From Acidobacteriota bacterium (lineage in GTDB: Bacteria; Acidobacteriota; UBA890; WLXD01): a stretch of 64,000 nt of DNA. The translations under genes were made by a program, and so were the position numbers. Position 1 is the first letter of the stretch. The number at the start of each line of letters is the position of its first letter. Positions 1 to 64,000 of this stretch are shown here, piece by piece. The stretch is from assembly GCA_012103255.1 (NCBI GenBank), contig WLXD01000002.1, positions 620,001 to 684,000 of the forward strand, read 5' to 3'. The notes under the pieces were generated by a model. That model was not told the origin of the DNA. It saw only the letters and a list, made by a program, of their open reading frames with translations, and did not search any database.

Positions 1-62
1 CGCTGGGAGACGAGATTCATCGGCTGGTTGAAGTCTTGGCGGACCTGCATCCCAAGCGATGA
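1..62 (+). CDS. C-terminal tail of an unidentified protein (5' end outside window)
   Basis: An open frame enters the window and ends at the TGA at 60-62. Its last residues read LGDEIHRLVEVLADLHPKR. The stop overlaps the ATG of the downstream epimerase-like gene (ATGA), so the two genes are translationally coupled. In many genomes dipeptide epimerases sit directly after a DUF1611 (P-loop, DgcN-like) gene; that would fit here but rests on context only, because too few residues are visible to recognise the family. Confidence 0.45.
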   Translation, partial: LGDEIHRLVEVLADLHPKR

Positions 63-1129
63 GAATCGCCGATGCCGAGTTCTGGTCGCACGACTTCGAA
101 CTCGCCGAGCCCTACACAATCGCGTACCAGACGTACGATCGCGCCACCAACTACTTCGTCCAGCTGACCGACACGTCTGGCCTCTCGGGCTACGGCTGCG
201 CGAGCCCCGCGGAGGAAGTCACGGGCGAGTCCTTCAGCGACTGCGCGAGCGCTCTCGACGACGCTTGCCTCGTGCTCCCCGGAATCACATCGCTCGAGCA
301 ACTTCGGGGTGCCGACGACCTTGAGTCGCCCCCCGCGGCCACAGCCGCTATCGAGATGGCCTGGCTTGATCTCGCTGCTCGGCAACAGCGAATCCCCCTC
401 CACGCGTTCCTCGGCGCAGAGGCCAAACCGATGCCCACCTCGATCACGATCGGAATCTCCGGTCTGGCCGAGACCCGCGCACGCGGTGCCGACTTCGTGA
501 AGCGGGGATTTCGGGCACTCAAGGTCAAAGGAGGACGCGATGTCGAACTGGACGTGGCGCGCATGCTGGCGCTTCGAGAAGACCTCGGCGTTGCCATCGA
601 TCTGCGCTTCGACGCCAACGAAGGCTACGACCTGCCTGCGGCGATCCGGTTCCTCGACGCCACTCGCGTGGCCGCGTTGTCGGTGGTCGAACAACCGCTG
701 AGCCGCGATCGGGTTGCTGAAATGGCCGAACTACGGGCTCGAGCGTCTCGCGCCAAGGGTCCACGCCCAGCCCTGATCGCAGACGAGGCGGTGCTCGAGG
801 AGGACGACGCGCGGCCCCTCGTGGACGCAGCCGCGATCGACGGTGCCGTCATCAAGCTGATGAAGTGCGGCGGCATTCGGGCCGCCCAGCAGATCGACTC
901 ACTGGCGTCGGAACGCGGGCTCCGGTGCATGGTGAGCTGCATGGACGAGGCGGCGCTGGCCATCGCTGCGGCGTTGAGCTTCGCCCTGGCAGCGAAGTGC
1001 TGCGTGTGGATCGACCTCGACGGTCATCTGGATCTGCTGAACGATCCGACGACGGGCGCCCTCGCGCTCTCGGAGGGTTTCCTGAGCCCCGCTGATGGGC
1101 ACGGCCTCGGCGTCACCCCGAAGCGCTAA
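59..1129 (+). CDS. dipeptide epimerase-like enolase-superfamily enzyme (muconate-lactonizing subgroup)
   Basis: This 356-residue protein has the enolase-superfamily plan: an N-terminal capping domain followed by a TIM barrel. The K-x-K catalytic motif is seen as LKVKGG (about 160), and the metal ligands as FDANEGY (D), VEQPL (E) and IADEAV (D). The second catalytic lysine is in IKLMKCGG, and a C-terminal DLDG motif is typical of L-Ala-D/L-Glu epimerases. Members of this group invert one residue of dipeptides, often murein-derived; substrate specificity cannot be read from sequence. It starts at the ATG overlapping the previous stop. No signal peptide is visible, so a cytoplasmic location is expected. 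Confidence 0.82.
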   Translation: MRIADAEFWSHDFELAEPYTIAYQTYDRATNYFVQLTDTSGLSGYGCASPAEEVTGESFSDCASALDDACLVLPGITSLEQLRGADDLESPPAATAAIEMAWLDLAARQQRIPLHAFLGAEAKPMPTSITIGISGLAETRARGADFVKRGFRALKVKGGRDVELDVARMLALREDLGVAIDLRFDANEGYDLPAAIRFLDATRVAALSVVEQPLSRDRVAEMAELRARASRAKGPRPALIADEAVLEEDDARPLVDAAAIDGAVIKLMKCGGIRAAQQIDSLASERGLRCMVSCMDEAALAIAAALSFALAAKCCVWIDLDGHLDLLNDPTTGALALSEGFLSPADGHGLGVTPKR

Positions 1130-1241
1130 GACCACCCGACAGCGCCGACCAGAAGGAGCTTTCATTTTGTTCTTCTGACTTATGGTGCTCTTTAATACAC
1201 TTTGGTGCATCTGTTCTGATCTACGGAGTTTCTCTGTCCCA

Positions 1242-3419
1242 ATGAGTCTGAGTATCGACCGCCAGCGCCGCATCGTGACCCTCATTCGGTGGGTCATGTT
1301 CGTTGCTCTCGCATACCTGACGACTGCCGCCACAGCGTCGGTGGGCCAACTTGGTCTGCTCGCTGTCGTTGCGGCGTCGAACGTGGCGCTCGCGCGAATC
1401 TCAGACTCCCGATGGGAGCACCAGGCCCTTCTGCCGACGATCGCCGGACTTGATGCCGTTGTGCTCGTCGGTGCGATGTGGCTCGGCCAGGGTTTCGCTC
1501 GCGACTTCTTCTTTGCATATTTCGCGCTCCTCGCGGTCGTCGCGCTCGCCGGCCAGTTGCGCCGCGCAGTAGCCGGCACCGCGCTTGTCGTGGGCTGCTA
1601 CGGCGCGTTCATGGCGCTCGAACACGGCATGCATCTGCTCCAGTCTCCCGAACTCATTGGGCGACTGGGCTTTTTGTTCAGCGTTGGCGTCGGTTATGGC
1701 GGACTACTCGACGCCAGTCGCAGCCGCATGCGCGAGGCCGCGCTGCAGGGCCAACTGGTGGGCTGGGTCTCCAAGCTATCGGTGGCGTTCTCTGAAGACT
1801 TCGACGCCGTGGACGTCATCCGGCAGGTTCTCGTCGACACGCAGAACGCCTATCCGGGCAGCAGCCGCGCGTCGCTTGTGCAGATCGAAGGGCATGAGGT
1901 TCGTGTTATCGGCAGCAGCGACGATGACGACAACGGCACGTTCGAGCTCACACCGGAACGCTACCCGGAACTCGTCGCCGTGATCGACAAAGGCGAGCCG
2001 GTTGTCATCAACGATATTCGTACCGATCCCGTCACCGAGTCCGTGCGGGAGTTCGTCGACGATCTCCCATTTACCTCTCTTCTCCTCTGCCCGGTGCATC
2101 TGGCGGACGCCGAGTTCGGCCATGTGATCCTCCGGGTAGCCCGCAAGGGCACGAGCTTCTCCCCGAGCATCGTCACCACGACGCAGCACGTCGCCGAAGC
2201 AATCGGGATCATCTTTCGGCAGGCGAAGATGCGGGAAGCGATGGAACGCTCCGAGAAGATGGAGATGGTGTCGCAGATCACCAGCAGCGTCGCCCACAGC
2301 TTCAACGGCATCCTCTCGACCGTACTGGTCGCTTCGCAGGCATTGCGCAAGGGCGCACAAGCCCACGACGAGGGCTCGATCTGCGGCATACCGCCTTGCG
2401 GCGACGACGCGGCGAGCCGTTTCGACGCCATCGACCTTGCCACGAAGGAAGGGCTCACGATCGTCGAGCGCCTGGGCGCATGGACGCGATTGGGGACCGG
2501 CGATGGCGGCGAGCTCACGCGAACCGTTCTGTCGCCCCAGGCTCTCTTCGAAGAAGCGTGGCGCTATGCAAGCCCAGTCTGGGCCAAGCGCGTGCAGACG
2601 CGCCGTCTCGAGTTGGAATGGGAGAGCCCCGAGGGCGAGCTTCCGCCGGTTTCCGGCAACTCGGCGGAGCTTCGCGAAGTGCTCCTCAACCTGATCCTCA
2701 ACGCCATCGATGCCATGCCCAAGGGCGGCGTCATGACTCTCGGCGTTGCTGCTGAAGGCGACCACATCGTGTTCTCCGTGCGCGACACCGGGACCGGAAT
2801 CAGCGATGACATCGTCGAACAGATCTTCAATCCCCTGTTTTCAACGAAGGGCTCCGCTGGGACTGGCCTGGGGCTCTCGCTTGCCCGCTCGGCCGCTGAA
2901 CGACACGAGGGAATGATCGAAGTCGAGACCACCGAAGGGATCGGGTCGTGCTTCAAGCTCCGCCTACCGGCCGCCGCCGCCACAAACGTCGCGTCCGAGG
3001 AGCAGACCGAAGCAGCCGAGCCTGCGGTGCTGCCGTCTGATGGACGCGTGCTCCTGGTCGACCCCAGCGAACTCGTTCGCGACGTCATGGTCCGGTTCCT
3101 GCAGAGCAGCGGCTTCGACGTTGATGTAGTAACGGACCTGGATGAGGCGGAAGTCATGCTCGACGCGCGCTCGGCATACACCGGGGTGGTGGCGGATGCG
3201 GCGATCGACCTCGAGCGCGCACGACGCTTTCTTGGATTCGTCCGCCAAGCCCAGCCGCAACTCGAAGGGCGCACGATCCTCTACTCCTCCGGCGCCCTGT
3301 CGAACGAGTTCAAGGAACTCCACACCGAATTCGGCTTCGCCTACTTCGACCGCAGCGCCGGCCTGGACGGTCTTCGGGAAGCGACGGCCGCGCTGACGCA
3401 GCATCGACCCGCCGCCTAA
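1242..3419 (+). CDS. membrane-bound hybrid sensor histidine kinase (GAF, HisKA-like, HATPase, degenerate receiver)
   Basis: The 725-residue reading from the ATG at 1242 is preferred because GGAG precedes it; an upstream ATG at 1182 would add 20 poorly coded residues. The N-terminus has about five or six hydrophobic segments (residues 10-165), then a GAF-like sensor, an H-box VAHSFNGIL with His about 352, an N-box NLILNAIDAMP, and G-boxes DTGTGIS and GTGLGLSLA. The last 125 residues look like a receiver: LLVDP supplies an acidic residue and a candidate phospho-Asp lies near 652 in VVADAA. The usual Lys after beta5 is replaced (AYFDRS), so phosphotransfer may be altered. No partner response regulator is adjacent. 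Confidence 0.85.
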   Translation: MSLSIDRQRRIVTLIRWVMFVALAYLTTAATASVGQLGLLAVVAASNVALARISDSRWEHQALLPTIAGLDAVVLVGAMWLGQGFARDFFFAYFALLAVVALAGQLRRAVAGTALVVGCYGAFMALEHGMHLLQSPELIGRLGFLFSVGVGYGGLLDASRSRMREAALQGQLVGWVSKLSVAFSEDFDAVDVIRQVLVDTQNAYPGSSRASLVQIEGHEVRVIGSSDDDDNGTFELTPERYPELVAVIDKGEPVVINDIRTDPVTESVREFVDDLPFTSLLLCPVHLADAEFGHVILRVARKGTSFSPSIVTTTQHVAEAIGIIFRQAKMREAMERSEKMEMVSQITSSVAHSFNGILSTVLVASQALRKGAQAHDEGSICGIPPCGDDAASRFDAIDLATKEGLTIVERLGAWTRLGTGDGGELTRTVLSPQALFEEAWRYASPVWAKRVQTRRLELEWESPEGELPPVSGNSAELREVLLNLILNAIDAMPKGGVMTLGVAAEGDHIVFSVRDTGTGISDDIVEQIFNPLFSTKGSAGTGLGLSLARSAAERHEGMIEVETTEGIGSCFKLRLPAAAATNVASEEQTEAAEPAVLPSDGRVLLVDPSELVRDVMVRFLQSSGFDVDVVTDLDEAEVMLDARSAYTGVVADAAIDLERARRFLGFVRQAQPQLEGRTILYSSGALSNEFKELHTEFGFAYFDRSAGLDGLREATAALTQHRPAA

Positions 3420-3507
3420 CCTGTCGGCCCGCTGACGTCCGTTCGCCGAGGCCCGAGGCGCGATCGACTAAGCTGACTCCACCACCTGCCACTCGGAGGA
3501 GTCCACG

Positions 3508-4476
3508 ATGCCCCGCTCACGCCTCGCGCTCGCAGCCTGCGTTGCAATCATTCCCAGCACGGCTGCCGCGCAGGAACAGCCAGAAGGCTTCAACCAACTG
3601 CTTGCGCGCGGCACCATTGCCTCAGTGGATGCCCCGACGTATGTCGCGGCAGCGGACGCTGAGCTCCCTGATGACGCGTGGGTACTTGGCGCCGTGATCG
3701 AGGGGCAAGCCCTGGCCTACAGTGTCAATCTGCTCAACGCCCATGAGGTGGTCAACGACAAGATCGGCGATACGGCTTTCGCCGCCGTCTGGTGACCACT
3801 TGCCAATGCGGCTGTCGTGTACAGCCGGGACTACGACGGGTTGGAGCTCAACTTCGAGGCCTCCGGCGGCCTGGTGAATAGCTCGCTCGTGATGCAGGAC
3901 AAGGAGACGGATACGTACTGGTCGATCATGAAGGGCAGCGCGACCGCTGGTCAGCTCAGTGGCACGTCGCTCGTCGAGCTTCCCGTCAGCGAGAAGACGA
4001 GCTGGGCGGAGTGGCGCGCGAAGCATCCGACAACGAGAGTCCTTTCGGTGGATGGCGCCGAGTATCGCGACGATGGCTACGAGAGCTACTGGGCCTCGGA
4101 CGAAGGCTTCCGCGGACAGATGGCCGACGACGAGCGCCTCGACACGAAGGCGCCGATCTTCGCGTTCACTCACGGCAACAGCCGTTTCGCGGTGGCGCAC
4201 GCGGCAATCGAAGGCGGCCACGTAGTCGAACTCCCGGACGGCGCTCGGCTGTTTCTGCACCGACCCGCAGGGTCCGCGATGTTCCGATCCACCGTCGCGT
4301 TCGTCTCTCGCGCCGGCTTCATCGAGGATGGTGGCGCCTGGGTCGAACTCGAATCGGGCGCACGCTTCGCGGCCAACGAAGGCAAGTTTGCCGGTGACGT
4401 CGAGCAGCTCCAGGGCTTCGACACGTTCTGGTACAACTGGTCGCTGAACAATCCGGACACCGAGGTGTTGCGCTAA
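3508..4476 (+). CDS. DUF3179-family secreted protein read through an in-frame TGA: predicted selenoprotein
   Basis: The ORF starts at ATG 3508, seven bases after a strong GGAGGA site (3495-3500), and has a signal peptide ending near residue 21. Family landmarks run unbroken across codon 96 (TGA): LNAHEVVND before it, and PLANAAVVYSRDYDG, SSLVMQDKETDTYWS and TSWAEWRAKHPTTRVLS after it. DUF3179 proteins have a near-invariant Cys (motif like TYCPLC) exactly where the TGA stands, while the motif's second Cys is Ala here. Read with selenocysteine the protein is 322 residues, within the usual family length, and the mature part has no Cys. A SECIS-like hairpin follows the TGA. The alternative is a TGC/TGT to TGA nonsense mutation or base-call error. 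The molecular function of DUF3179 is unknown to me. Confidence 0.8.
3793..3795 (+). other. candidate selenocysteine codon (UGA)
   Basis: This TGA is in frame with both halves of the DUF3179 gene (codon 96 from the ATG at 3508). It sits after GDTAFAAVW and before PLANAAVVY, the position of the conserved family cysteine. A single base change would give TGC or TGT. Confidence 0.75.
3809..3827 (+). promoter_or_regulatory. candidate bacterial SECIS hairpin
   Basis: CGGCTGT (3809-3815) and ACAGCCG (3821-3827) form a perfect 7-bp stem closing a 5-base loop CGTGT. The stem begins 13 bases after the TGA, and the loop begins 20 bases after it. The bacterial SECIS model, as I remember it, requires an upper stem of at least 4 bp, a small apical loop with a G in its first two positions, and 16-37 bases between UGA and loop; all three are met. 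The loop also contains GU, the feature SelB recognises in E. coli fdhF. Confidence 0.68.
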
Positions 4477-4497
4477 GAGAAGGCGCCTTGCGAAAGT

Positions 4498-4516
4498 TTT
4501 TATCAAAACGATAAAA
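4498..4516. promoter_or_regulatory. palindromic operator candidate upstream of the PadR gene
   Basis: TTTTATC and GATAAAA form a perfect 7-bp inverted repeat around a 5-base spacer AAAAC. It is an AT-rich island in GC-rich DNA and ends 8 bases before the PadR start codon. PadR proteins usually bind such dyads in their own promoters, so autoregulation of the PadR/permease pair is likely (inference). Confidence 0.55.
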
Positions 4517-4524
4517 TCGTTCGC

Positions 4525-4827
4525 ATGGAAACCACTACGTTCGCGATTCTCGTGGCGCTCGCCGATGGCGGCCACACTGCAGCAGTCATCCACGACGCCC
4601 TGGAAGAGTCGTCCGGCGCCGCCACGCCCGTAGCGACGTTCTATCGCCGACTTCACGCTCTGGTCGATTCCGGTTGGATCGTCGCGCGAGAGGATCCATC
4701 TTCCGGGCGCGGCCGACCCGGCAAGCGTTTCGAACTTACCGACGACGGGATCGAAGCGATGCGCGCCGAAGCCCTGCGCCTGCAGAGGCTCACCCGGACA
4801 GCGCTCCGTTCCGAGGCCACCCGGTGA
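4525..4827 (+). CDS. PadR-family transcriptional regulator
   Basis: This 100-residue protein is the size of a minimal PadR winged helix. ILVALADGGHTAAVIHDAL and TFYRRLHALVDSGWIVAREDP correspond to the helix-turn-helix and recognition helix, and GRGRPGKRFELTDDGIEAM is the typical PadR wing. Its TGA overlaps the GTG start of the following permease (GTGA, 4824-4827), so the pair is translationally coupled. It probably represses its own operon through the dyad just upstream. The inducing signal is unknown. Confidence 0.85.
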   Translation: METTTFAILVALADGGHTAAVIHDALEESSGAATPVATFYRRLHALVDSGWIVAREDPSSGRGRPGKRFELTDDGIEAMRAEALRLQRLTRTALRSEATR

Positions 4828-7535
4828 ACCTCGCAAAACGCCCATTGCTGATGGTCCACCGCGCAATCACGCGGATGTATCCGACGCGGTTCCGTCGCCG
4901 CTTCGGCGCCGCGATGGACGACACGTTCGAGCAGCAGCTCGAGCGGGCCTCGGCACGCGGCCCAGTGGCCTGGACACGGTGCTGCTTCAACAACTTCCGT
5001 GCCGCCATCGTCGGGCTGTTCATCGAACGGCTGCCGTGGCTCCGACGCCGGCCGGCACAGCATTCGTCAGTCGGCCTCCCCCATGAGCGCGGTGACCTTT
5101 TCGTGACTACCTTTCTGCTCGATCTCCGCCACGGCTGCCGAAGCCTGCGCCTTGCTCCCGGATTCACCGCGGCGGCGGTGGTTACGCTGGCACTCGGGAT
5201 CGGCCTGACAACTTCGATCTTCAGCGTCGTTCAGGCCGTTCTCCTGCGACCCCTTCCGTACGGCGAACCGTCGCAGTTGGTCGCGATGAACAGCACTCTG
5301 CAAGATCAGCGGTGGTGGGCCGCGTCGCTCGCCGATGTTCTCGAGTGGCGAGAGCTAACGCAGAGCCTCGAATCGGTAGCGTTCGGCACGAGAACGTCGC
5401 TAGGCGTGGAGGGCAATGAGTTCCCCGAGCAGGTGGCCGGAGTGCGAGTTTCGGCCAACTGGTTCGATACTCTACGGGTTGAGCCTGCTCTCGGGCGTGA
5501 CTTCGCAGCGGGCGAAGACTCCCCCGACTCCGATCATGTCGCGGTGCTCACGGACTCCTACTGGCAAGCACGCTGGGCCGGCGACCCTGCCGTGGTTGGC
5601 ACGACACTCCGCATTGACGGCAATGAGACCACGGTAGTCGGGATCCTGCCCTCGTCGTATCGGGCCGACTTCTGGGGTAATCCTCAGATCTACGTAACCC
5701 GCCGCTTCACTATCGACGACGCAGCTGAGCGCGTACGGATCTACACGGCTGTCGGCCGCATGAGCGACGACCTTTCGACGTCGGCAGCGCAGGCCGACGC
5801 GGACCGGATCTCCGGCATCGTTGCGGAACGCTTTCCGGCCGCCATGGAAGGCTGGGGCGTGCAGCTCATACCCCTGCACGAAGCGGTCACCGGGCCCCAA
5901 CGCAACTTGTTGGTGATCCTGCTCGGCGCCGTGGGACTGGTGCTCCTTGTGGCGTGCGCCAACGTGTCCAACCTCCTGCTGGCACGCGGCACGCAACAAG
6001 CCCGCGAACTCGCGGTGCGAACCGCGCTTGGAGCAAGCCGGGGTCGCCTGATCCGGCAATTGCTCACAGAAACGGCGGTACTCGCCTTCGCCGGCGGTGG
6101 GCTTGGTCTTCTCTTGTCGAGTTGGGGGACGCGAGCTTTGCTGTCACAGGCGCCGGGAAACATCCCGCGCATCGACGAGGCGGGCGTCGACCCGGTAGTA
6201 CTGGGATTCACGCTCGGAATCTGCCTTCTCACGGGATTGCTCTTCGGCCTGTTGCCGGCCCTGCGTGCCTCGCACACCCAGGCGGCGTCGGTCATCCGGA
6301 CCGAAGACACACGCACGGCCACGGGTGCATCCACCGGCTTCGGTACGCGCGACGTCCTGGTTGCCGCCGAACTCGCGTTGGTTGTCGCACTACTGGTCGG
6401 AGCAGGCGTCGCGATCCGCGGCTTCCTGCAGCTCCAGGATGTCGACCTGGGGTTCACTCAGGCGGATCGACTCGTCGTCCCCATTACCGTCCCGACGGAG
6501 TTCCAGTATGACGAGATCGACGACATCGCTCGATTCTTCGAGCAGGTGCGCGAGCGACTCGCTGAATCTGGTCAAGTAGCCGGCGTCGGCGACGTGAGCA
6601 TGCCACCGCTCTATGGCGGCAATGGTCAAACCGGATTCCACATCATCGAAGGTCGTGACTACGAGCCTGGCTCGGAGCCCACCGGGGGCATCGAGATGGT
6701 GAGTCCCGGCTACTTCGAATTGATGGAGATGAGCCTGATAGACGGACGCACCTTCAACGATCTCGACACGGATGAGTCGCGCCCGATCGCGGTTGTGAAT
6801 GAGGCGATGGCCCGTCGCCACTGGGGCGGCGAGAGCCCGGTTGGCGCGCGAGTGCGCCTCGGCCCTGCCGAAGCCGGTCCCATCGTTTCACGCTGGGTGG
6901 AGGTCGTCGGGGTTGTGCAGGGGGTGCGGTATGGCCCCGAACGGGAAGTGAGGCCGCGACTCTACGTGCCCGACCCGCAGATGCCCGCACCAATGAACTT
7001 CCGGGCGATGATCGTGGCGCCTCGATCGGGCGGCGCCTATGAACTCACTCCGCTGATACGAGAAACCGTGGCGTCGGTTCGCACGGGGCAGGCCATCGGC
7101 ACCCCGCGGAGCTTCGAGGATCTTGCTGAGATCTCCGTCTCGACTCGACGTCTGCAGAGCACACTGCTCGGCCTGTTCGGCGCCATCGCGCTCACTCTGG
7201 GGGCAATCGGGGTGTACGGCGTTGTGGGCTATGCGGTGAGCCAGCGAACACGCGAAATGGGGATTCGGCTCGCGCTTGGCGCGACCAGGAACGACGTCCT
7301 TCGACTCGTGTTGCGGAATGCGATGATCCCGGTCGTACTTGGGCTTGGCGTGGGTACGGTGCTCGCGTTGGCCCTCGGAGGCCTTCTCGCAGCGAACCTC
7401 CCTGGGACGTCGGGAATCGACGCGCTGGTACTAGCCGTCGTACCGACGGTCCTGCTGGCTACGGCGTTCCTGGCAAGTTGGCTGCCCGCACGCAGGGCCA
7501 CCGCGGTGGACCCAGCTTCGTCGCTACGCGACTAG
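4824..7535 (+). CDS. orphan MacB/FtsX-type ABC permease (ADOP family), first copy
   Basis: Starting at the GTG that overlaps the PadR stop, the protein has 903 residues. A short N-terminal prefix (MYPTRFRRRFGAAMDDTFEQQ) precedes two MacB periplasmic-core plus FtsX permease units, the duplicated layout of acidobacterial orphan permeases. The first unit begins DLRHGCRSLRLAPGF and its FtsX part carries LACANVSNLLLARG; the last FtsX segment contains RTREMGIRLALGATRNDVLRLV. No ATP-binding subunit is nearby, hence orphan. The likely location is the inner membrane with large periplasmic domains. The substrate or mechanical role is unknown. The stop codon shares a CTAG with the converging second copy. 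Confidence 0.87.
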   Translation: MNLAKRPLLMVHRAITRMYPTRFRRRFGAAMDDTFEQQLERASARGPVAWTRCCFNNFRAAIVGLFIERLPWLRRRPAQHSSVGLPHERGDLFVTTFLLDLRHGCRSLRLAPGFTAAAVVTLALGIGLTTSIFSVVQAVLLRPLPYGEPSQLVAMNSTLQDQRWWAASLADVLEWRELTQSLESVAFGTRTSLGVEGNEFPEQVAGVRVSANWFDTLRVEPALGRDFAAGEDSPDSDHVAVLTDSYWQARWAGDPAVVGTTLRIDGNETTVVGILPSSYRADFWGNPQIYVTRRFTIDDAAERVRIYTAVGRMSDDLSTSAAQADADRISGIVAERFPAAMEGWGVQLIPLHEAVTGPQRNLLVILLGAVGLVLLVACANVSNLLLARGTQQARELAVRTALGASRGRLIRQLLTETAVLAFAGGGLGLLLSSWGTRALLSQAPGNIPRIDEAGVDPVVLGFTLGICLLTGLLFGLLPALRASHTQAASVIRTEDTRTATGASTGFGTRDVLVAAELALVVALLVGAGVAIRGFLQLQDVDLGFTQADRLVVPITVPTEFQYDEIDDIARFFEQVRERLAESGQVAGVGDVSMPPLYGGNGQTGFHIIEGRDYEPGSEPTGGIEMVSPGYFELMEMSLIDGRTFNDLDTDESRPIAVVNEAMARRHWGGESPVGARVRLGPAEAGPIVSRWVEVVGVVQGVRYGPEREVRPRLYVPDPQMPAPMNFRAMIVAPRSGGAYELTPLIRETVASVRTGQAIGTPRSFEDLAEISVSTRRLQSTLLGLFGAIALTLGAIGVYGVVGYAVSQRTREMGIRLALGATRNDVLRLVLRNAMIPVVLGLGVGTVLALALGGLLAANLPGTSGIDALVLAVVPTVLLATAFLASWLPARRATAVDPASSLRD

Positions 7536-10192
7536 TCGGTCTTGAGCGCAACGACAGGTTGAACGCGGGCAGCGCGGCGTCCGGGGACCCAAGCGGCCAG
7601 GAACGCAACCCCCGCCAGGGTCAGCGTCACAGCCGCATACGTACTGGCGTCGTAGGCGCTCACTCCGTTTAGCAGCGACTGGAGTAGGCCCATTACGGCG
7701 ACGGCGCCGACTAGCCCCACGGCGACGCCGATACCGACCAGACGCATGGCGTCTCCGACGACCAGGCGCGTCACATCAACACTGAGAGCGCCGAGAGCTC
7801 TACGAATACCCATCTCACGCGTTCGTCGCCCAACCGAGAACGAAACGACGCCGTACAGGCCGATCGAAGAGAGCCCCAGTGCGAGCGCCGCGAATACCCC
7901 GAACATCGCGGAGAACACCGACGGCTGCCAGGAGGAGGCCCGGATGACGCTCGCCATCGGACTGACGTCGTAGAGGGGCAGGTCGCTGTCCACAGCATCC
8001 ACGGCATCGCGCACCGGCCCCACCAGAGCCAACGGCGATTGGGCACCCCGGAGGACAAGATGGGCAGTAGTGGGCCAACGCTGACCGAGCGGCGTGTAGA
8101 CCGTCGGCCACGCCGGGTTCCTCATGTTCCAGTGACGCACGTTGTCCACGACCCCCACGACGGTTAACCACGGCGACTCGTCGTCGGGGAAACCGAACTT
8201 GAGCCGCTTCCCTACCGGACTCTCGTCAGGCCAGAACCGCTCGGCGGCGAGCCGATTGATAATCACCGTGCGTTCCGCAGCTTCGGCACCATCCGTAGGA
8301 TTGAACGCTCGGCCCTGCAGCAAGGGAATGCCGATTGTCTCGAAGTAGCCAGCGCTCGCGATGTTGTCGATCACCTGCGGAGGGCGCGCGTTTTCGTCCT
8401 CGAGCTCGAACCCTTCGGGGCTCACGAGGGTCACGCTTCCGCTATTCGAATACGGCAAGTGAGCAACGGCCCCAACGCTCTCCACACCGGCGATGCGCTC
8501 ACCTCGTTCCAGAACATCACGGTAGAACGCGCCGCGTTCGCTTGCGCCTTCGTACGTTGCCGCCGGCAGAGACAGACGCGCCGTCAACACGCCCGCGGTC
8601 TGGAGCCCCGGATCGATACGCTGGAAGTTCGCGAGCCCCTTCATCATCAACCCCGCACCGATCAGAAGCATGAGCGCCAGCGCAACTTCTGCCACCACCA
8701 GCCCGCTGCGGAGGCGAAGTCGGCCGCTCGGTGCCCGCTGGCCGCCACTCTGAATCGCGGCATGAAGGTCTCGCGTGGCATGCATCGCGGGCAACAGCCC
8801 GAATACCACCCCGTTCAGGGCGGTGAGCGCCACGAGGAACAGCAACACGCGGTAGTCCACCGAGAAGTCGAACCAACGAGGAACTTCTTCCGGAACCACG
8901 CTGATGATGAGGTCGCGCCCACGAACTCCGAGCGCGACGCCGGCGGCGCCGCCGGCCACTGCCAGGACGAGGCTCTCCGTCATCAGCCAGCGCACGATGC
9001 GACCCCGGCCAGCGCCGAGCGCGGCACGCACCGCGACCTCCTGACGCCGGCCGGTGGCCCGCGCGAGCAGAAGATTGCTGACGTTGACCGTCGCGATGAG
9101 CTGCACGCAGATGACCACGCCCATGAAGAGCAGTGCCGTTGCCTTGTTCTCGCCCAGGACCTTGTCGCGCAGGCTCGTAACGCCGGCGCTTGAACCGCCA
9201 TGCTCGAGAGGGTGCTCCGCCGCCACCGCAGCCCCCACGGTGGCCATCTCGGCTCGCGCCGTCGCGCGGCTTACGCCTTCGGCTAGCCGACCTACGACTC
9301 GCCAGTACTGGTTGGCCCGATCCATCGTGGCCGGATCGATCCGGGCCGCGACCCAGATGTCCCCGGTTTCGGGAAAGGAGAACGGTGACGGCATGACCCC
9401 AACGACCGTGTAGGGCCGACCGTGCAATCGAACATCAGTGCCGATGATGTCGGGGTCGCGCTCAAAACTGCGCTCCCAGACCCTCTCGGACAGGACAACG
9501 GCGCGGGGCGCGTCAACACGATCGTCAGCAGGAGACAATCCGCGGCCCATCAACGGCTCCACCTCTAGAGCCCGGAAGAGCTCTCCGGTCGCAACGATTC
9601 CTTGAGCCCGCACCGGTTCGGCGATGGTCGAAAGATTGAAGCTCGTCTCGTAGTAGGCGGCCATGGACTCGAAACTCGTACTTCGAGCAGCCCAGTCGAG
9701 GTAGTTCAGGTAGTTCGCCCGGGCAACCCCGCCACGACTGCTCACATGCTCGATGGCGACGAGCCGATCACCTTCCGGATAGGGCAAGGGCTTGAGCAGC
9801 ATGCCGTTCAGGAAAGTGAACATAGTGGCGGTCGCACCGATACCGAGCGCCAAGGTGAGCAACGCGGCGAGCGTGAAACCCGGCGCTCGAACGAGCGTCC
9901 GCAGGCTGAAACGCAGGTCCTGTCCCCAACTGCTCATCAAGCCATCCCCTGTTCGATCGCGACTCCAACGTCGCGCGATCACGTCCGAGTGAAGTCTTCG
10001 TGCGACCCGTCGCGACAACGCCGCGCGGCATGCCTGCGACAAGAACCAATATCCGGCTGCGTCTCGGCGGGCCGGATCGTCGAGCCGATGGCGCAACTCC
10101 TCTTCGAGGTCGCCTCGCAGATACTCGCGGTCTTCGCGTTTCAATCCGACCAGAAGAACTACGCGCCCGAGAACGGATGCGAGACGGTTCAA
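7532..10192 (-). CDS. orphan MacB/FtsX-type ABC permease (ADOP family), second copy
   Basis: The 886-residue protein has the same architecture as its convergent neighbour. An N-terminal prefix (EDREYLRGDLEEELRHRL) is followed by DLRFSLRTLVRAPGF, an FtsX segment with VNVSNLLLARATGRRQEVAVRAAL, and a second unit ending in RTREMGIRRALGALSVDVTRLV. It overlaps its PadR gene by 4 bases and meets the first permease tail to tail through a shared CTAG. The two proteins are related but clearly diverged, so this is not a recent duplication. As with the first copy, no ATPase gene is adjacent. Confidence 0.87.
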   Translation of the reverse strand: MNRLASVLGRVVLLVGLKREDREYLRGDLEEELRHRLDDPARRDAAGYWFLSQACRAALSRRVARRLHSDVIARRWSRDRTGDGLMSSWGQDLRFSLRTLVRAPGFTLAALLTLALGIGATATMFTFLNGMLLKPLPYPEGDRLVAIEHVSSRGGVARANYLNYLDWAARSTSFESMAAYYETSFNLSTIAEPVRAQGIVATGELFRALEVEPLMGRGLSPADDRVDAPRAVVLSERVWERSFERDPDIIGTDVRLHGRPYTVVGVMPSPFSFPETGDIWVAARIDPATMDRANQYWRVVGRLAEGVSRATARAEMATVGAAVAAEHPLEHGGSSAGVTSLRDKVLGENKATALLFMGVVICVQLIATVNVSNLLLARATGRRQEVAVRAALGAGRGRIVRWLMTESLVLAVAGGAAGVALGVRGRDLIISVVPEEVPRWFDFSVDYRVLLFLVALTALNGVVFGLLPAMHATRDLHAAIQSGGQRAPSGRLRLRSGLVVAEVALALMLLIGAGLMMKGLANFQRIDPGLQTAGVLTARLSLPAATYEGASERGAFYRDVLERGERIAGVESVGAVAHLPYSNSGSVTLVSPEGFELEDENARPPQVIDNIASAGYFETIGIPLLQGRAFNPTDGAEAAERTVIINRLAAERFWPDESPVGKRLKFGFPDDESPWLTVVGVVDNVRHWNMRNPAWPTVYTPLGQRWPTTAHLVLRGAQSPLALVGPVRDAVDAVDSDLPLYDVSPMASVIRASSWQPSVFSAMFGVFAALALGLSSIGLYGVVSFSVGRRTREMGIRRALGALSVDVTRLVVGDAMRLVGIGVAVGLVGAVAVMGLLQSLLNGVSAYDASTYAAVTLTLAGVAFLAAWVPGRRAARVQPVVALKTD

Positions 10193-10512
10193 GAAATCGA
10201 CTCCAGGCCAAGGCCACTGGCCATCTCGTGTAGCGCCTGATAGCTCCTCTCCAGCGCGGTCACCCCGGCTGCGGTCATTCGGTAGTGCTTCTTACGGCGA
10301 CCGCCGCGACGAGCAGTGGGCTCACCAACGTAGGACTCGGCATGCCCCTTGGTTTCGAGTCTTTCGAGCGTCGTGTAAACGGCGCTGATCGAAACGTCAC
10401 GGCCCGTGCGCGACGAGATCTCCGTTCTCACGCTCATGCCGTAGGCGTCGTCGCTGAGTCGCATGAGCGCGAGGAGAATCAACTGCTCGAACTCACCGAG
10501 GTTCTGGGCCAT
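10189..10512 (-). CDS. PadR-family transcriptional regulator
   Basis: The start MAQNLGEFEQLILLAL gives a 107-residue PadR protein; the extra residues upstream in the open frame do not look like family sequence. The winged helix is seen in DAYGMSVRTEISSRTGRDVSISAVYTTLERLETKG, and the wing in ARRGGRRKKHYRMTAAGV. It overlaps the start of the downstream ADOP permease by 4 bases. Two identical palindromes lie 43-82 bases upstream of its start and are probably its own operators. Confidence 0.87.
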   Translation of the reverse strand: MAQNLGEFEQLILLALMRLSDDAYGMSVRTEISSRTGRDVSISAVYTTLERLETKGHAESYVGEPTARRGGRRKKHYRMTAAGVTALERSYQALHEMASGLGLESIS

Positions 10513-10554
10513 GGCGCGCTCCCTTGTCGTGACGTACTGGGCATTCCTCATTAC

Positions 10555-10594
10555 TTCCACAATGTGGAATACACATTACTTCCACAATGTGGAA
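10555..10594. promoter_or_regulatory. two identical palindromic operator sites in the PadR/VWFA divergent region
   Basis: The perfect 15-bp palindrome TTCCACAATGTGGAA occurs twice, at 10555-10569 and 10580-10594, centre-to-centre 25 bp. Each copy is preceded by ATTAC, so the repeat unit is about 20 bp. They lie between the minus-strand PadR start (10512) and the plus-strand VWFA start (10714) and could control either or both. A tandem PadR operator is the simplest reading (inference). Confidence 0.65.
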
Positions 10595-10713
10595 CCCGCA
10601 ACTCCTCGGCTGCGCAGCCCCTGAACCCTCCGTTAACCATTGCATCGGCCTCTCGCCTCGTGCAGGCTTCTGGGAGCGAGGGTCGTCGGTCCCCGACACC
10701 ACTCGAGGTCCCC

Positions 10714-12007
10714 GTGTTTGAGATCGATCGCACGCTGCGAAGCGCTGCTGCGCTTGCGCTCTGGCTGATCATCGGGTCGCCCGTTGTCGGCCTCGCCCAG
10801 GACGCCGACCGCGCGCCGCAATTCCGCAGTCGGGTTGAACTGGTGCGGCTCCAGGTGCGCGCTCATCAGGACGGTGAGTTCGTGGCCGGCCTCAGATCAG
10901 ACGACTTCGTTCTGAGCGTCAACGGTGAGCCGCGCGAACTCGCGTGGGTCACCGAGACTGACCTGTCGTCCGAGACCATCGATTCCACCCAGCCGGCGGC
11001 AGCGGCCAGCGCCTCGGTGCCCCGTCACTTCGTCTTCGTTCTCGACGCCCTGTTCCAGCGGTCCGAGAAACTGGAGATCTGCAAGCGCGCGGTGGCCGAG
11101 TTTCTCGAAACGATGCATCGACCCGGCGATCTGGTGGCGTTAGCGGCGATCGGGTACCGGGGCGTTTCGCTACTGACTCCTTTCACCGCCGAGCCAGATG
11201 TGGTGGCAGAGCGTCTCGACTGGATCGGGCCCGACTGGACGTGGCAGATCAACCGCGGGCAAATCGGAAGCTCCTTCGACCACTTCGGCGGGAGGCCACA
11301 CTTCCCGGTGTCACCGCGACGCCCGCGTGGCGTGCCCGCGGGCTTCGAACTGCTGCCCGACCTGTTGCCGGATCACAATCTGGACATCGTAAACATGGTG
11401 GGTCTGTATCTGTCCGGTATGAACGAACTGGCGGTGGCGCTGCAGGCCGTCGAAGGACGGAAACACATCCTGCTCTATTCCCGGGGACTGTCTTCGAGGC
11501 TCATCGGGCTCGCCGGCATGCCGAGTGTCTCGCCGCGAGCTCCGGAACCAATCCTGAGCGCTGTGGCCGACCTTGAGTACACGGGCTACGACCTCCGCCA
11601 GCTCTTCTTCATGATGGCGGAATCGATGCGCGACGCCGACGCCGCCGTGCATTCGATGTCGACCGCAAGGGCCCCGAGCAGCCGACGTGGCAATCGATTC
11701 GGGGATGCACTCCCTCTGGTATCTCACGGACGAGACACAGGGCTCCATGTCGTTCCACACCCATCACCTCGAGAAGGCAACCGCGAAGGTTAATCGGCTT
11801 ACCGAGCGCTACTACACTCTCGCCTACCGGCGATTGGACGGCGACGCCGAGCGGGTGAGCATCGAGGTGAAAGTGAACCAGGAGGGCTTGAAGCTGGACG
11901 CCCCAACGCGGCTCGTGCTCCCACCCGAGCCGCACGAGATGACGCCACTCCAGCTGCGCATGTACGAAGCAGAACGCGTTGCTGCCGCACCGACGCCGCG
12001 GCGCTAG
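10714..12007 (+). pseudogene. VWFA-related acidobacterial protein, frameshifted
   Basis: From GTG 10714 (GAGG 7 bases upstream) a signal peptide leads into APQFRSRVELVRLQVRAHQDGEFVAGLRSDDFVLSVNGEP, the typical start of this secreted family, then a VWA-like domain with FVFVLDALF. The frame is good to about 11650. It then continues as FDVDRKGPEQP in another phase and as VAIDSGMHSLWYLTDETQG in the third phase, through to 12007. Two one-base losses, TTT to TT near 11652 and GG to G near 11684, would explain both changes. The C-terminal LTERYYTLAYRR and VKVNQEGL are well preserved, so the damage is recent or a sequencing or assembly error. Function in the family is poorly known. Confidence 0.75.
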
Positions 12008-13356
12008 TTGGTGACGAACCAACCTCGATTGCGCCCGACGGCGTAGACGGCGGCTCCGCCCGATAGCGTGGCGAGAGCGGCGATTGTCGGCCCCGGGGTT
12101 GCTATGAGCCCGCTGACCCACGCCGCCACCGTGATGGCCAGAAAAACGATGGCGGGCAACGGAAACGCCGGCGCAGTGAAAGCCGGCGCTTCGCCCGCTC
12201 GACGGCGGAAGACAAAGAGGGTGGCGATCGTCAGAGCGTTGAAGAGCAGCAGCGACGATCCGATGTAGATCAGCAGGGCCTCGAAGGCGCCCGTGAGTGC
12301 GAGCAACGCGGCGAGGACGCCCTGCGCCACGATCGCAGTCACCGGCACCTTGCCTTGCTCGGACAGTCGCGCCAGCGCGGCCGGCGCCAGGCCGTCGCGA
12401 GCCATGGCGAAATAGATACGTGGCCCGACGGCTGTCATGGCGCTCACCGAGGCGAACATCGCCAGCGCAATCACCGCGCTGATCCCGATCGCGCCCTGCG
12501 CGCCAAACAGACGCTCGGCAGCCACCTGCCCCACCGCGATCGTGGGCTCCCACTGAGCCTCCGGAATGGCATAGAAGAACAACGCATTCACGAACAGATA
12601 CGTGAGCATCACGAACGCACATCCACCGATGATGGCTCGAGGCAGCGTCCGCCCTGGGTCTCGAACCTCGCCTCCCATGTAGGCCGCGGCATTCCAGCCC
12701 GCGTACGCGTAGCTCACAGGAAGCAGGGCGGCCCACCAGCTGCCCTGCGCTGGCGCGCTCGCCGTGAGTCCCACGGCGGACCCTCCGCGCGTCGCAAAAC
12801 CGATGACAACCAGCGCCCAGACAGTGCAGACCACCGCGATCGCCAGGCCGCTCTGAAAGCGACCGCTCGATCGCACGCCGACGGAATGGATAGCGGTGAG
12901 CCCGAGAACGATCAACGCTGCGAACAGGCTTCCCTGCGACACCTGGACGCCGAATCCGATCGACGCGTCGGCCTGCCATCCTGGCAACAGTGGATCCACG
13001 TAGGCCGCGAAGCCAAGCGCCGATGCCGCCACCGCGGCCGAGAAGCCCACGACGAAGGAGGTCCACCCGCTCAGAAATGCCCACAGTGGACCGAAGGCGG
13101 CTTCGAGGTAGCGATACTCGCCACCAGCATCGGGCATGCGGGTCGCCAACTCGGCGTAGCAGAGCGCACCGCAAATACCGAGCAGGCCAGCTGCTGCCCA
13201 CACGGCAAGCGACTCGACGGCGCCGCCGACGTTGACCCTCACGATCGCCGGCAGCGTGAAGATGCCGCTACCCACCATGTTCGTGACCACGAAAGCACCG
13301 GCGCCGATCACGCCGAGATTTCGGACGAGTCCTTCGTTTCGCCGGCTTCGTGACAT
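12004..13356 (-). CDS. APC-superfamily amino acid permease
   Basis: The 450-residue, about 12-helix membrane protein opens with LGVIGAGAFVVTNMVGSGIFTLPAIV, the APC substrate-binding GSGIF signature of helix 1. A conserved WTSFVVGFSAAVAASALGF region and GWNAAAYMGGEVRDPGRTLPRA (helix 6 and following loop) are also typical. It is a cytoplasmic-membrane transporter for amino acids or polyamines by proton symport or exchange; the substrate is not deducible. It converges on the VWFA gene through a shared CTAG and is divergent from the Ser/Thr kinase, with a palindrome 20 bases upstream of its start. Confidence 0.85.
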   Translation of the reverse strand: MSRSRRNEGLVRNLGVIGAGAFVVTNMVGSGIFTLPAIVRVNVGGAVESLAVWAAAGLLGICGALCYAELATRMPDAGGEYRYLEAAFGPLWAFLSGWTSFVVGFSAAVAASALGFAAYVDPLLPGWQADASIGFGVQVSQGSLFAALIVLGLTAIHSVGVRSSGRFQSGLAIAVVCTVWALVVIGFATRGGSAVGLTASAPAQGSWWAALLPVSYAYAGWNAAAYMGGEVRDPGRTLPRAIIGGCAFVMLTYLFVNALFFYAIPEAQWEPTIAVGQVAAERLFGAQGAIGISAVIALAMFASVSAMTAVGPRIYFAMARDGLAPAALARLSEQGKVPVTAIVAQGVLAALLALTGAFEALLIYIGSSLLLFNALTIATLFVFRRRAGEAPAFTAPAFPLPAIVFLAITVAAWVSGLIATPGPTIAALATLSGGAAVYAVGRNRGWFVTN

Positions 13357-13376
13357 CGCGCCTCCCGAGGTTTAGA

Positions 13377-13397
13377 GCTCGGCTAGATTAGCCGAGC
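13377..13397. promoter_or_regulatory. perfect inverted repeat between divergent permease and kinase genes
   Basis: GCTCGGCTA (13377-13385) and TAGCCGAGC (13389-13397) form a 9-bp perfect dyad around GAT. It lies within the 85-bp divergent intergenic space, about 20 bases upstream of the APC permease start and 45 bases upstream of the kinase start. It could be an operator or a transcript hairpin; no regulator is encoded alongside. Confidence 0.45.
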
Positions 13398-13441
13398 AGC
13401 GCTTGCTCCGCGCCCCCCACGAAAAGGTTAGTCTTGGGCCT

Positions 13442-15058
13442 ATGTCCAAGGCAGACGCCAACGCCGAAACGAACCGCTTCTCGGGCCCCAGAGTCACGCT
13501 GGTGCAGACCGCCAGCACGACAATGGGCCAAGGCACCTCGGTGCTTCTGCAGTCGCGGTTGCGCATCTTCGCGAGCGTTCTCGCGACGGCAATGCTCGTA
13601 TGGATTGTCCGCGGTCTGTTCCTCACCGGGTCTGCATACCTGTTGCTCCAGATCACGGCCCTCGTGGTCATGGCAGCGCTGGCAGCCCCGCTCTGGACCG
13701 AGCACATGTTCACGCGGTCGCGATTGCGGCTGCTCGAGCTGATCCTCGTCGGGGTCACGCTCGTTCGACTCGGTGCCTACGGGTATCTGGTCGTCAGCGA
13801 TCATCTCGCTGCCGGCGCCGACCTGTTGGCACTGGCCGAGGTCTACAACACGACGATCGCCGTCGGCGCCCTGATCGTGGTCTACGGCATGCTCATTCCG
13901 AACGTGTGGAGGCGCACCGCCGCGGTGGCGTCCGTGATCGCGTCGGTGCCGATGCTCGGCCTCGGCGCGCTGTGGATGTTCAACCACGCCCAGTACGTCG
14001 CGCTGCGATCAGTTGTGGGTCGGGAGACGATCACCGACCTGGCTCTCGCGCTCGTGATCTCCGTTCTCACCGCAGCGGCCGGCACTCAGGTCATCTACGC
14101 GCTACGCCACGAGGCACGCGTCGCACGCAACATGGGGCAGTACCAGCTGCAGGAGCGCATCGCGATTGGCGGCATGGGCGAGATCTGGCGCGCCAGTCAT
14201 CGTTTCCTCGCCCGACCCGCGGCCGTGAAGGTAATCCAGGCCGACAAGGTCGATCCGCTTGACCAAGGCGCCGCCAGCAGCGTCCTCGAACGCTTCGAGC
14301 GCGAGGCGCAGGCTACCGCCACCCTGGAGTCGCTCCACACGGTGCGCGTCTACGACTTCGGCCGCACCGATCATGGCGAGTTCTACTACGCGATGGAGTT
14401 GCTCAACGGGTTCGACTGCGAACAACTCATCGAACGCTTCGGACCGATTCGGCCGGCACGCGCAATCCATCTGCTGCTCCAGGCTTGCGACTCGCTCGCG
14501 GAGGCTCACCAGCTCGGCCAGGTCCACCGCGACGTGAAGCCGTCGAACATCTTCCTGTGCAAAATCGGGCTCACCTACGACGTCGTGAAAGTGCTCGACT
14601 TCGGGCTCGTGACGCGCGCTGGCAGTGAAGAGACGCGCGACGCCCGCCTGCAAGAAGAAGGCATGGCAGGGACGCCGGCGTATATGGCGCCCGAGCAGGT
14701 TCTGGCTGTCACGACGATCGACGAGAGGGCCGATCTGTATGCGCTGGGCTGTGTTGCCTACTGGATGCTCACCGGCCACACCGTGTTCGACATCGATCGA
14801 CCCCTCGCGATGGCCGTGGCCCATGTGAAGGCCCCTCCGATGCCCCCTTCGCGGCGCACCGAGATGCACATCCCGAAGGAACTCGAGGCCATCATCATGC
14901 GCTGTCTCGAAAAGGATCCGAAGCGGCGGCCGGCAAGCGCACAAGAACTCGCCGGCATGCTCCTTGCCTGCGAAACCAGGGAGTCGTGGGGCAGTCGCGA
15001 GGCCGGCGACTGGTGGGGCCAGCATCGGCCGCTCGAGCGACGCGCTGATTCAGCCTGA
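13442..15058 (+). CDS. membrane-anchored Ser/Thr protein kinase
   Basis: This 538-residue protein (start MSKADANAE) has six or so hydrophobic helices in residues 35-215 and then a cytoplasmic Hanks-type kinase domain. The Gly-rich loop IAIGGMGEIW (about 240), ATP lysine in AAVKVI (K263), catalytic HRD in QVHRDVKPSNIF (H362, D364), DFG in VLDFGL (D386) and GTPAYMAPEQV are all intact, so it should be active. Unlike most bacterial members, the sensory or membrane part is N-terminal. The divergent APC permease may be functionally linked, but this is only proximity. Confidence 0.9.
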   Translation: MSKADANAETNRFSGPRVTLVQTASTTMGQGTSVLLQSRLRIFASVLATAMLVWIVRGLFLTGSAYLLLQITALVVMAALAAPLWTEHMFTRSRLRLLELILVGVTLVRLGAYGYLVVSDHLAAGADLLALAEVYNTTIAVGALIVVYGMLIPNVWRRTAAVASVIASVPMLGLGALWMFNHAQYVALRSVVGRETITDLALALVISVLTAAAGTQVIYALRHEARVARNMGQYQLQERIAIGGMGEIWRASHRFLARPAAVKVIQADKVDPLDQGAASSVLERFEREAQATATLESLHTVRVYDFGRTDHGEFYYAMELLNGFDCEQLIERFGPIRPARAIHLLLQACDSLAEAHQLGQVHRDVKPSNIFLCKIGLTYDVVKVLDFGLVTRAGSEETRDARLQEEGMAGTPAYMAPEQVLAVTTIDERADLYALGCVAYWMLTGHTVFDIDRPLAMAVAHVKAPPMPPSRRTEMHIPKELEAIIMRCLEKDPKRRPASAQELAGMLLACETRESWGSREAGDWWGQHRPLERRADSA

Positions 15059-15068
15059 CGCGGGTCGA

Positions 15069-15087
15069 GTGTTCGGATCCGAAACAC
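15069..15087 (+). terminator. weak hairpin after the kinase gene, possible terminator
   Basis: GTGTTCGGATCCGAAACAC folds on a 12-base self-complementary core TTCGGATCCGAA with GTG/CAC flanks and one bulged A. It starts 10 bases after the kinase stop. The following bases are C-rich with only three T, so it is not a convincing intrinsic terminator. Confidence 0.3.
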
Positions 15088-15220
15088 CCCCTTTCGCTAG
15101 GTGCCGTATGTGCGCAATACTTCCCCCAAGCCTCTCCTGTTAACGTTCGTGGGCGAGTTGTGCCACGAGGGTGCAGACGCCGTTCGCTCCCGGGAAACCG
15201 GGGCCACGGAGGAGAATCTG

Positions 15221-15646
15221 ATGCCAAGGATCGAGCGTAAGCACGAAGTCCTTTCGGTGCGTCTAGATGACGATCTACTACGCACCAAGTCCCGTGACGG
15301 TTGGCGCGCCGTAAGCGTCGTCTGGGAACGCACGGTTGAGGGCGAAGTCGAAGAACCCGTCAACGAAGCGGTTCCTTACGGCCTGCGGGTTGGCGCGGAC
15401 TGTCAGACGCTTGAGCCAGACGCGAGTGAACTTCGCATGATGCTCTACATGCTGAAAGGCATCGTCGAGGATCGGCCGTTCGGCACGATCGCGAAGGAAC
15501 TGAACGCGGCCGGCCACAAGACTCGCACCGGCGCCGAGTGGAACCAGACAACCGTGTTCCACATGCTGCCGCGTCTCATCGAAGTCGCACCCGGCATTTT
15601 CAACAGCGACGACTGGCGCGCGACGAAGCCGCACCTGACGCTGTAG
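15221..15646 (+). CDS. small protein with a recombinase-type helix-turn-helix domain
   Basis: The ATG at 15221 follows GGAGGAG at 15208-15214, a strong site that decides against a longer open frame starting at 15101. The 141-residue product has an N-terminal part without a recognised fold (HEVLSVRLDDDLL) and a C-terminal segment IAKELNAAGHKTRTGAEWNQTTVFHML. That segment closely resembles the Recombinase-domain pattern of large serine recombinases (IA..LN..G..TR.G..W...TV). The catalytic resolvase domain is absent, so it is probably a DNA-binding protein rather than an active recombinase. Confidence 0.65.
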   Translation: MPRIERKHEVLSVRLDDDLLRTKSRDGWRAVSVVWERTVEGEVEEPVNEAVPYGLRVGADCQTLEPDASELRMMLYMLKGIVEDRPFGTIAKELNAAGHKTRTGAEWNQTTVFHMLPRLIEVAPGIFNSDDWRATKPHLTL

Positions 15647-15734
15647 TCGCGGCTGAGGCACGTCTGTGATCATCCCCGCGGCGGGAGTGGTGCGCGCGGC
15701 GGGGGCACCCCAGTCGGAGTGCTAGGCTGGTCAC

Positions 15735-17282
15735 ATGGCCCGGATTGACCGTCCCCGAATCGCCCAACTCGTCCACCTCTCAGGCGCACAGCGCGGTCAA
15801 ACCCGCCGTATCTGGGGGGTCACATCGCTGGCGGCCGACGTTGACGGCGAGATCACGGCGGTCGCCGGAGATTCACGCACCGACGAGACCTTCGCCGTCA
15901 TCCTGCCGGACGATGAGGGTTGGCGTCTCGAAGTCGCCCCCACCGCCAAGGTCTGGGTCAACGGTGTACGCGTGCGCCACCGCAACTTGCGCGACGGCGA
16001 TCTTCTCGAGCTCGGCGAGACCGGCGTCCTGGTGCGTTTCCGGCCCCGCGCTGCCGCCACTCCCTACAAGAGCGTGCGCGAAGCGATCTCCGACTGTGTG
16101 GACACGGCGCGGCTCGGCGGGCGGGGGGCAATCGATCGGGTCGGCGTGTTGGTCCGGGGTACGCCGTATGAGATGGCCACCCAGGTTGCGCCGGCCGCCC
16201 GCGTCGTTGCCGCGCTGGTCGTGGTCGCGGTCCTCGGCAGCATGACCGCGCTCTGGGTTCAGAACAATCGCCTCGAGGCACAGCTCGCCGACCAGCTGGC
16301 TCGCATCGACGACATCTCGGGCCTCCTTGACTCTTCGGAAACTGACGCGTTCACGGCGGACGACTTCGAGGAGGTACGCAACGAGCTCGACTTTCGCATC
16401 GAGGACACCTTGTCTCGTATCGAGGCACTCGAATCCCGGGCGACGGCACGAGGCCGGGTGATTACCGACGCATCACAGGCTGTGGTCTTCGTGCAGGGAG
16501 CGTACGGATTTCTTGATCCGGCGAGTGGGCGCGCCCTGCGAGTCGGCAGGGCCGGGCCGGCGGGACCGCTCACGGTCGACGGCGACGGGCCGCCTCTTGA
16601 GCTGCGCTACACGGGCACCGGGTTCGTGCTCGAAGACGGCATTCACATCGTCACGAACCGGCATGTGGCCCAGCCGTGGGAATCCGACCAGAACGCGGCC
16701 CGCCTCGTTGATCAGGGTTTCATTCCGGTGATGCAGCGTCTGGTGGGATATCTGCCGGACAGGCCGGAGCCGTTCGCGCTGACGGCACGCAGAGTGCACG
16801 ACGAAGCTGACGCCGCCGTTCTAGTTTGCGACGAGGTCCTTGTTGGAATTGTCGGGCTACGGCTCACCGAGGCAGACATTGCACTGGGAGACGAGATCGT
16901 CGTCCTGGGTTACCCCACCGGACTACGAGCCCTCCTGGCCCGTGCCGAGCCCGATTTTGTCGAGGAACTGTTCTCCGACGGCCCGGTTGGCTTCTGGGAC
17001 CTGGCACAGCACCTGGCACGTGGCGGCTACATGGCGCCCCTGGCAACACGCGGCATCGTTGGCCAGGCCACTGCGGGCGCGGTGGTTTACGACGCCGAGA
17101 CGACGCACGGCGGCAGCGGTGGACCCGTGCTCGCGCTCGACGGCTCCGTGATCGCTGTCAACGCCGCGATTCTGCCCGAGTTCGGTGGCTCCAATATTGG
17201 TGTGCCCATCGATCTGGTCAAAGAGCTGCTGATAAACGAAAGCGCCGACATCGAACCCGTCGACGCCGGCGCTCCGCAATAG
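15735..17282 (+). CDS. FHA-domain, membrane-anchored trypsin-like serine protease
   Basis: The 515-residue protein begins with an FHA-like domain (residues 20-105, WVNGVRVRHRNLRDGDLLELG). A single membrane helix (about 155-176) and an acidic coiled coil follow. The C-terminal chymotrypsin-fold protease has the triad His310 (VTNRHVA), Asp359 (DEADAAVLV) and Ser461 (HGGSGGPVL). The topology implies a cytoplasmic FHA domain reading phosphothreonine and a periplasmic protease, which would couple phospho-signalling to envelope proteolysis. A Ser/Thr kinase lies 700 bases upstream and could supply the phosphosite; this link is inference. Confidence 0.85.
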   Translation: MARIDRPRIAQLVHLSGAQRGQTRRIWGVTSLAADVDGEITAVAGDSRTDETFAVILPDDEGWRLEVAPTAKVWVNGVRVRHRNLRDGDLLELGETGVLVRFRPRAAATPYKSVREAISDCVDTARLGGRGAIDRVGVLVRGTPYEMATQVAPAARVVAALVVVAVLGSMTALWVQNNRLEAQLADQLARIDDISGLLDSSETDAFTADDFEEVRNELDFRIEDTLSRIEALESRATARGRVITDASQAVVFVQGAYGFLDPASGRALRVGRAGPAGPLTVDGDGPPLELRYTGTGFVLEDGIHIVTNRHVAQPWESDQNAARLVDQGFIPVMQRLVGYLPDRPEPFALTARRVHDEADAAVLVCDEVLVGIVGLRLTEADIALGDEIVVLGYPTGLRALLARAEPDFVEELFSDGPVGFWDLAQHLARGGYMAPLATRGIVGQATAGAVVYDAETTHGGSGGPVLALDGSVIAVNAAILPEFGGSNIGVPIDLVKELLINESADIEPVDAGAPQ

Positions 17283-17303
17283 CTTCGTTTCAGCGCGCCG
17301 CGG

Positions 17304-17867
17304 CTAGTTGGAGCCACCCGCCGTTGCGGCATCCACGCGGGCCACGTACTGATCCGTCACGTCGAGGCGGTTGGCGTAGTAGAGCATCGTGCCGGTCGTG
17401 ATCATCCGCGAGTCGAACACGAAGTCATAGCCTTCAGCGGCGGCCATTTCCTCGAGTACAGGAATCAGGATGTCGTTGATCTCCTGCTGGCTCTCGAGCT
17501 GCAGGCGCTCCATCTGACGCTGCGCGTCGTCCTGCTGGCGCTGGAAGGCCACCTGGCGCTCCTCGATGTCGCGATCAAGCTGCGAGAGCGCATCCTGGCT
17601 CAGGGTCAGGGCCTGCGTCTGGCGGTTCTGCGCCATCGTCTGGAGCTCCTGCTGAGCGGCCGTCAGGCGAGCCTGCCAGTCCTCGGCGGCCGCGGCGACG
17701 CGGCCCCGGGTCTGCTGACCGATCTGGGTCTCGGTCGTCACGCGCTCACCGTCGACAACGACGATCTGTCCAGCAGCCGGACTCTGCGCATCGAGCGGAA
17801 GCGCAGAGCCGATCATCACGGCCACGGTAAGCATCAGGATCTGCAGTGCGATGTTGCGAATCTTCAT
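17304..17867 (-). CDS. OmpH/Skp-family periplasmic chaperone
   Basis: The start MKIRNIALQ gives 187 residues with a signal peptide cut near DAQ (about residue 28). A short beta strand GQIVVVDGERV then leads into a long charged, Gln-rich coiled coil (residues 55-140), closing with ILIPVLEEMAAAEGYDFVFDSRMI, the conserved end of Skp-like proteins. Skp holds unfolded outer-membrane proteins in the periplasm. It is not beside bamA or lpxD as in many genomes, so it may be one of several paralogues. Confidence 0.82.
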   Translation of the reverse strand: MKIRNIALQILMLTVAVMIGSALPLDAQSPAAGQIVVVDGERVTTETQIGQQTRGRVAAAAEDWQARLTAAQQELQTMAQNRQTQALTLSQDALSQLDRDIEERQVAFQRQQDDAQRQMERLQLESQQEINDILIPVLEEMAAAEGYDFVFDSRMITTGTMLYYANRLDVTDQYVARVDAATAGGSN

Positions 17868-18158
17868 TTCTCGTCTCCACCGGCGGTGCCGAGGGCATGG
17901 GGGCCCGCACAGGGACCGCATTTCGTTCTTGAAAACTGGTGACGGTCGGAGCGAGTACGGTGCCGCTCCTCGCCACTGCATCCGAGTTTGCAGGGCGACC
18001 GACCCGACCTCATCAGGGTAACGGATTCGGACCGGAAACGCCTGTCCATCAGACCGAGGTGGCGCATACAGCGTGGCCCCGCCAGCACCAGAAGCCACCC
18101 CCGACGCTCATGTATGCTGTGTTGTCTTTCTCGTTGCCACCCCCCTGGAGAGAACCGG

Positions 18159-18980
18159 ATGAAACGGCTGGCTCTCACGGCCTGTCTGCTCACTTTCGCT
18201 TTTGCCGTCGGCGCGTCCTCGCGCGCCGCGGAAGCAGCCGCGCCAACCACGGTCGCGGCCGGATCGATGTGCACTTGCGTTGAGCCCAAGCGGCCGACGT
18301 GTGAGGTCTGGTGGCAGACCTCGGCGATCTTCTCGGGGCGGGTCACGCGGATCGACACCGTTACCGAAGAAGCCAACGGCGAGAGCATCGTGAAGAACCT
18401 GGTCAATATGCGCGTCCAGGAACGCTGGCGCGGTCTCCAGGGCCAGCGCGAAGTGGTGATCGCGACCGGCACCGGTGGCGGCGACTGCGGATTCCAATTC
18501 GAGACCAACCAGACCTATCTGGTCTATGCGAACCAGTCAGCCTCGACGGGGCGCTATGAGACGGGAATCTGCTCGCGCACCGCGCTCATCGATGAGGCCG
18601 CCGCCGACATGGCGTTCCTCCAAGGAATCGAGACCGCAGATCCGGTCGTCGAACTCTACGGGATGGTTTACCGCGAGCGTCAGAGCAGAATGCCTGGCGA
18701 CGACCCCGACCGACGCCTCGACCCCGGTGGGCCGCTCCCGGAGATCGGTGTAACGCTCACTGACGCTGCGGGGCAGGTCCACGAAACAAGCAGCGATATC
18801 GACGGCTGGTACGAACTCGGCGGGCTCGCCGCAGGGCGCTACGAGTTGACGCTGTCGGGCGAAAGCGTGGACGAGACGTCTCGGTGGCGGCTGCGTATTC
18901 CGGTGGCTCCGGCGTGTATCTGGCGCAACATCATCGTACGGCCTACAACCCGGCCCCAGACGAGCAGCCAACAGCGCTGA
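18159..18980 (+). CDS. secreted NTR/TIMP-like protein with a C-terminal Cna-B-like domain
   Basis: The ATG at 18159 follows GGAGAG and starts a signal peptide. The mature N-terminus holds C38-T-C40 and C48, then IFSGRVTRIDTV, VQERWRG, GGGDCGFQF, YLVYAN and GICSRT. This spacing of strands and cysteines resembles the netrin/TIMP-like (NTR) fold seen in some bacterial secreted proteins. Residues about 190-255 (GVTLTDAAGQVHETSSDIDGWYELGGLAAGRYELTL is the key region) look like a carboxypeptidase-regulatory or Cna-B beta-sandwich. A protein-binding or inhibitor role is possible but not shown. Confidence 0.68.
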   Translation: MKRLALTACLLTFAFAVGASSRAAEAAAPTTVAAGSMCTCVEPKRPTCEVWWQTSAIFSGRVTRIDTVTEEANGESIVKNLVNMRVQERWRGLQGQREVVIATGTGGGDCGFQFETNQTYLVYANQSASTGRYETGICSRTALIDEAAADMAFLQGIETADPVVELYGMVYRERQSRMPGDDPDRRLDPGGPLPEIGVTLTDAAGQVHETSSDIDGWYELGGLAAGRYELTLSGESVDETSRWRLRIPVAPACIWRNIIVRPTTRPQTSSQQR

Positions 18981-19058
18981 TCGCGAGCTTGCCGGAATGA
19001 GCGCCGGCCCCGCGTTGTCGAACCCCCAGAGGTTCAAAACAACCGCAGGGGTCAACCG

Positions 19059-19973
19059 ATGGAAAGCCGAGTCCGCCTGATTTTTGTGGCTGCAGCCGCT
19101 GTTCTGTGTCTCGGTGCCCTCGGTTCGGATCCGGCTAGCGGGCAAGCGGTCCTGTCACAGCCCGCCACAGGCGGGGGTAGCGTGGCCGCCGTGGCGGACT
19201 GCCCGGTGGAGACATTCCCGTCGGTGTCGCGCGATCCAGCCAATTCCCGGTGGCCCGCACCTCTGCTCGAGATCACGTGCACGGCGGACCAGGTGGTCGT
19301 GACCGGCAACGGCATTCCCGGCTACGCCTTCAAACGGACGACTCCAAGCGACCTGAGAGAGCAATCCTACGAATGGCGCTTTCCCCGCCAGCCTGAACTC
19401 GCCGACGATTCGACGTCCATCCCGCTGCTAGGCGCGGTTGCGATCGCCGTGAATGGGCTTCCCATCTACGGTCCGAACGAAGGCGAGTTCCCCGACCCCT
19501 ACGGTGATCCCGTCTACGTGGGAATCCTGGATGACTGCCTGGGTCACACCGCGCGTCGTGGCGACTATCACTACCACGCGCTTCTGCTTGCCTGCCTCAC
19601 GTCGGGTGTCGCTCCCGAAGCGGCGTCACCGGTGATCGGCTGGTCCTTCGATGGCTTCGCCATCTACGGCCCACGCGGCTGTGCCGACGGGGCGTGCACG
19701 GAGGTGGTCGAGTACGTCAGCGGTTGGCAACGATCCGGCGATCCCACAACGTACGCCTGGGACAAGCACGACTACGTCGAGTCAGCTGACCTCAACGTGC
19801 TCGACCAGTGCAACGGACACACAGGACCGCAAGGCGACTACCACTACCACGCAACGAGCGGGTTCCCGTACGTCCTCGGCTGCTACAGCGGCTACGTGGA
19901 TCCGAGCGCGCTCGGCCCGTCGCGCGGTCCGGATCGCGGCCGCCGTCGCGGGCCTCGCACGATCCGCGAGTAG
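19059..19973 (+). CDS. YHYH-domain secreted protein
   Basis: The 304-residue protein has a signal peptide (to about residue 29) and two copies of the signature: GDYHYHALLLAC at about 168-172 and GDYHYHATSGFPY at about 260-264. Each follows a CxGHT motif (LDDCLGHTARR, LDQCNGHTGPQ). AIAVNGLPIYGP and FDGFAIYGPRG are also characteristic of the family. Conserved histidines suggest metal binding, but the family has no established activity that I know of. It is expected to be periplasmic or extracellular and ends in an Arg/Gly-rich tail. Confidence 0.87.
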   Translation: MESRVRLIFVAAAAVLCLGALGSDPASGQAVLSQPATGGGSVAAVADCPVETFPSVSRDPANSRWPAPLLEITCTADQVVVTGNGIPGYAFKRTTPSDLREQSYEWRFPRQPELADDSTSIPLLGAVAIAVNGLPIYGPNEGEFPDPYGDPVYVGILDDCLGHTARRGDYHYHALLLACLTSGVAPEAASPVIGWSFDGFAIYGPRGCADGACTEVVEYVSGWQRSGDPTTYAWDKHDYVESADLNVLDQCNGHTGPQGDYHYHATSGFPYVLGCYSGYVDPSALGPSRGPDRGRRRGPRTIRE

Positions 19974-19992
19974 CAGCGGTGGGGCGGCAGCC

Positions 19993-20151
19993 CTACTGAG
20001 ACTGGTCCCTGAGCTTCTTGGCGTTCTGAAGCGCCAGCCACAGTCCCACAATCGCGCCCGGAATCCCGATCGCATAGCGCTGCTGAGCGATCAGTACGAT
20101 TCCGCTGACCAGCGCCGCGATTCCCAAGCCGAGGGCTGCTTTGGTTTCCAT
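19993..20151 (-). CDS. small membrane protein of unknown function
   Basis: The start METKAALGLGIAAL gives 52 residues, almost all in two hydrophobic stretches (residues 4-20 and 24-40), followed by a basic tail NAKKLRDQSQ. A 16-bp motif at 20192-20207 lies 41 bases upstream and is repeated in inverse orientation at 20646-20661. No family recognised. It may be a genuine small protein because its hydrophobic pattern is coherent, but its ribosome site (GAGCCG-like) is weak. Confidence 0.5.
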   Translation of the reverse strand: METKAALGLGIAALVSGIVLIAQQRYAIGIPGAIVGLWLALQNAKKLRDQSQ

Positions 20152-20191
20152 CTCGAGCCGTCCTGGCCTGGCCGCAAGGGGACAAAAAGAA

Positions 20192-20207
20192 TGTCCGGAT
20201 GATTTCC
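20192..20207 (+). repeat. left arm of a 16-bp inverted repeat
   Basis: TGTCCGGATGATTTCC here is the exact reverse complement of 20646-20661. Read inward, both arms start TGTCC, as terminal inverted repeats of mobile elements often do. The bounded segment is 470 bp. I see no clear target-site duplication. Confidence 0.75.
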
Positions 20208-20645
20208 GCGACGGCCTCCCATAGCGGTGTTCTCGGTCCCTCCACCGTGCTCGGTTTCCAGCAGACCTCAAGGCTCGTTTGGTCCCCGCGCCTCAACCCT
20301 TGCGGGTCGGTCGCCGATCCCTGACTCCGGGCTTTCTTGAAAAGACTGCCCTTCGCCGCGTTCCCTTCTGCTTCCCCCGAAGGTTCCGCCTCCGTTCCCG
20401 CCAGAACTTCCCGCTCCTCCTTGCGGAGGTCCGTTCCATTCCTTCAGGTTGCCTCGCAGTCCCTTTCCCTTGCGGGTCGGCTTCCGCTCAGCTCCCCGGG
20501 CTTCCCTTCCGTTCTCTCGAACTTCCGGTATCCCTACGGTTCGTTCCACACCCCTTGCGGGACGCTTCCCTCGCCGCTGAGCCTTGCTGTACCGCCGGAC
20601 CGTTTCACGGTCTCGACAGGCCCGAGATCTCCGCCGATTGGCCGG

Positions 20646-20661
20646 GGAAATCATCCGGACA
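20646..20661 (-). repeat. right arm of a 16-bp inverted repeat
   Basis: GGAAATCATCCGGACA matches the left arm at 20192-20207 in reverse complement. It ends at the first base of the AGGAGG ribosome binding site (20661-20666) of the small ORF starting at 20676. Pairing of the two arms in a transcript would therefore touch that site. Confidence 0.75.
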
Positions 20662-20675
20662 GGAGGAATCCAACT

Positions 20676-20858
20676 ATGACTGGATCGGGAACTCAACGAA
20701 CGCGGGTCGTCGGCAGGCGCCGCCGGAGAATCGAAATCGCGAAGTCCTTTGTTCCGAGAAACTTGCGCGGCCAAGAAAACGCCGAGGCGCAAGCCGGTGA
20801 ACACCGAACCAAGCCAGGGCCAGCCGCGTCGCTCACATCCCAGACCGGGACGACGTAG
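20676..20858 (+). CDS. small Arg-rich ORF with a strong ribosome binding site
   Basis: AGGAGG at 20661-20666 stands nine bases before the ATG at 20676, among the best ribosome sites in the window. The ORF encodes 60 residues, MTGSGTQRTRVVGRRRRRIE and onward, with a basic N-terminal half and a Ser/Thr/Gly-rich end. A CTTGCGC/GCGCAAG dyad (20762-20768, 20787-20793) lies inside it. No family recognised. A leader peptide or nucleic-acid-binding peptide would be possible, but coding is unproven. Confidence 0.4.
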   Translation: MTGSGTQRTRVVGRRRRRIEIAKSFVPRNLRGQENAEAQAGEHRTKPGPAASLTSQTGTT

Positions 20859-20902
20859 GCTCTAGCGGTCGTATCCCGACTTCTTAGCGGAACCGGACTT
20901 TC

Positions 20903-23434
20903 ATGACGTATCGATCAAATCCGACCCAACGACTCGCTCTCTACTCACTGCTCGGCGCAGTTGTCGCGTTGGCCGCGCGCCCGGTCGACGCGCAAGAGAT
21001 CGAGAACTACCTCGACTTCATGCCGAAGTCACAGCCGCGGGCGATCAAGGCGACGCGGGCCTCAACCGATCTGGCGCTGTATGGCGATTCCTCGGCTCCC
21101 GGGTACCGCGACGTCGACCCCGTCGATGGTATGGATGACGACCGAGCCAGAACATTCCACGCGTTGGGCCGCAGGTTCGCGCCGTTCCTGGTTCAGAACA
21201 CCCAGGCGTTCCCGATCAACTTCCGGACCTACTGGGAGAACGGTGTCGATGTGCCACTCATGGTCGACACGTGGAATATCGCGGACGTTGACACCAGCCT
21301 GCTGGCGCGCGAGACGATCTCTGTGCCGGACCTGGTCGGCAATCCATGCAGCGACCCGGTGAACGCGACTGGTCCGGAGGACGATTGCACGCTGCTGCGG
21401 TACCTGCGCTATTTCAGTCCAGAAACACCGGGGTCCCAGTTCATGACCACCGGAGTAGTGGGAGATACAGAAGAGGCATTCCGAGTCGCCTACTTCGACA
21501 TGCCCGGCGTGGACGAAAGTTCGTGGAAGACGGAGTTCGCCGACTACATGGCGGACAGGCTCCCCGGACAATTCGCCGATGTCGCGCGGCTCTACATGCA
21601 CCCTCTGATTATCGAATCGGAAGGTGCCGAAGAGCGGTACGAGCTCGTACTGCAGTTCTGGATGTACTACCCGTACAACGACGGCGGAAACAACCACGAA
21701 GGTGACTGGGAGCACATCAACGTAGTCGTCGCGCCGCTGAGTCAGATCGATAGGCCTCAGACTGCCGGCGAGATCCGCTCCATGATCGATCTGACCCCCG
21801 ACGCGGTCGATCGCGACGATGACCCGCTCGTGATCCGACGTGTCGAGATGTATTTCCATCACTGGGTGCAGACGCTCGACTACACATCCCCCAACGTGTA
21901 CGCGTCGCACGCAGAATGGGAGGCCGAGGTCGAAAGCCGCGAACAGGCCACTCGTGGCGAACGGGTTTTCTGGCGTCTCAACCGCATCCTCGCCTATGAG
22001 GACGAGGCCGAGACAACGTTCAACACCCACGCCGTGGCCTACATCGGAGCCGACAACAAAGGCATCGACCAACTCCTGGCTGCACCCGGTGGCAAGAACC
22101 GCGACTCGCACGGCATGTACCCCTACCCCGGGATGTACAAGAACATCGGGCCGCTGGGCGCCACTGAACAGATCGATGCGCACTGGTTCAATCCGCGCGA
22201 GTGGTACGCCGACGGCAGTCCGGCGAACACGGAATTCGGACGTGAGGAAGCGCTCGCGTACCACACGGACGACATCATCGAGGTGATTCCTGACTGGGAG
22301 CGTCTCGTGGATGTCGTTCAAACCAATCCCGAGGCTAGAGCGCGCTGGTTCTGGATGGTCATGCCGATTCGCTGGGGCTACCCCGCCGTCGCGTCGCCCG
22401 GCGCCGGCATCGTCGGCGACGCGAATACCGGCAACCTGGGCCCCGAAGGTCCCTCGTACAACAAGTCATGGAACCGGCCCGGCGAAGCGCCCAGCTATCA
22501 CGCCTACGAGCCGCATCGGCTCCCGTCGCTCTATCCGCTGGGCTGGCAGGACAACTTCGTCAACTCGTGGGGCTTCCTCAATATCACTGGCCCCACGCTC
22601 GTCACCCTTCCGCCGTTCGACTTCCTCTGGCGCATCGGCACTGCGCCCGTGCGCTACGCCCTCGGTCGCCCTGACCCCGTCTACTATCCGAACGATGAAC
22701 TCCCGAGTCGATTCTTCGGACTGGGTCCAGTGCTCTCGACGAGCTTCGTACCAACGGGCTTCGCCGGCCTCATGTTCAACGAGAATCAACTCACCGAGAT
22801 CGTCGTCGACCTTCTCGAACGCGACCCAGAACTCATCGAGGCAGGCGACTCAGAGGTGCTGCCGATCGTGGAGACGGGTACCGGAGTTGGTGCGCAATTC
22901 GGTTTCTTCCTCGGCGAGCGTTTCTCGAGCGAGAACCTGGTCCGCAATTCGCGCAGCACCATCGGACTCGACATCAACTCGCCCCGGCTCGACAGCGCCA
23001 TGCTCGTGCGCGGCGAACTGAACATGTGGGAGTACGCGGGCAGCATTCGATACAACCTGTCGACCGGGACCTTCAAGCCCTACGCCAAGGCCGGATGGGG
23101 ACTGACCTGGTACCGGGTGGAAAACGGCACGGTCGACGGCGAGGCCATGGACAATCCGAACGGGCCGTGGATCCGCAAACCGAACACGCTGCAGAATCTG
23201 TTGCCCAACACGGTGCACATCGGCGGTGGTGCGGAAGTCATGCTGCGCCGAGGTGACGAGATCAATGCGGCTGGCCTCGACGTATCGGTACGCGCAGACT
23301 GGGCCTGGTACTTCCATGGACTGGGGCTCGAGGAAAGTGCTGGCGAGTTGCTACCGGAGGTCGCAATCCTGGTTCTCGAAGGCGAGTCGATGAACCGTCA
23401 CCAGATCAACCTCTCAATTCTCATCGGGTTCTGA
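20903..23434 (+). CDS. secreted Vps62/DUF946-like protein with C-terminal beta-barrel
   Basis: The 843-residue protein has a signal peptide ending at VDAQ (about residue 31). Residues about 250-275 read LQFWMYYPYNDGGN then NHEGDWEH (H265-H271), the hallmark of the Vps62/DUF946 family, and HAVAYIGADNKG and SHGMYPYPGMY fit the same domain. From about residue 640 the sequence changes to alternating strands (GAQFGFFLGERFS, WEYAGSIRYNLS, FKPYAKAGWGLTWYRV) and ends INLSILIGF, with a terminal Phe as in outer-membrane barrels. This suggests a barrel-anchored Vps62 domain; the function is unknown. It starts 2.5 kb upstream of pdxH, from which it is separated by 2 bases. Confidence 0.7.
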   Translation: MTYRSNPTQRLALYSLLGAVVALAARPVDAQEIENYLDFMPKSQPRAIKATRASTDLALYGDSSAPGYRDVDPVDGMDDDRARTFHALGRRFAPFLVQNTQAFPINFRTYWENGVDVPLMVDTWNIADVDTSLLARETISVPDLVGNPCSDPVNATGPEDDCTLLRYLRYFSPETPGSQFMTTGVVGDTEEAFRVAYFDMPGVDESSWKTEFADYMADRLPGQFADVARLYMHPLIIESEGAEERYELVLQFWMYYPYNDGGNNHEGDWEHINVVVAPLSQIDRPQTAGEIRSMIDLTPDAVDRDDDPLVIRRVEMYFHHWVQTLDYTSPNVYASHAEWEAEVESREQATRGERVFWRLNRILAYEDEAETTFNTHAVAYIGADNKGIDQLLAAPGGKNRDSHGMYPYPGMYKNIGPLGATEQIDAHWFNPREWYADGSPANTEFGREEALAYHTDDIIEVIPDWERLVDVVQTNPEARARWFWMVMPIRWGYPAVASPGAGIVGDANTGNLGPEGPSYNKSWNRPGEAPSYHAYEPHRLPSLYPLGWQDNFVNSWGFLNITGPTLVTLPPFDFLWRIGTAPVRYALGRPDPVYYPNDELPSRFFGLGPVLSTSFVPTGFAGLMFNENQLTEIVVDLLERDPELIEAGDSEVLPIVETGTGVGAQFGFFLGERFSSENLVRNSRSTIGLDINSPRLDSAMLVRGELNMWEYAGSIRYNLSTGTFKPYAKAGWGLTWYRVENGTVDGEAMDNPNGPWIRKPNTLQNLLPNTVHIGGGAEVMLRRGDEINAAGLDVSVRADWAWYFHGLGLEESAGELLPEVAILVLEGESMNRHQINLSILIGF

Positions 23435-23436
23435 CC

Positions 23437-24021
23437 ATGGCAGAGCAACCAATCAAGAGGTTCCATCGCCTGCAGCAACTCGCGCGCAGCGCGGGCGAAG
23501 CACAACATGCCACCGCGATGACGCTCGCCACTTGCGACGCCGACGGCAACCCCACCGCCCGTATGGTGTTGCTCAAGAGTGCCAACGACGACGGCTTCGT
23601 CTTCTACACGAACTACGAATCCCGAAAGGCCGCGCACCTGGACCAGAGCGGTCACGCAGCGCTGGTCTTCTATTGGGCGACCATCAACGTCCAGATCCGC
23701 GTCGAGGGCACGGTGTCACGCGGCGCCGCCGCGGACGCTGACGCGTACTTCGCCTCGCGACCGCGGCAGAGCCAGCTCGGGGCTTGGGCCTCAGTTCAGA
23801 GTCAGCCGTTGGCCAACCGCCGAGAACTCATCGGTCGCTACCTGCGCGAGAAGGCCCAGCGACTTGGACAGCCGGTGCCGCGACCGCCCCACTGGGGTGG
23901 CTACGTGGTCACACCGGAGCGGATCGAGTTCTGGCAGTCGCGGCTCGGCCGTTTGCACGACCGACACGCCTACACACGCGCCGCCAACGGTGAGTGGTCC
24001 GTCGAGATGCTCTACCCGTAG
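23437..24021 (+). CDS. pdxH: pyridoxamine/pyridoxine 5'-phosphate oxidase
   Basis: This 194-residue protein oxidises pyridoxine or pyridoxamine 5'-phosphate to pyridoxal 5'-phosphate with FMN. Diagnostic segments are ARMVLLKSANDDGFVFYTNYESRKAA (FMN-binding), ALVFYW, QIRVEGTV, SRPRQSQLGAWAS and the C-terminal PHWGGYVVTPERIEFWQ, RLHDRHAYTR and WSVEMLYP motifs. Length is close to the usual 200-220. The start ATG lies 2 bases after the Vps62-like stop, so it may be co-transcribed with that gene. Confidence 0.96.
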   Translation: MAEQPIKRFHRLQQLARSAGEAQHATAMTLATCDADGNPTARMVLLKSANDDGFVFYTNYESRKAAHLDQSGHAALVFYWATINVQIRVEGTVSRGAAADADAYFASRPRQSQLGAWASVQSQPLANRRELIGRYLREKAQRLGQPVPRPPHWGGYVVTPERIEFWQSRLGRLHDRHAYTRAANGEWSVEMLYP

Positions 24022-24040
24022 TTGCAGCCTCGGCCGCGCT

Positions 24041-24727
24041 CTAGAAGTCGGCGTCGACGGCCTCACACAGGAAGCGCACCATGGGCACCGCGCGCTTGAA
24101 CACCTGGGCCAGTTTCTTATCGAAGCCGGGCGTACAGACCTCCTTCTGGGTGAGCTGGGTCACCGCAATGAAGTCCTTGCGCTTGATCTCCTCGATCAGA
24201 GGATGCTCCGCATCGAAGCCGCGTGGCGGCCGTTTCAGCGACTCTCCGCTCAGTTCGTAGAAATCGGTAAAACGCTTGCCCCCGACCGCTCGGCTCCAGG
24301 TCTTGGGATCGCTAGCGATCGCCTCACGGATGCCCCGCACGGTATCGGTATCGGGCCGCCAGCTCCCGACGGCCGCGAAGATCTCCTTGGGCTGCAGGTG
24401 GAGATAGAAACCCGGCGCGTGCGCGTCCTTGCCGGCCTCGTGACGGAACTGGATGCCCACGGACGTCTTGTAGGGGCTCTTGTCCTTCGAGAAACGCACG
24501 TCGCGATGAATCCGAAACAGCGAGCCACCGACTTTCTTGGCCGACGCCACGAAGTGCGGACTGATGCGATGCAGCGGAGCCTCGAAGTCGTCGATGAAGC
24601 TCAGGGCAGGCTCCCGCACCTTGGCCTCATACCGTTCCTGATTCGCCTTGAACCAGTCGCGATCGTTGTTGGCCGCCAGATCGCGCAGAAACTTGAAGAG
24701 ACCCGGGGAGAAATGGGCATCGGGCAT
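24041..24727 (-). CDS. DUF2461 (TIGR02453) family protein
   Basis: The 228-residue product (start MPDAHFSPGLFKFLRDLAANND, GGAG upstream) has the family landmarks DWFKANQERYEAKVREP, LFRIHRDVRFSKDKSPYKTSVG, GFYLHLQP, and FDAEHPLIEEIKRKDFIA. Members are widespread cytoplasmic proteins of unknown biochemical role. It converges on pdxH with 19 bases between the stops. Confidence 0.9.
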   Translation of the reverse strand: MPDAHFSPGLFKFLRDLAANNDRDWFKANQERYEAKVREPALSFIDDFEAPLHRISPHFVASAKKVGGSLFRIHRDVRFSKDKSPYKTSVGIQFRHEAGKDAHAPGFYLHLQPKEIFAAVGSWRPDTDTVRGIREAIASDPKTWSRAVGGKRFTDFYELSGESLKRPPRGFDAEHPLIEEIKRKDFIAVTQLTQKEVCTPGFDKKLAQVFKRAVPMVRFLCEAVDADF

Positions 24728-24872
24728 AGCGGCTCTCCAGTAAGAAGGACGGACAGTTGCGCGACGATAACAGGATGAGATGGCCGAGCGTGAGCTGGTT
24801 CCGTGCAAGGCCGTGCAATCGAAGTCGCCGTCCCGTAGGCTCGATTTTGTCTTTCCAACACTACCCGACCCC

Positions 24873-27071
24873 ATGCGACGAATTCTGGCGGCGGCCGCCG
24901 CTCTGTCCATAGTCTCAAGCGTTGGCCCGCCTCAGGCGGGCGCGATGCAGACGACGTCGCACGAACGGATGCGCCTGCTGTTGGCCGAGATCGACGAACG
25001 GCAGCCTTTCGGCACGGTCTACCTCAACGCGGCGAACGCGCAGCAACAGCGGGTGAAGAACCTCCCACGAAGAGTGGGACTCATGCAGCAAACCGCAATG
25101 CTGCAGCGCCTGGCCGAAGCCGAGCTTCGCGCCGCGCGTCCCGCCGCCGCTTTTGAGCTGCTCGACGAGGTCACCCGAAACGTCTCGCTCCTGACTCTCA
25201 GCAAGCGCCTGAGACTGACGATGATGAGTCGGTTCTGGACGGGTGCCTTCTTCCTGCGCCAGTCGATGATCGGCGCCTGTCGTGGGGCTCAGGCAGCGAC
25301 GCAGTGCACTCTACCGATTCGGCCGGACGACGAGCACGTTGCGCTCGAAGATATCCAGGACGTGATCGAGAACCTCACGACCGTAGTGAACCTGGCCCAG
25401 CCCGATGTACCCGAACACATGGCGGGCCAGTGGCTGCTCAACGTGGCCTACATGCTTGCCGGGGAGTACCCGCACGGCGTGCCCCGTCAGTTCCTGATCG
25501 ATCCGCGACTTCTCGACGCGCCCGTGCCATCGATGCCGTCCTTCACCGACGGCACCGCCACCATGGGCGTCGACACATTCAGCTCCGGCGGAGGCGTGGC
25601 CGCTGACGACTTCGACGGCGATGGGTGGATCGACCTCTTCGTGTCATCGGCAGATCTCAATGCGGGGATCCAGTTCTTGCGCAACAAGGGCGACGGTACT
25701 TTCGAAGACCGAACCTTCGCCGCCGAACTGAGCGGTATTACCGGGGGCGTCACTCTGGCCCAGGCCGACTACGACAATGACGGCGACCTCGACGTGTTTG
25801 TGGCGCGAGGCGGATGGCTGGGCGAGATCGGACGTCACCCCAACTCGCTGCTCCGCAACAATGGAGACTCTACGTTCACGGACGTCACCTTCGACGTCGG
25901 CCTGGGCGAAGACCACTACCCGACGCACGCCGCCGCCTGGTCGGACTACGACCAGGACGGCGACCTCGACCTGTTCGTGGCCAACGAGTCGCCCGGCGAG
26001 CGCGGATGGCCCAGTCAGTTGTTCCGCAACCGCGGCGACGGAAGCTTCGACGAGGTAGGCGCTCAGGCAGGCGTCGCTGATGCTGGTTACGCAGTAGGCG
26101 CTACCTGGGGAGACTACGACGGCGACAACGACCCCGATCTGTTCGTCTCCTACTTCCGCGGCGCAAACCGCCTCTATCGCAACGACGGCGGTGGTGAGTT
26201 CAGCGATGTCGCCGATGAGGTCGGTGTAACCGATCCGGCTCACAGCTACACCGCCTGGTTCTGGGATGTGGACAACGATCGAGATCTCGATCTGCTCGTG
26301 AACAGCTATCGAACTCCACAGACCGCGATCCCGGACATCTGGTACTACACCGCGGATCTACTGGGCCGGCGCCAGCCCGCCGACAAGCCACGGCTCTACA
26401 TCAACAACGACGGCGCATTCGAAGATGCCGCCGTCGACTATGGAATCGCCCGCGTCACGATGGCCTCCGGCGCCAATTTCGGCGATCTCGACAACGACGG
26501 ATTCCTGGACTTCTACCTGGCGACCGGATACCCCGGCGTGGAAGCGGTGGTCCCGAATCTCATGTATCGGAGCCGCGATGGCCGCGCCTTCCAGGACGTC
26601 ACCTGGGCTGGCGGTTTCGGACACCTGCAGAGCGGTCAGGCGGTTGCCTTCGCAGACTGGGACAACGATGGCGACGAGGACGTGTATGCCCGGATGGGCG
26701 GCATGCTGCCGCGCGAACGATTCCGTGACGCCTACTACCGAAACCCCGGGTTCGACGCCAACTGGGTCGCGGTCGAACTGCGCGGCAAGCAGTCCAACTA
26801 CTATGGCCGCGGCGCCGTGGTTACAGCTCGCTTCGGGAGCGGCGACGCACGCACCGAGACCATGCGCGTAGTCGGCGGCACCGGCAGCTATGGATCCAAC
26901 CCACATCGCCTCCACCTCGGTCTCGGCGCTGCCACCAACGTCGAGATCGAGATCCAGTGGCCGGCCGGCGGACGCCAGCGGCTCCGGATCGATGCGAACC
27001 AGCGCGTCCTGGTGACGGAAGGCGTCGACCAGGTTGCGACGCTGCAGCTCGGCGGTGCAGCCACCGAATAG
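24873..27071 (+). CDS. secreted FG-GAP repeat protein with ASPIC/UnbV domain
   Basis: The start MRRILAAAAALSIVSSV supplies a signal peptide. After an alpha-helical region (residues 30-220) come repeated calcium-type beta-propeller motifs: DFDGDGWIDLFV, DYDNDGDLDVFV, DYDQDGDLDLFV, DYDGDNDPDLFV, DVDNDRDLDLLV, DLDNDGFLDFYL and DWDNDGDEDVYA. The C-terminal 80 residues (RGAVVTARFGSG, GTGSYGSNPHRLHLGLG, IEIQWPAGGRQRLRI) are an ASPIC/UnbV domain. Such 730-residue proteins are extracellular and abundant in Acidobacteriota and Planctomycetota; the function is unproven, adhesion or binding being common guesses. Confidence 0.9.
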   Translation: MRRILAAAAALSIVSSVGPPQAGAMQTTSHERMRLLLAEIDERQPFGTVYLNAANAQQQRVKNLPRRVGLMQQTAMLQRLAEAELRAARPAAAFELLDEVTRNVSLLTLSKRLRLTMMSRFWTGAFFLRQSMIGACRGAQAATQCTLPIRPDDEHVALEDIQDVIENLTTVVNLAQPDVPEHMAGQWLLNVAYMLAGEYPHGVPRQFLIDPRLLDAPVPSMPSFTDGTATMGVDTFSSGGGVAADDFDGDGWIDLFVSSADLNAGIQFLRNKGDGTFEDRTFAAELSGITGGVTLAQADYDNDGDLDVFVARGGWLGEIGRHPNSLLRNNGDSTFTDVTFDVGLGEDHYPTHAAAWSDYDQDGDLDLFVANESPGERGWPSQLFRNRGDGSFDEVGAQAGVADAGYAVGATWGDYDGDNDPDLFVSYFRGANRLYRNDGGGEFSDVADEVGVTDPAHSYTAWFWDVDNDRDLDLLVNSYRTPQTAIPDIWYYTADLLGRRQPADKPRLYINNDGAFEDAAVDYGIARVTMASGANFGDLDNDGFLDFYLATGYPGVEAVVPNLMYRSRDGRAFQDVTWAGGFGHLQSGQAVAFADWDNDGDEDVYARMGGMLPRERFRDAYYRNPGFDANWVAVELRGKQSNYYGRGAVVTARFGSGDARTETMRVVGGTGSYGSNPHRLHLGLGAATNVEIEIQWPAGGRQRLRIDANQRVLVTEGVDQVATLQLGGAATE

Positions 27072-27177
27072 GCGTTGCACCCGCGCGCCCCTTCGACAAG
27101 ACGCCGCCATCCGGCCTAGAATCCCGGCCGGCCCCTCCCCGGGGCTCCCACGCAGTTTTCCTGCACAAGGAGCGAAC

Positions 27178-27822
27178 ATGAACACGCGCGCGCTCACTGC
27201 CGAATTCATCGGCACGTTTGCACTGATCTTCATCGGCGCCGGCGCAGGCGCCCTCGGCATCGGCGGACTCGTCGGCGTGGCTCTGGCCCACGGCTTTGTC
27301 GTGCTGGGCTTTGCATACGCCCACGGACACATTTCAGGCACGCACATCAACCCCGCGGTGACGACGTCATTACTCGTCGCCGGCGAGATCGACGTGTCGA
27401 CCGCCGTGCAGTACTGGGTAGCCCAGTTGCTGGGCGGCACCGCAGGCGCCTTCGCGTTGGCTCACGCACTCGGCGGCACGCCCAACGATCTGGGCGCCAC
27501 GATGCTCGCGCCCGACGTCAGCATCAGTCAGGGTTTCATCATCGAATTCGTGCTGACCTTCTTCCTCGCGAACGCCGTGCTCAATTGCGCCGTTTCGGGG
27601 AAGGCCGGCAACCTCGCTGGAGTGGCGATCGGTTGCACGCTCGTGTTCTGCATCCTCATGGGCGGCCCGTTGACGGGCGCCTCGCTGAACCCGGCTCGTA
27701 GCCTCGGGCCTGCCCTGGTGACCCAGCACATGGGTAACCTGTGGCTGTACTTCGTTGCCCCGATGTCGGGCGGAGCGGCCGCAGCCCTGCTCTACACGGG
27801 TTTGCTCAAGTCAGACGACTAG
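27178..27822 (+). CDS. aquaporin / glycerol facilitator family channel
   Basis: The 214-residue channel (ATG 27178, AAGGAG eight bases upstream) has the two NPA boxes: THINPAVT at 58-60 and SLNPARS at 171-173. Six hydrophobic helices surround them. Gly in GFAYAHGHISG and the small size suggest a water-selective AqpZ-like channel rather than a glycerol facilitator, though this is an inference. It acts in the inner membrane. An intrinsic terminator follows directly. Confidence 0.93.
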   Translation: MNTRALTAEFIGTFALIFIGAGAGALGIGGLVGVALAHGFVVLGFAYAHGHISGTHINPAVTTSLLVAGEIDVSTAVQYWVAQLLGGTAGAFALAHALGGTPNDLGATMLAPDVSISQGFIIEFVLTFFLANAVLNCAVSGKAGNLAGVAIGCTLVFCILMGGPLTGASLNPARSLGPALVTQHMGNLWLYFVAPMSGGAAAALLYTGLLKSDD

Positions 27823-27840
27823 GGACGACTCACCAGAACG

Positions 27841-27876
27841 AGGGGCGGGACGGCGGTGCCGTTTCGCCCCTTTTCT
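27841..27876 (+). terminator. intrinsic terminator after the aquaporin gene
   Basis: GGGGCG (27842-27847) pairs with CGCCCC (27865-27870), with an inner ACGGC/GCCGT stem and GGT loop, and a TTTT run follows at 27871-27874. It ends at the stop codon of the convergent gene. Confidence 0.85.
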
Positions 27877-28807
27877 ACTCTCGGAGCTCCAGCGCGATCC
27901 GATGGCTCCCGGCCGGAACAGGCGATTCCGAAGCTCCTCTGCCTTCCCACACGATCAGTCGTCTGCCTGGGAAACCGGTGTGTAAGAACCACTCGAAGTT
28001 CTGTGTCTGCTCCAGGCGCGCGAAGTCGTCATCAGCCGGGACATCTCCGGCTCGCAGCTGTTCGAGTTCAACGAACGTACGCATGTTGACCACACACTGA
28101 CGCTCGAACTCGAACCTCTCGGCGCCCCAGGCGGCGACGAACGCGTCGCGCTTCTCGTCGAGGTGCCCGAGTACGGGCATGGCAAGCCTGAGGGCCCGCA
28201 CTCGTACCTCCGGAGAAGCGCGCGACAGCCGCTCTCGCCCACCCCACGTCGAATTGACCGCAGTGGCCAGCCGCGCGGGTAGCGGAGCACCCGCCCCGTC
28301 GAGAGCCTCGGTCAAGTGCGGGGCGTAGAGGGACTTCCCAATCGCGTGGTAGCGCGAGAGGACACCCGCCACGGCGAGCCGACCGCCGGCGCGGCGCACG
28401 GAGTGGATCGCCTCGAGCAGTTGCCGGAACTCGGGACTCTCCTGCCATACCCGGTAGATGGGCCACGTCGCCAGGGAATCCGGGATCGGTTCGTTCAGAG
28501 CACGATCGAGCCAGAGCCCCTCGTAGAAGCCGATAGGCAAAACGAACACGTCAAAGCCTTCTCTGTTGAGCGCGAGTATCACTTCGCGGCCCGCCGCGAG
28601 AATCGCTTCCGGGTTCGCGTCCCCGTCTCCAGCGACCACGGCTATCTGAGACTCGCCCAGTTCGTCCAGCACCGCGTCCAGCGCGCCCGGAGTCCCGACC
28701 TCGTACCCATTCGCCAGAACGGTCTGCGCCGCCAGCGGCGCCGCGCCAGCGAATGCCAGCGCCATCACCACGGTCACCCGACAGACCGCCGCATCGCGTT
28801 TGCTCAT
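27875..28807 (-). CDS. secreted erythromycin-esterase-like protein with degenerate active site
   Basis: The start MSKRDAAVCRVTVV gives 310 residues with a signal peptide ending at LAAQ. The layout matches erythromycin-esterase homologues: IAVVAGDGDANPEAILAAGREVILALNREGFDVFVLPIGFYEGLWLD, RDAFVAAW, and a final RRLIVWEGRG. The family's catalytic GE.tHG and WAHN motifs read GDGDAN and VWEGRG here, so the catalytic His and Glu positions appear lost. It may be a non-catalytic relative. Assignment rests on pattern, so another alpha/beta fold is not excluded. Confidence 0.5.
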   Translation of the reverse strand: MSKRDAAVCRVTVVMALAFAGAAPLAAQTVLANGYEVGTPGALDAVLDELGESQIAVVAGDGDANPEAILAAGREVILALNREGFDVFVLPIGFYEGLWLDRALNEPIPDSLATWPIYRVWQESPEFRQLLEAIHSVRRAGGRLAVAGVLSRYHAIGKSLYAPHLTEALDGAGAPLPARLATAVNSTWGGRERLSRASPEVRVRALRLAMPVLGHLDEKRDAFVAAWGAERFEFERQCVVNMRTFVELEQLRAGDVPADDDFARLEQTQNFEWFLHTGFPGRRLIVWEGRGASESPVPAGSHRIALELRE

Positions 28808-28910
28808 CCACTCTCTCCTGATCTGACGTTCCCGACGATCGTAGCGCTCCCGAGTGGCGCGTCGCCATGACGCGAAGAGGTTAGGCTTGCCACTACTCAG
28901 CGGAGGAACG

Positions 28911-29990
28911 ATGCCCACAAAGAAGCCGGTCCGTCCCGACATAGGTGTCTGGGGACAGGTGCGCATCGAACCCGGCCAGGCCGCCGAGACCCAGATCACG
29001 ATCTCGGAGTCGTACTCGGGAATGGTGCTCGAAGTGCCCGTCTATGTACGCCGCGCCCCGAAACCGGGCCCGACGGTGTTCGTGACCGGCGCCGTACATG
29101 GCGACGAGATCAACGGCACCGGGGCGATTCGCAACCTGATCGCGAATCCTGGGTTTGAGCTAGCGACGGGCGCCTTGATCCTCATTCCGGTTGTGAACCT
29201 CATCGGCTTCGAGCGTCACTCACGCTACCTCCCCGATCGGCGAGACCTCAATCGCAGCTTCCCGGGATCCACCACCGGAAGCCTTGCAGGCCGCCAGGCG
29301 CGAGCCATCATGGACGCTGTCGTGGCGCGTTCCGACTTTGGCATTGACCTGCACACCGCCGCGGTCCGGCGCACCAATTTCCCCAATGTCCGGGCGGACA
29401 CGTCGGATCGCCGACTCTCGGCTTTTGCGCGAGCATTCGGTGCGGAGTTGATCGTGAACAGCAAGGGGCCGCGAGGATCGCTTCGCGTCGCGGCCATGCG
29501 AAGAGGTTGTCGAACGCTAGTGCTCGAAGCTGGCGAGGTATGGAAGGTCGAGCCGACCGTCGTCGAGTACACGCTGCGGGGTGTGCGCAACTGCCTGGTG
29601 CACCTCGGAATGGTGGAGGGCGACGTAGAGAAGCCTCCGTACCAGATGGAGACCGACGCCACGAAATGGATCCGGGCGCGACACGGAGGATTTCTGCGCT
29701 TCCACGTAGCCCCGGGCGACATCGTGGAACGTGGCGATCCCATCGCAACCAACACGACGCTGTTTGGCGAAGAGCGCAGCATCATCAGCTCGCCGCGCGG
29801 CGGTGTCGTGCTTGGCATGACGACCATTCCGTCTGTGGCACCGGGCGACCCCATCTGCCATCTCGCCTTCCCCAAACGGGGCGGCCTGCGCCGTGTGGAA
29901 CGAGCGCAGCAGAATCTCCCCGACGAGAGTCTCTACGAACGCACGCGAGACGATCTTGCGAGCGGCATGCTGGTGCGCGACGCCGACTAG
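28911..29990 (+). CDS. AstE/aspartoacylase-family zinc deacylase (M14-like)
   Basis: The 359-residue protein starts after a GGAGG site (28902-28906). Zinc ligands are H63 and E66 in AVHGDEING and H148 in GIDLHTA. RDLNRSFPG (about 111-119) matches the substrate-binding loop, and LEAGEVW provides the catalytic Glu. A C-terminal beta domain (FLRFHVAPGDIVERGDPI, a biotinyl-like fold) is usual in this subgroup. It probably hydrolyses an N-acyl amino acid or similar amide; the substrate is not determinable. No signal peptide is visible. It converges on the acyl-CoA ligase through a shared CTAG. Confidence 0.87.
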   Translation: MPTKKPVRPDIGVWGQVRIEPGQAAETQITISESYSGMVLEVPVYVRRAPKPGPTVFVTGAVHGDEINGTGAIRNLIANPGFELATGALILIPVVNLIGFERHSRYLPDRRDLNRSFPGSTTGSLAGRQARAIMDAVVARSDFGIDLHTAAVRRTNFPNVRADTSDRRLSAFARAFGAELIVNSKGPRGSLRVAAMRRGCRTLVLEAGEVWKVEPTVVEYTLRGVRNCLVHLGMVEGDVEKPPYQMETDATKWIRARHGGFLRFHVAPGDIVERGDPIATNTTLFGEERSIISSPRGGVVLGMTTIPSVAPGDPICHLAFPKRGGLRRVERAQQNLPDESLYERTRDDLASGMLVRDAD

Positions 29991-31660
29991 GGGCTCGTGC
30001 GCAGTCGATAGCGCTGGATCTTGCCCGTCGCGGTCTTCGGCAACTCGTCCACGAACTCGATCCACCGCGGATACTTGAACGGCGCGATCCCCTCTTTGAC
30101 GAACGCCTGAATCGCCTCACCGAGTTGGACCAACGTGCCGCTGTGACTCTCGCGGGCGGCCGCATTCAGCACGACGAACGCCTTCGGCTTCACTAATCCC
30201 TGCGCGTCTGCCATTCCGACCACGGCGGCTTCCAGAACATCGGGATGTCGCACCACCGCCGACTCGACCTCGAACGGCGACACCCAGATGCCACCGACCT
30301 TCAACATGTCGTCCTCTCGGCCCTGGTACCAGTAGTAGCCGTCCTCGTCGATACGATACTTGTCACCCGTCCGGATCCAGTCTCCGAGGAGAGTCGCTTT
30401 CGTCTGCTCGTGGCGATTCCAATAGTAGGCACAGGTGGAATCGCCCCGGATCAGGAGATCGCCGACCTCGCCCACTTCCACGTCGTCGCCTCGGTCGTCC
30501 ACTAGGCGCGCGTCGTAGCCGGGAACGGGTTTGCCGCTCGAGCCCTTCCGCACGGCGCCGGGACGATTCGCGATGAACATGTGCAGCACTTCGGTCGAAC
30601 CGATGCTGTCGAGAATCTCGACGCCGTATCGGGCCAGCCAGTCGTCGTAGATAGCCACCGGCAAGGCCTCGCCCGCGGACACGCAACATCGCAGCGACCG
30701 GAGCGCGTCGGGCGCGGATTCACGGGGCACGTCGAGTAGTGCGCCGAAGTTCGTGGGCACGGAGTAGAAGACGGTGGGGTCGTAGTCCACTAGATTCCGG
30801 AACACGGCCTCCGGCGTTGGCCGTCCCGAATCGAGCACAGTTGTCGCGCCAACCGCGAACGGGAAGTACAGAGCGTTGCCCAGCCCATACGCGAAGAACA
30901 GTTTTGCGACGGAGTAGGTAGTGTCCTCGGCCGTCAACCCAAGAACTCCGCGGGCGTAGCCTTCCGCGCAAACGCCCATGTCGTGCTGCAGGTGAACTGC
31001 ACCTTTCGGGAATCCCGTGGTCCCGGAACTGTAGAGCCAAAAACACGGATCATCCGAGCTCATCGGCTCCGGATCGAGATCCGTATCCGCCGAGTCGAGG
31101 ATCTCGGCCATGCCGTGTCTGCTCCAAGTCGAGCGGCGTCCCCTTGCGACCTCACCACTATCGCCGGACCCGTCGACACTCACGGTGACATGGCGCAGGT
31201 GGCGTAGGCCGTCGAGCGCTGGGGCCACGCGATCCAGGAGGCTTTCAGCGACGATGAGTGCTTGCGCCCTGGAGTCCTCGAGCAAGAACCGGTAGTCGCC
31301 TGGCTGGAGCAACGTGTTAGCCGGCACCGGCACGATGCCGGCCTTGATAGCGCCGAAGAACGCGGCGACAAAATCGGGGCCGTCCGGAAGCAGGATCACG
31401 GCCCGCTGCTCGACTTGCAGGCCAAGCCCGAGCAGCCCGTTCCCTGCGCGATTGACCAGGGACGCGACTTCGGCGTAGGTCAGCGACTGTGGCGTACCCG
31501 CAACCTGGATGGCGATCTTGTCCGCGCGACCGGCTTCCAAGTTCGCATCGACGAAGTCGATCGCAGCGTTGACCCAGCCCTGGTTCAAGACACTTGCTGC
31601 TGCGCTACTAGCGGGTGGCGCCGACTTCGAAAGCGAACGTCCCGGTGATCGGGTGCCCAT
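29987..31660 (-). CDS. benzoate-CoA ligase family acyl-CoA synthetase (AMP-forming)
   Basis: The AMP-binding motif YSSGTTGFPKGAVH, the A5 STEVLHMF region, GDWIRTGDKY and the acylation-domain KVGGIWVSPFEVES are intact. The final TGKIQRYRLR contains the catalytic lysine. FWLYSSGTTG and AEDTTYSVAKLFFAYGLGNALYFP resemble benzoate-CoA ligases rather than fatty-acid ligases. It activates an aromatic or related acid to its CoA thioester in the cytoplasm. The start is uncertain: ATG 31660 overlaps copC by 53 bases, TTG 31588 would avoid overlap. No ring-reduction genes are in the window. Confidence 0.85.
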   Translation of the reverse strand: MGTRSPGRSLSKSAPPASSAAASVLNQGWVNAAIDFVDANLEAGRADKIAIQVAGTPQSLTYAEVASLVNRAGNGLLGLGLQVEQRAVILLPDGPDFVAAFFGAIKAGIVPVPANTLLQPGDYRFLLEDSRAQALIVAESLLDRVAPALDGLRHLRHVTVSVDGSGDSGEVARGRRSTWSRHGMAEILDSADTDLDPEPMSSDDPCFWLYSSGTTGFPKGAVHLQHDMGVCAEGYARGVLGLTAEDTTYSVAKLFFAYGLGNALYFPFAVGATTVLDSGRPTPEAVFRNLVDYDPTVFYSVPTNFGALLDVPRESAPDALRSLRCCVSAGEALPVAIYDDWLARYGVEILDSIGSTEVLHMFIANRPGAVRKGSSGKPVPGYDARLVDDRGDDVEVGEVGDLLIRGDSTCAYYWNRHEQTKATLLGDWIRTGDKYRIDEDGYYWYQGREDDMLKVGGIWVSPFEVESAVVRHPDVLEAAVVGMADAQGLVKPKAFVVLNAAARESHSGTLVQLGEAIQAFVKEGIAPFKYPRWIEFVDELPKTATGKIQRYRLRTSP

Positions 31661-31991
31661 CGCCGCTGGAAGTGCGCCACGAAACCTCGTACGCACCCGG
31701 CGGTATGTCCGCGGCCAGTGCCGCGTAGATCGTGTTCTCCTCGCCGGCGGTCAACTCGCCAACCTCCATCTCCGTTCCGTCCGCCGCGGTCAGCTTGATG
31801 CGGCTTACTGCCAGTTCGGGCGGCAAAGAAAACCACAGTCGAATCTCGGCGGGCGACGCTTCCACGACCGCGTCCTTCGTCGGTGCGGACTTGGTGAGCC
31901 GCAGATGCATCGATTCGCCGTGCGCCAGGACAGCCGTGGGCGCCAACAAGATCGCCACGAGGGCCAGGGGGATCAGTCGCGAGAGTCTCAT
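31608..31991 (-). CDS. copC: CopC-domain periplasmic copper-binding protein
   Basis: The start MRLSRLIPLALVA leads to 127 residues with a signal peptide cut before H24. The mature protein begins HGESMHLRLTKSAPTKDAVVEASPAEIRLWFS, as expected for CopC. D111 and H113 in SGDGHPITGTFAFEV complete the Cu(II) site with the N-terminal His. It lies downstream of nqrM and upstream of the ligase; no CopD gene is attached. Confidence 0.9.
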   Translation of the reverse strand: MRLSRLIPLALVAILLAPTAVLAHGESMHLRLTKSAPTKDAVVEASPAEIRLWFSLPPELAVSRIKLTAADGTEMEVGELTAGEENTIYAALAADIPPGAYEVSWRTSSGDGHPITGTFAFEVGATR

Positions 31992-32072
31992 GTTGCAGCT
32001 CCTCAAGGTCGTCCTGGGGCGGTCGCCTACACCGAGTGTATTCACTGCTGACGACACGCGTCGAGTCGCTTG

Positions 32073-32291
32073 CTAGTCCGTGATCGCAGCGGCAGGTCCG
32101 GGACCGATATCGACTTCCGTCTTGCAGTTGCAATCGGGACACGTCATCGGGTTGCCGGCATCATCGAGTACCGCAGGGCCGCCGCAAGAACCGCGCAACG
32201 GGCGGTTCGAGAAGATCACGCCGACCGCCATCACGAGCATGATGATCGCGAACACGCCGGCGACCACGGCTGCCAAACCGAGGATTTCCAT
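32073..32291 (-). CDS. nqrM: Na+-NQR maturation protein NqrM
   Basis: The 72-residue membrane protein has one helix (LAAVVAGVFAIIMLVMAVGVIFS), then GSCGG and the cysteine-rich CPDCNCKTEVD end. NqrM is needed to insert the Fe centre liganded by the NqrD/NqrE cysteines in the membrane. Its start touches the apbE stop (one shared base), which keeps it in the nqr transcript. Confidence 0.92.
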   Translation of the reverse strand: MEILGLAAVVAGVFAIIMLVMAVGVIFSNRPLRGSCGGPAVLDDAGNPMTCPDCNCKTEVDIGPGPAAAITD

Positions 32292-33358
32292 CAGGCGCCG
32301 CCTCCGTCCATCTGAGTCTGGACGCTCGTGATCTCGGTGAAGGCGGTGGTCAGCCGTTCGACGAACCCTTCACCATCGTGGACGACAAACATCGCGGCAA
32401 CGTCGTTGGCCTCGGCCCAGGCGAAACCTTCATCCGGACCCATGACCATCAGCACCGTCGCCATTCCGTCCGCCATCATGCAACTCTCATGAATTACCGA
32501 GACGGAGGCCCCGTTGTGGTCCACCGGCTGCCCGTCGCGCGGATCGATCGTATGCCCAACCGTACGCCCATCCATTACGTAGAAATTTCGGTAGTTGCCC
32601 GAAGTAGCCATCGCGCGATCGCGTAGGGCAACCAACCGCTGCAGGTGCGCCGCGCCCACGTCAGGGGTTTCGATTCCGATGTTCCACGCCGTCCCGTCGC
32701 GCTTGGGCTCGCCGACAAGCACCTCGCCGCCAACCTCCACCATGTAGCGTGTGAGGCCGCTCTCCTCCAGGAAGTCTCCGACCTTGTCCGCCGCATAGCC
32801 CTTCGCGATGGCCGACAGATCTACCCGAGTCTGCGGATCGAGTTTCCGCACCGAAAGCGCGTCGTTGTCCATCTCGAGCTTGTCGATACCTGTGTGGGCA
32901 GCCAACGTCTCGAGTTCGTACGCCGAAGGTGCCGTGCTCGCATTCACAGGTCCGAAGCCCCAGGCGTTCACTAGCGCCCCAACCGTGGGGTCGAATGCAC
33001 CGGAAGAACTCTCAGACAGGAAGACGGCCGACTGGAGCACGAAGTACGTGTCGTCCGACAGCGTCACAGTAGCGTCGGGCTCGGCAGCATTCAGCACCGA
33101 TACTTCAGACTCGTCCACGTAGGTGGACATCCGGGCGTTGATGCGATCGAGTACCTCTTGCACGCGGGCCCCGAGTTCGCCGTCCAAGAAAGGACGGCTC
33201 TCGGAGTCGACGCGCACCGTGTATGTCGTCCCCATCGTCTCGCCGGCGACCTCGTACGTGTACTGACTCGCGGGAGCTTCAGCTGCCCCACCGCACGCGG
33301 CGAGCAAAGCGCAAACTCCAACGACCGCGAGGATCCGGGCAGCTGCCGGCCGGATCAT
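32291..33358 (-). CDS. apbE: FAD:protein FMN transferase (ApbE), lipoprotein
   Basis: The 355-residue lipoprotein has the lipobox LLAAC with the lipidated Cys at residue 22. ApbE signatures include [26 protein letters not shown] and [12 protein letters not shown]. It attaches FMN covalently to threonines in NqrB and NqrC from the periplasm, which explains its position directly after nqrF with a 4-base overlap. Confidence 0.95.
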
Positions 33359-34584
33359 CCGCCGAAGTCGTCGTAGAGGACGTTCTCGGGCTCGACGCCA
33401 AGGCTCTCGGTCATGTGCCTGCAGGCCTGCAACATCATCGGCGGTCCACAGATGTAGTACTCGATGTCCTCGGGCGCATCGTGCTTCTCCAGGTATTCGT
33501 CATAGGCGACCTGGTGGATAAATCCGGTGAGGCCGGCCCAGTCATCCTCGGGCATCGGATCCGAGAGTGCCAGATACCAGGAGAAGTTTGGATACTGCTC
33601 GGCGAGAGCGTCGAACTCCTCGCCGTAGAATCCTTCCTTCAGACTACGCGCGCCGTACCAGAACGTGATCTTCCGATCGGTCTCGCACAGCCGCTTGAGC
33701 TGGTCGAAGATGTGCGAACGCATCGGCGCCATTCCGGCGCCACCGCCGAGAAAGCACATCTCGTTCTTGGTGTCTTTCGCGAAGAACTCGCCGTAGGGGC
33801 CCGAGATCGTGGCCTTGTCGCCAGGCTTCAGATCGAAGATGAACGACGACATCTTGCCGGGCGGCACGTCAGGCATGCGTGGCGGCGGCGACGCGATCCG
33901 CACGTTGAGCATGATGATGCCCTCCTCTCCCGGGTAGTTCGCCATCGAGTAGGCGCGGACAACAGGCTCGTCGCACTTGGAGACGTAGCGCCACATGTCG
34001 AACTGGTCCCAGTCGCCGCGGTACTCGTCCTCGATTTCGAAGTTCTTGTAGTGGACCTCGTGCGGGGGCGCCTCGATTTGGATGTAGCCGCCGGCGCGGA
34101 ACGGAACTGCCTCGCCTTCGGGCAACTCCAGGACCAACTCCTTGATAAACGTCGCCACGTTGCGGTTGGAGCGCACGGTGCACTCCCACCGGCGCATATC
34201 GAAGACCTCGCCAGGGAGCTCGATCTTCATGTCCTGCTTGACCTTTACCTGGCAGGACAACCGCACGCCCTCGCGCGCCTCGCCACGATTCACATGGCTG
34301 GTCTCGGTCGGCAGCATGGCGCCGCCACCTTCAGTCACGGTCACCGTGCATACACCGCACGAGCCCTTCCCGCCGCAGGCCGAGGGAATAAAAATCTGGT
34401 TCTCGGCAAGAGTACCGAGCAGCGTGCCGCCGGCATTGGTCTTGAGGGCCTTGTCGGGATCGTCGTTGACCGTGATGGTCACTTCGCCCGATTGCACGAG
34501 CTTTCCGCGCGCGATCAGCAGCACGCCAACGAGCGACAGGATGAGGCCGGAGAACATGCCGACACCGAGCAGAACTGTTGTCAT
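33355..34584 (-). CDS. nqrF: Na+-translocating NADH:quinone reductase subunit F
   Basis: The 409-residue subunit has an N-terminal membrane helix (residues 5-25) and a 2Fe-2S ferredoxin domain with ligands C70, C76, C79 and C111. The FAD domain has [13 protein letters not shown] and the NADH domain has [22 protein letters not shown] and a C-terminal LYDDFGG. It is the electron-entry subunit that oxidises NADH at the cytoplasmic face. Length equals the usual 405-410. Confidence 0.97.
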
Positions 34585-34596
34585 CGTCCGATCCCC

Positions 34597-35214
34597 CTAC
34601 AGCTGGATGCCGCCGAAGGCCATGAAGCCAATCGCCAACAAGCCGGTGAGGATGAAAGCCATACCCAGGCCACGCAGGCCTTCGGGCACATCGCTGTAAC
34701 GCATGCGCTCGCGAATCGACGCCAGGGCTACGATTGCCAGCGCCCAGCCGAACCCCGAGCCGAGGCCGTACACCACGCTCTCGCCGAACGTGTAGTCACG
34801 CTCCACCATGAAGAGCGAGGCACCGAGAATCGCGCAGTTGACCGCGATGAGCGGCAGGAAGATACCGAGCGAGGCATGCAGCGCCGGGAAATAGCGATCG
34901 AGAGTCATCTCGACGATCTGCACCATTGCGGCGATCGTGCCGATGTAGGCCAGAAAACCGAGGAACGTCAGGTCAAATCCACCCATGTTCTCGGAGATCC
35001 AGTCGAGGGCCCCCTGGCGCAGCAGGTAGTTGAAGATGAAGTTGTTCATCGGCACGGTCATCGCGAGCACGAAAACCACCGCGCTGCCGAGGCCGACCGC
35101 CGTGTCGACCTTCTTCGAAACGGCAAGGAACGAACACATGCCAAGGAAGAATGCGAGCGCGAGGTTCTCGATGAATGCCGCCGTCAGGAAGAGACCCAGG
35201 TAGTGCTCGAGCAT
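34597..35214 (-). CDS. nqrE: Na+-translocating NADH:quinone reductase subunit E
   Basis: The 205-residue, six-helix membrane subunit starts [33 protein letters not shown], matching NqrE closely, with the iron-ligating Cys in GMCSF (about 26). [19 protein letters not shown] is also diagnostic, with a Cys in VNCAI. NqrE and NqrD hold the membrane Fe centre and form the Na+ path. It shares its first base with the nqrD stop, and 12 bases separate it from nqrF. Confidence 0.97.
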
Positions 35215-35834
35215 TATTCAGCCTCCACCTGGTCGCGCTTCCATGCGCGCAGGGCCCAGATCAGCATGCCGATGATGAAGAACGCACCGGGCGAGAGAAC
35301 CATCAAGTTGTTCGCGACATACCAGCCACCGTCGTTGGTAGTCACCATGACCGGTACGCCAAAGACTCGGCCGGAACCGAACAGCTCCCGTACGAACGCG
35401 GTCAGCATGAGAACTGCCGAGTATCCGAGACCGTTGCCGATCCCATCGACAATGCTCTCCCAGGGGCCGTTCTGCATCGCAAAGGCCTCTGCCCGGCCCA
35501 TGATGATGCAGTTGGTGATGATCAGCCCAATAAAGACCGTCATCTGCCGCGCGATGTCGTAGAAGTACGCCTTCAGAACCTGGTCTGTGACGATGACCAG
35601 CGATGCGATGACCGTCAACTGGACGATGATCCGGATGTTGGCCGGAATCCACTGCCGCATCATGCTGATAAAGAAATTCGACAGCGTGAGCACGGCGATC
35701 ACAGCGATCGACATGACCAGCGCGACTTCCATCTTCGTCGTGACGGCAAGCGCCGAACAGATCCCGAGAACCTGAAGGGCAATCGGGTTGTTGTTGAAGA
35801 GTGGGTCGAGAAGGGTGTCCCGTGAGTTGGCCAT
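35214..35834 (-). CDS. nqrD: Na+-translocating NADH:quinone reductase subunit D
   Basis: The 206-residue membrane subunit has [28 protein letters not shown] and [19 protein letters not shown], the paired cysteine motifs of NqrD. It is homologous to NqrE in inverted topology. The gene shares single-base junctions with nqrC and nqrE, so translation is tightly coupled. Confidence 0.97.
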
Positions 35835-36610
35835 CAGATCGTCTCCTCCCGGAGGCGGTCGAGATAGGGACCGAATCCCTCGTCGCCCAGCCAGAACTGC
35901 AGCATGTAGGTCACTCCGCGCGACGTGATCGTCGCGCCTGACAGGCCGTCAACCTCATAGGGCGCTTCCTCGACCGTGCCGGCGGCACCCTTGAGGACCT
36001 CGATGGCCGTGGCACCCGTCTCATCGAAAGCACGCCGTCCCGGCCAGAGTGCCTTCCAGCGAGGGTTGTCCACCTCGCCGCCAAGACCTGCCGTCTCTTT
36101 CTGCTCGAAGTAGGTCAAGCCGCGAATCGTCGTGAGATCGGCTTCGAGGGCAACGAATCCGTAGAGAGTTGACCAGAGGCCCTTGCCCTCGATCGGCAAG
36201 ACCACGCCGTCCAGGTTGCCCGCGTCATCGCGGAGCTCGTAAACCAGAGCCTGGTTCGGAATGCGCACGATACGCGCCTGGTTAGCGTCCACCGACCGGC
36301 TGGTCGCCGGGTCCGTACTCGCACGACGCTGGTCAAACGTTGCAACGTCGACGGTCGCGTTCAGGTCCCCGGTGTCCAGATCGATCACCACGGGTGTAAG
36401 GCGAGCCGCAGCGGCCGTGAGTTCGTCGCCCGACAGCGGCTGACCGGGCTCTGAGAACCCGGCGGCCTCGAGGACGTTCTGCTCGCGGTAGGCAGCCAGG
36501 TTTGCGTCCTGCCTGTCCTTCAGCACCACTGCGGCGCTCGAAACGACGACGGCGCAGACGACGCAAACGATGGCTGCGAAGCCCAATACATACGTGGCGT
36601 TACGTTGCAT
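35834..36610 (-). CDS. nqrC: Na+-translocating NADH:quinone reductase subunit C
   Basis: The 258-residue subunit has one N-terminal helix ([24 protein letters not shown]) and a periplasmic flavin domain. The FMN-attachment threonine is in [14 protein letters not shown] near the C-terminus. It carries one of the covalent FMNs installed by ApbE. The start overlaps the nqrB stop by 11 bases. Confidence 0.96.
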
Positions 36611-37820
36611 AGCGCGCGCTCCGCCGCTTGATGTTCGCGCGAACGACGTAGTAGTCGATCGTCGCCGCGAAAACGTTCATGAGAAGAATCGCAAGCATCA
36701 TCCCCTCCGGGTAAGCCGGGTTGACGACGCGAATGATGATGGCGAAAACGCCGATCAAGAATCCATAGATCCAGCGGCCCGTGTTCGTGTGCGCCGAGGA
36801 CACCGGATCGGTTGCCATGAATACGGCCCCGAAAGCCCATCCACCCAGCACGAAGTGCCAGTAGAACGGCACATCGAAGAACGGGTTCGTGGTCGAGCCC
36901 ACCGCGTTGAGCACCATCGACATCACCACGGAGCCGAGCACCACACCCGTCATGACGCGCCAGGATCCGATGCCGGTAATGAGCAGCACGGCGGCGCCGA
37001 CGAGGCACGCCAGGGCGGACGTTTCCCCCATCGATCCCGGCATGTAACCCATGAACGCGTCCCACCAGCTGATTCCCGGCTCAAAGACAGCTTGTCCGCC
37101 CTCTGCGGCCCTGGCGAGCCAGGTCGCACCTGACACGCCATCGGTGGTGGTCTGTGCCGCGATCCAGACGCGATCACCGGAGATAAAGACCGGATACGCG
37201 AAGAACAAGAACGCGCGTGACATCAGCGCCGGGTTGAAGATGTTCTTGCCCGTGCCGCCGAAGATCTCCTTGCCGATCACCACACCGAAGCTGATTCCGA
37301 GTGCGACCTGCCAGAGCGGAATCGCCGGCGGCAACACCAACGGGAACAGCATCCAGGTGACGAGGAAGCCTTCGTTGATTTCGTGCCCACGCACGATCGC
37401 GAAGAGCGCCTCCCAGGCCCCGCCCACCGCCAATGTGACGATCAGGACCGGTAGGTAGTAGAGGGCACCGTGCACGATGCAAGCCAGAAGATCGCTGGGA
37501 TCGAAGGCAAATCCGAGCGACTGGAAGGCAGTCGTCTGCCAGTTGTCCAGCGCCGCGGCACCGCGCGAAATCGCGAGGTTCGCCTGGTAGCCCGTGTTGT
37601 ACATGGCCATGTACACGCAGCCGAGCAATGCGACCACGACGGTCGACATCAGTCGCTTCATGTCGATGGCATCACGCACGTGGGACGTCGTGCGAGTGGT
37701 CTCGCCGGGGGTGAACAGGAAAGTGTCCTGCGCCTCGAAAAGCGCGTAGAACCTCTCGAGCGGCCCACCGTTGGTGAACTTCTTCTCCTGGTCATCGAGG
37801 ATCTTGCGAAGGAATCGCAT
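36600..37820 (-). CDS. nqrB: Na+-translocating NADH:quinone reductase subunit B
   Basis: The 406-residue membrane subunit has the N-terminal MRFLRKILDDQEKKFTNGGPLERFYALFEAQDTFLF and the FMN motif GVSGATWLAR (Thr attachment site). GHEINEGFLVTWMLFPLVLPP and GGTGKNIFNPALMSRAFLFFAYP are conserved NqrB segments. It houses riboflavin and FMN cofactors and the Na+ channel. It follows nqrA with no gap. Confidence 0.97.
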   Translation of the reverse strand: MRFLRKILDDQEKKFTNGGPLERFYALFEAQDTFLFTPGETTRTTSHVRDAIDMKRLMSTVVVALLGCVYMAMYNTGYQANLAISRGAAALDNWQTTAFQSLGFAFDPSDLLACIVHGALYYLPVLIVTLAVGGAWEALFAIVRGHEINEGFLVTWMLFPLVLPPAIPLWQVALGISFGVVIGKEIFGGTGKNIFNPALMSRAFLFFAYPVFISGDRVWIAAQTTTDGVSGATWLARAAEGGQAVFEPGISWWDAFMGYMPGSMGETSALACLVGAAVLLITGIGSWRVMTGVVLGSVVMSMVLNAVGSTTNPFFDVPFYWHFVLGGWAFGAVFMATDPVSSAHTNTGRWIYGFLIGVFAIIIRVVNPAYPEGMMLAILLMNVFAATIDYYVVRANIKRRSARYAT

Positions 37821-39194
37821 CTAACCCTCCTTCCAGATCGTTTCGAGCACGGCGCGCAACCGCGGGCCGTACTCCTCTTTGCCGGGTTCGACGAACGTGC
37901 AGAGCGCCAGATCTTCTTCGGTCAGTTCCAGGCAACCGAGCTGCTCGGCACGCTCGACGTCGTGCACGGCAAGTGCCCGCATCAGAAAGCTCGGCGGGAT
38001 GTCGAACGGGAATACCTTCTCGTACGAGCCGATCGGCACGATCGCCCGATGCGACCCATGCGTCGTCGTCGTGAACGGGAACTTCTTGCCAGGCATGAGT
38101 TTCGACGCGAACGCCGAAGTCACCGAGAACGCTCCGAACCCCGGGCCCATCCAGCCGAGAAACACCCGCTCGTCACCCTCTTTCAAGACGGTGACCTGCT
38201 GGTCGTAGCGGTGCAGAAAACCGTGCACCTCGCCCATCGAAGTCGTTCCGCCGAAAACGGATCCCGAAATCACGCGCTTCTTGCCGTCGGCGGTTTCGCC
38301 GGACACCAGGTCATCAAGCGCCGCCCCGCGGCGCGTGCGCAAGAGGCGTGGGCGAGTCACCGACGGTCCCGCGAGCGCGATCACACGCTCGACCATGAGC
38401 TTGCCCGTGCGGAACAGGTGCCCGATCGCGATCACATCCTGGGCGCCCAAATGCCAGACGAGTTTGTTGCGATCAACAGGATCCAGCGTGTGGATGTGCC
38501 AACCGGGAGTGCCTGAAGGGTGCTGTCCCTTGAACTGCTCGACACGCACGCGCTCGTGGCTCGGCACGCTCACTTTCGCATCGGCTCCGGCACATACGTA
38601 GACGATGCCCTCGGTCAGTTGCGCCAATGCGGCGAGTCCCGCTTCGAACTCCGCTGGTCGGTCAGCAACGATCGCCGCAACATCAGGGGCCAACGGATTC
38701 GAGTCCATCGCCGTCACGAAGATTGACTTGGGCGTCGTATCCGGATCGGCAACACGGCCGAAAGGCCGGGCGCGCAATGCGGTCCATTCCCCCGACTCGA
38801 TCAAGAGGTCGCGAACCTGTTCTCTGGAGAGGCCCGCGGCATCGCGACCTGCATAGGACGCGAAGCTCGTCTCGGCACCCGTACCGCCCGACATCTCGGA
38901 CGCTGAAAGCTCTACGACGACCGACTCGAAGTTGCGCTTGTCTCCGCGGTTTACCGCGACGACCTTCCCATCGGCAGGCGATGTGTAGCGCACGCCGATT
39001 GTTTTCTTGCACTCGAACAACAACTGACCGCGGCTCACGGCATCGCCGGGGCGAACGTGCATCGTCGGCTTCATACCAACGTAGTCGTCCGCCAGCAGCG
39101 CTATACGGCGCGGTTGGCCCGCCTCTTCCACAACAGGCTCAGGTTGCCCGGTGATTGGAAGGTCGAGGCCTTTGCGATTGCGATGGACACCCAA
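37821..39194 (-). CDS. nqrA: Na+-translocating NADH:quinone reductase subunit A
   Basis: The 457-residue soluble subunit starts at TTG 39194, nine bases after AAGGAG. It opens GLDLPITGQPEP, and VALLADDYVGMKPTMHVRPGDAVSRGQLLFECK is its biotinyl-like domain. HTLDPVDRNKLVWHLGAQDVIAIGHLF and LGWMGPGFGAFSVTSAFASKLMPG are typical NqrA. The TTG start may reduce output relative to the downstream membrane subunits. It is the first gene of the operon, and a CRP-like palindrome lies 41-56 bases upstream. Confidence 0.96.
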   Translation of the reverse strand: MGVHRNRKGLDLPITGQPEPVVEEAGQPRRIALLADDYVGMKPTMHVRPGDAVSRGQLLFECKKTIGVRYTSPADGKVVAVNRGDKRNFESVVVELSASEMSGGTGAETSFASYAGRDAAGLSREQVRDLLIESGEWTALRARPFGRVADPDTTPKSIFVTAMDSNPLAPDVAAIVADRPAEFEAGLAALAQLTEGIVYVCAGADAKVSVPSHERVRVEQFKGQHPSGTPGWHIHTLDPVDRNKLVWHLGAQDVIAIGHLFRTGKLMVERVIALAGPSVTRPRLLRTRRGAALDDLVSGETADGKKRVISGSVFGGTTSMGEVHGFLHRYDQQVTVLKEGDERVFLGWMGPGFGAFSVTSAFASKLMPGKKFPFTTTTHGSHRAIVPIGSYEKVFPFDIPPSFLMRALAVHDVERAEQLGCLELTEEDLALCTFVEPGKEEYGPRLRAVLETIWKEG

Positions 39195-39234
39195 GGTGGG
39201 GAGCTCCTTACCTTGTGGCTCAACGAGCGAAGAG

Positions 39235-39250
39235 TGTGAAAACTTTCACA
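39235..39250. promoter_or_regulatory. CRP/FNR-type palindrome upstream of nqrA
   Basis: TGTGAAAACTTTCACA is a perfect inverted repeat and matches the CRP core TGTGA-N6-TCACA on both half-sites. It is centred about 48 bases upstream of the nqrA start, inside an AT-rich stretch (CAATAAATAAC follows). A Crp/Fnr-family regulator is the natural candidate; none is encoded in the window. Confidence 0.65.
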
Positions 39251-39431
39251 ATCTTTGCCCAATAAATAACGCCCCGCGTTCTTATCACTGTCGTCGGTGG
39301 GGCGACCCACGACCGTGCGCCCTTGCAGGCTTCTGGATAACGCTTTCACGCTACCTCGAAGATTATCGGTGAGTCCAGGCGTTCGCACAAGCCGCGGGCC
39401 CCGCAACTTTATGCCCTGCAGGACTCTGCCC

Positions 39432-41606
39432 TCAGCGCGACCACCCCCGCGCGTGGTCGATCATCCACTGCTGCGAGTCAAACGGCGCCTCGGCATCGAC
39501 GACTTCCCATTCACCATCGGCTGAAAGACTCCTGGCATTTTCGGTGTCGCGCAGATGAACCTGAAGAATATCCTCGAGGATCGAACGTCGGAGCGCGGCG
39601 TCCCTCACCGGGAAGAGCACCTCGACGCGGTGATCAAGGTTGCGCGGCATGAGGTCCGCCGACCCCATCAACACCTCATCTTCTCCGCCGTTGCGGAAGT
39701 AGTAGATGCGCGGATGCTCGAGGAACCGGCCGACCAGCGAGGTGACGCGAATGTTTTCACTCACGCCCGGTAGCCCGGGGCGCAAACAACAGATGCCGCG
39801 CACCTGAAGATCGATCCGCACTCCGGCCTGAGAGGCACGATAGAGAGCCTGAATGCACGCCGAGTCCACGAGCGCGTTCATCTTGAAAGCCAGGTACCCG
39901 TCTCCATGCTCCTCCTGGCGCCGCTGCTCGCGCTCGATCCGGTCGAGTAGGTCGCGACGAAGCGATCCGGGCGCAACGAGGAGGTGCTCATAGCTCTCCC
40001 CCGCCGAGTATCCGGTCAGGGCATTGAAGAGACGGGCCGCTTCGCCGCACAGCTTGGGGTTTGCGGTAAAGAACCCCACATCCGTGTAGATCCGAGCCGT
40101 GGTCGCGTTGTAATTGCCCGTGGAGACGTGGAGATAGTGCACGACGCGCCCTTCCTCACGGCGAACGACGAGACACATCTTCGCGTGCGTCTTCAATCCA
40201 AGGACGCCGTAGACGACGTGAACACCCGCGTTCTCCAACGCGCGCGCCCAGACGATGTTGTTGGCCTCGTCGAACCGCGCCTTGAGCTCGATCAGCGCGG
40301 CGACCTGTTTGCCGTTCTCGCGCGCTTGCCGCAAGGCATGCACGACCGGCGAGTCCTGTCCGGCTCGGTACAGCGTCTGCTTGATGGCGAGTACATGCGG
40401 GTCCGAGGCCGCGGCGCGCACGAAGTCCACGACCGGCTGAAAGCTGTCGTACGGGTGGTAGACGATCCGGTCGCCGCGCGCGATGACATCAAAGATGTTC
40501 TCGTCCCCGGACAGGGGCTTCGAAATCGCGGGACTGAATGGTTCATCTTTCAACTCAGGCCTGTCGAGACGGCAGAGTTCCATCACGTCGGCGAGACCGA
40601 CGCGTTCCGGCACCGCGTAGACCTGATACGGCGCCAGGCCGAGGTTCTGCACCAGCACCTCGCGCAGATCCGCCGGTGCTTTCGCATCAATTTCGAGCCT
40701 GACCACAGATCCGAAATGCCGTAGTCGGAGGTTCTCCTGAATGCTGGTGAGCAGGTCGCCAGCCTCGTCCTCCTCGATGTCCTGATCCGCGTCGCGAGTA
40801 ACGCGGAACGGGTACGCGCCGACCACCTCGAGCCCCGGGAACAACAGATCCAGGTTGTCCGCGATGACATCTTCCATCCAGATGTAGTGAGCTTCCGAGT
40901 CGGAGTCGTGCTCGAGGCCAAGCGCGCCCCGCTCGTCAGCGCCCTCTTCGGACGGCAGCCGCAGGAGGCGTGGGAAAAAGCCCGGGAGCTTCACGCGCGC
41001 GAAGCCAATGTCGCCGTCCGGAACCCGCACCAGGGCCGCCAGATTCATGCTCAGGTTCGAGATGTGTGGGAACGGATGGCCGGGATCGAAGGCCAGCGGC
41101 GTGAGGGCTGGGAAGATCTCCTTCTTGAAGTAGCTGCGTACCAGTTTGCGCTGCTTCTTCTTCAACTCGTCGTAGGCGAGAACGTGAATTCCCTGATCAT
41201 CGAGCTCATGTCGCAGGGCACCCCAGCAATCGAAGTGACTGTCCATCTGCGGCAGCAGTCCACGTCGGATCGCCGCGAGTTGCTCGGACGCCGTCATGCC
41301 GTCGGGCGGTGTCTGCACCACACCCGCGCGCAACTGCTGGCGCAGGCCCGAAACGCGGATCATGAAGAACTCGTCCAGGTTGCTCGCGAAGATCGAGACG
41401 AACTTCACCCGCTCGAGCAACGGCTGGTCCGGATCGAGCGCTTCCGCCAGAACACGCTCGTTGAACGCCAGCCAGGAAATCTCACGATTGATGTAGAGAC
41501 TCGGATGTTCCAGGTCCTGGACATGCACCAAGTCAGCGGTCGCTTCCTGGGTCGGGGTCTTGGGCTGTGTTGTTGAATCCGTCATGGCCCTTTTCGCAAC
41601 CGTCAT
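39432..41606 (-). CDS. ppk1: polyphosphate kinase 1
   Basis: The 724-residue enzyme reversibly polymerises the gamma phosphate of ATP into polyphosphate. Diagnostic regions are INREISWLAFNERVLAEA and FASNLDEFFMIRVSGL in the N domain, YHPYDSFQPVVDFVRAAASDP, and the autophosphorylated His near residue 474 in GLKTHAKMCLV. The C-terminal DLMPRNLDHRVEVLFPV is also present. Length fits the usual 690-730. It may start at ATG 41606 or seven codons later. It is divergent from sixA. Confidence 0.96.
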   Translation of the reverse strand: MTVAKRAMTDSTTQPKTPTQEATADLVHVQDLEHPSLYINREISWLAFNERVLAEALDPDQPLLERVKFVSIFASNLDEFFMIRVSGLRQQLRAGVVQTPPDGMTASEQLAAIRRGLLPQMDSHFDCWGALRHELDDQGIHVLAYDELKKKQRKLVRSYFKKEIFPALTPLAFDPGHPFPHISNLSMNLAALVRVPDGDIGFARVKLPGFFPRLLRLPSEEGADERGALGLEHDSDSEAHYIWMEDVIADNLDLLFPGLEVVGAYPFRVTRDADQDIEEDEAGDLLTSIQENLRLRHFGSVVRLEIDAKAPADLREVLVQNLGLAPYQVYAVPERVGLADVMELCRLDRPELKDEPFSPAISKPLSGDENIFDVIARGDRIVYHPYDSFQPVVDFVRAAASDPHVLAIKQTLYRAGQDSPVVHALRQARENGKQVAALIELKARFDEANNIVWARALENAGVHVVYGVLGLKTHAKMCLVVRREEGRVVHYLHVSTGNYNATTARIYTDVGFFTANPKLCGEAARLFNALTGYSAGESYEHLLVAPGSLRRDLLDRIEREQRRQEEHGDGYLAFKMNALVDSACIQALYRASQAGVRIDLQVRGICCLRPGLPGVSENIRVTSLVGRFLEHPRIYYFRNGGEDEVLMGSADLMPRNLDHRVEVLFPVRDAALRRSILEDILQVHLRDTENARSLSADGEWEVVDAEAPFDSQQWMIDHARGWSR

Positions 41607-41668
41607 CGAAGCCTCTGATCAAGTATAGGATTCTGACCCACCGCGGATACAACTAGATCGAACCACTC

Positions 41669-42157
41669 GTGAAAACGCTCTACCTCTTCCGCCACGCCAA
41701 GTCCGACTGGGACGCCGAATTCGGCACCGACTTCGAGCGCCCTCTGAGCCGTCGGGGCCGGCGTGCGGCTACCGCGATGGGCGAGTTCCTCGCGAGCGCC
41801 GGGCGGATTCCGGACGTGGCGCTCTGCTCATCAGCAGTCCGAACCACGAAGACACTCGACCGCGCGGCGCGAGCAGGCGCGTGGTCGACCGAAATCGAAC
41901 ACCGGGATGAGCTCTACACCGGGAATCCGCGCCATGTCCTGAAGGCGCTCGGCGAAGTCTCCAAGAAGGTCGGCTCGCTGATGGTGGTCGGCCACGAGAC
42001 CGCGATGTCCGAGACCACGTCGCTCCTTGTGGGCAGCGCCCAGGTCCGGTTCCCGACCGCTGCCGTCGCCTGCATGGAGTTGGACATCAGTCGATGGCGA
42101 GACATCGCGCCGGGGTGCGGCACGCTTATCTTCTTTCTACCGCCGCGACTCCTCTAG
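41669..42157 (+). CDS. sixA: SixA-type phosphohistidine phosphatase
   Basis: This 162-residue histidine-phosphatase-fold protein starts at GTG 41669 and has the RH motif at R8-H9 (LFRHAKSDWD). SRRGRRAATAMGEFL, LCSSAVRTTKT and VGHETAMSE complete the active site (second His in VGHE). SixA proteins remove phosphate from phosphohistidine, classically on PTS or HPt proteins. It sits divergently beside ppk1. It shares a CTAG stop with the convergent membrane protein. Confidence 0.87.
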   Translation: MKTLYLFRHAKSDWDAEFGTDFERPLSRRGRRAATAMGEFLASAGRIPDVALCSSAVRTTKTLDRAARAGAWSTEIEHRDELYTGNPRHVLKALGEVSKKVGSLMVVGHETAMSETTSLLVGSAQVRFPTAAVACMELDISRWRDIAPGCGTLIFFLPPRLL

Positions 42158-42693
42158 TCCGAGTCGCTGCTCGCGCCGGTCCCTTTGAAGGGGTCGACTT
42201 CCGCCTGGATGTCCTCGACCGAGAGACTGGGGCCTTCCTTCCCCATCAGGCCGCGGGCAACGAGCAAGATCCCGAGAGCTACCAGCACCAACGGCCAGCC
42301 GTCTCTGAATACCCAGCGCACGCCGTCGACCATGAACCCCGACCCAACGATCACGAGGATGCCGCCGGGTACCAGCGGCCACCATCCTCCAGTCCGGGTG
42401 ACCATGGTGTCGAGCGCCCAGATCAGAAGAAACCCCGCGCCCAGACCTGTCGCGGTCGGATTCTCGAACGGCAGCGACATGTAGTTCTCGGCAACCAGCC
42501 CCAGCCCAAGCCCGACCATGATCCCGCCGGGCACCAGGAATCCGTACTCGCGCTCGTAGAAGAACGCCGCGATGAAGGCGGTTCCGATGAGCAGGAACAT
42601 CAGGACGCGTGTCTCGACCACGTCCCGCAGGAAGAACATAGATAGGCCGGCCACGATGAGGAGTAGGCCGGCAACGACTGGCGATTTGCGCAT
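42154..42693 (-). CDS. multi-helix membrane protein, LiaF-like region possible
   Basis: The start MRKSPVVAGLLLIVAGLSMFFL gives 179 residues with about six hydrophobic segments. Repeated motifs VPGGIMVGLGLGL, VPGGILVIVGSG and GWPLVLVALGILLVARGL show an internally duplicated helix-hairpin pattern like LiaF/DUF5668-type membrane proteins. The C-terminus is acidic and soluble. It converges on sixA through a CTAG and is not recognisably tied to ppx. Confidence 0.6.
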   Translation of the reverse strand: MRKSPVVAGLLLIVAGLSMFFLRDVVETRVLMFLLIGTAFIAAFFYEREYGFLVPGGIMVGLGLGLVAENYMSLPFENPTATGLGAGFLLIWALDTMVTRTGGWWPLVPGGILVIVGSGFMVDGVRWVFRDGWPLVLVALGILLVARGLMGKEGPSLSVEDIQAEVDPFKGTGASSDSD

Positions 42694-42800
42694 GGTGGTC
42701 CTCCGATGAGTCTGCGCGGCATTCTCCACGAGCTACGCCAAATTGACCAGAGAAGTTTCGTCCAGCGTCCCCTCTGGCCGCCGAATGGTCGTCAGGCCGC

Positions 42801-44306
42801 TCAGGTGGCGACGATCTCGAGGCGCAATTGCCGACCCATCGCCGATTCAAAAAGGGGCGCTTGTTTCTGGGTTTCCCAGAACTCGACCCATGGATCGCCA
42901 TCGGCCACTAGCTCGAGGTCAACGACGGTCGGGCCGATCCTGGCGCGCACGTCGCGAACCCTTCCGGTGCGTGATCGCTCCAGATACTCCGCGAGCCGCA
43001 AACATGTCTCGAGCACGGCGAGACGGTGACTATCGCTTCGCTTCAGTAGCGGGCGGTAGGGCGCCCTGCTGGGCTTTCCCGAGCGGTGATGCCGCAGCAA
43101 GAGTGACAACAGGGCCTGTTCGCGATGGTCGAATCCCGGCAAAGGCGCGCTCGTGAGGAGGTAGGCCCCGTGCTTGGCGTGATCGCGGAAGTGAATGGCC
43201 TTGCCGATGTCGTGTAGCCGGGCGGCTGCACCCAACAGCTCGGCGTCGGTGGCATCGAGGCCATGCAGCGGTTGAAGTTCCTCGAAAAGACGCGCCGACA
43301 ACGTGACCACGCGAGCCGTGTGGTCCTCGGGCTGCGGGTAGCGCCACAACATGTTCGACACATGAAAGGCCCGCACGTCATCCAGAAGGTGCGGCGCCGG
43401 AAGGAACTCCTGGAAAAGGGCGCCCTCCCGCATGCCGTAGCCGGAAATAGTCAGTTCGGTGAGACCGGCGGCGCGAAGGATTGCGCGGATCACCACCGCA
43501 CCGGCCAAGATGATGTCGCCGCGATAGGAGTTGATCCCGGAGACGGCAGAGCGCTGTGCGGCGGTCATGAGCGCCAGCCTCTCGGTGAGATCGTGTAGAT
43601 CAACCGTACTCAGGCGATAGCCGTGCATCTGCGTCCAGGGATAGTTGGCGCGGCGCTGCACCGCGCGCGCCAGGTTCCGCACCGTGCCGCCCATCGCGAT
43701 GAGTGGCAACCCGCTGGCCCGCACCTCATCGAGGACATCCACGAGGTCGGTTTCGACGGCGTCCTCCAGAGCACGTACCGCGGCTCGAGGCGACGGGTCA
43801 CCACCCAGAAACTTCTCCGTGGCCCGAATCGCGCCGAAAGGATGAGCCCGTCCGCTCGCGTACTGGCGATCGCGCATGAGCGAAAGCTGCATGCTCCCGC
43901 CGCCTAGATCCATCACCCACGCATCGCGCTCCGGCGTGCTGTTGGCCACCGCGATCACGCCTTGCTCGGCCTCGCGCGCACCGTCCAGCACCTCGATCTC
44001 GAGGCCCAGAGCCCTCACCTTGTCGAGAAACTCGTCACGGTTCGAGGCGCTCCGGACAGCCGAGGTCGCCATGATCCGAATCGGCGGGCGGCCGGTGGCA
44101 TCCCCATAGTCGGCGAAAGTCCGCAGGGCAACCAGGGCACGCTCGATCGCCTCGGGAGCCAACGCCCCGGTGCGGGCCACGCCCGAACCGAGCCGCACGA
44201 CCTCGCGAATCTCGTCCACAAGCCAAAAGCCGCGATCCCGTTCGAACTCGTAGACCACGAGTCTGGCGCTATTCGAACCGAGATCGACGAGACTTGCCGA
44301 TTCCAC
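42801..44306 (-). CDS. Ppx/GppA exopolyphosphatase/pppGpp phosphatase family protein
   Basis: The 501-residue protein has the sugar-kinase-like fold with LVDLGSNSARLVVYE (phosphate-1 loop), IMATSAVRSASNR, WVMDLGGGSMQLSL and FGAIRATEKFL. A C-terminal HD-like helical domain (GAAARLHDIGKAIHFRDHAKHGAYLL) follows. It hydrolyses polyphosphate ends and/or pppGpp. It begins 3 bases after the stop of the PEP-synthase-like gene, so the two are probably coupled. Proximity to ppk1 supports polyphosphate degradation. Confidence 0.92.
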   Translation of the reverse strand: MESASLVDLGSNSARLVVYEFERDRGFWLVDEIREVVRLGSGVARTGALAPEAIERALVALRTFADYGDATGRPPIRIMATSAVRSASNRDEFLDKVRALGLEIEVLDGAREAEQGVIAVANSTPERDAWVMDLGGGSMQLSLMRDRQYASGRAHPFGAIRATEKFLGGDPSPRAAVRALEDAVETDLVDVLDEVRASGLPLIAMGGTVRNLARAVQRRANYPWTQMHGYRLSTVDLHDLTERLALMTAAQRSAVSGINSYRGDIILAGAVVIRAILRAAGLTELTISGYGMREGALFQEFLPAPHLLDDVRAFHVSNMLWRYPQPEDHTARVVTLSARLFEELQPLHGLDATDAELLGAAARLHDIGKAIHFRDHAKHGAYLLTSAPLPGFDHREQALLSLLLRHHRSGKPSRAPYRPLLKRSDSHRLAVLETCLRLAEYLERSRTGRVRDVRARIGPTVVDLELVADGDPWVEFWETQKQAPLFESAMGRQLRLEIVAT

Positions 44307-44309
44307 GAC

Positions 44310-47276
44310 TCAGGCCTGAGGCGGTTCGGCAGGCCTCAAGATGGCCCCGGAGTTGCTACGTCCGTCCATCAGGACCGTCAGAGGCGTCTCGAAACGCAGG
44401 TGTCGCACGAAGTCCGTCGCGTCGCACGGTTCGACCGAACGCAGCCACTCCCAGTCCACGGTCCCCTCGCCGGCCTCAGGGTTCACCGTGAAGTAACCGA
44501 CGTTGTTGGCCACCAGGTTCTGGAAGAAGTGCGTGCCCTGCGAGGGCGTCACCTTGAAGTCCTTGAACCCGGCCTCGACGATCACGCGAGCGCCGGAGAT
44601 CTCGTGCCACGCCACTGGAATTCCGAGAAAGTGATCGGCCGAACCCCATCGCCCCACTCCGACGAGCAGGTACGGGCGGTCCTCGCCGCAGAGTCGATCA
44701 TTGAGTCGGGCAACCTCGCCGGCCACTTTCTGACTCTGACCGCGTTCGAACGACTCCTGGTCGACGAAAACGATGTCCCGCAGGTCACTCACCCTTCCCG
44801 ACCCAAGCACGCTTGTGCTCTCGCAGATTGCCGTCTCCGGGGCGACTGACCGGAGGTCGACTTCGCTCGGGTCCGTCGTATGCACCACGGGTCGGAGTTG
44901 GAGGAAGCCGAAATCCTTTGGAGTGCCGGCGGGCACATCCAGCGATACCGCGAACTCAATCTCCACCGCGCCACCGGCGGCATACGTGCCCAGATCCAGC
45001 AGTTCGGCCAGCACCTCCGCGAGAGGAAACAGACCGTGCTTGAGCATTGGCGCGAACGTCACCAACCGCACGCCTGGTCTCCCGACACCCTCATAAATCA
45101 TGTCGTTCTCTGGCGAGAAGGTCGAGCCAAGCCACGCCAGCGTGCCGTCGCGCTCGGCGGTCGCGAGGTCCGACTTCACAAGCTCTGCTTCCAGAACGTC
45201 GTCGTTGCCGCCCAACCGCACGGAGTAGAACTCACGCTGCGAATTGCGCAGGGCGTCCTTTACCGACGACATCTGCAGCAGGCGGTCCGGGTGACGTGGC
45301 GAGAAGCGCAGACACTGCTCGCCCTCGACCACCTCGGCGCCGAGCCCCAGAGCCACCGCGGCCAGGCCGTCATCTGGACGCACAGGCCCCACCGGGTAGA
45401 AGTTCTGGGACAACGCAACCCCGGCAAAGTCCGGATAGAAGCGATCCTCACGAGTCGCGCCGACGACACGCTGAAGGATTACCGCCATCTTCTCGCCCTC
45501 GAGGCGGTAGGAGGTGGCACCCACGTAACGCTTTGCCTTCTGACTGAAGGTCGATGCGTAGACGCGCTTGATCGCGTGCTCGAGTCGCTCGAGGCGCACA
45601 TCGAGCTCGTCGTGATCGTTGGAGATCATCACGGTCTCGTAGACACCCGAGAAGGGCTGGTACTTCGCGTCTTCCAGCAGACTCGAGGAGCGTACTGCCA
45701 GTGGGTACGTCGCCAATGCCAGATAGGCGCGAAGGCTCTCTCGCACGTCATCGGGGAAACTGGCCGCAGCAAACGCGTCCGCGACTGCCTCGTCGGTTTC
45801 GGCACGCAGCACCAGGTCACGCACACCGTTGTCATCGAGGAACGCGTCGAAGATGTCCGCCGCCACGACCACACTTGCCGGCACACGGATCCGAACGTCC
45901 TCGAACTCGTGATCCAGCCGTGCCTCGCGCAGGAGTTTCCGCGCGAAGGCGAGTCCTCGCGCTTTCCCGCCAAGCGAGCCCGAGCCGATCCGCGCGAAGC
46001 CGATCTCCGGGCTGAAACGTCGTGGGTCGAAGTCGGCCACGAGTTGGCCTCGGCGATCGTCTCGGTGCTGGCGGATCGATCGGATCAAGAACTCGCGAAT
46101 GTCCTCGGCGCCCTTGAAATCCGACAGTCGTCGCGGCCGAAGTCGATGGGCGATGGCGAATTCGGTATGCGCCTTGAGCCAGGTGGAGAAGTGGTTGCGC
46201 TCGGCATGGAACGTGATGCTCTCGCCTGGCACCTGGCGGATGGCGGTTTCGAGCGACTTCATATCGTGAGCGCGTCCAACTTCCCTTCCGCCTTCGGTGC
46301 GAAAAATGAAGTCGCCGAAGCCGAAATTCTCGGCCATGAACTCATCGAGCTCAGAGAGCAACGTAGGCGAGTACTTGTGGACGAAAGAAGTCGCGTTGCC
46401 CCGGGCGAGCGCACCGTTCTCCAATTTCCCCGAGTTCAAGAGCACCGGGACGTCGTACTGCTTCTCCAGCACCGCCCGCGCGAACTGCACTCCAGCGTCG
46501 TGACAGAGTTCGCCGTTCTTCGGGAACTCGACGTCAGAGATCACTCCCAGGATGTTGTCGCCGTACTCCTCGAAATAGGCCGCAGCCTCCTCGTAGGTGC
46601 TGGCGAGCAGGATCTTGGGACGTGCGCGCACGCGCAGTAGCTTGTGCGCGAGGTTCAGTCCGTCGGGCAGCAGACTGGCCGTATTGCGAAGCACCGCGGT
46701 GTAAACCACCGGGAGGAAGTACGAGTAGTAGCGGATGTTGTCCTCGATCACGAGGATCATCTGCACACCCATCGCATCGACGTCGTGCCGCGCGTTAATC
46801 AGGTCCTCGACGTACTTCACGATCGCCAGGAGGAGCTGGTTGTCCCCCTGGAACAGAAAGGCGCGATCTACCGCGCCCAGACCATGCTGGCGGACGTAGT
46901 CCTGCAGCTCGTTCTCGTGGTACGCCAGCAGGATGAGCGGCATCTCATAGCCAGCCTGGCGAATGGTGTGGCTGAGCTCTGCGGCATCCATGTCGCCGAC
47001 AAGCGGCGACGTGATCACGAGGTCGTATTTCAGGCCCGAGTCGAGCGCCGCGAGCGCCTCCGCGCCTGTCGATACCCGGTGCAGCGCCGGAATCGTCGAC
47101 AGTTCAACGCCAAGGAATTCACCGCGAACGAGCTCTTCCGCAAGGCTGTCCTCGGAGATCATGAACGAGTCGTAGAGACTCGACACGAGCAGCACCTTCC
47201 CGACCTTGCGCTGCATGAGGTCGTGGAAGCCAGCACGACTCGCACCGACGGGCCGCCTGCCGCGGATTGCCTTCAT
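44310..47276 (-). CDS. PEP/pyruvate-binding (PPDK N-domain) protein with N-terminal receiver-like domain
   Basis: This 988-residue protein begins with a CheY-like region (VGKVLLVSSLYDSFMIS then YDLVITSPLVGDMDAAEL, where DLVITS lacks the usual Asp). A second similar domain follows (KILLASTYEEAAAYFEEYGDNILGVISDVEFPKNGE, with D). The ATP-grasp domain starts about residue 430 (GSGSLGGKARGLAFARKLL) and has LAVRSSSLLEDAKYQPFSGVYETV and QNFYPVGPVRPDDG. The phosphohistidine swivel and PEP-barrel domains are absent, so it is unlikely to be a complete PEP synthase. It lies 7 bases after gdhA and 3 bases before ppx. Confidence 0.8.
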   Translation of the reverse strand: MKAIRGRRPVGASRAGFHDLMQRKVGKVLLVSSLYDSFMISEDSLAEELVRGEFLGVELSTIPALHRVSTGAEALAALDSGLKYDLVITSPLVGDMDAAELSHTIRQAGYEMPLILLAYHENELQDYVRQHGLGAVDRAFLFQGDNQLLLAIVKYVEDLINARHDVDAMGVQMILVIEDNIRYYSYFLPVVYTAVLRNTASLLPDGLNLAHKLLRVRARPKILLASTYEEAAAYFEEYGDNILGVISDVEFPKNGELCHDAGVQFARAVLEKQYDVPVLLNSGKLENGALARGNATSFVHKYSPTLLSELDEFMAENFGFGDFIFRTEGGREVGRAHDMKSLETAIRQVPGESITFHAERNHFSTWLKAHTEFAIAHRLRPRRLSDFKGAEDIREFLIRSIRQHRDDRRGQLVADFDPRRFSPEIGFARIGSGSLGGKARGLAFARKLLREARLDHEFEDVRIRVPASVVVAADIFDAFLDDNGVRDLVLRAETDEAVADAFAAASFPDDVRESLRAYLALATYPLAVRSSSLLEDAKYQPFSGVYETVMISNDHDELDVRLERLEHAIKRVYASTFSQKAKRYVGATSYRLEGEKMAVILQRVVGATREDRFYPDFAGVALSQNFYPVGPVRPDDGLAAVALGLGAEVVEGEQCLRFSPRHPDRLLQMSSVKDALRNSQREFYSVRLGGNDDVLEAELVKSDLATAERDGTLAWLGSTFSPENDMIYEGVGRPGVRLVTFAPMLKHGLFPLAEVLAELLDLGTYAAGGAVEIEFAVSLDVPAGTPKDFGFLQLRPVVHTTDPSEVDLRSVAPETAICESTSVLGSGRVSDLRDIVFVDQESFERGQSQKVAGEVARLNDRLCGEDRPYLLVGVGRWGSADHFLGIPVAWHEISGARVIVEAGFKDFKVTPSQGTHFFQNLVANNVGYFTVNPEAGEGTVDWEWLRSVEPCDATDFVRHLRFETPLTVLMDGRSNSGAILRPAEPPQA

Positions 47277-47283
47277 AGGAGCG

Positions 47284-48738
<1,455 letters not shown>

Positions 48739-48853
48739 CTACCACGTTGAGCGTCGGACGGCTGACTGCTCCTTGTGCGCACTGGCAGCCCGTCGCTGAC
48801 GGTGGGAAACTGCGGCCGCTTGCCCGATCCGATCAAGTTCGCGGAGAAACTCC

Positions 48854-51778
48854 ATGATGCTGCGTCGCCGCCCTTTCGTCCCGCTCCTCATTGTCCTTGC
48901 ACTGGTGCTTGCCGGGCCGATCACGGCACAAGAAAAGAAGATCCTCACCCACGAGGAATACGAGGTCTGGAAGGGAATTGGCGACCAACAGATCTCACGC
49001 GACGGCCGCTGGGTGACCTACGCCCTGACGCTTCAGGATGGTGACCCGGAACTCGTGATCCGCAATGTGGCCGACGGGCGCGAATACAGGATCGCGCGCG
49101 GTGACAACGCCGCCTTCAGCGCTGGGCTCGGGCACGTGGTGGCCCTGATCCGTCCGGCCAAGGCAGACGTACGCCAGTCGAAACTCGACAAGGCAAAGCC
49201 AGACGATCAGCCCAAGGCAAGCCTTGTCGTGCTCGACCTGGATTCTGGTGAACAGACGGTGATCGAGCGCGTGAAGTCTTTCGCAGTGCCCGCGGAGTCT
49301 GGCGACTGGATCGCCTACCTGCTCGAGAAGACTGCAGGCGACGCAACACCCGACGAGCCGGAAGAGCCTGCCGCGAGTGCCGCTACCGAGTCCGAGGTCA
49401 CCACCGACGACGAGTCGACGAAGCGCGAGCCGAAGGAGGACGGGACCACGCTGGTTTACCGCCAGTTGCCAGCAGGCACCGAACAGCGCTTCGAGTTCGT
49501 GACGGAGTACGCAGCCTCTGACGACGGGACGACGCTCGCCTACCTCACCTCGACGAGCGACGAGACCGGTGATGGCGCCCACGCCGTTTCGGTCGACGCA
49601 TCCGGCGGGCTGACGGTCGGGACCCTCGCCCCTGGTCCTGGACGTTTCAGTGATTTGGCTGTATCCGCGACAGGGGGTCGGGTCGCGTTCCTCACCGACA
49701 GCGCCACCTACGACGCCGACGAGCCGGAGTTCGCACTACACGCCGGCCGAACCGGCGGCGGAACAGCGGTTATCGCGCAAGGCGGCACCGCTGGGGTCCC
49801 AGTCGACTGGTGGGTCAGCGACAACGCGACCCCACGTTTCTCGAAGAGCGGCGCACGCCTGTTCTTCGGCACCGCGCCGCGCCCTGCGCCAGAGCGGGAC
49901 GCCGACCCGATCCTGGACGAAGAGAAAGTGGTCGTCGATATCTGGAACTGGAAGGATCCGTTGCTGCAGCCGATGCAGTTGTTGCAGGCCCAGCGCGAGC
50001 GCAACCGCACCTACGAGGCGATCGCACATCTCGAGGACGGCAACCGCATTGTTCAGATTGAGACCGTCGATCTTCCCGACGTCAGCGTGCCGCACGAAGG
50101 CGACGGTGACTTCGGGTACGGCACGTCGAACATGGACTATCGCCAGTCCATCTCCTGGGAGTTCCCGTTCTTCTCGGATCACCTGCTGGTTGACGTACGG
50201 AGTGGCGAGAGGAATCTCATTGCGTCTCGACACCAAGGCTCCTTCGCGACATCACCAAACGGCGGCTGGGCCGTCTGGTGGGACGGCGACGCGCTTGCCT
50301 GGGTCGGACGCGAGCTGGCCCGAGATTCCGGAGGCAACTGGTCGCCCGCCAACAACCTGACAGCCTCAATTCGCCACGCGGTTCACAACGAGGATCACGA
50401 CTGGCCCTATGCACCGAACCCCTACGGATTTGCCGGCTGGCTCGCTGTGGCGGACGACCTGCGCGACGACGGTGCTCCTCTCGAGGCGGTGATCTACGAC
50501 CGCTACGACATCTGGGCCGTCGACCCCGCGGGAATGCGCGTGCCCCAGCAGCTCACCTCCGGGTACGGCCGCGAGGAACTGGTTCAGCTTCGCTACCTCG
50601 AACTCGATCGCGAATCGGAGTGGGTGACGCCCGGCACGATGCTCCTTTCAGGACTCCACGAACCCACGAAGGACGCGGGCTTCTGGCAGATCGACGCGTT
50701 CGGCACGATGCCGCCCGAGCAGCTCGTACGCGAACCCAAGCGCTTCGGCCGTCCCGTCAAGGCCGAGGATGCCGACGTGCTCATGTACACGCGGCAGGAC
50801 ATCTCCGAGTTCCCGAACCTGTGGGTTACCGGCACCGACTTCAGCGACTCCCAGCAGGTGACCGACGCGAATCCGCAGCAGGACGAATACAACTGGGCCA
50901 CCGCCGACCTCACCACATGGCGTTCACTAGACGGCGAGGTACTCCAGGGGCTCGTGCACAAGCCCGAGAACTTCGATCCGACCAAGAAGTACCCGATGAT
51001 CGTGTACTTCTACGAGCGCAACGCCAATAACCTGCACGCGCACTACACCCCGACGCCGCACCGCTCCACCATCCGCCCGACCTGGTACGCCTCGCGTGGC
51101 TACGTTGTCTTCACGCCGGATATCACCTACCAGGTCGGCTACCCCGGCGAGAGCGCGCTGAAGGACGTCCTTTCCGGCGTGCTGCACATGATCGACAAGG
51201 GCTACGTCGATGAGGAGAACGTTGGCGTCCAGGGCCATTCCTGGGGCGGCTACCAGATCGCCTACCTCGTGACGAAAACCGACATTTTCAAGGCGGGCGC
51301 CGGCGGAGCCCCAGTGTCCAACATGACGTCCGCGTACGGCGGCATCCGCTGGGGCTCGGGCATGAGTCGCATGTTCCAGTACGAAAAGACCCAGAGCCGC
51401 CTCGGCGGCACGCTCTGGGAAGCGCCGCTCCGCTATATCGAGAACTCGCCCGTGTTCTGGGCCGACAAGGTGAACACGCCGCTCTTGATGCTGCACAACG
51501 ACGAGGACGGCGCGGTCCCGTGGGAGCAGGGCATCGAGATGTTCGTGGCGCTGCGGCGCCTAGGCAAGCCGGCATGGCTCGTGAACTACAACGGCGAACC
51601 GCACTGGCCGACGACATACCCCAACATCCGCGACTGGAACATCCGCATGCAGCAGTTCTTCGACCACTACCTCATGGATGCGCCCGCGCCCGTCTGGCTC
51701 AGCGAAGGCGTGCCCGCTGTGGACAAGGGCAAGACGCTAGGTCTCGACCTGATCGAAGACCAACAGGAGCAGAACTGA
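48854..51778 (+). CDS. secreted S9-family prolyl oligopeptidase-like peptidase
   Basis: The 974-residue protein has a signal peptide ending near ITAQ (about residue 26) and a long beta-propeller region (residues 40-690). Residues about 165-200 are an acidic, low-complexity insert. The C-terminal alpha/beta-hydrolase has Ser796 in GHSWGGYQ, an Asp at 883 or 885 in HNDEDGAVP and His917 in GEPHWP. It hydrolyses peptides, probably in the periplasm or outside. It is followed without gap by a small zinc-ribbon-like gene. Confidence 0.9.
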   Translation: MMLRRRPFVPLLIVLALVLAGPITAQEKKILTHEEYEVWKGIGDQQISRDGRWVTYALTLQDGDPELVIRNVADGREYRIARGDNAAFSAGLGHVVALIRPAKADVRQSKLDKAKPDDQPKASLVVLDLDSGEQTVIERVKSFAVPAESGDWIAYLLEKTAGDATPDEPEEPAASAATESEVTTDDESTKREPKEDGTTLVYRQLPAGTEQRFEFVTEYAASDDGTTLAYLTSTSDETGDGAHAVSVDASGGLTVGTLAPGPGRFSDLAVSATGGRVAFLTDSATYDADEPEFALHAGRTGGGTAVIAQGGTAGVPVDWWVSDNATPRFSKSGARLFFGTAPRPAPERDADPILDEEKVVVDIWNWKDPLLQPMQLLQAQRERNRTYEAIAHLEDGNRIVQIETVDLPDVSVPHEGDGDFGYGTSNMDYRQSISWEFPFFSDHLLVDVRSGERNLIASRHQGSFATSPNGGWAVWWDGDALAWVGRELARDSGGNWSPANNLTASIRHAVHNEDHDWPYAPNPYGFAGWLAVADDLRDDGAPLEAVIYDRYDIWAVDPAGMRVPQQLTSGYGREELVQLRYLELDRESEWVTPGTMLLSGLHEPTKDAGFWQIDAFGTMPPEQLVREPKRFGRPVKAEDADVLMYTRQDISEFPNLWVTGTDFSDSQQVTDANPQQDEYNWATADLTTWRSLDGEVLQGLVHKPENFDPTKKYPMIVYFYERNANNLHAHYTPTPHRSTIRPTWYASRGYVVFTPDITYQVGYPGESALKDVLSGVLHMIDKGYVDEENVGVQGHSWGGYQIAYLVTKTDIFKAGAGGAPVSNMTSAYGGIRWGSGMSRMFQYEKTQSRLGGTLWEAPLRYIENSPVFWADKVNTPLLMLHNDEDGAVPWEQGIEMFVALRRLGKPAWLVNYNGEPHWPTTYPNIRDWNIRMQQFFDHYLMDAPAPVWLSEGVPAVDKGKTLGLDLIEDQQEQN

Positions 51779-52005
51779 TGGCGCCCCGGGACACCGATTG
51801 CCCGAAGTGTCGCGACCGATTGGAGCGCGGCTTCATTCCCGAGCAGAACCAGGGCGTGTCGACGACCAACTGGTCGGAGGGTGAGGAGCCCATGACTCAC
51901 TGGTACGGCAAGAGCATCAAGGGGCTCAAGCAATATGCAGTCGAGGCGTGGCGATGCCGCGGCTGCGGCTATGTCGAACTGTACGCGCGCACGGAGGTGG
52001 AGTAG
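51778..52005 (+). CDS. small zinc-ribbon-like protein (DUF6487 type)
   Basis: The ATG at 51778 overlaps the peptidase stop (TGATG). The 75-residue protein has two CxxC pairs, CPKC at residues 8-11 and CRGC near 60-63, with EAWRCRGCGYVELYARTE at the end. This matches small cytoplasmic zinc-ribbon proteins of unknown role. Coupling to the peptidase suggests co-expression rather than a shared function. Confidence 0.7.
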   Translation: MAPRDTDCPKCRDRLERGFIPEQNQGVSTTNWSEGEEPMTHWYGKSIKGLKQYAVEAWRCRGCGYVELYARTEVE

Positions 52006-52012
52006 CCGGCGA

Positions 52013-54685
52013 CTACTGGTTCCGCAGGGTCTCGGCAGGGTGAACCCGCGCGGCCGACCGCGCGGGAAGCCACGTCGCCAGAACTCCCGTGGCCGCGAGT
52101 ACGGCCGGCACGGCGGCGAATGTGAGCGGATCGAACGCCGACACACCGCTGAGCAGGCTCGCCAGTAGTCGCGCTGCAGCCACCGACACAACAAGGCCGA
52201 TAGCAAGTCCCACCCCGGGCGCGATCAGGCCACGGCGTACGGTCCAGCGGACAACGTTCTCTCCGCTGGCCCCGAGTGCAAGACGAATCCCGATCTCCTT
52301 GCGCCGCTGTGCCGCCCAGACAGCGGTCACGCCGTAAACGCCGACAATCGCGAGTATCAGTCCGGTCACGCCAAACGCCGCGCTGATCGAGGCCCCCACG
52401 AGATCGGTCATGAACCGGATCCTCAAACTGTCATCGAGGCGATCGAAGCTCATGACGGGGACACGCGGGTCGAAATCACGCAGGAACTGCTGCAGCTGCT
52501 GGACCTCACTTTCCGCACCCGGGCGCATGCGCGCGTGCAGGGTCATGCGATCGTCGTAATTCTGAGCCAACGGCACGAACCCGAATCCTGGGGTCGGCTC
52601 GTGCAAGTCGTGGTACACCGTGTCCGCGGCGACGCCCACAACCTCGTACTCCGCCCAGCCGTTGTCGAGGATCTTGCCGAGCGGCTCCTCGCCCGGCCAG
52701 ACTTGCTCCGCCATGGCCTCGTTGATCACGATGACCCTCGGAGCCCCCTCAATATCAGCCTCGGTGAAGCCGCGACCGCGCACCAGCTGGTAGTCGAGCG
52801 TGTCGAAGTAGTCATTGGTGACGCGGCGATTCGAGAGCACGAACGCCCGCCATCCCTCCGGCGGATCGACCCCGGGTGAGTTCACGCCCCACTGCGATCT
52901 CGATGAGATCGGCAACTTGTTGGCCAAACTTGCTGATTCGACGCCGGGAAGCGTATCGACCTGCTCGACAAGACTCGCCCAGAACAGGGCCCCCTCCGTG
53001 CGATCGTAGCCCGCCAGGTCCACGTCGAGAACGGCCACGAAGACGTCTGCGGTGTCGAAGCCGAGGTCGACCTGCTGCGAGGCCTGGAACGAGCGCAGGA
53101 ACAGACCCGCCACGACCAAGAGGATTACCGTGGCAGCCACTTGTGTTGCCACCAGGACGTTGCGCCCTGCGTGTCGAGCGCTGGCCGCGTTGCCGCCGTC
53201 GCGAAGCCCGGCGACTGGATCTCGCCGGGAGGCCTGCCAGCCCGGCGCCAGGCCCGACAACACCCCGACGAGCGCGGTCAGTCCGATGGCAAACGCCAGG
53301 ACTCTCGCGTCGACAGTCAGATCGAAAGCCAGACGCGCACCCGGCAGAGGAATCGACGGGTTGAGTCCGGATGCTAGCGCCACCAGCAGCGCGGCGAGCG
53401 TCGTCCCGATCGCCGCGCCCGCCACGAACACCACGAGCGACTCGACCAGGAGCTGTCGGACAATGCGGCCGCGACCAGCGCCCAGAGACATCCGGACTGC
53501 GATCTCGCGCCGACGTTGTGCGGCGCGTGACAGCTGGAGCGTTGTCACATTGACGCAGGTGATGGCCAATACAAGGCCGACAACAAGCAGGAGCACGCCG
53601 ATAAAGCTGGCAACGCCGACACGTGCCGTGATCGGCACGGCGCCGTACGGGAGCACGCGCAGCGGGTACGTTGCCGCCGCGCCCTCGAGCTCCTGAACGT
53701 ACAGATCTGAGGCCGTGTCCGCGGCAGCGGCAGCCTGTTCTCGAGTGACGCCAGCGGCGAGGCGGCCAACCATATCGAATTGCCCGCTTCTGACGTCATC
53801 CAGTGAGCCGGAGGTAGCGCTGTGCACGCCCGGAATATCCGCGCCCACTGGCACGAACACGTCAAACTGCAGCGCCGCTGCATGTCCGTGGAAGCCTTCC
53901 TCGGTCACGCCGACGATCTGCACCGACTGGCCGTTGACCCGGAGCTCCTGCCCGATCACATCGCGTTGTCCACCGAAGCGTCGCTTCCAGAGCGCATAGC
54001 TGATCAGCCCGACGTTCGCGGCGGGCAGTGCCAGCTCGTCCGCGGTGAAGAAGCGTCCTGTTTCCGTTCGAGTGCCAACGGACTCGAAGTAGCCCGAAGT
54101 TACCTGTAGCCCCATGGTCACGGTGGGCGCGTCATCGTCGATCCCAAGAGCGACCGTGAGAATGTCGAAACCAGCCACGGATTCGAGTTCGGCGACGTTC
54201 GCCTGAAGTTCCCCGAGAATCGGATAGGAGACGGACGTAGAGCCGTCGTACCCCTGCGTGAGTTCAACCATCCGATGTGCGTCACGAACGCCGGGGAGCG
54301 GCTTGAAGAACAAGCCATTGGCCACGCTGAACACCGCGGTGGCGCCGCCAATACCGACTGCCAGGGTCCCGATGGCAAAGATCGCGAAACCGGGTCGACG
54401 GCGCAAACTCCGGAGCGAGAAACGCACATCGGCGATGAGCGTTCCGAGACCGGCCAGCAATCCCTCACGTCGACGAATCTGGGTCTGTACAGAAGTCATT
54501 TCGTTCTCAATCTTGGGGAGATTGCCGAACCTGCGGCGCGCTTCGTCCGCGGCTTCCGCAGGAGTCATTCCCTGGGAGATGAGTTCATCCGTCTTCATCC
54601 GCAAGTGCGACTCGATTTCGGCGTGAGCATCGGACGACGGGCGACGCCCGAAGCCACGCAGCATGCGGCGATAGTCGGGACTCAA
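52013..54685 (-). CDS. orphan MacB/FtsX-type ABC permease (ADOP family), third copy
   Basis: The 890-residue protein has an N-terminal cytoplasmic prefix (AHAEIESHLRMKTDELISQGMTPAEAADEARRRFG, a helical PadR-linked region) before DVRFSLRSLRRRPGF and two MacB/FtsX units. FtsX segments contain CVNVTTLQLSRAAQRRREIAVRMSLGAGRGRIVRQLL and RRKEIGIRLALGASGENVVRW. It starts 4 bases inside its PadR gene. It is 42 kb from the first two and diverged from them, so the family has expanded in this genome. Confidence 0.87.
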   Translation of the reverse strand: MSPDYRRMLRGFGRRPSSDAHAEIESHLRMKTDELISQGMTPAEAADEARRRFGNLPKIENEMTSVQTQIRRREGLLAGLGTLIADVRFSLRSLRRRPGFAIFAIGTLAVGIGGATAVFSVANGLFFKPLPGVRDAHRMVELTQGYDGSTSVSYPILGELQANVAELESVAGFDILTVALGIDDDAPTVTMGLQVTSGYFESVGTRTETGRFFTADELALPAANVGLISYALWKRRFGGQRDVIGQELRVNGQSVQIVGVTEEGFHGHAAALQFDVFVPVGADIPGVHSATSGSLDDVRSGQFDMVGRLAAGVTREQAAAAADTASDLYVQELEGAAATYPLRVLPYGAVPITARVGVASFIGVLLLVVGLVLAITCVNVTTLQLSRAAQRRREIAVRMSLGAGRGRIVRQLLVESLVVFVAGAAIGTTLAALLVALASGLNPSIPLPGARLAFDLTVDARVLAFAIGLTALVGVLSGLAPGWQASRRDPVAGLRDGGNAASARHAGRNVLVATQVAATVILLVVAGLFLRSFQASQQVDLGFDTADVFVAVLDVDLAGYDRTEGALFWASLVEQVDTLPGVESASLANKLPISSRSQWGVNSPGVDPPEGWRAFVLSNRRVTNDYFDTLDYQLVRGRGFTEADIEGAPRVIVINEAMAEQVWPGEEPLGKILDNGWAEYEVVGVAADTVYHDLHEPTPGFGFVPLAQNYDDRMTLHARMRPGAESEVQQLQQFLRDFDPRVPVMSFDRLDDSLRIRFMTDLVGASISAAFGVTGLILAIVGVYGVTAVWAAQRRKEIGIRLALGASGENVVRWTVRRGLIAPGVGLAIGLVVSVAAARLLASLLSGVSAFDPLTFAAVPAVLAATGVLATWLPARSAARVHPAETLRNQ

Positions 54686-55026
54686 CTGTCCGATCCCGGT
54701 GTCAGGTCGAGCAACGCGTTGACCGCGGCCGAACGCCTGCGCCAGCCTTGCAGTTCGGCCTCGAGTACGGTCTCACCGCGCTTCGTGAGCGCATAGAATT
54801 TGGCGCGTCGCCCGGTGTCATTGATGCCCCACTCGGCTTCGATCAGGCCGTCACGCTCCAACCGGTGCAGTGCTGGATAGAGCACGCCCTCCTCGACCTG
54901 GAGAACCTCGTCGGTGTGCTCCTGGATCCACGCGCTCACACCATATCCGTGGCGCGCCCCGTGACTCAGGCACTTCAGTACGAGCACGTTCAACGTGCCC
55001 GGAATCATCTTGTCGCGTTCGGTCAT
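54682..55026 (-). CDS. PadR-family transcriptional regulator
   Basis: This 114-residue PadR protein reads DKMIPGTLNVLVLKCLSHGARHGYGVSAWIQEHT, then EGVLYPALHRLERDGLIEAEWGI and the wing GRRAKFYALTKRGE. Overlap of 4 bases with the ADOP permease ties expression together. Upstream, CCTATG/CATAGG half-sites (55035-55040, 55065-55070) may be operator parts. Confidence 0.88.
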   Translation of the reverse strand: MTERDKMIPGTLNVLVLKCLSHGARHGYGVSAWIQEHTDEVLQVEEGVLYPALHRLERDGLIEAEWGINDTGRRAKFYALTKRGETVLEAELQGWRRRSAAVNALLDLTPGSDS

Positions 55027-55034
55027 TCGTGAAC

Positions 55035-55070
55035 CCTATGCTAACCAGGCAATACCCTAGATAACATAGG
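55035..55070. promoter_or_regulatory. possible PadR operator half-sites
   Basis: CCTATG at 55035-55040 and CATAGG at 55065-55070 are inverted half-sites in an AT-rich stretch 9-44 bases upstream of the PadR start. The 24-base spacer is long, so this is only a candidate. Confidence 0.25.
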
Positions 55071-55250
55071 TAACGCAAGAATCACGATCAAGTTTCACCG
55101 CGACCGATATTTTCTGACGCGAGAGGCCCAACTCAGCCACTGTGCACGGCTCCCCGTAGCGACGCAGTCACGTCAGGTAGTAGCCTCGCGGTTCCCTGCG
55201 CCACCCCAGATTGATGCCGGCGTCACCGGCGAAAACCAAGGAGCCCGAAA

Positions 55251-55454
55251 ATGTCCGTCGCCAAGGTCACCGAGATTTCCGCATCTTCCGAGAAGAGCTT
55301 CGAGGACGCCGTTCGCGTTGGCGTCTCGCGCGCCAACAAGACGCTCGACAAGGTCCAGGGTGCCTGGGTCAACGAGATGAAAGTCGACGTGGACGACGGC
55401 GAAGTGGTCGCCTACCGCGTCAACATGAAGGTGACTTTCGTCCTCAAGGACTGA
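55251..55454 (+). CDS. dodecin
   Basis: The 67-residue protein is the standard length of dodecins: VAKVTEISASSEKSFEDAVRVGVSRANKTLDKVQGAWVNEMKVDV, then YRVNMKVTFVL. Dodecins form 12-subunit shells that bind riboflavin or FMN (and sometimes CoA) and buffer free flavin. The Trp in GAWV (W39) is in the flavin-stacking position. AAGGAG precedes the ATG. Confidence 0.93.
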   Translation: MSVAKVTEISASSEKSFEDAVRVGVSRANKTLDKVQGAWVNEMKVDVDDGEVVAYRVNMKVTFVLKD

Positions 55455-55460
55455 CCCGGT

Positions 55461-55940
55461 CTAGCTGGCGCCGGCCGGGTTGAACTCGACCCGGTCGGAC
55501 TTGCCGGCCAACGCGATCATCGTCTGCAGCATCGTCTGCAGCAGCTTCTCGTTCCCGTCCGCATCGACCGCGAAGACGTTCGCCTGTACGACGCTCAGCG
55601 TGCGCCCCGCCTTGATCACGTTGGCGCGGGCGATGAACCGCTCACCCGCCCCGGGTCGCAGCATGTTCACCTTGTACTCCACCGAGAGCGGAGACTCATC
55701 GGGTGCCATGAGCGTGAACGCCGCATAGCCAGCCGCCGAATCAGCGATTCCGGCCAGCGCCACCCCGTGCATGTAGCCGTGCTGCTGCGTGAGTTGATCG
55801 TTGTATGCCATCACGATCTCGACATACCCGGACCGTACCGCGCTCATCTGTGCGCCCAGGGTGGCCATGAAGGTCTGGCGCGCGAAACTAGCGCGCGTTC
55901 TGGCCTCAAAGTCTGGATCCTGCGGGGTGAATTCCGTCAC
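55461..55940 (-). CDS. hot-dog fold thioesterase (PaaI-like)
   Basis: The 159-residue protein contains RTRASFARQTFMATLGAQM, YVEIVMAYNDQLTQQHGYMHGVALAGIADSAAGYAAFTLMAPDESPL and SVEYKVNMLRPG, the normal hot-dog thioesterase run with HGYMHGV as the active-site stretch. It most likely hydrolyses acyl-CoA thioesters. It converges on dodecin with 6 bases between stops and sits 52 bases downstream of marR. Confidence 0.85.
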   Translation of the reverse strand: MTEFTPQDPDFEARTRASFARQTFMATLGAQMSAVRSGYVEIVMAYNDQLTQQHGYMHGVALAGIADSAAGYAAFTLMAPDESPLSVEYKVNMLRPGAGERFIARANVIKAGRTLSVVQANVFAVDADGNEKLLQTMLQTMIALAGKSDRVEFNPAGAS

Positions 55941-55992
55941 TTGTCACTCCTTGGGGACTCTCGGGGAGTCTACTGCCGCATCGTCTAGACCG

Positions 55993-56472
55993 TCAGTCCG
56001 AGTCGGGTCGATACCTGCGAGCCCGGCGTGACACTCGCCTCAACAGATCGACGAGAGTGTCGCGCTCGGCCTCCGAGAGCTCTTCATGCACCACGGCGTC
56101 CACCACACCAAGCAGGGCAGGAATGAACTCGTGCAGACGCTCCCTCCCTTTCTCAGTGAGCACCACCTGCTGTGCTCGACGATCATCGGGATCAATGCCG
56201 CGCCGCGCCACGCCGGCAGCCTCGGCCCGATCGATGAGCCGCGAGGCTCGACTCGGCGTGATGGCGAGCTGGCGAGCGATGTCGACGCCGCGAAGCCGAT
56301 TTTCCGGCGCAAGAAACAGGCGCGTCAGCAGATCGGCGAGAGCCGGCGAGAGGCCACTCGCGGGCACCGCTCCGCGTTGAATGGCGTCGGCCACTGCGGT
56401 CTGCGCCTCGAGCAGCGCGCCCGACGGCAACAGAGCGCCATCCGCTATCCGAGCCTTGTCTTTGCGGTCCAT
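55993..56472 (-). CDS. MarR-family transcriptional regulator
   Basis: The 159-residue winged-helix protein has FLAPENRLRGVDIARQLAITPSRASRLIDRAEAAGVARRGIDPDDRRAQQVVLTEKGRE, an intact MarR DNA-binding unit with the DDRR wing. It lies 23 bases downstream of the MATE gene on the same strand, so it may regulate that efflux pump. Confidence 0.88.
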   Translation of the reverse strand: MDRKDKARIADGALLPSGALLEAQTAVADAIQRGAVPASGLSPALADLLTRLFLAPENRLRGVDIARQLAITPSRASRLIDRAEAAGVARRGIDPDDRRAQQVVLTEKGRERLHEFIPALLGVVDAVVHEELSEAERDTLVDLLRRVSRRARRYRPDSD

Positions 56473-56495
56473 TCGTATCGCCCGCCGTGTCCAGG

Positions 56496-57905
56496 TCAGC
56501 GGCCGCCGAACAGCGCGGCCAAGTCCGCCACATAGTCGGCGCGCGCGTCGCGTTGCGCAAGACTCGTCCCAGCCGCGGCCAGATGTCGCTTCATCGTCCT
56601 GGCGGCGTAAATCCCACCGAGAACATTGCTGATGGCCAGGGCCGCGAAGATACCCACCGCACCTTGTGTCGAACCGACAACGACCAGGGGCACGGTGAAC
56701 ACCGCCTTGGCAATCAAGATCCGGAGCGCTTTGGTCGGATCAACGACACCATTGAAGATCGAGGCCGTGACGGAGAGCAGCCCGAACGGCACGTAGGTCG
56801 CACCGACAATGTAGAAGTACATCCGGGTGTAGTACTGCACAGCCTCGCTGTCGCTGAACATTGCTGCCAGGGGGGCCGCTGTCAGCGCAAGAACCGCGAA
56901 CACGCCGATTCCCCAGTACGTCGCCGCTTTGCCGGCGAAGACGATCGCATCATCGATTCGACCTTGAAGTCCGGCTCCGAGATTCTGGGCAATAAACGGC
57001 GTGACCGCCGTGCCAACACCGAAGACGCCCACCATGGCCAGCGCCTGTATCCGACTGGCAACGCCAAACGCCGCGATGGCATCGGCCCCGTGTCTGGCTA
57101 CCAGGTACGTGATGAGCAACGTAGTAACCGGAGTGAGGATCTGCGTTGCCATCGCCGGCACCCCGATCCCAAGCACGCCCCGGATCTCTCGCAGAGCAGT
57201 TCGTGGCTTGAGCCCCTGCACGCGGACAAGGCCCGCCCGGGCCAGAACGACCAGCATCCCCACCAGCACGAAAACCCAGGCTATCGCCGTTGCGAGGGCC
57301 GCACCTGCGAGCCCGAGTTCAGGAAACGGGCCGACGCCGAAGATCAGCACGTAGTCGAGAACGAGGTTGATCGCGCCCGCGATCGCCATGATCACCTCAG
57401 GTGCACGCGCGCGTCCCGACGCTCTGAGAATGCCGCCGCAGATCAACCCCGTCATCACGCAGGGCATCCCGACGTACAGGATCGACATGTAGGTAGACAC
57501 CAGGCTCACGATCTCGCCGCGGGCACCCAACGCGCGGAACGTTGGACCTATCGTCAGGTAGCCCAGTCCGCAGACCACGATCGAAACCACGACGACCAAA
57601 CCGATCGACAGTGCCGCGAGCTCACCGGCACGCTGCCGATCGCCGGCGCCGAGCGCCTTGGCAATGACGGTCGATACCCCTACCGAAAGCCCGATGTTCA
57701 GCGACATCAGCAGCATGTAGACCGGTGACGTGAAACTGATGGCCGCCAGGAACTCCGGCCCAAGCATGCCGACAAAGTAGGTGTCGACGACCTGGAAGAG
57801 GAAAGTGCTCAGCATTCCGAGGGCGACGGGCACCGCCATGCCTAGAAGCACGCGTGTAACGGTTCCTTCCAGAATTGCGTTTTGATCTGATGGGTTCGAA
57901 GCCAT
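56496..57905 (-). CDS. MATE-family multidrug efflux transporter
   Basis: The start MASNPSDQNAILEGTVTRVL gives 469 residues with 12 predicted helices in two MatE halves. Family motifs include VDTYFVGMLGPEFLAAISFTSP in the first half and AFGVASRIQALAMVGVFGVGTAVTPFIAQNLGAG in the second. It exports cationic drugs by Na+ or proton antiport. The Na+-pumping Nqr of this genome would fit Na+ coupling, but that is inference. It is probably co-transcribed with marR. Confidence 0.9.
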   Translation of the reverse strand: MASNPSDQNAILEGTVTRVLLGMAVPVALGMLSTFLFQVVDTYFVGMLGPEFLAAISFTSPVYMLLMSLNIGLSVGVSTVIAKALGAGDRQRAGELAALSIGLVVVVSIVVCGLGYLTIGPTFRALGARGEIVSLVSTYMSILYVGMPCVMTGLICGGILRASGRARAPEVIMAIAGAINLVLDYVLIFGVGPFPELGLAGAALATAIAWVFVLVGMLVVLARAGLVRVQGLKPRTALREIRGVLGIGVPAMATQILTPVTTLLITYLVARHGADAIAAFGVASRIQALAMVGVFGVGTAVTPFIAQNLGAGLQGRIDDAIVFAGKAATYWGIGVFAVLALTAAPLAAMFSDSEAVQYYTRMYFYIVGATYVPFGLLSVTASIFNGVVDPTKALRILIAKAVFTVPLVVVGSTQGAVGIFAALAISNVLGGIYAARTMKRHLAAAGTSLAQRDARADYVADLAALFGGR

Positions 57906-57960
57906 TGGTGATCCGTGTCGAATTCGGCCGTTCCGGTGGTGGGTTCGGGTTTCAATATTA

Positions 57961-57984
57961 ATTGCATTTGCGATTATTGCATTT
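57961..57984. promoter_or_regulatory. AT-rich promoter region with 9-bp direct repeat upstream of MATE
   Basis: ATTGCATTT occurs at 57961-57969 and 57976-57984, 15 bases apart, inside a markedly AT-rich island (57950-57990) in otherwise GC-rich DNA. It is 55-80 bases upstream of the MATE start and could hold MarR sites or promoter elements. Confidence 0.35.
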
Positions 57985-58095
57985 TCACATACACGCGTAG
58001 AGCTTCGGGAAAGCTTCTGATAGCGCAGTCGCACCGCCAGAGAGCCGTATCGACTGATACGTTGTGGCCATGGCGATCCCACAGGGCTCGAACTG

Positions 58096-59496
58096 ATGCG
58101 CCGCACCGCTGTGGCCGGCTTGCTCACCATCGCTCTGGCGACCTCGGCGAATGTGCCTGCCGAAGGCGTCTTCGGTGGTCGTGCGAAAGCGACGCGACTG
58201 CGCACTGTGAGCCCCGACCTGATTGCGTCGGAGGTAGCGACCGCGGCCGGCGCTCTGCCGGGAAGTCAGGCGGAGCCCCATCTCGCTCGGAGCCCGGTCG
58301 ATGCACGGAATCTGATCGCGGGCTGGCAGGAGCAGCGTTTCGCCGACGGCGGCGCGATGGCACTTGGCGTTGCCCGATCGACTGACGGCGGTCGTTCCTG
58401 GGCGAGCGCCCTGCTACCCGGGCTGACAACAGCCTCGGGCGGTGCCTGGCAGCGCGCCACCGATCCGTGGATCGCGTTCGGGCCGGACGGCACCGCTTAC
58501 TACTCCAGCATGACCTTCAGTGACGATGTGGCAGGCAGCGCAATTAACACGAGCGTCTCGACCGACGGCGGAGTCACCTGGTCGAATCCGTACGTCGTGC
58601 ACCACGACGAGCGCGAACTCAGCGACAAACAGGCACTGGTAGTCGACAACTCGCCAACCAGCCGATGGCAGGGCCGCCTGCACATGGCGTGGATGGCGTT
58701 CCGCTACGACCCCCAGGGACGCCTCTTGGGCCAGGTGCTGATGGGTTCGTTCTCCGACGATCAGGGGCGCTCCTGGTCGTCGCCACGCGATCATGTGATC
58801 GGCAACGTGAATACAGGCCCGGTTCCTGTCACGGGCCCGGGTGGCGAGGTTTACGTCGTGTGGGTCTCGCAGATGGAGGGCCAGCGCTACCGCCAGATCT
58901 TCTTCATGCGCAGCCTGAATGGCGGGCGGCGATGGACTGCGCCGCGGCGCCTCGACGAGATCCGGTTCCGCCGCGAGCTCAACATCCGCGAAGGCAATGA
59001 CCTCGCTGCCCTCGCGGTCGACCCGACGACCGGGGATCTTCATCTGCTATGGGCAGACCGACGTTGGGGTCAGTACGCTCGAATGACCCTGATCTCGTCG
59101 CCGGACCGTGGTGTCACGTGGTCGGAGCCGCGGCCAGTCAGCGACGATCCCGCCAGCGAAAGCACGATGACGCCGTCGATCGCCGTCGACGCGCGTGGGC
59201 ACGTTGGAATCAGCTACTACCGACGCGGCAACATAACGGATGGCCCGTACCGCACTCACCTCTACTTCCGGGACCTGGGACCCGGCGCGATGGATCCGCG
59301 CCGCGAAACCCAAGTCACCCGGCAGCCCTTCGATCTTCGCGACGCCGCATTCGCACAAGGCTATTTCCTGGGCGACTACAGCGGCCTGGCCGGCGCGCCG
59401 CGCGGGTTCCACCTGCTGTGGGTCGACACGAGCCAGCTACTCGCCGACGGCGTAACGCGCGGTCCCTGGGTGCGCGCAGCACGAATCCCGCGCTAG
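58096..59496 (+). CDS. secreted BNR/sialidase-fold repeat protein
   Basis: The 466-residue protein has a signal peptide (MRRTAVAGLLTIALATSANVPA) and repeated Asp-boxes: STDGGRSW, STDGGVTW, SDDQGRSW and SPDRGVTW, the hallmark of six-bladed sialidase-like propellers. Sialidase catalytic arginines are not obvious, so an exo-sialidase activity cannot be claimed. It is probably extracellular. No polysaccharide genes are adjacent. Confidence 0.82.
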   Translation: MRRTAVAGLLTIALATSANVPAEGVFGGRAKATRLRTVSPDLIASEVATAAGALPGSQAEPHLARSPVDARNLIAGWQEQRFADGGAMALGVARSTDGGRSWASALLPGLTTASGGAWQRATDPWIAFGPDGTAYYSSMTFSDDVAGSAINTSVSTDGGVTWSNPYVVHHDERELSDKQALVVDNSPTSRWQGRLHMAWMAFRYDPQGRLLGQVLMGSFSDDQGRSWSSPRDHVIGNVNTGPVPVTGPGGEVYVVWVSQMEGQRYRQIFFMRSLNGGRRWTAPRRLDEIRFRRELNIREGNDLAALAVDPTTGDLHLLWADRRWGQYARMTLISSPDRGVTWSEPRPVSDDPASESTMTPSIAVDARGHVGISYYRRGNITDGPYRTHLYFRDLGPGAMDPRRETQVTRQPFDLRDAAFAQGYFLGDYSGLAGAPRGFHLLWVDTSQLLADGVTRGPWVRAARIPR

Positions 59497-59520
59497 GAAA
59501 TGGCTACGTATCGGTCGGTT

Positions 59521-59943
59521 CTACTCCGGCACCGCCACACAACCGCCGAACACCAGCAGGGCCAGCTCGTCATCCATCACGGTGCCCCGCAGGTCGCCGG
59601 TGGACTCGTTGATGCGGACGGCGAAGGTCCTGCCTAGTCGGCCCCGGCCGCCGATGACAATCAGACCATCGTCCCGCACGACTTCCGCTAGCGGCGTGGG
59701 ATCCTCTTCCTCGAAGTCGGGGCTGGGCGACGCGAGCGTCTCGTTGGCCAGGTCGATGTCGAGGAACCTTGGCAAGCCCACCGACTCGGGCGCGCCCGAA
59801 GTGCACTCCCCGTCGGCGGTGCAGTCCACCACCAGCCCCGCATCGCAGATCAACCGATCCTCACCGGCCAGAGGCCCCCTCTCCTGGGCGATGGCAGAGG
59901 TAGAGATCAGAGCAACGGCGACAATAAGAGTTCGAAGTGTCAT
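59521..59943 (-). CDS. secreted protein of unknown function
   Basis: The start MTLRTLIVAVALISTSAIAQ is a clear signal peptide. The 140-residue product has four Cys (CDAGLVVDC, CTSG, and a late GGCVAVPE) likely forming disulfides. DGLIVIGGRGRLGRTFAVRINESTGDLRGTVMDDE suggests a beta-rich fold. No family recognised. It lies 10 bases downstream of the glycine-zipper gene and may be in its operon. Confidence 0.6.
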   Translation of the reverse strand: MTLRTLIVAVALISTSAIAQERGPLAGEDRLICDAGLVVDCTADGECTSGAPESVGLPRFLDIDLANETLASPSPDFEEEDPTPLAEVVRDDGLIVIGGRGRLGRTFAVRINESTGDLRGTVMDDELALLVFGGCVAVPE

Positions 59944-59953
59944 TACGGGTCTC

Positions 59954-60535
59954 CTAGCCGTTGACGGCGTAATCGCGGGCGCCCATACACAGGGTGAATG
60001 CCTCGTCGTACTTCCCGACCAGAAACATGAACGCTTCGTACTGCTTGGTCTCGAAGTCTGCTTCGGCCTGCGCCTGCTGCTCTTGCTGTGCGCGCCGTGA
60101 ACGCCGACTACCGACGCGCCCGAGCACGCCTCCGGTGGCCGCGCCGATCGCCGCTCCCTTGCCAGCGTCGCCAGTCGCCCAGCCGATGAGGGCACCCGCG
60201 GCCGCGCCACGAGCGGCCCCGCGCACACCGCTGCCGTCAACCGGTCCTTGCTCGGGCGCTGCATCGAGTTGCTCGGCGACCGCAGCAACCGACTCGTACG
60301 GGCTGCGCGGGTCGAATCCCATGTGTTCGCCGGCCCATGCGTGACACTCAGCTGTGTCTTTGGCGACCTGCGCCTCGTCTTGCCCTTCCGAGGGGTAAGC
60401 AAAGGGCTGCTGGTAGGCGTAGCCGGGTGGGACAGCAGGCTTGATGACCTGGCCCTGCTGCTCTTGCGACGCCGCGGCAACGGGAGCGGCTAGCAAAACA
60501 ACGAGAAGGAAGGTGCCGATTCGGGGTCGGGTCAT
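59954..60535 (-). CDS. glycine-zipper envelope protein
   Basis: The start MTRPRIGTFLLVVLLAAPVAAA is a signal peptide; the protein is 193 residues. GSGVRGAARGAAAGALIGWATGDAGKGAAIGAATGGVLGRVG is a glycine-zipper of the SLYB/YMGG type. A Gln/Arg coiled stretch (RRAQQEQQAQAEADFETK) and a Cys-containing CMGARDYAVNG end follow. Such proteins usually associate with the outer membrane. The exact role is unknown. Confidence 0.78.
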   Translation of the reverse strand: MTRPRIGTFLLVVLLAAPVAAASQEQQGQVIKPAVPPGYAYQQPFAYPSEGQDEAQVAKDTAECHAWAGEHMGFDPRSPYESVAAVAEQLDAAPEQGPVDGSGVRGAARGAAAGALIGWATGDAGKGAAIGAATGGVLGRVGSRRSRRAQQEQQAQAEADFETKQYEAFMFLVGKYDEAFTLCMGARDYAVNG

Positions 60536-60648
60536 GGTCACTCCGGCATGAAAGCGCGTCGAGGGTTCGAGAGGCCCCTGGGGGACCAAGCTCGGAATCG
60601 CGACATTGTCTATCCCGGATCGGGAGCAGACAACCGGGTCGTCCGTGC

Positions 60649-61518
60649 TCAGACGAGCATCAAGATCAACCCGCTCAGGCATATCGCGAGAGCCGGTGGA
60701 TCGATATGGGTGTCGCCATAGACGAGGAATGCTCGGGCAACCCCTTCCGCGAGAAGCCCCGTCATGATGGCGGCGACCATGGGGATCAGCCAGCCACCCG
60801 AGATGGCGGCAGCCGTTTCCGCGACCAGAGCCATGTGCAACGTCACCGGCATCGGTTTGCCGCTCAGGAGCAAGAGTAGCGAAGCGGCGCTGATCGCAAA
60901 GATGAGCCCTTGGGCCTGCGGTACTGCCTGCGTCAGAGCGGCGGCAGGAATCGCGACGGATATCGCCAGGAGCGCAATCTGACCCGGACGGCTCTGCGCC
61001 GGAATCCAGAGGCTAGCTGCCGATGGCTGCCATCTTGTCTCGCATGCCCCGGGAGTGCCCATCAACCCGGATCGCCCCAGAAGCAGGCGAGAGCCGACCC
61101 CTATGAGAAAAACCGTCAGTGCCATGGCATCCAGGCCGGGATACGGGAGGCTCCCGGAGATTCGACCGAGAGTCATGTAGAGCCCCTGGCCGACCATCCC
61201 GCCGAGGCCGCCGACGAGGAGCACCTCAGGACGGCCCAACGATGCCAGCGGATGAAGCACGTCACGGCCGCTTGAGAGAAATCCCCGACGAGCCGCAAAC
61301 GCGGCTGCCACGATCGCACCTGCGAACGCCGCCTGGGGGCCCAGGAACGGCCCCCACGGCACCAAGGCGGTGAACGTCGGGCTCCCGCCGGCGAGCTGGA
61401 TGCCAACTCCCACGATCGCCGCGACGCCGCATAGTCCGAAGGCCGCTACGCCGCCGACGCTGGCGCCGAATACGCCGCCGGCGAATGCGAGTCCCAGTGC
61501 GACGATCAGCTCGTTCAC
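60649..61518 (-). CDS. multi-helix membrane protein coupled to the polyketide synthase
   Basis: The 289-residue protein starts at GTG 61518, overlapping the PKS stop (GTGA). It has about eight Gly/Ala-rich helices (ALGLAFAGGVFGASVGGVAAFGLCGVAAIVG to VYGDTHIDPPALAICLSGLILMLV). It is not an ACP, TE or classical MFS/RND exporter that I recognise. The coupling suggests a role in export or membrane steps of the polyketide, but this is inference. Confidence 0.6.
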   Translation of the reverse strand: MNELIVALGLAFAGGVFGASVGGVAAFGLCGVAAIVGVGIQLAGGSPTFTALVPWGPFLGPQAAFAGAIVAAAFAARRGFLSSGRDVLHPLASLGRPEVLLVGGLGGMVGQGLYMTLGRISGSLPYPGLDAMALTVFLIGVGSRLLLGRSGLMGTPGACETRWQPSAASLWIPAQSRPGQIALLAISVAIPAAALTQAVPQAQGLIFAISAASLLLLLSGKPMPVTLHMALVAETAAAISGGWLIPMVAAIMTGLLAEGVARAFLVYGDTHIDPPALAICLSGLILMLV

Positions 61519-64000
61519 GGCGCTGCCTCACCCGCGGGAGCGAGAACGGCGGCGCCATCGGCCGCGCCGCAGTAGGCCGCAAGCTCGGCAACGGTGGGAT
61601 GCTCGGCCACCGCAGAGATTGGCACCGACACGTCCACGCGCTTCGCGAGCATCGTGAGCATCACCGCGGCAAGAAGGGAGTGGCCGCCAAGTTCGAAGAA
61701 ATTGTCGTGCCGGCCGATGCGTTCCAGTTCGAAAAGGTCGGCCCACACGGCGGCGATGATCGCCTCGGTCGTGCCCGCGGGCTCTGCATACTCAGCCGCC
61801 AGGTCAGGTCTCTCGAAGCGTGGCTCGTCGCGCCGCTGTTCCGATACCTCACCGCGTTCGCGAACGATCTTGCGTCGCACCCAAAGATCAATGCGCTCCT
61901 GCAGGTCACGGGTCGACACCACGACCTGGGGCTCGTCGGTCCCCGCGATAATCCGCTCGAGGACCTCGATGCCCTCAGCGTTCGTCAAACCGGCTGCCAG
62001 TTCGTTGGCGAACCAGTCCTTGAGTTCATCGGGCATCTGCGTTTGCAGGCCCATGCCCACCTCGCCCCACATGTCCCAGTTGATCGAGACGAGCCGTCCC
62101 CAGGGTCGGCTGCGTCGCGACCACGCGAAACTATCGAGGAAGTGATTGGCCGCGCTGTAGTCGACCAACCCGATGCCACCGAGCACGGCCGCGATCGACG
62201 AGCATAGGACCATGAAGTCGAGGGGCTGTTCTGCGAACAAGCGATCGAGTACCAGCGTCCCGCGAGTCTTCGGCGCGAGCACGGGTGCCGACGATTCCGC
62301 ACCCTTCAGCTGAATAATCCCCTCGCCGGGAATCCCGGCCGCATGAATCACTCCGCTGATCGACTCCGGTGGATAGCCGGCACCTTTCAACGAAGCCCTC
62401 AGACCGGTCTCGTCGCACACGTCGGCGACAATCGGCACGACTCGCGAGCCGCACGCCTCGATGTCCTTCCATTCGTCGTGATCCGGAGCACCCGACCGAT
62501 TGTTCAGCAAGAGCGTCACGTTCGCGCGCTGTGCAATCGCCCGGCCAAACTGGAGTCCCAGTCCGCCCCACCCACCGGTGATCAGGTAGACCCCGCCGTC
62601 GCGGAAAGGCGTTGCCTCGATCTCGCCGACGGGCAGCGGTTCGAAGCTGCGCGACCAGCGGGCGCCGCGTCGATGGACGGCCACGATATCGCCCCGATGG
62701 CTGCTGGCCTCATTCACCACGCGCTGCGCGGCACGACTCCCGCCCTCGATCCAGGTCGTTTCGTCGAGATCGAGCTGCAAGCAGTGGAGGTTGGCGTACT
62801 CCTGCGCGATGACCCGCACGGGCCCTCCCACGACTGCCTGGTTCGGCAGCCCCACATCGCCGTCGTCAAGGGTTTCCGCGCCCGCAGTCACGACGGTCAC
62901 GAGAACATCGTCTCGCGCCGGTCGCTCGCCGAGCGCCTGCGCGAGACCCAGGAGGCTGTAGAAGACCTGCTCGGGGTCTGCCGTACGGGGGGCCTCCTCC
63001 GGGCTCTCGGAACCGGGAAGCCAGCCATGCAGCACCCTGGCAATCTCGACGCCGTCCGCTTCGAGCTCCTCGAACAGCAAGCCGTAGTCCCCTGCCTCGC
63101 TCGGGCGCATCCGATAGCGACGTGACGATTCGCGACGGAACTCTGCACCCTCTCGAACAACAACCAGCTCAGCGCCCCTGGCGTCCAGCTCATCGATCAC
63201 GCTCAACCAAAGGGGACTGTCATCGGCGAGCAGCAGCCAAGGGCCGTTGGTTCCGTCGGTGGCTGGAGTGGGCGCGGCGGTGCGTTTCCACGACGGAACA
63301 TGCAGCCAGCCCGCTGGGTCCGAGATTTTCTCCAACGCAAGCGCCTGGCCGGTTGGCCGACTCGCCGAGGTCGACCCGAAGTCGCGTGGTTCGAATGGGT
63401 ACGTCGGGAGTCGCACCCGGCGCCGCGGCTCATGCGCGTGGAACTGATCCCAGTCGACCGCGGCGCCGGCGACCCATGCCTCGGCAAGTGCCTCATAGGC
63501 CACCGGAATGGCTTCGGGAATCGTCGACTGATCCGGCATCAACGCGAGAGCGGCGTCGTTCGGCTTGGAGGCTGTAGCGCCGCGAAGAAGCCCAGTGAGC
63601 GCATTCCCAGGCCCCACCTCGTACCACTGCACGGCAGCGACATCCGCATAGCGTTGGCGCAGCGCCGCTACGGCTGCGCGGAACCGCACGGGCTGCCTGA
63701 GGTTGTCCAGCCAGTAGTCCTTAGACCGGAGTTCGGCGACCGTCGCCGGCGCGCCCGTCACGGTGGAGACGAACTCGATCGCGTTGGGTTGCGGATCAGT
63801 TGCGCGGACCACCTCGCGGAGCTGATCGACGATCGGCTCAACCATCGGTGAATGAAACGCGTGCGCTGCGTCCAGTCGGCGCGCCGGAACCCGGCGACGG
63901 CGCAGTGTCGCCGCGAGCGCATCTATCGCGGCGGGAGCGCCCGAAACCACGGACAGCCTCGGCCCGTTGTAGGCCGCCACCACCACGTCCGCCGGGAGCT
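61515..64000 (-). CDS. type I polyketide synthase, 3' part (AT-KR-ACP), 5' end outside window
   Basis: The open frame runs off the right edge. From the upstream side, the AT domain ends in the window with RLDAAHAFHSPMVEP; HAFH suggests malonyl-CoA specificity. WLHVPSWKRT begins the KR region. KR motifs are GVYLITGGWGGLGLQF (NADPH loop) and SSIAAVLGGIGLVDYSAANHFLDS (Ser, Tyr and Asn of the active site). The C-terminal carrier domain has DNFFELGGHSLLA, with the phosphopantetheine Ser. No thioesterase domain follows; the gene ends at 61515. The KS, any DH/ER and start are outside the window. Confidence 0.92.
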   Translation of the reverse strand, partial: LPADVVVAAYNGPRLSVVSGAPAAIDALAATLRRRRVPARRLDAAHAFHSPMVEPIVDQLREVVRATDPQPNAIEFVSTVTGAPATVAELRSKDYWLDNLRQPVRFRAAVAALRQRYADVAAVQWYEVGPGNALTGLLRGATASKPNDAALALMPDQSTIPEAIPVAYEALAEAWVAGAAVDWDQFHAHEPRRRVRLPTYPFEPRDFGSTSASRPTGQALALEKISDPAGWLHVPSWKRTAAPTPATDGTNGPWLLLADDSPLWLSVIDELDARGAELVVVREGAEFRRESSRRYRMRPSEAGDYGLLFEELEADGVEIARVLHGWLPGSESPEEAPRTADPEQVFYSLLGLAQALGERPARDDVLVTVVTAGAETLDDGDVGLPNQAVVGGPVRVIAQEYANLHCLQLDLDETTWIEGGSRAAQRVVNEASSHRGDIVAVHRRGARWSRSFEPLPVGEIEATPFRDGGVYLITGGWGGLGLQFGRAIAQRANVTLLLNNRSGAPDHDEWKDIEACGSRVVPIVADVCDETGLRASLKGAGYPPESISGVIHAAGIPGEGIIQLKGAESSAPVLAPKTRGTLVLDRLFAEQPLDFMVLCSSIAAVLGGIGLVDYSAANHFLDSFAWSRRSRPWGRLVSINWDMWGEVGMGLQTQMPDELKDWFANELAAGLTNAEGIEVLERIIAGTDEPQVVVSTRDLQERIDLWVRRKIVRERGEVSEQRRDEPRFERPDLAAEYAEPAGTTEAIIAAVWADLFELERIGRHDNFFELGGHSLLAAVMLTMLAKRVDVSVPISAVAEHPTVAELAAYCGAADGAAVLAPAGEAAP

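Follow-up and report, generated by a model that had tools for sequence, protein, structure and literature searches.

The DUF3179 family (PF11376) is listed among the selenoprotein families with the motif UxxC/T (PMC9312934, PMC13188914), and the DUF3179 selenoprotein is credited to Zhang and Gladyshev 2007, from the deltaproteobacterial symbiont of Olavius algarvensis (PMC13188914). A sequence-only reading of the DNA studied here had suggested that DUF3179 was possibly new as a selenoprotein family, which is not the case given its listing in both papers. In the literature that we searched, we found no description of a UxxA clade, of a tandem duplication in this family or of the scale of Sec use in the phylum.

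We analysed a DUF3179 gene (3508..4476, forward strand) carried by a 64,000-nucleotide stretch of DNA from an Acidobacteriota bacterium, hereafter the window. This gene shares with the listed UxxC/T selenoproteins its Pfam family and the position of the predicted Sec in the motif, but its own motif, like that of the whole sampled clade, is UPLA (UxxA), its clade is separate and all-Sec, and its mature protein is devoid of Cys. The source genome contains three DUF3179 genes, with the motifs YCTLCGT (all-Cys), YUVLCHT (Sec) and WUPLANA (window). The all-Cys paralog (C9:411-1307) represents the CxxC proteins, which are of the same fold family and have the same Y71, H79, D84, D131, W138 and G148; they differ from the window gene by a two-Cys motif, CTLC or CPLC, and by having no SECIS hairpin. 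The second Sec paralog (L002, C1:651866-652738) is also a Sec form of DUF3179, but its motif TYUVLCHTG places it in the UxxC group, its SECIS has another geometry (CCACACC-GGUCU-GGUGUGG) and it belongs to a separate clade on the tree. Outside the family, the OsmC-like (UxxT) and AhpC/TSA-type (UxxS) families, likened here by their listed motifs, also have a Sec lacking a Cys partner at +3.

A TGA codon at the position of the family cysteine

The gene encodes 322 residues, with the predicted Sec at residue 96, and ends with its own TAA stop. Translation of the frame revealed a sole interruption, the TGA of codon 96 (3793..3795, forward strand), and the read-through product matches Pfam DUF3179 with 184.5 bits over profile positions 3-292 of 292, for a curated cut-off of 27 bits. 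This open frame and the full-length match agree with the sequence-only reading, according to which the DUF3179 frame continued without shift through the TGA. The ribosome site that it proposed was found as well, in the form of a Shine-Dalgarno sequence, GGAGGAG (3495..3501, forward strand), upstream of the ATG at 3508. Judged by eye, the N terminus, MPRSRLALAACVAIIPSTAAA-QEQ, resembles a signal peptide covering residues 1-21 (3508..3570, forward strand), with a probable cleavage between AAA and QE, which suggests that the product is exported. The mature protein contains no Cys, as had also been claimed, and the only Cys of the product, residue 11, lies inside the signal peptide. Lipoprotein processing at this Cys11 is unlikely because too little sequence precedes it.

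When 126 distinct DUF3179 domains were aligned, we observed that the TGA of the window gene falls exactly in the column of the near-invariant Cys of the family, where the sequence-only reading had placed it. Sixty-nine of these domains bear a TGA, exactly one in each and always in this motif column, which is well beyond chance; the other stops that might have been scattered in the relatives, a finding that the earlier reading had held would count against it, were absent from the TGA-bearing ones. At +3, 32 of the 69 Sec forms have Cys, 19 have Ala, 9 have Thr and the remaining 9 carry V, S, E, K, D or I; the UPLA of the window gene confirms that Ala stands in place of the second motif Cys. Among the 48 Cys forms, the motif is CxxC in 43, CxxT in 4 and CxxA in 1. 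From this alignment and from the hairpin, the decoding machinery and the Cys-containing sister genes described below, we estimate at about 0.9 to 0.95 the probability that the window gene is a selenoprotein gene, in which UGA at codon 96 would be decoded as selenocysteine within the motif VW-U-PLA; all the sequence-based tests that we applied favour this reading. Owing to the TGA, many DUF3179 genes are presumably truncated or overlooked in annotation.

Nine of the 126 domains have neither Cys nor Sec in the motif column. In these proteins (L049, L064, L155, L156, L168-L171 and L176) the residue is replaced by H, G, D, N or S and the other conserved residues are retained; they may form a branch that lacks catalysis or acts in another way, and their existence indicates that the Cys or Sec is dispensable for some functions of the fold.

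A SECIS hairpin and the decoding machinery

Shortly after the UGA we found a SECIS hairpin with G/U at its tip, as is expected of a bacterial selenoprotein gene. It lies at 3809..3827 (forward strand) and consists of a 7-pair stem, in which positions +14 to +20 after the TGA pair with +26 to +32, and of an extra C-G tip pair between +21 and +24. The GU exposed at the tip corresponds to 3817-3818 (+22/+23), the G at +22 being invariant and the U at +23 near-invariant. Covariation was tested in the region +15 to +31 with 95 Sec sequences of UPxx type and 2000 shuffles. Pairing was observed in 629 of the 665 cells of the Sec sequences, against a mean of 493 and a maximum of 519 in the shuffles, and we counted 136 two-sided changes in the stem compared with a shuffle mean of 39 and a maximum of 59; when the partner strand was slid by 1-3 bases, at most 358 paired cells and at most 28 two-sided changes were obtained. 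The shuffles on the full set ignore relatedness, but after thinning to 35 sequences of less than 80% identity, 230 of 245 cells are still paired, with 48 two-sided changes. The tip pair itself varies in identity (C-G in 71 sequences, G-C in 11, A-U in 8). Sixty-eight of the 95 Sec sequences, but only one of the 52 Cys or other sequences, form all six core stem pairs; the full hairpin is missing from the Cys forms of Scalindua. Taken by itself, the window sequence does not fold more stably than its shuffled versions (z 0.12), so that the evidence for the hairpin rests on covariation. In the UTLC group the hairpin has a different geometry and its loop contains GGUC.

The source genome, 4.8 Mb in 9 contigs and 95% complete, contains all the genes that the sequence-only reading had named as a check, selA, selB, selC and selD: tRNA-Sec was detected with 65.9 bits and the anticodon TCA, selA with 534 bits, selB with 346 bits as two pieces of one frame, and selD with 330 bits at C2:892635-893561 (L024), with one in-frame TGA. 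This SelD is itself Sec-containing (LATSGGUAAKVG), a known kind. Across the phylum, selA exceeds the cut-off in 249 of 396 genomes and DUF3179 is present in 132 of 396, about a third. A strong selA match accompanies the TGA form of DUF3179 in 51 of 54 genomes, a count compiled by hand from the listed genome rows, and in each of the three others tRNA-Sec scores 68-71 bits; the score was only 45 in two Cys-only genomes picked for contrast. SelA would make Sec-tRNA from the selenophosphate of SelD, and SelB carrying this Sec-tRNA would recognise the hairpin, 14-32 bases past the UGA, by the G/U exposed at its tip.

Fold and possible chemistry of the exported selenol

Comparison of the two halves of DUF3179 by hhalign gave E=1e-21, and 4.8e-29 with a larger alignment; the halves are thus homologous, DUF3179 having arisen by an internal tandem duplication. 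In the window gene the N-terminal repeat spans about residues 53-180 (3664..4047, forward strand) and holds the Sec loop. The C-terminal repeat, about residues 211-322 (4138..4473, forward strand), is degenerate and lacks this loop, so that the Cys/Sec loop and the preceding His79 are found in the first repeat only. Tyr71, His79, Asp84, Asp131, Trp138 and Gly148 are nearly invariant across the Sec forms, the Cys forms and those with neither. An AlphaFold2 model of the protein is confident and mostly beta (pLDDT 95, pTM 0.89). A fold search of this model against the PDB returned zero matches at E<=0.001, with best TM-scores of about 0.1-0.2, and a PDB profile search with DUF3179 came back empty; neither the model nor the profile thus pointed to a thioredoxin fold or to another solved redox fold. 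A weak PDB sequence match, 6sqx (E 0.11), was taken as chance, and zero NCBIfam models match the protein.

Once exported by its signal peptide, the DUF3179 selenoprotein could use its selenol as the active nucleophile, at a strand end in the first of the two homologous beta repeats, with the conserved His79, Glu80 and Asp84 preceding the Sec in sequence. As the mature protein has neither a second motif Cys nor any other Cys, an external thiol or a partner protein would have to resolve the selenol, in a one-selenol mechanism that might, for example, reduce hydroperoxides or oxidised protein thiols. From general Sec chemistry, we regard this one-selenol redox chemistry as the likeliest function, at a little short of even odds. 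The main functional rival is a selenoprotein with a non-redox Sec, which would bind a metal or ligand or act as the nucleophile of a transferase or hydrolase, and which we regard as a serious though somewhat doubtful proposal. The +3 residue of the Sec forms varies widely (A, T, V, S, K, D, E, I), so that these proteins can do without a UxxC redox pair; the DUF3179 proteins with neither Cys nor Sec and the presence of His79 and Glu80 ahead of the loop also speak for it. However, most Cys forms (43/48) have kept CxxC, and across selenoprotein families Sec mostly serves redox chemistry. The UxxA form suggests that a protein with Sec can dispense with the second Cys, and this narrows down the chemistry to be expected of DUF3179, a family with no assigned function. 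Going back to redox chemistry, a conserved partner gene was found neither near the UPLA-clade genes nor near 80 relatives, and clade-specific synteny around DUF3179 genes was seen in Poribacteria and Scalindua only. In anammox bacteria (L206, L208, L213, L252) a TlpA-like thioredoxin gene is located 2.5-4.7 kb away from that of DUF3179, and in one other genome, L251, about 2.2 kb away. It was not counted as a conserved partner because of this distance, and a TlpA-like thioredoxin as redox partner is a possible but weak candidate.

Sec and Cys forms on the tree and other readings of the TGA

A tree of DUF3179 was built with the motif columns masked. The Sec and Cys labels change 9 times on it, of which at least 7 changes are forced by starred branches, compared with 51.7 for shuffled labels. 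The exchange of Cys and TGA in close relatives, which the sequence-only reading had put forward as a check, was thus seen at least 7 times and between sister genes: CPLA in Scalindua and UPLA in Anammoxibacter, CSIA in L118 and UPLA in L108, CPLC in L081 and UPLC in L079, CTLC in L149-L153 and UTLC in L142. Such recurrent switches, in particular the pair Scalindua/Anammoxibacter, offer natural pairs for probing why selenium is used. The +3 Cys is missing in 37 of 69 Sec forms versus 5 of 48 Cys forms, but these are raw counts, and on the tree a Sec-linked loss of the second Cys was not shown, the +3 residue having hardly ever differed in independent Cys/Sec pairs.

The window gene falls within a starred clade in which each of the 27-28 rows is a Sec form with UPLA; the genes sampled from this clade span at least 5 phyla. 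In a scan of named genomes, UPLA forms were found in MAGs labelled Acidobacteriota, Calditrichota, candidate division KSB1, Latescibacterota, Krumholzibacteriota, Deltaproteobacteria and Gammaproteobacteria, and also in Acanthopleuribacter pedis, which is represented by a strain genome. In most of the clade members checked, Sec is the only Cys-like residue of the domain. This clade may represent a distinct exported selenoenzyme, with a single selenol, no Cys, a duplicated beta fold without solved relative and an undescribed reaction, a proposal that we make with considerable reserve.

These relatives also bear on how the TGA is read. An open frame running from GTG 3817 to 4476 could in principle encode the second polypeptide of a two-part gene, translation stopping at the TGA and restarting at this GTG. 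However, we saw no ribosome site ahead of 3817, such an arrangement would halve the N-terminal repeat, the Cys relatives run continuously through the TGA position and the conserved bases past the TGA agree with an RNA hairpin; a two-part gene is thus very improbable. Even less credible is a pseudogene or a sequencing error arising from a chance nonsense mutation of the Cys codon: TGA is indeed only one base away from TGC or TGT, but about 28 diverged members of the clade share this TGA, the downstream part is intact without further stop and a covarying hairpin follows, so that conservation already refutes this explanation. Finally, a general code change or suppression that would turn UGA into a codon for another amino acid, for instance Trp, has nothing that we found in its favour and is equally hard to credit, since the next gene, coding for a PadR-type regulator, is terminated by TGA, which therefore also serves as an ordinary stop in this genome, since the relatives have Cys rather than Trp in the column, and since the genome has a tRNA-Sec with a TCA anticodon.

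Decoding of the window TGA as selenocysteine would make this gene one of two Sec DUF3179 genes in the genome; the other, the UxxC paralog L002, adjoins what seem to be genes for a MacB-type ABC permease and for sigma and anti-sigma factors.
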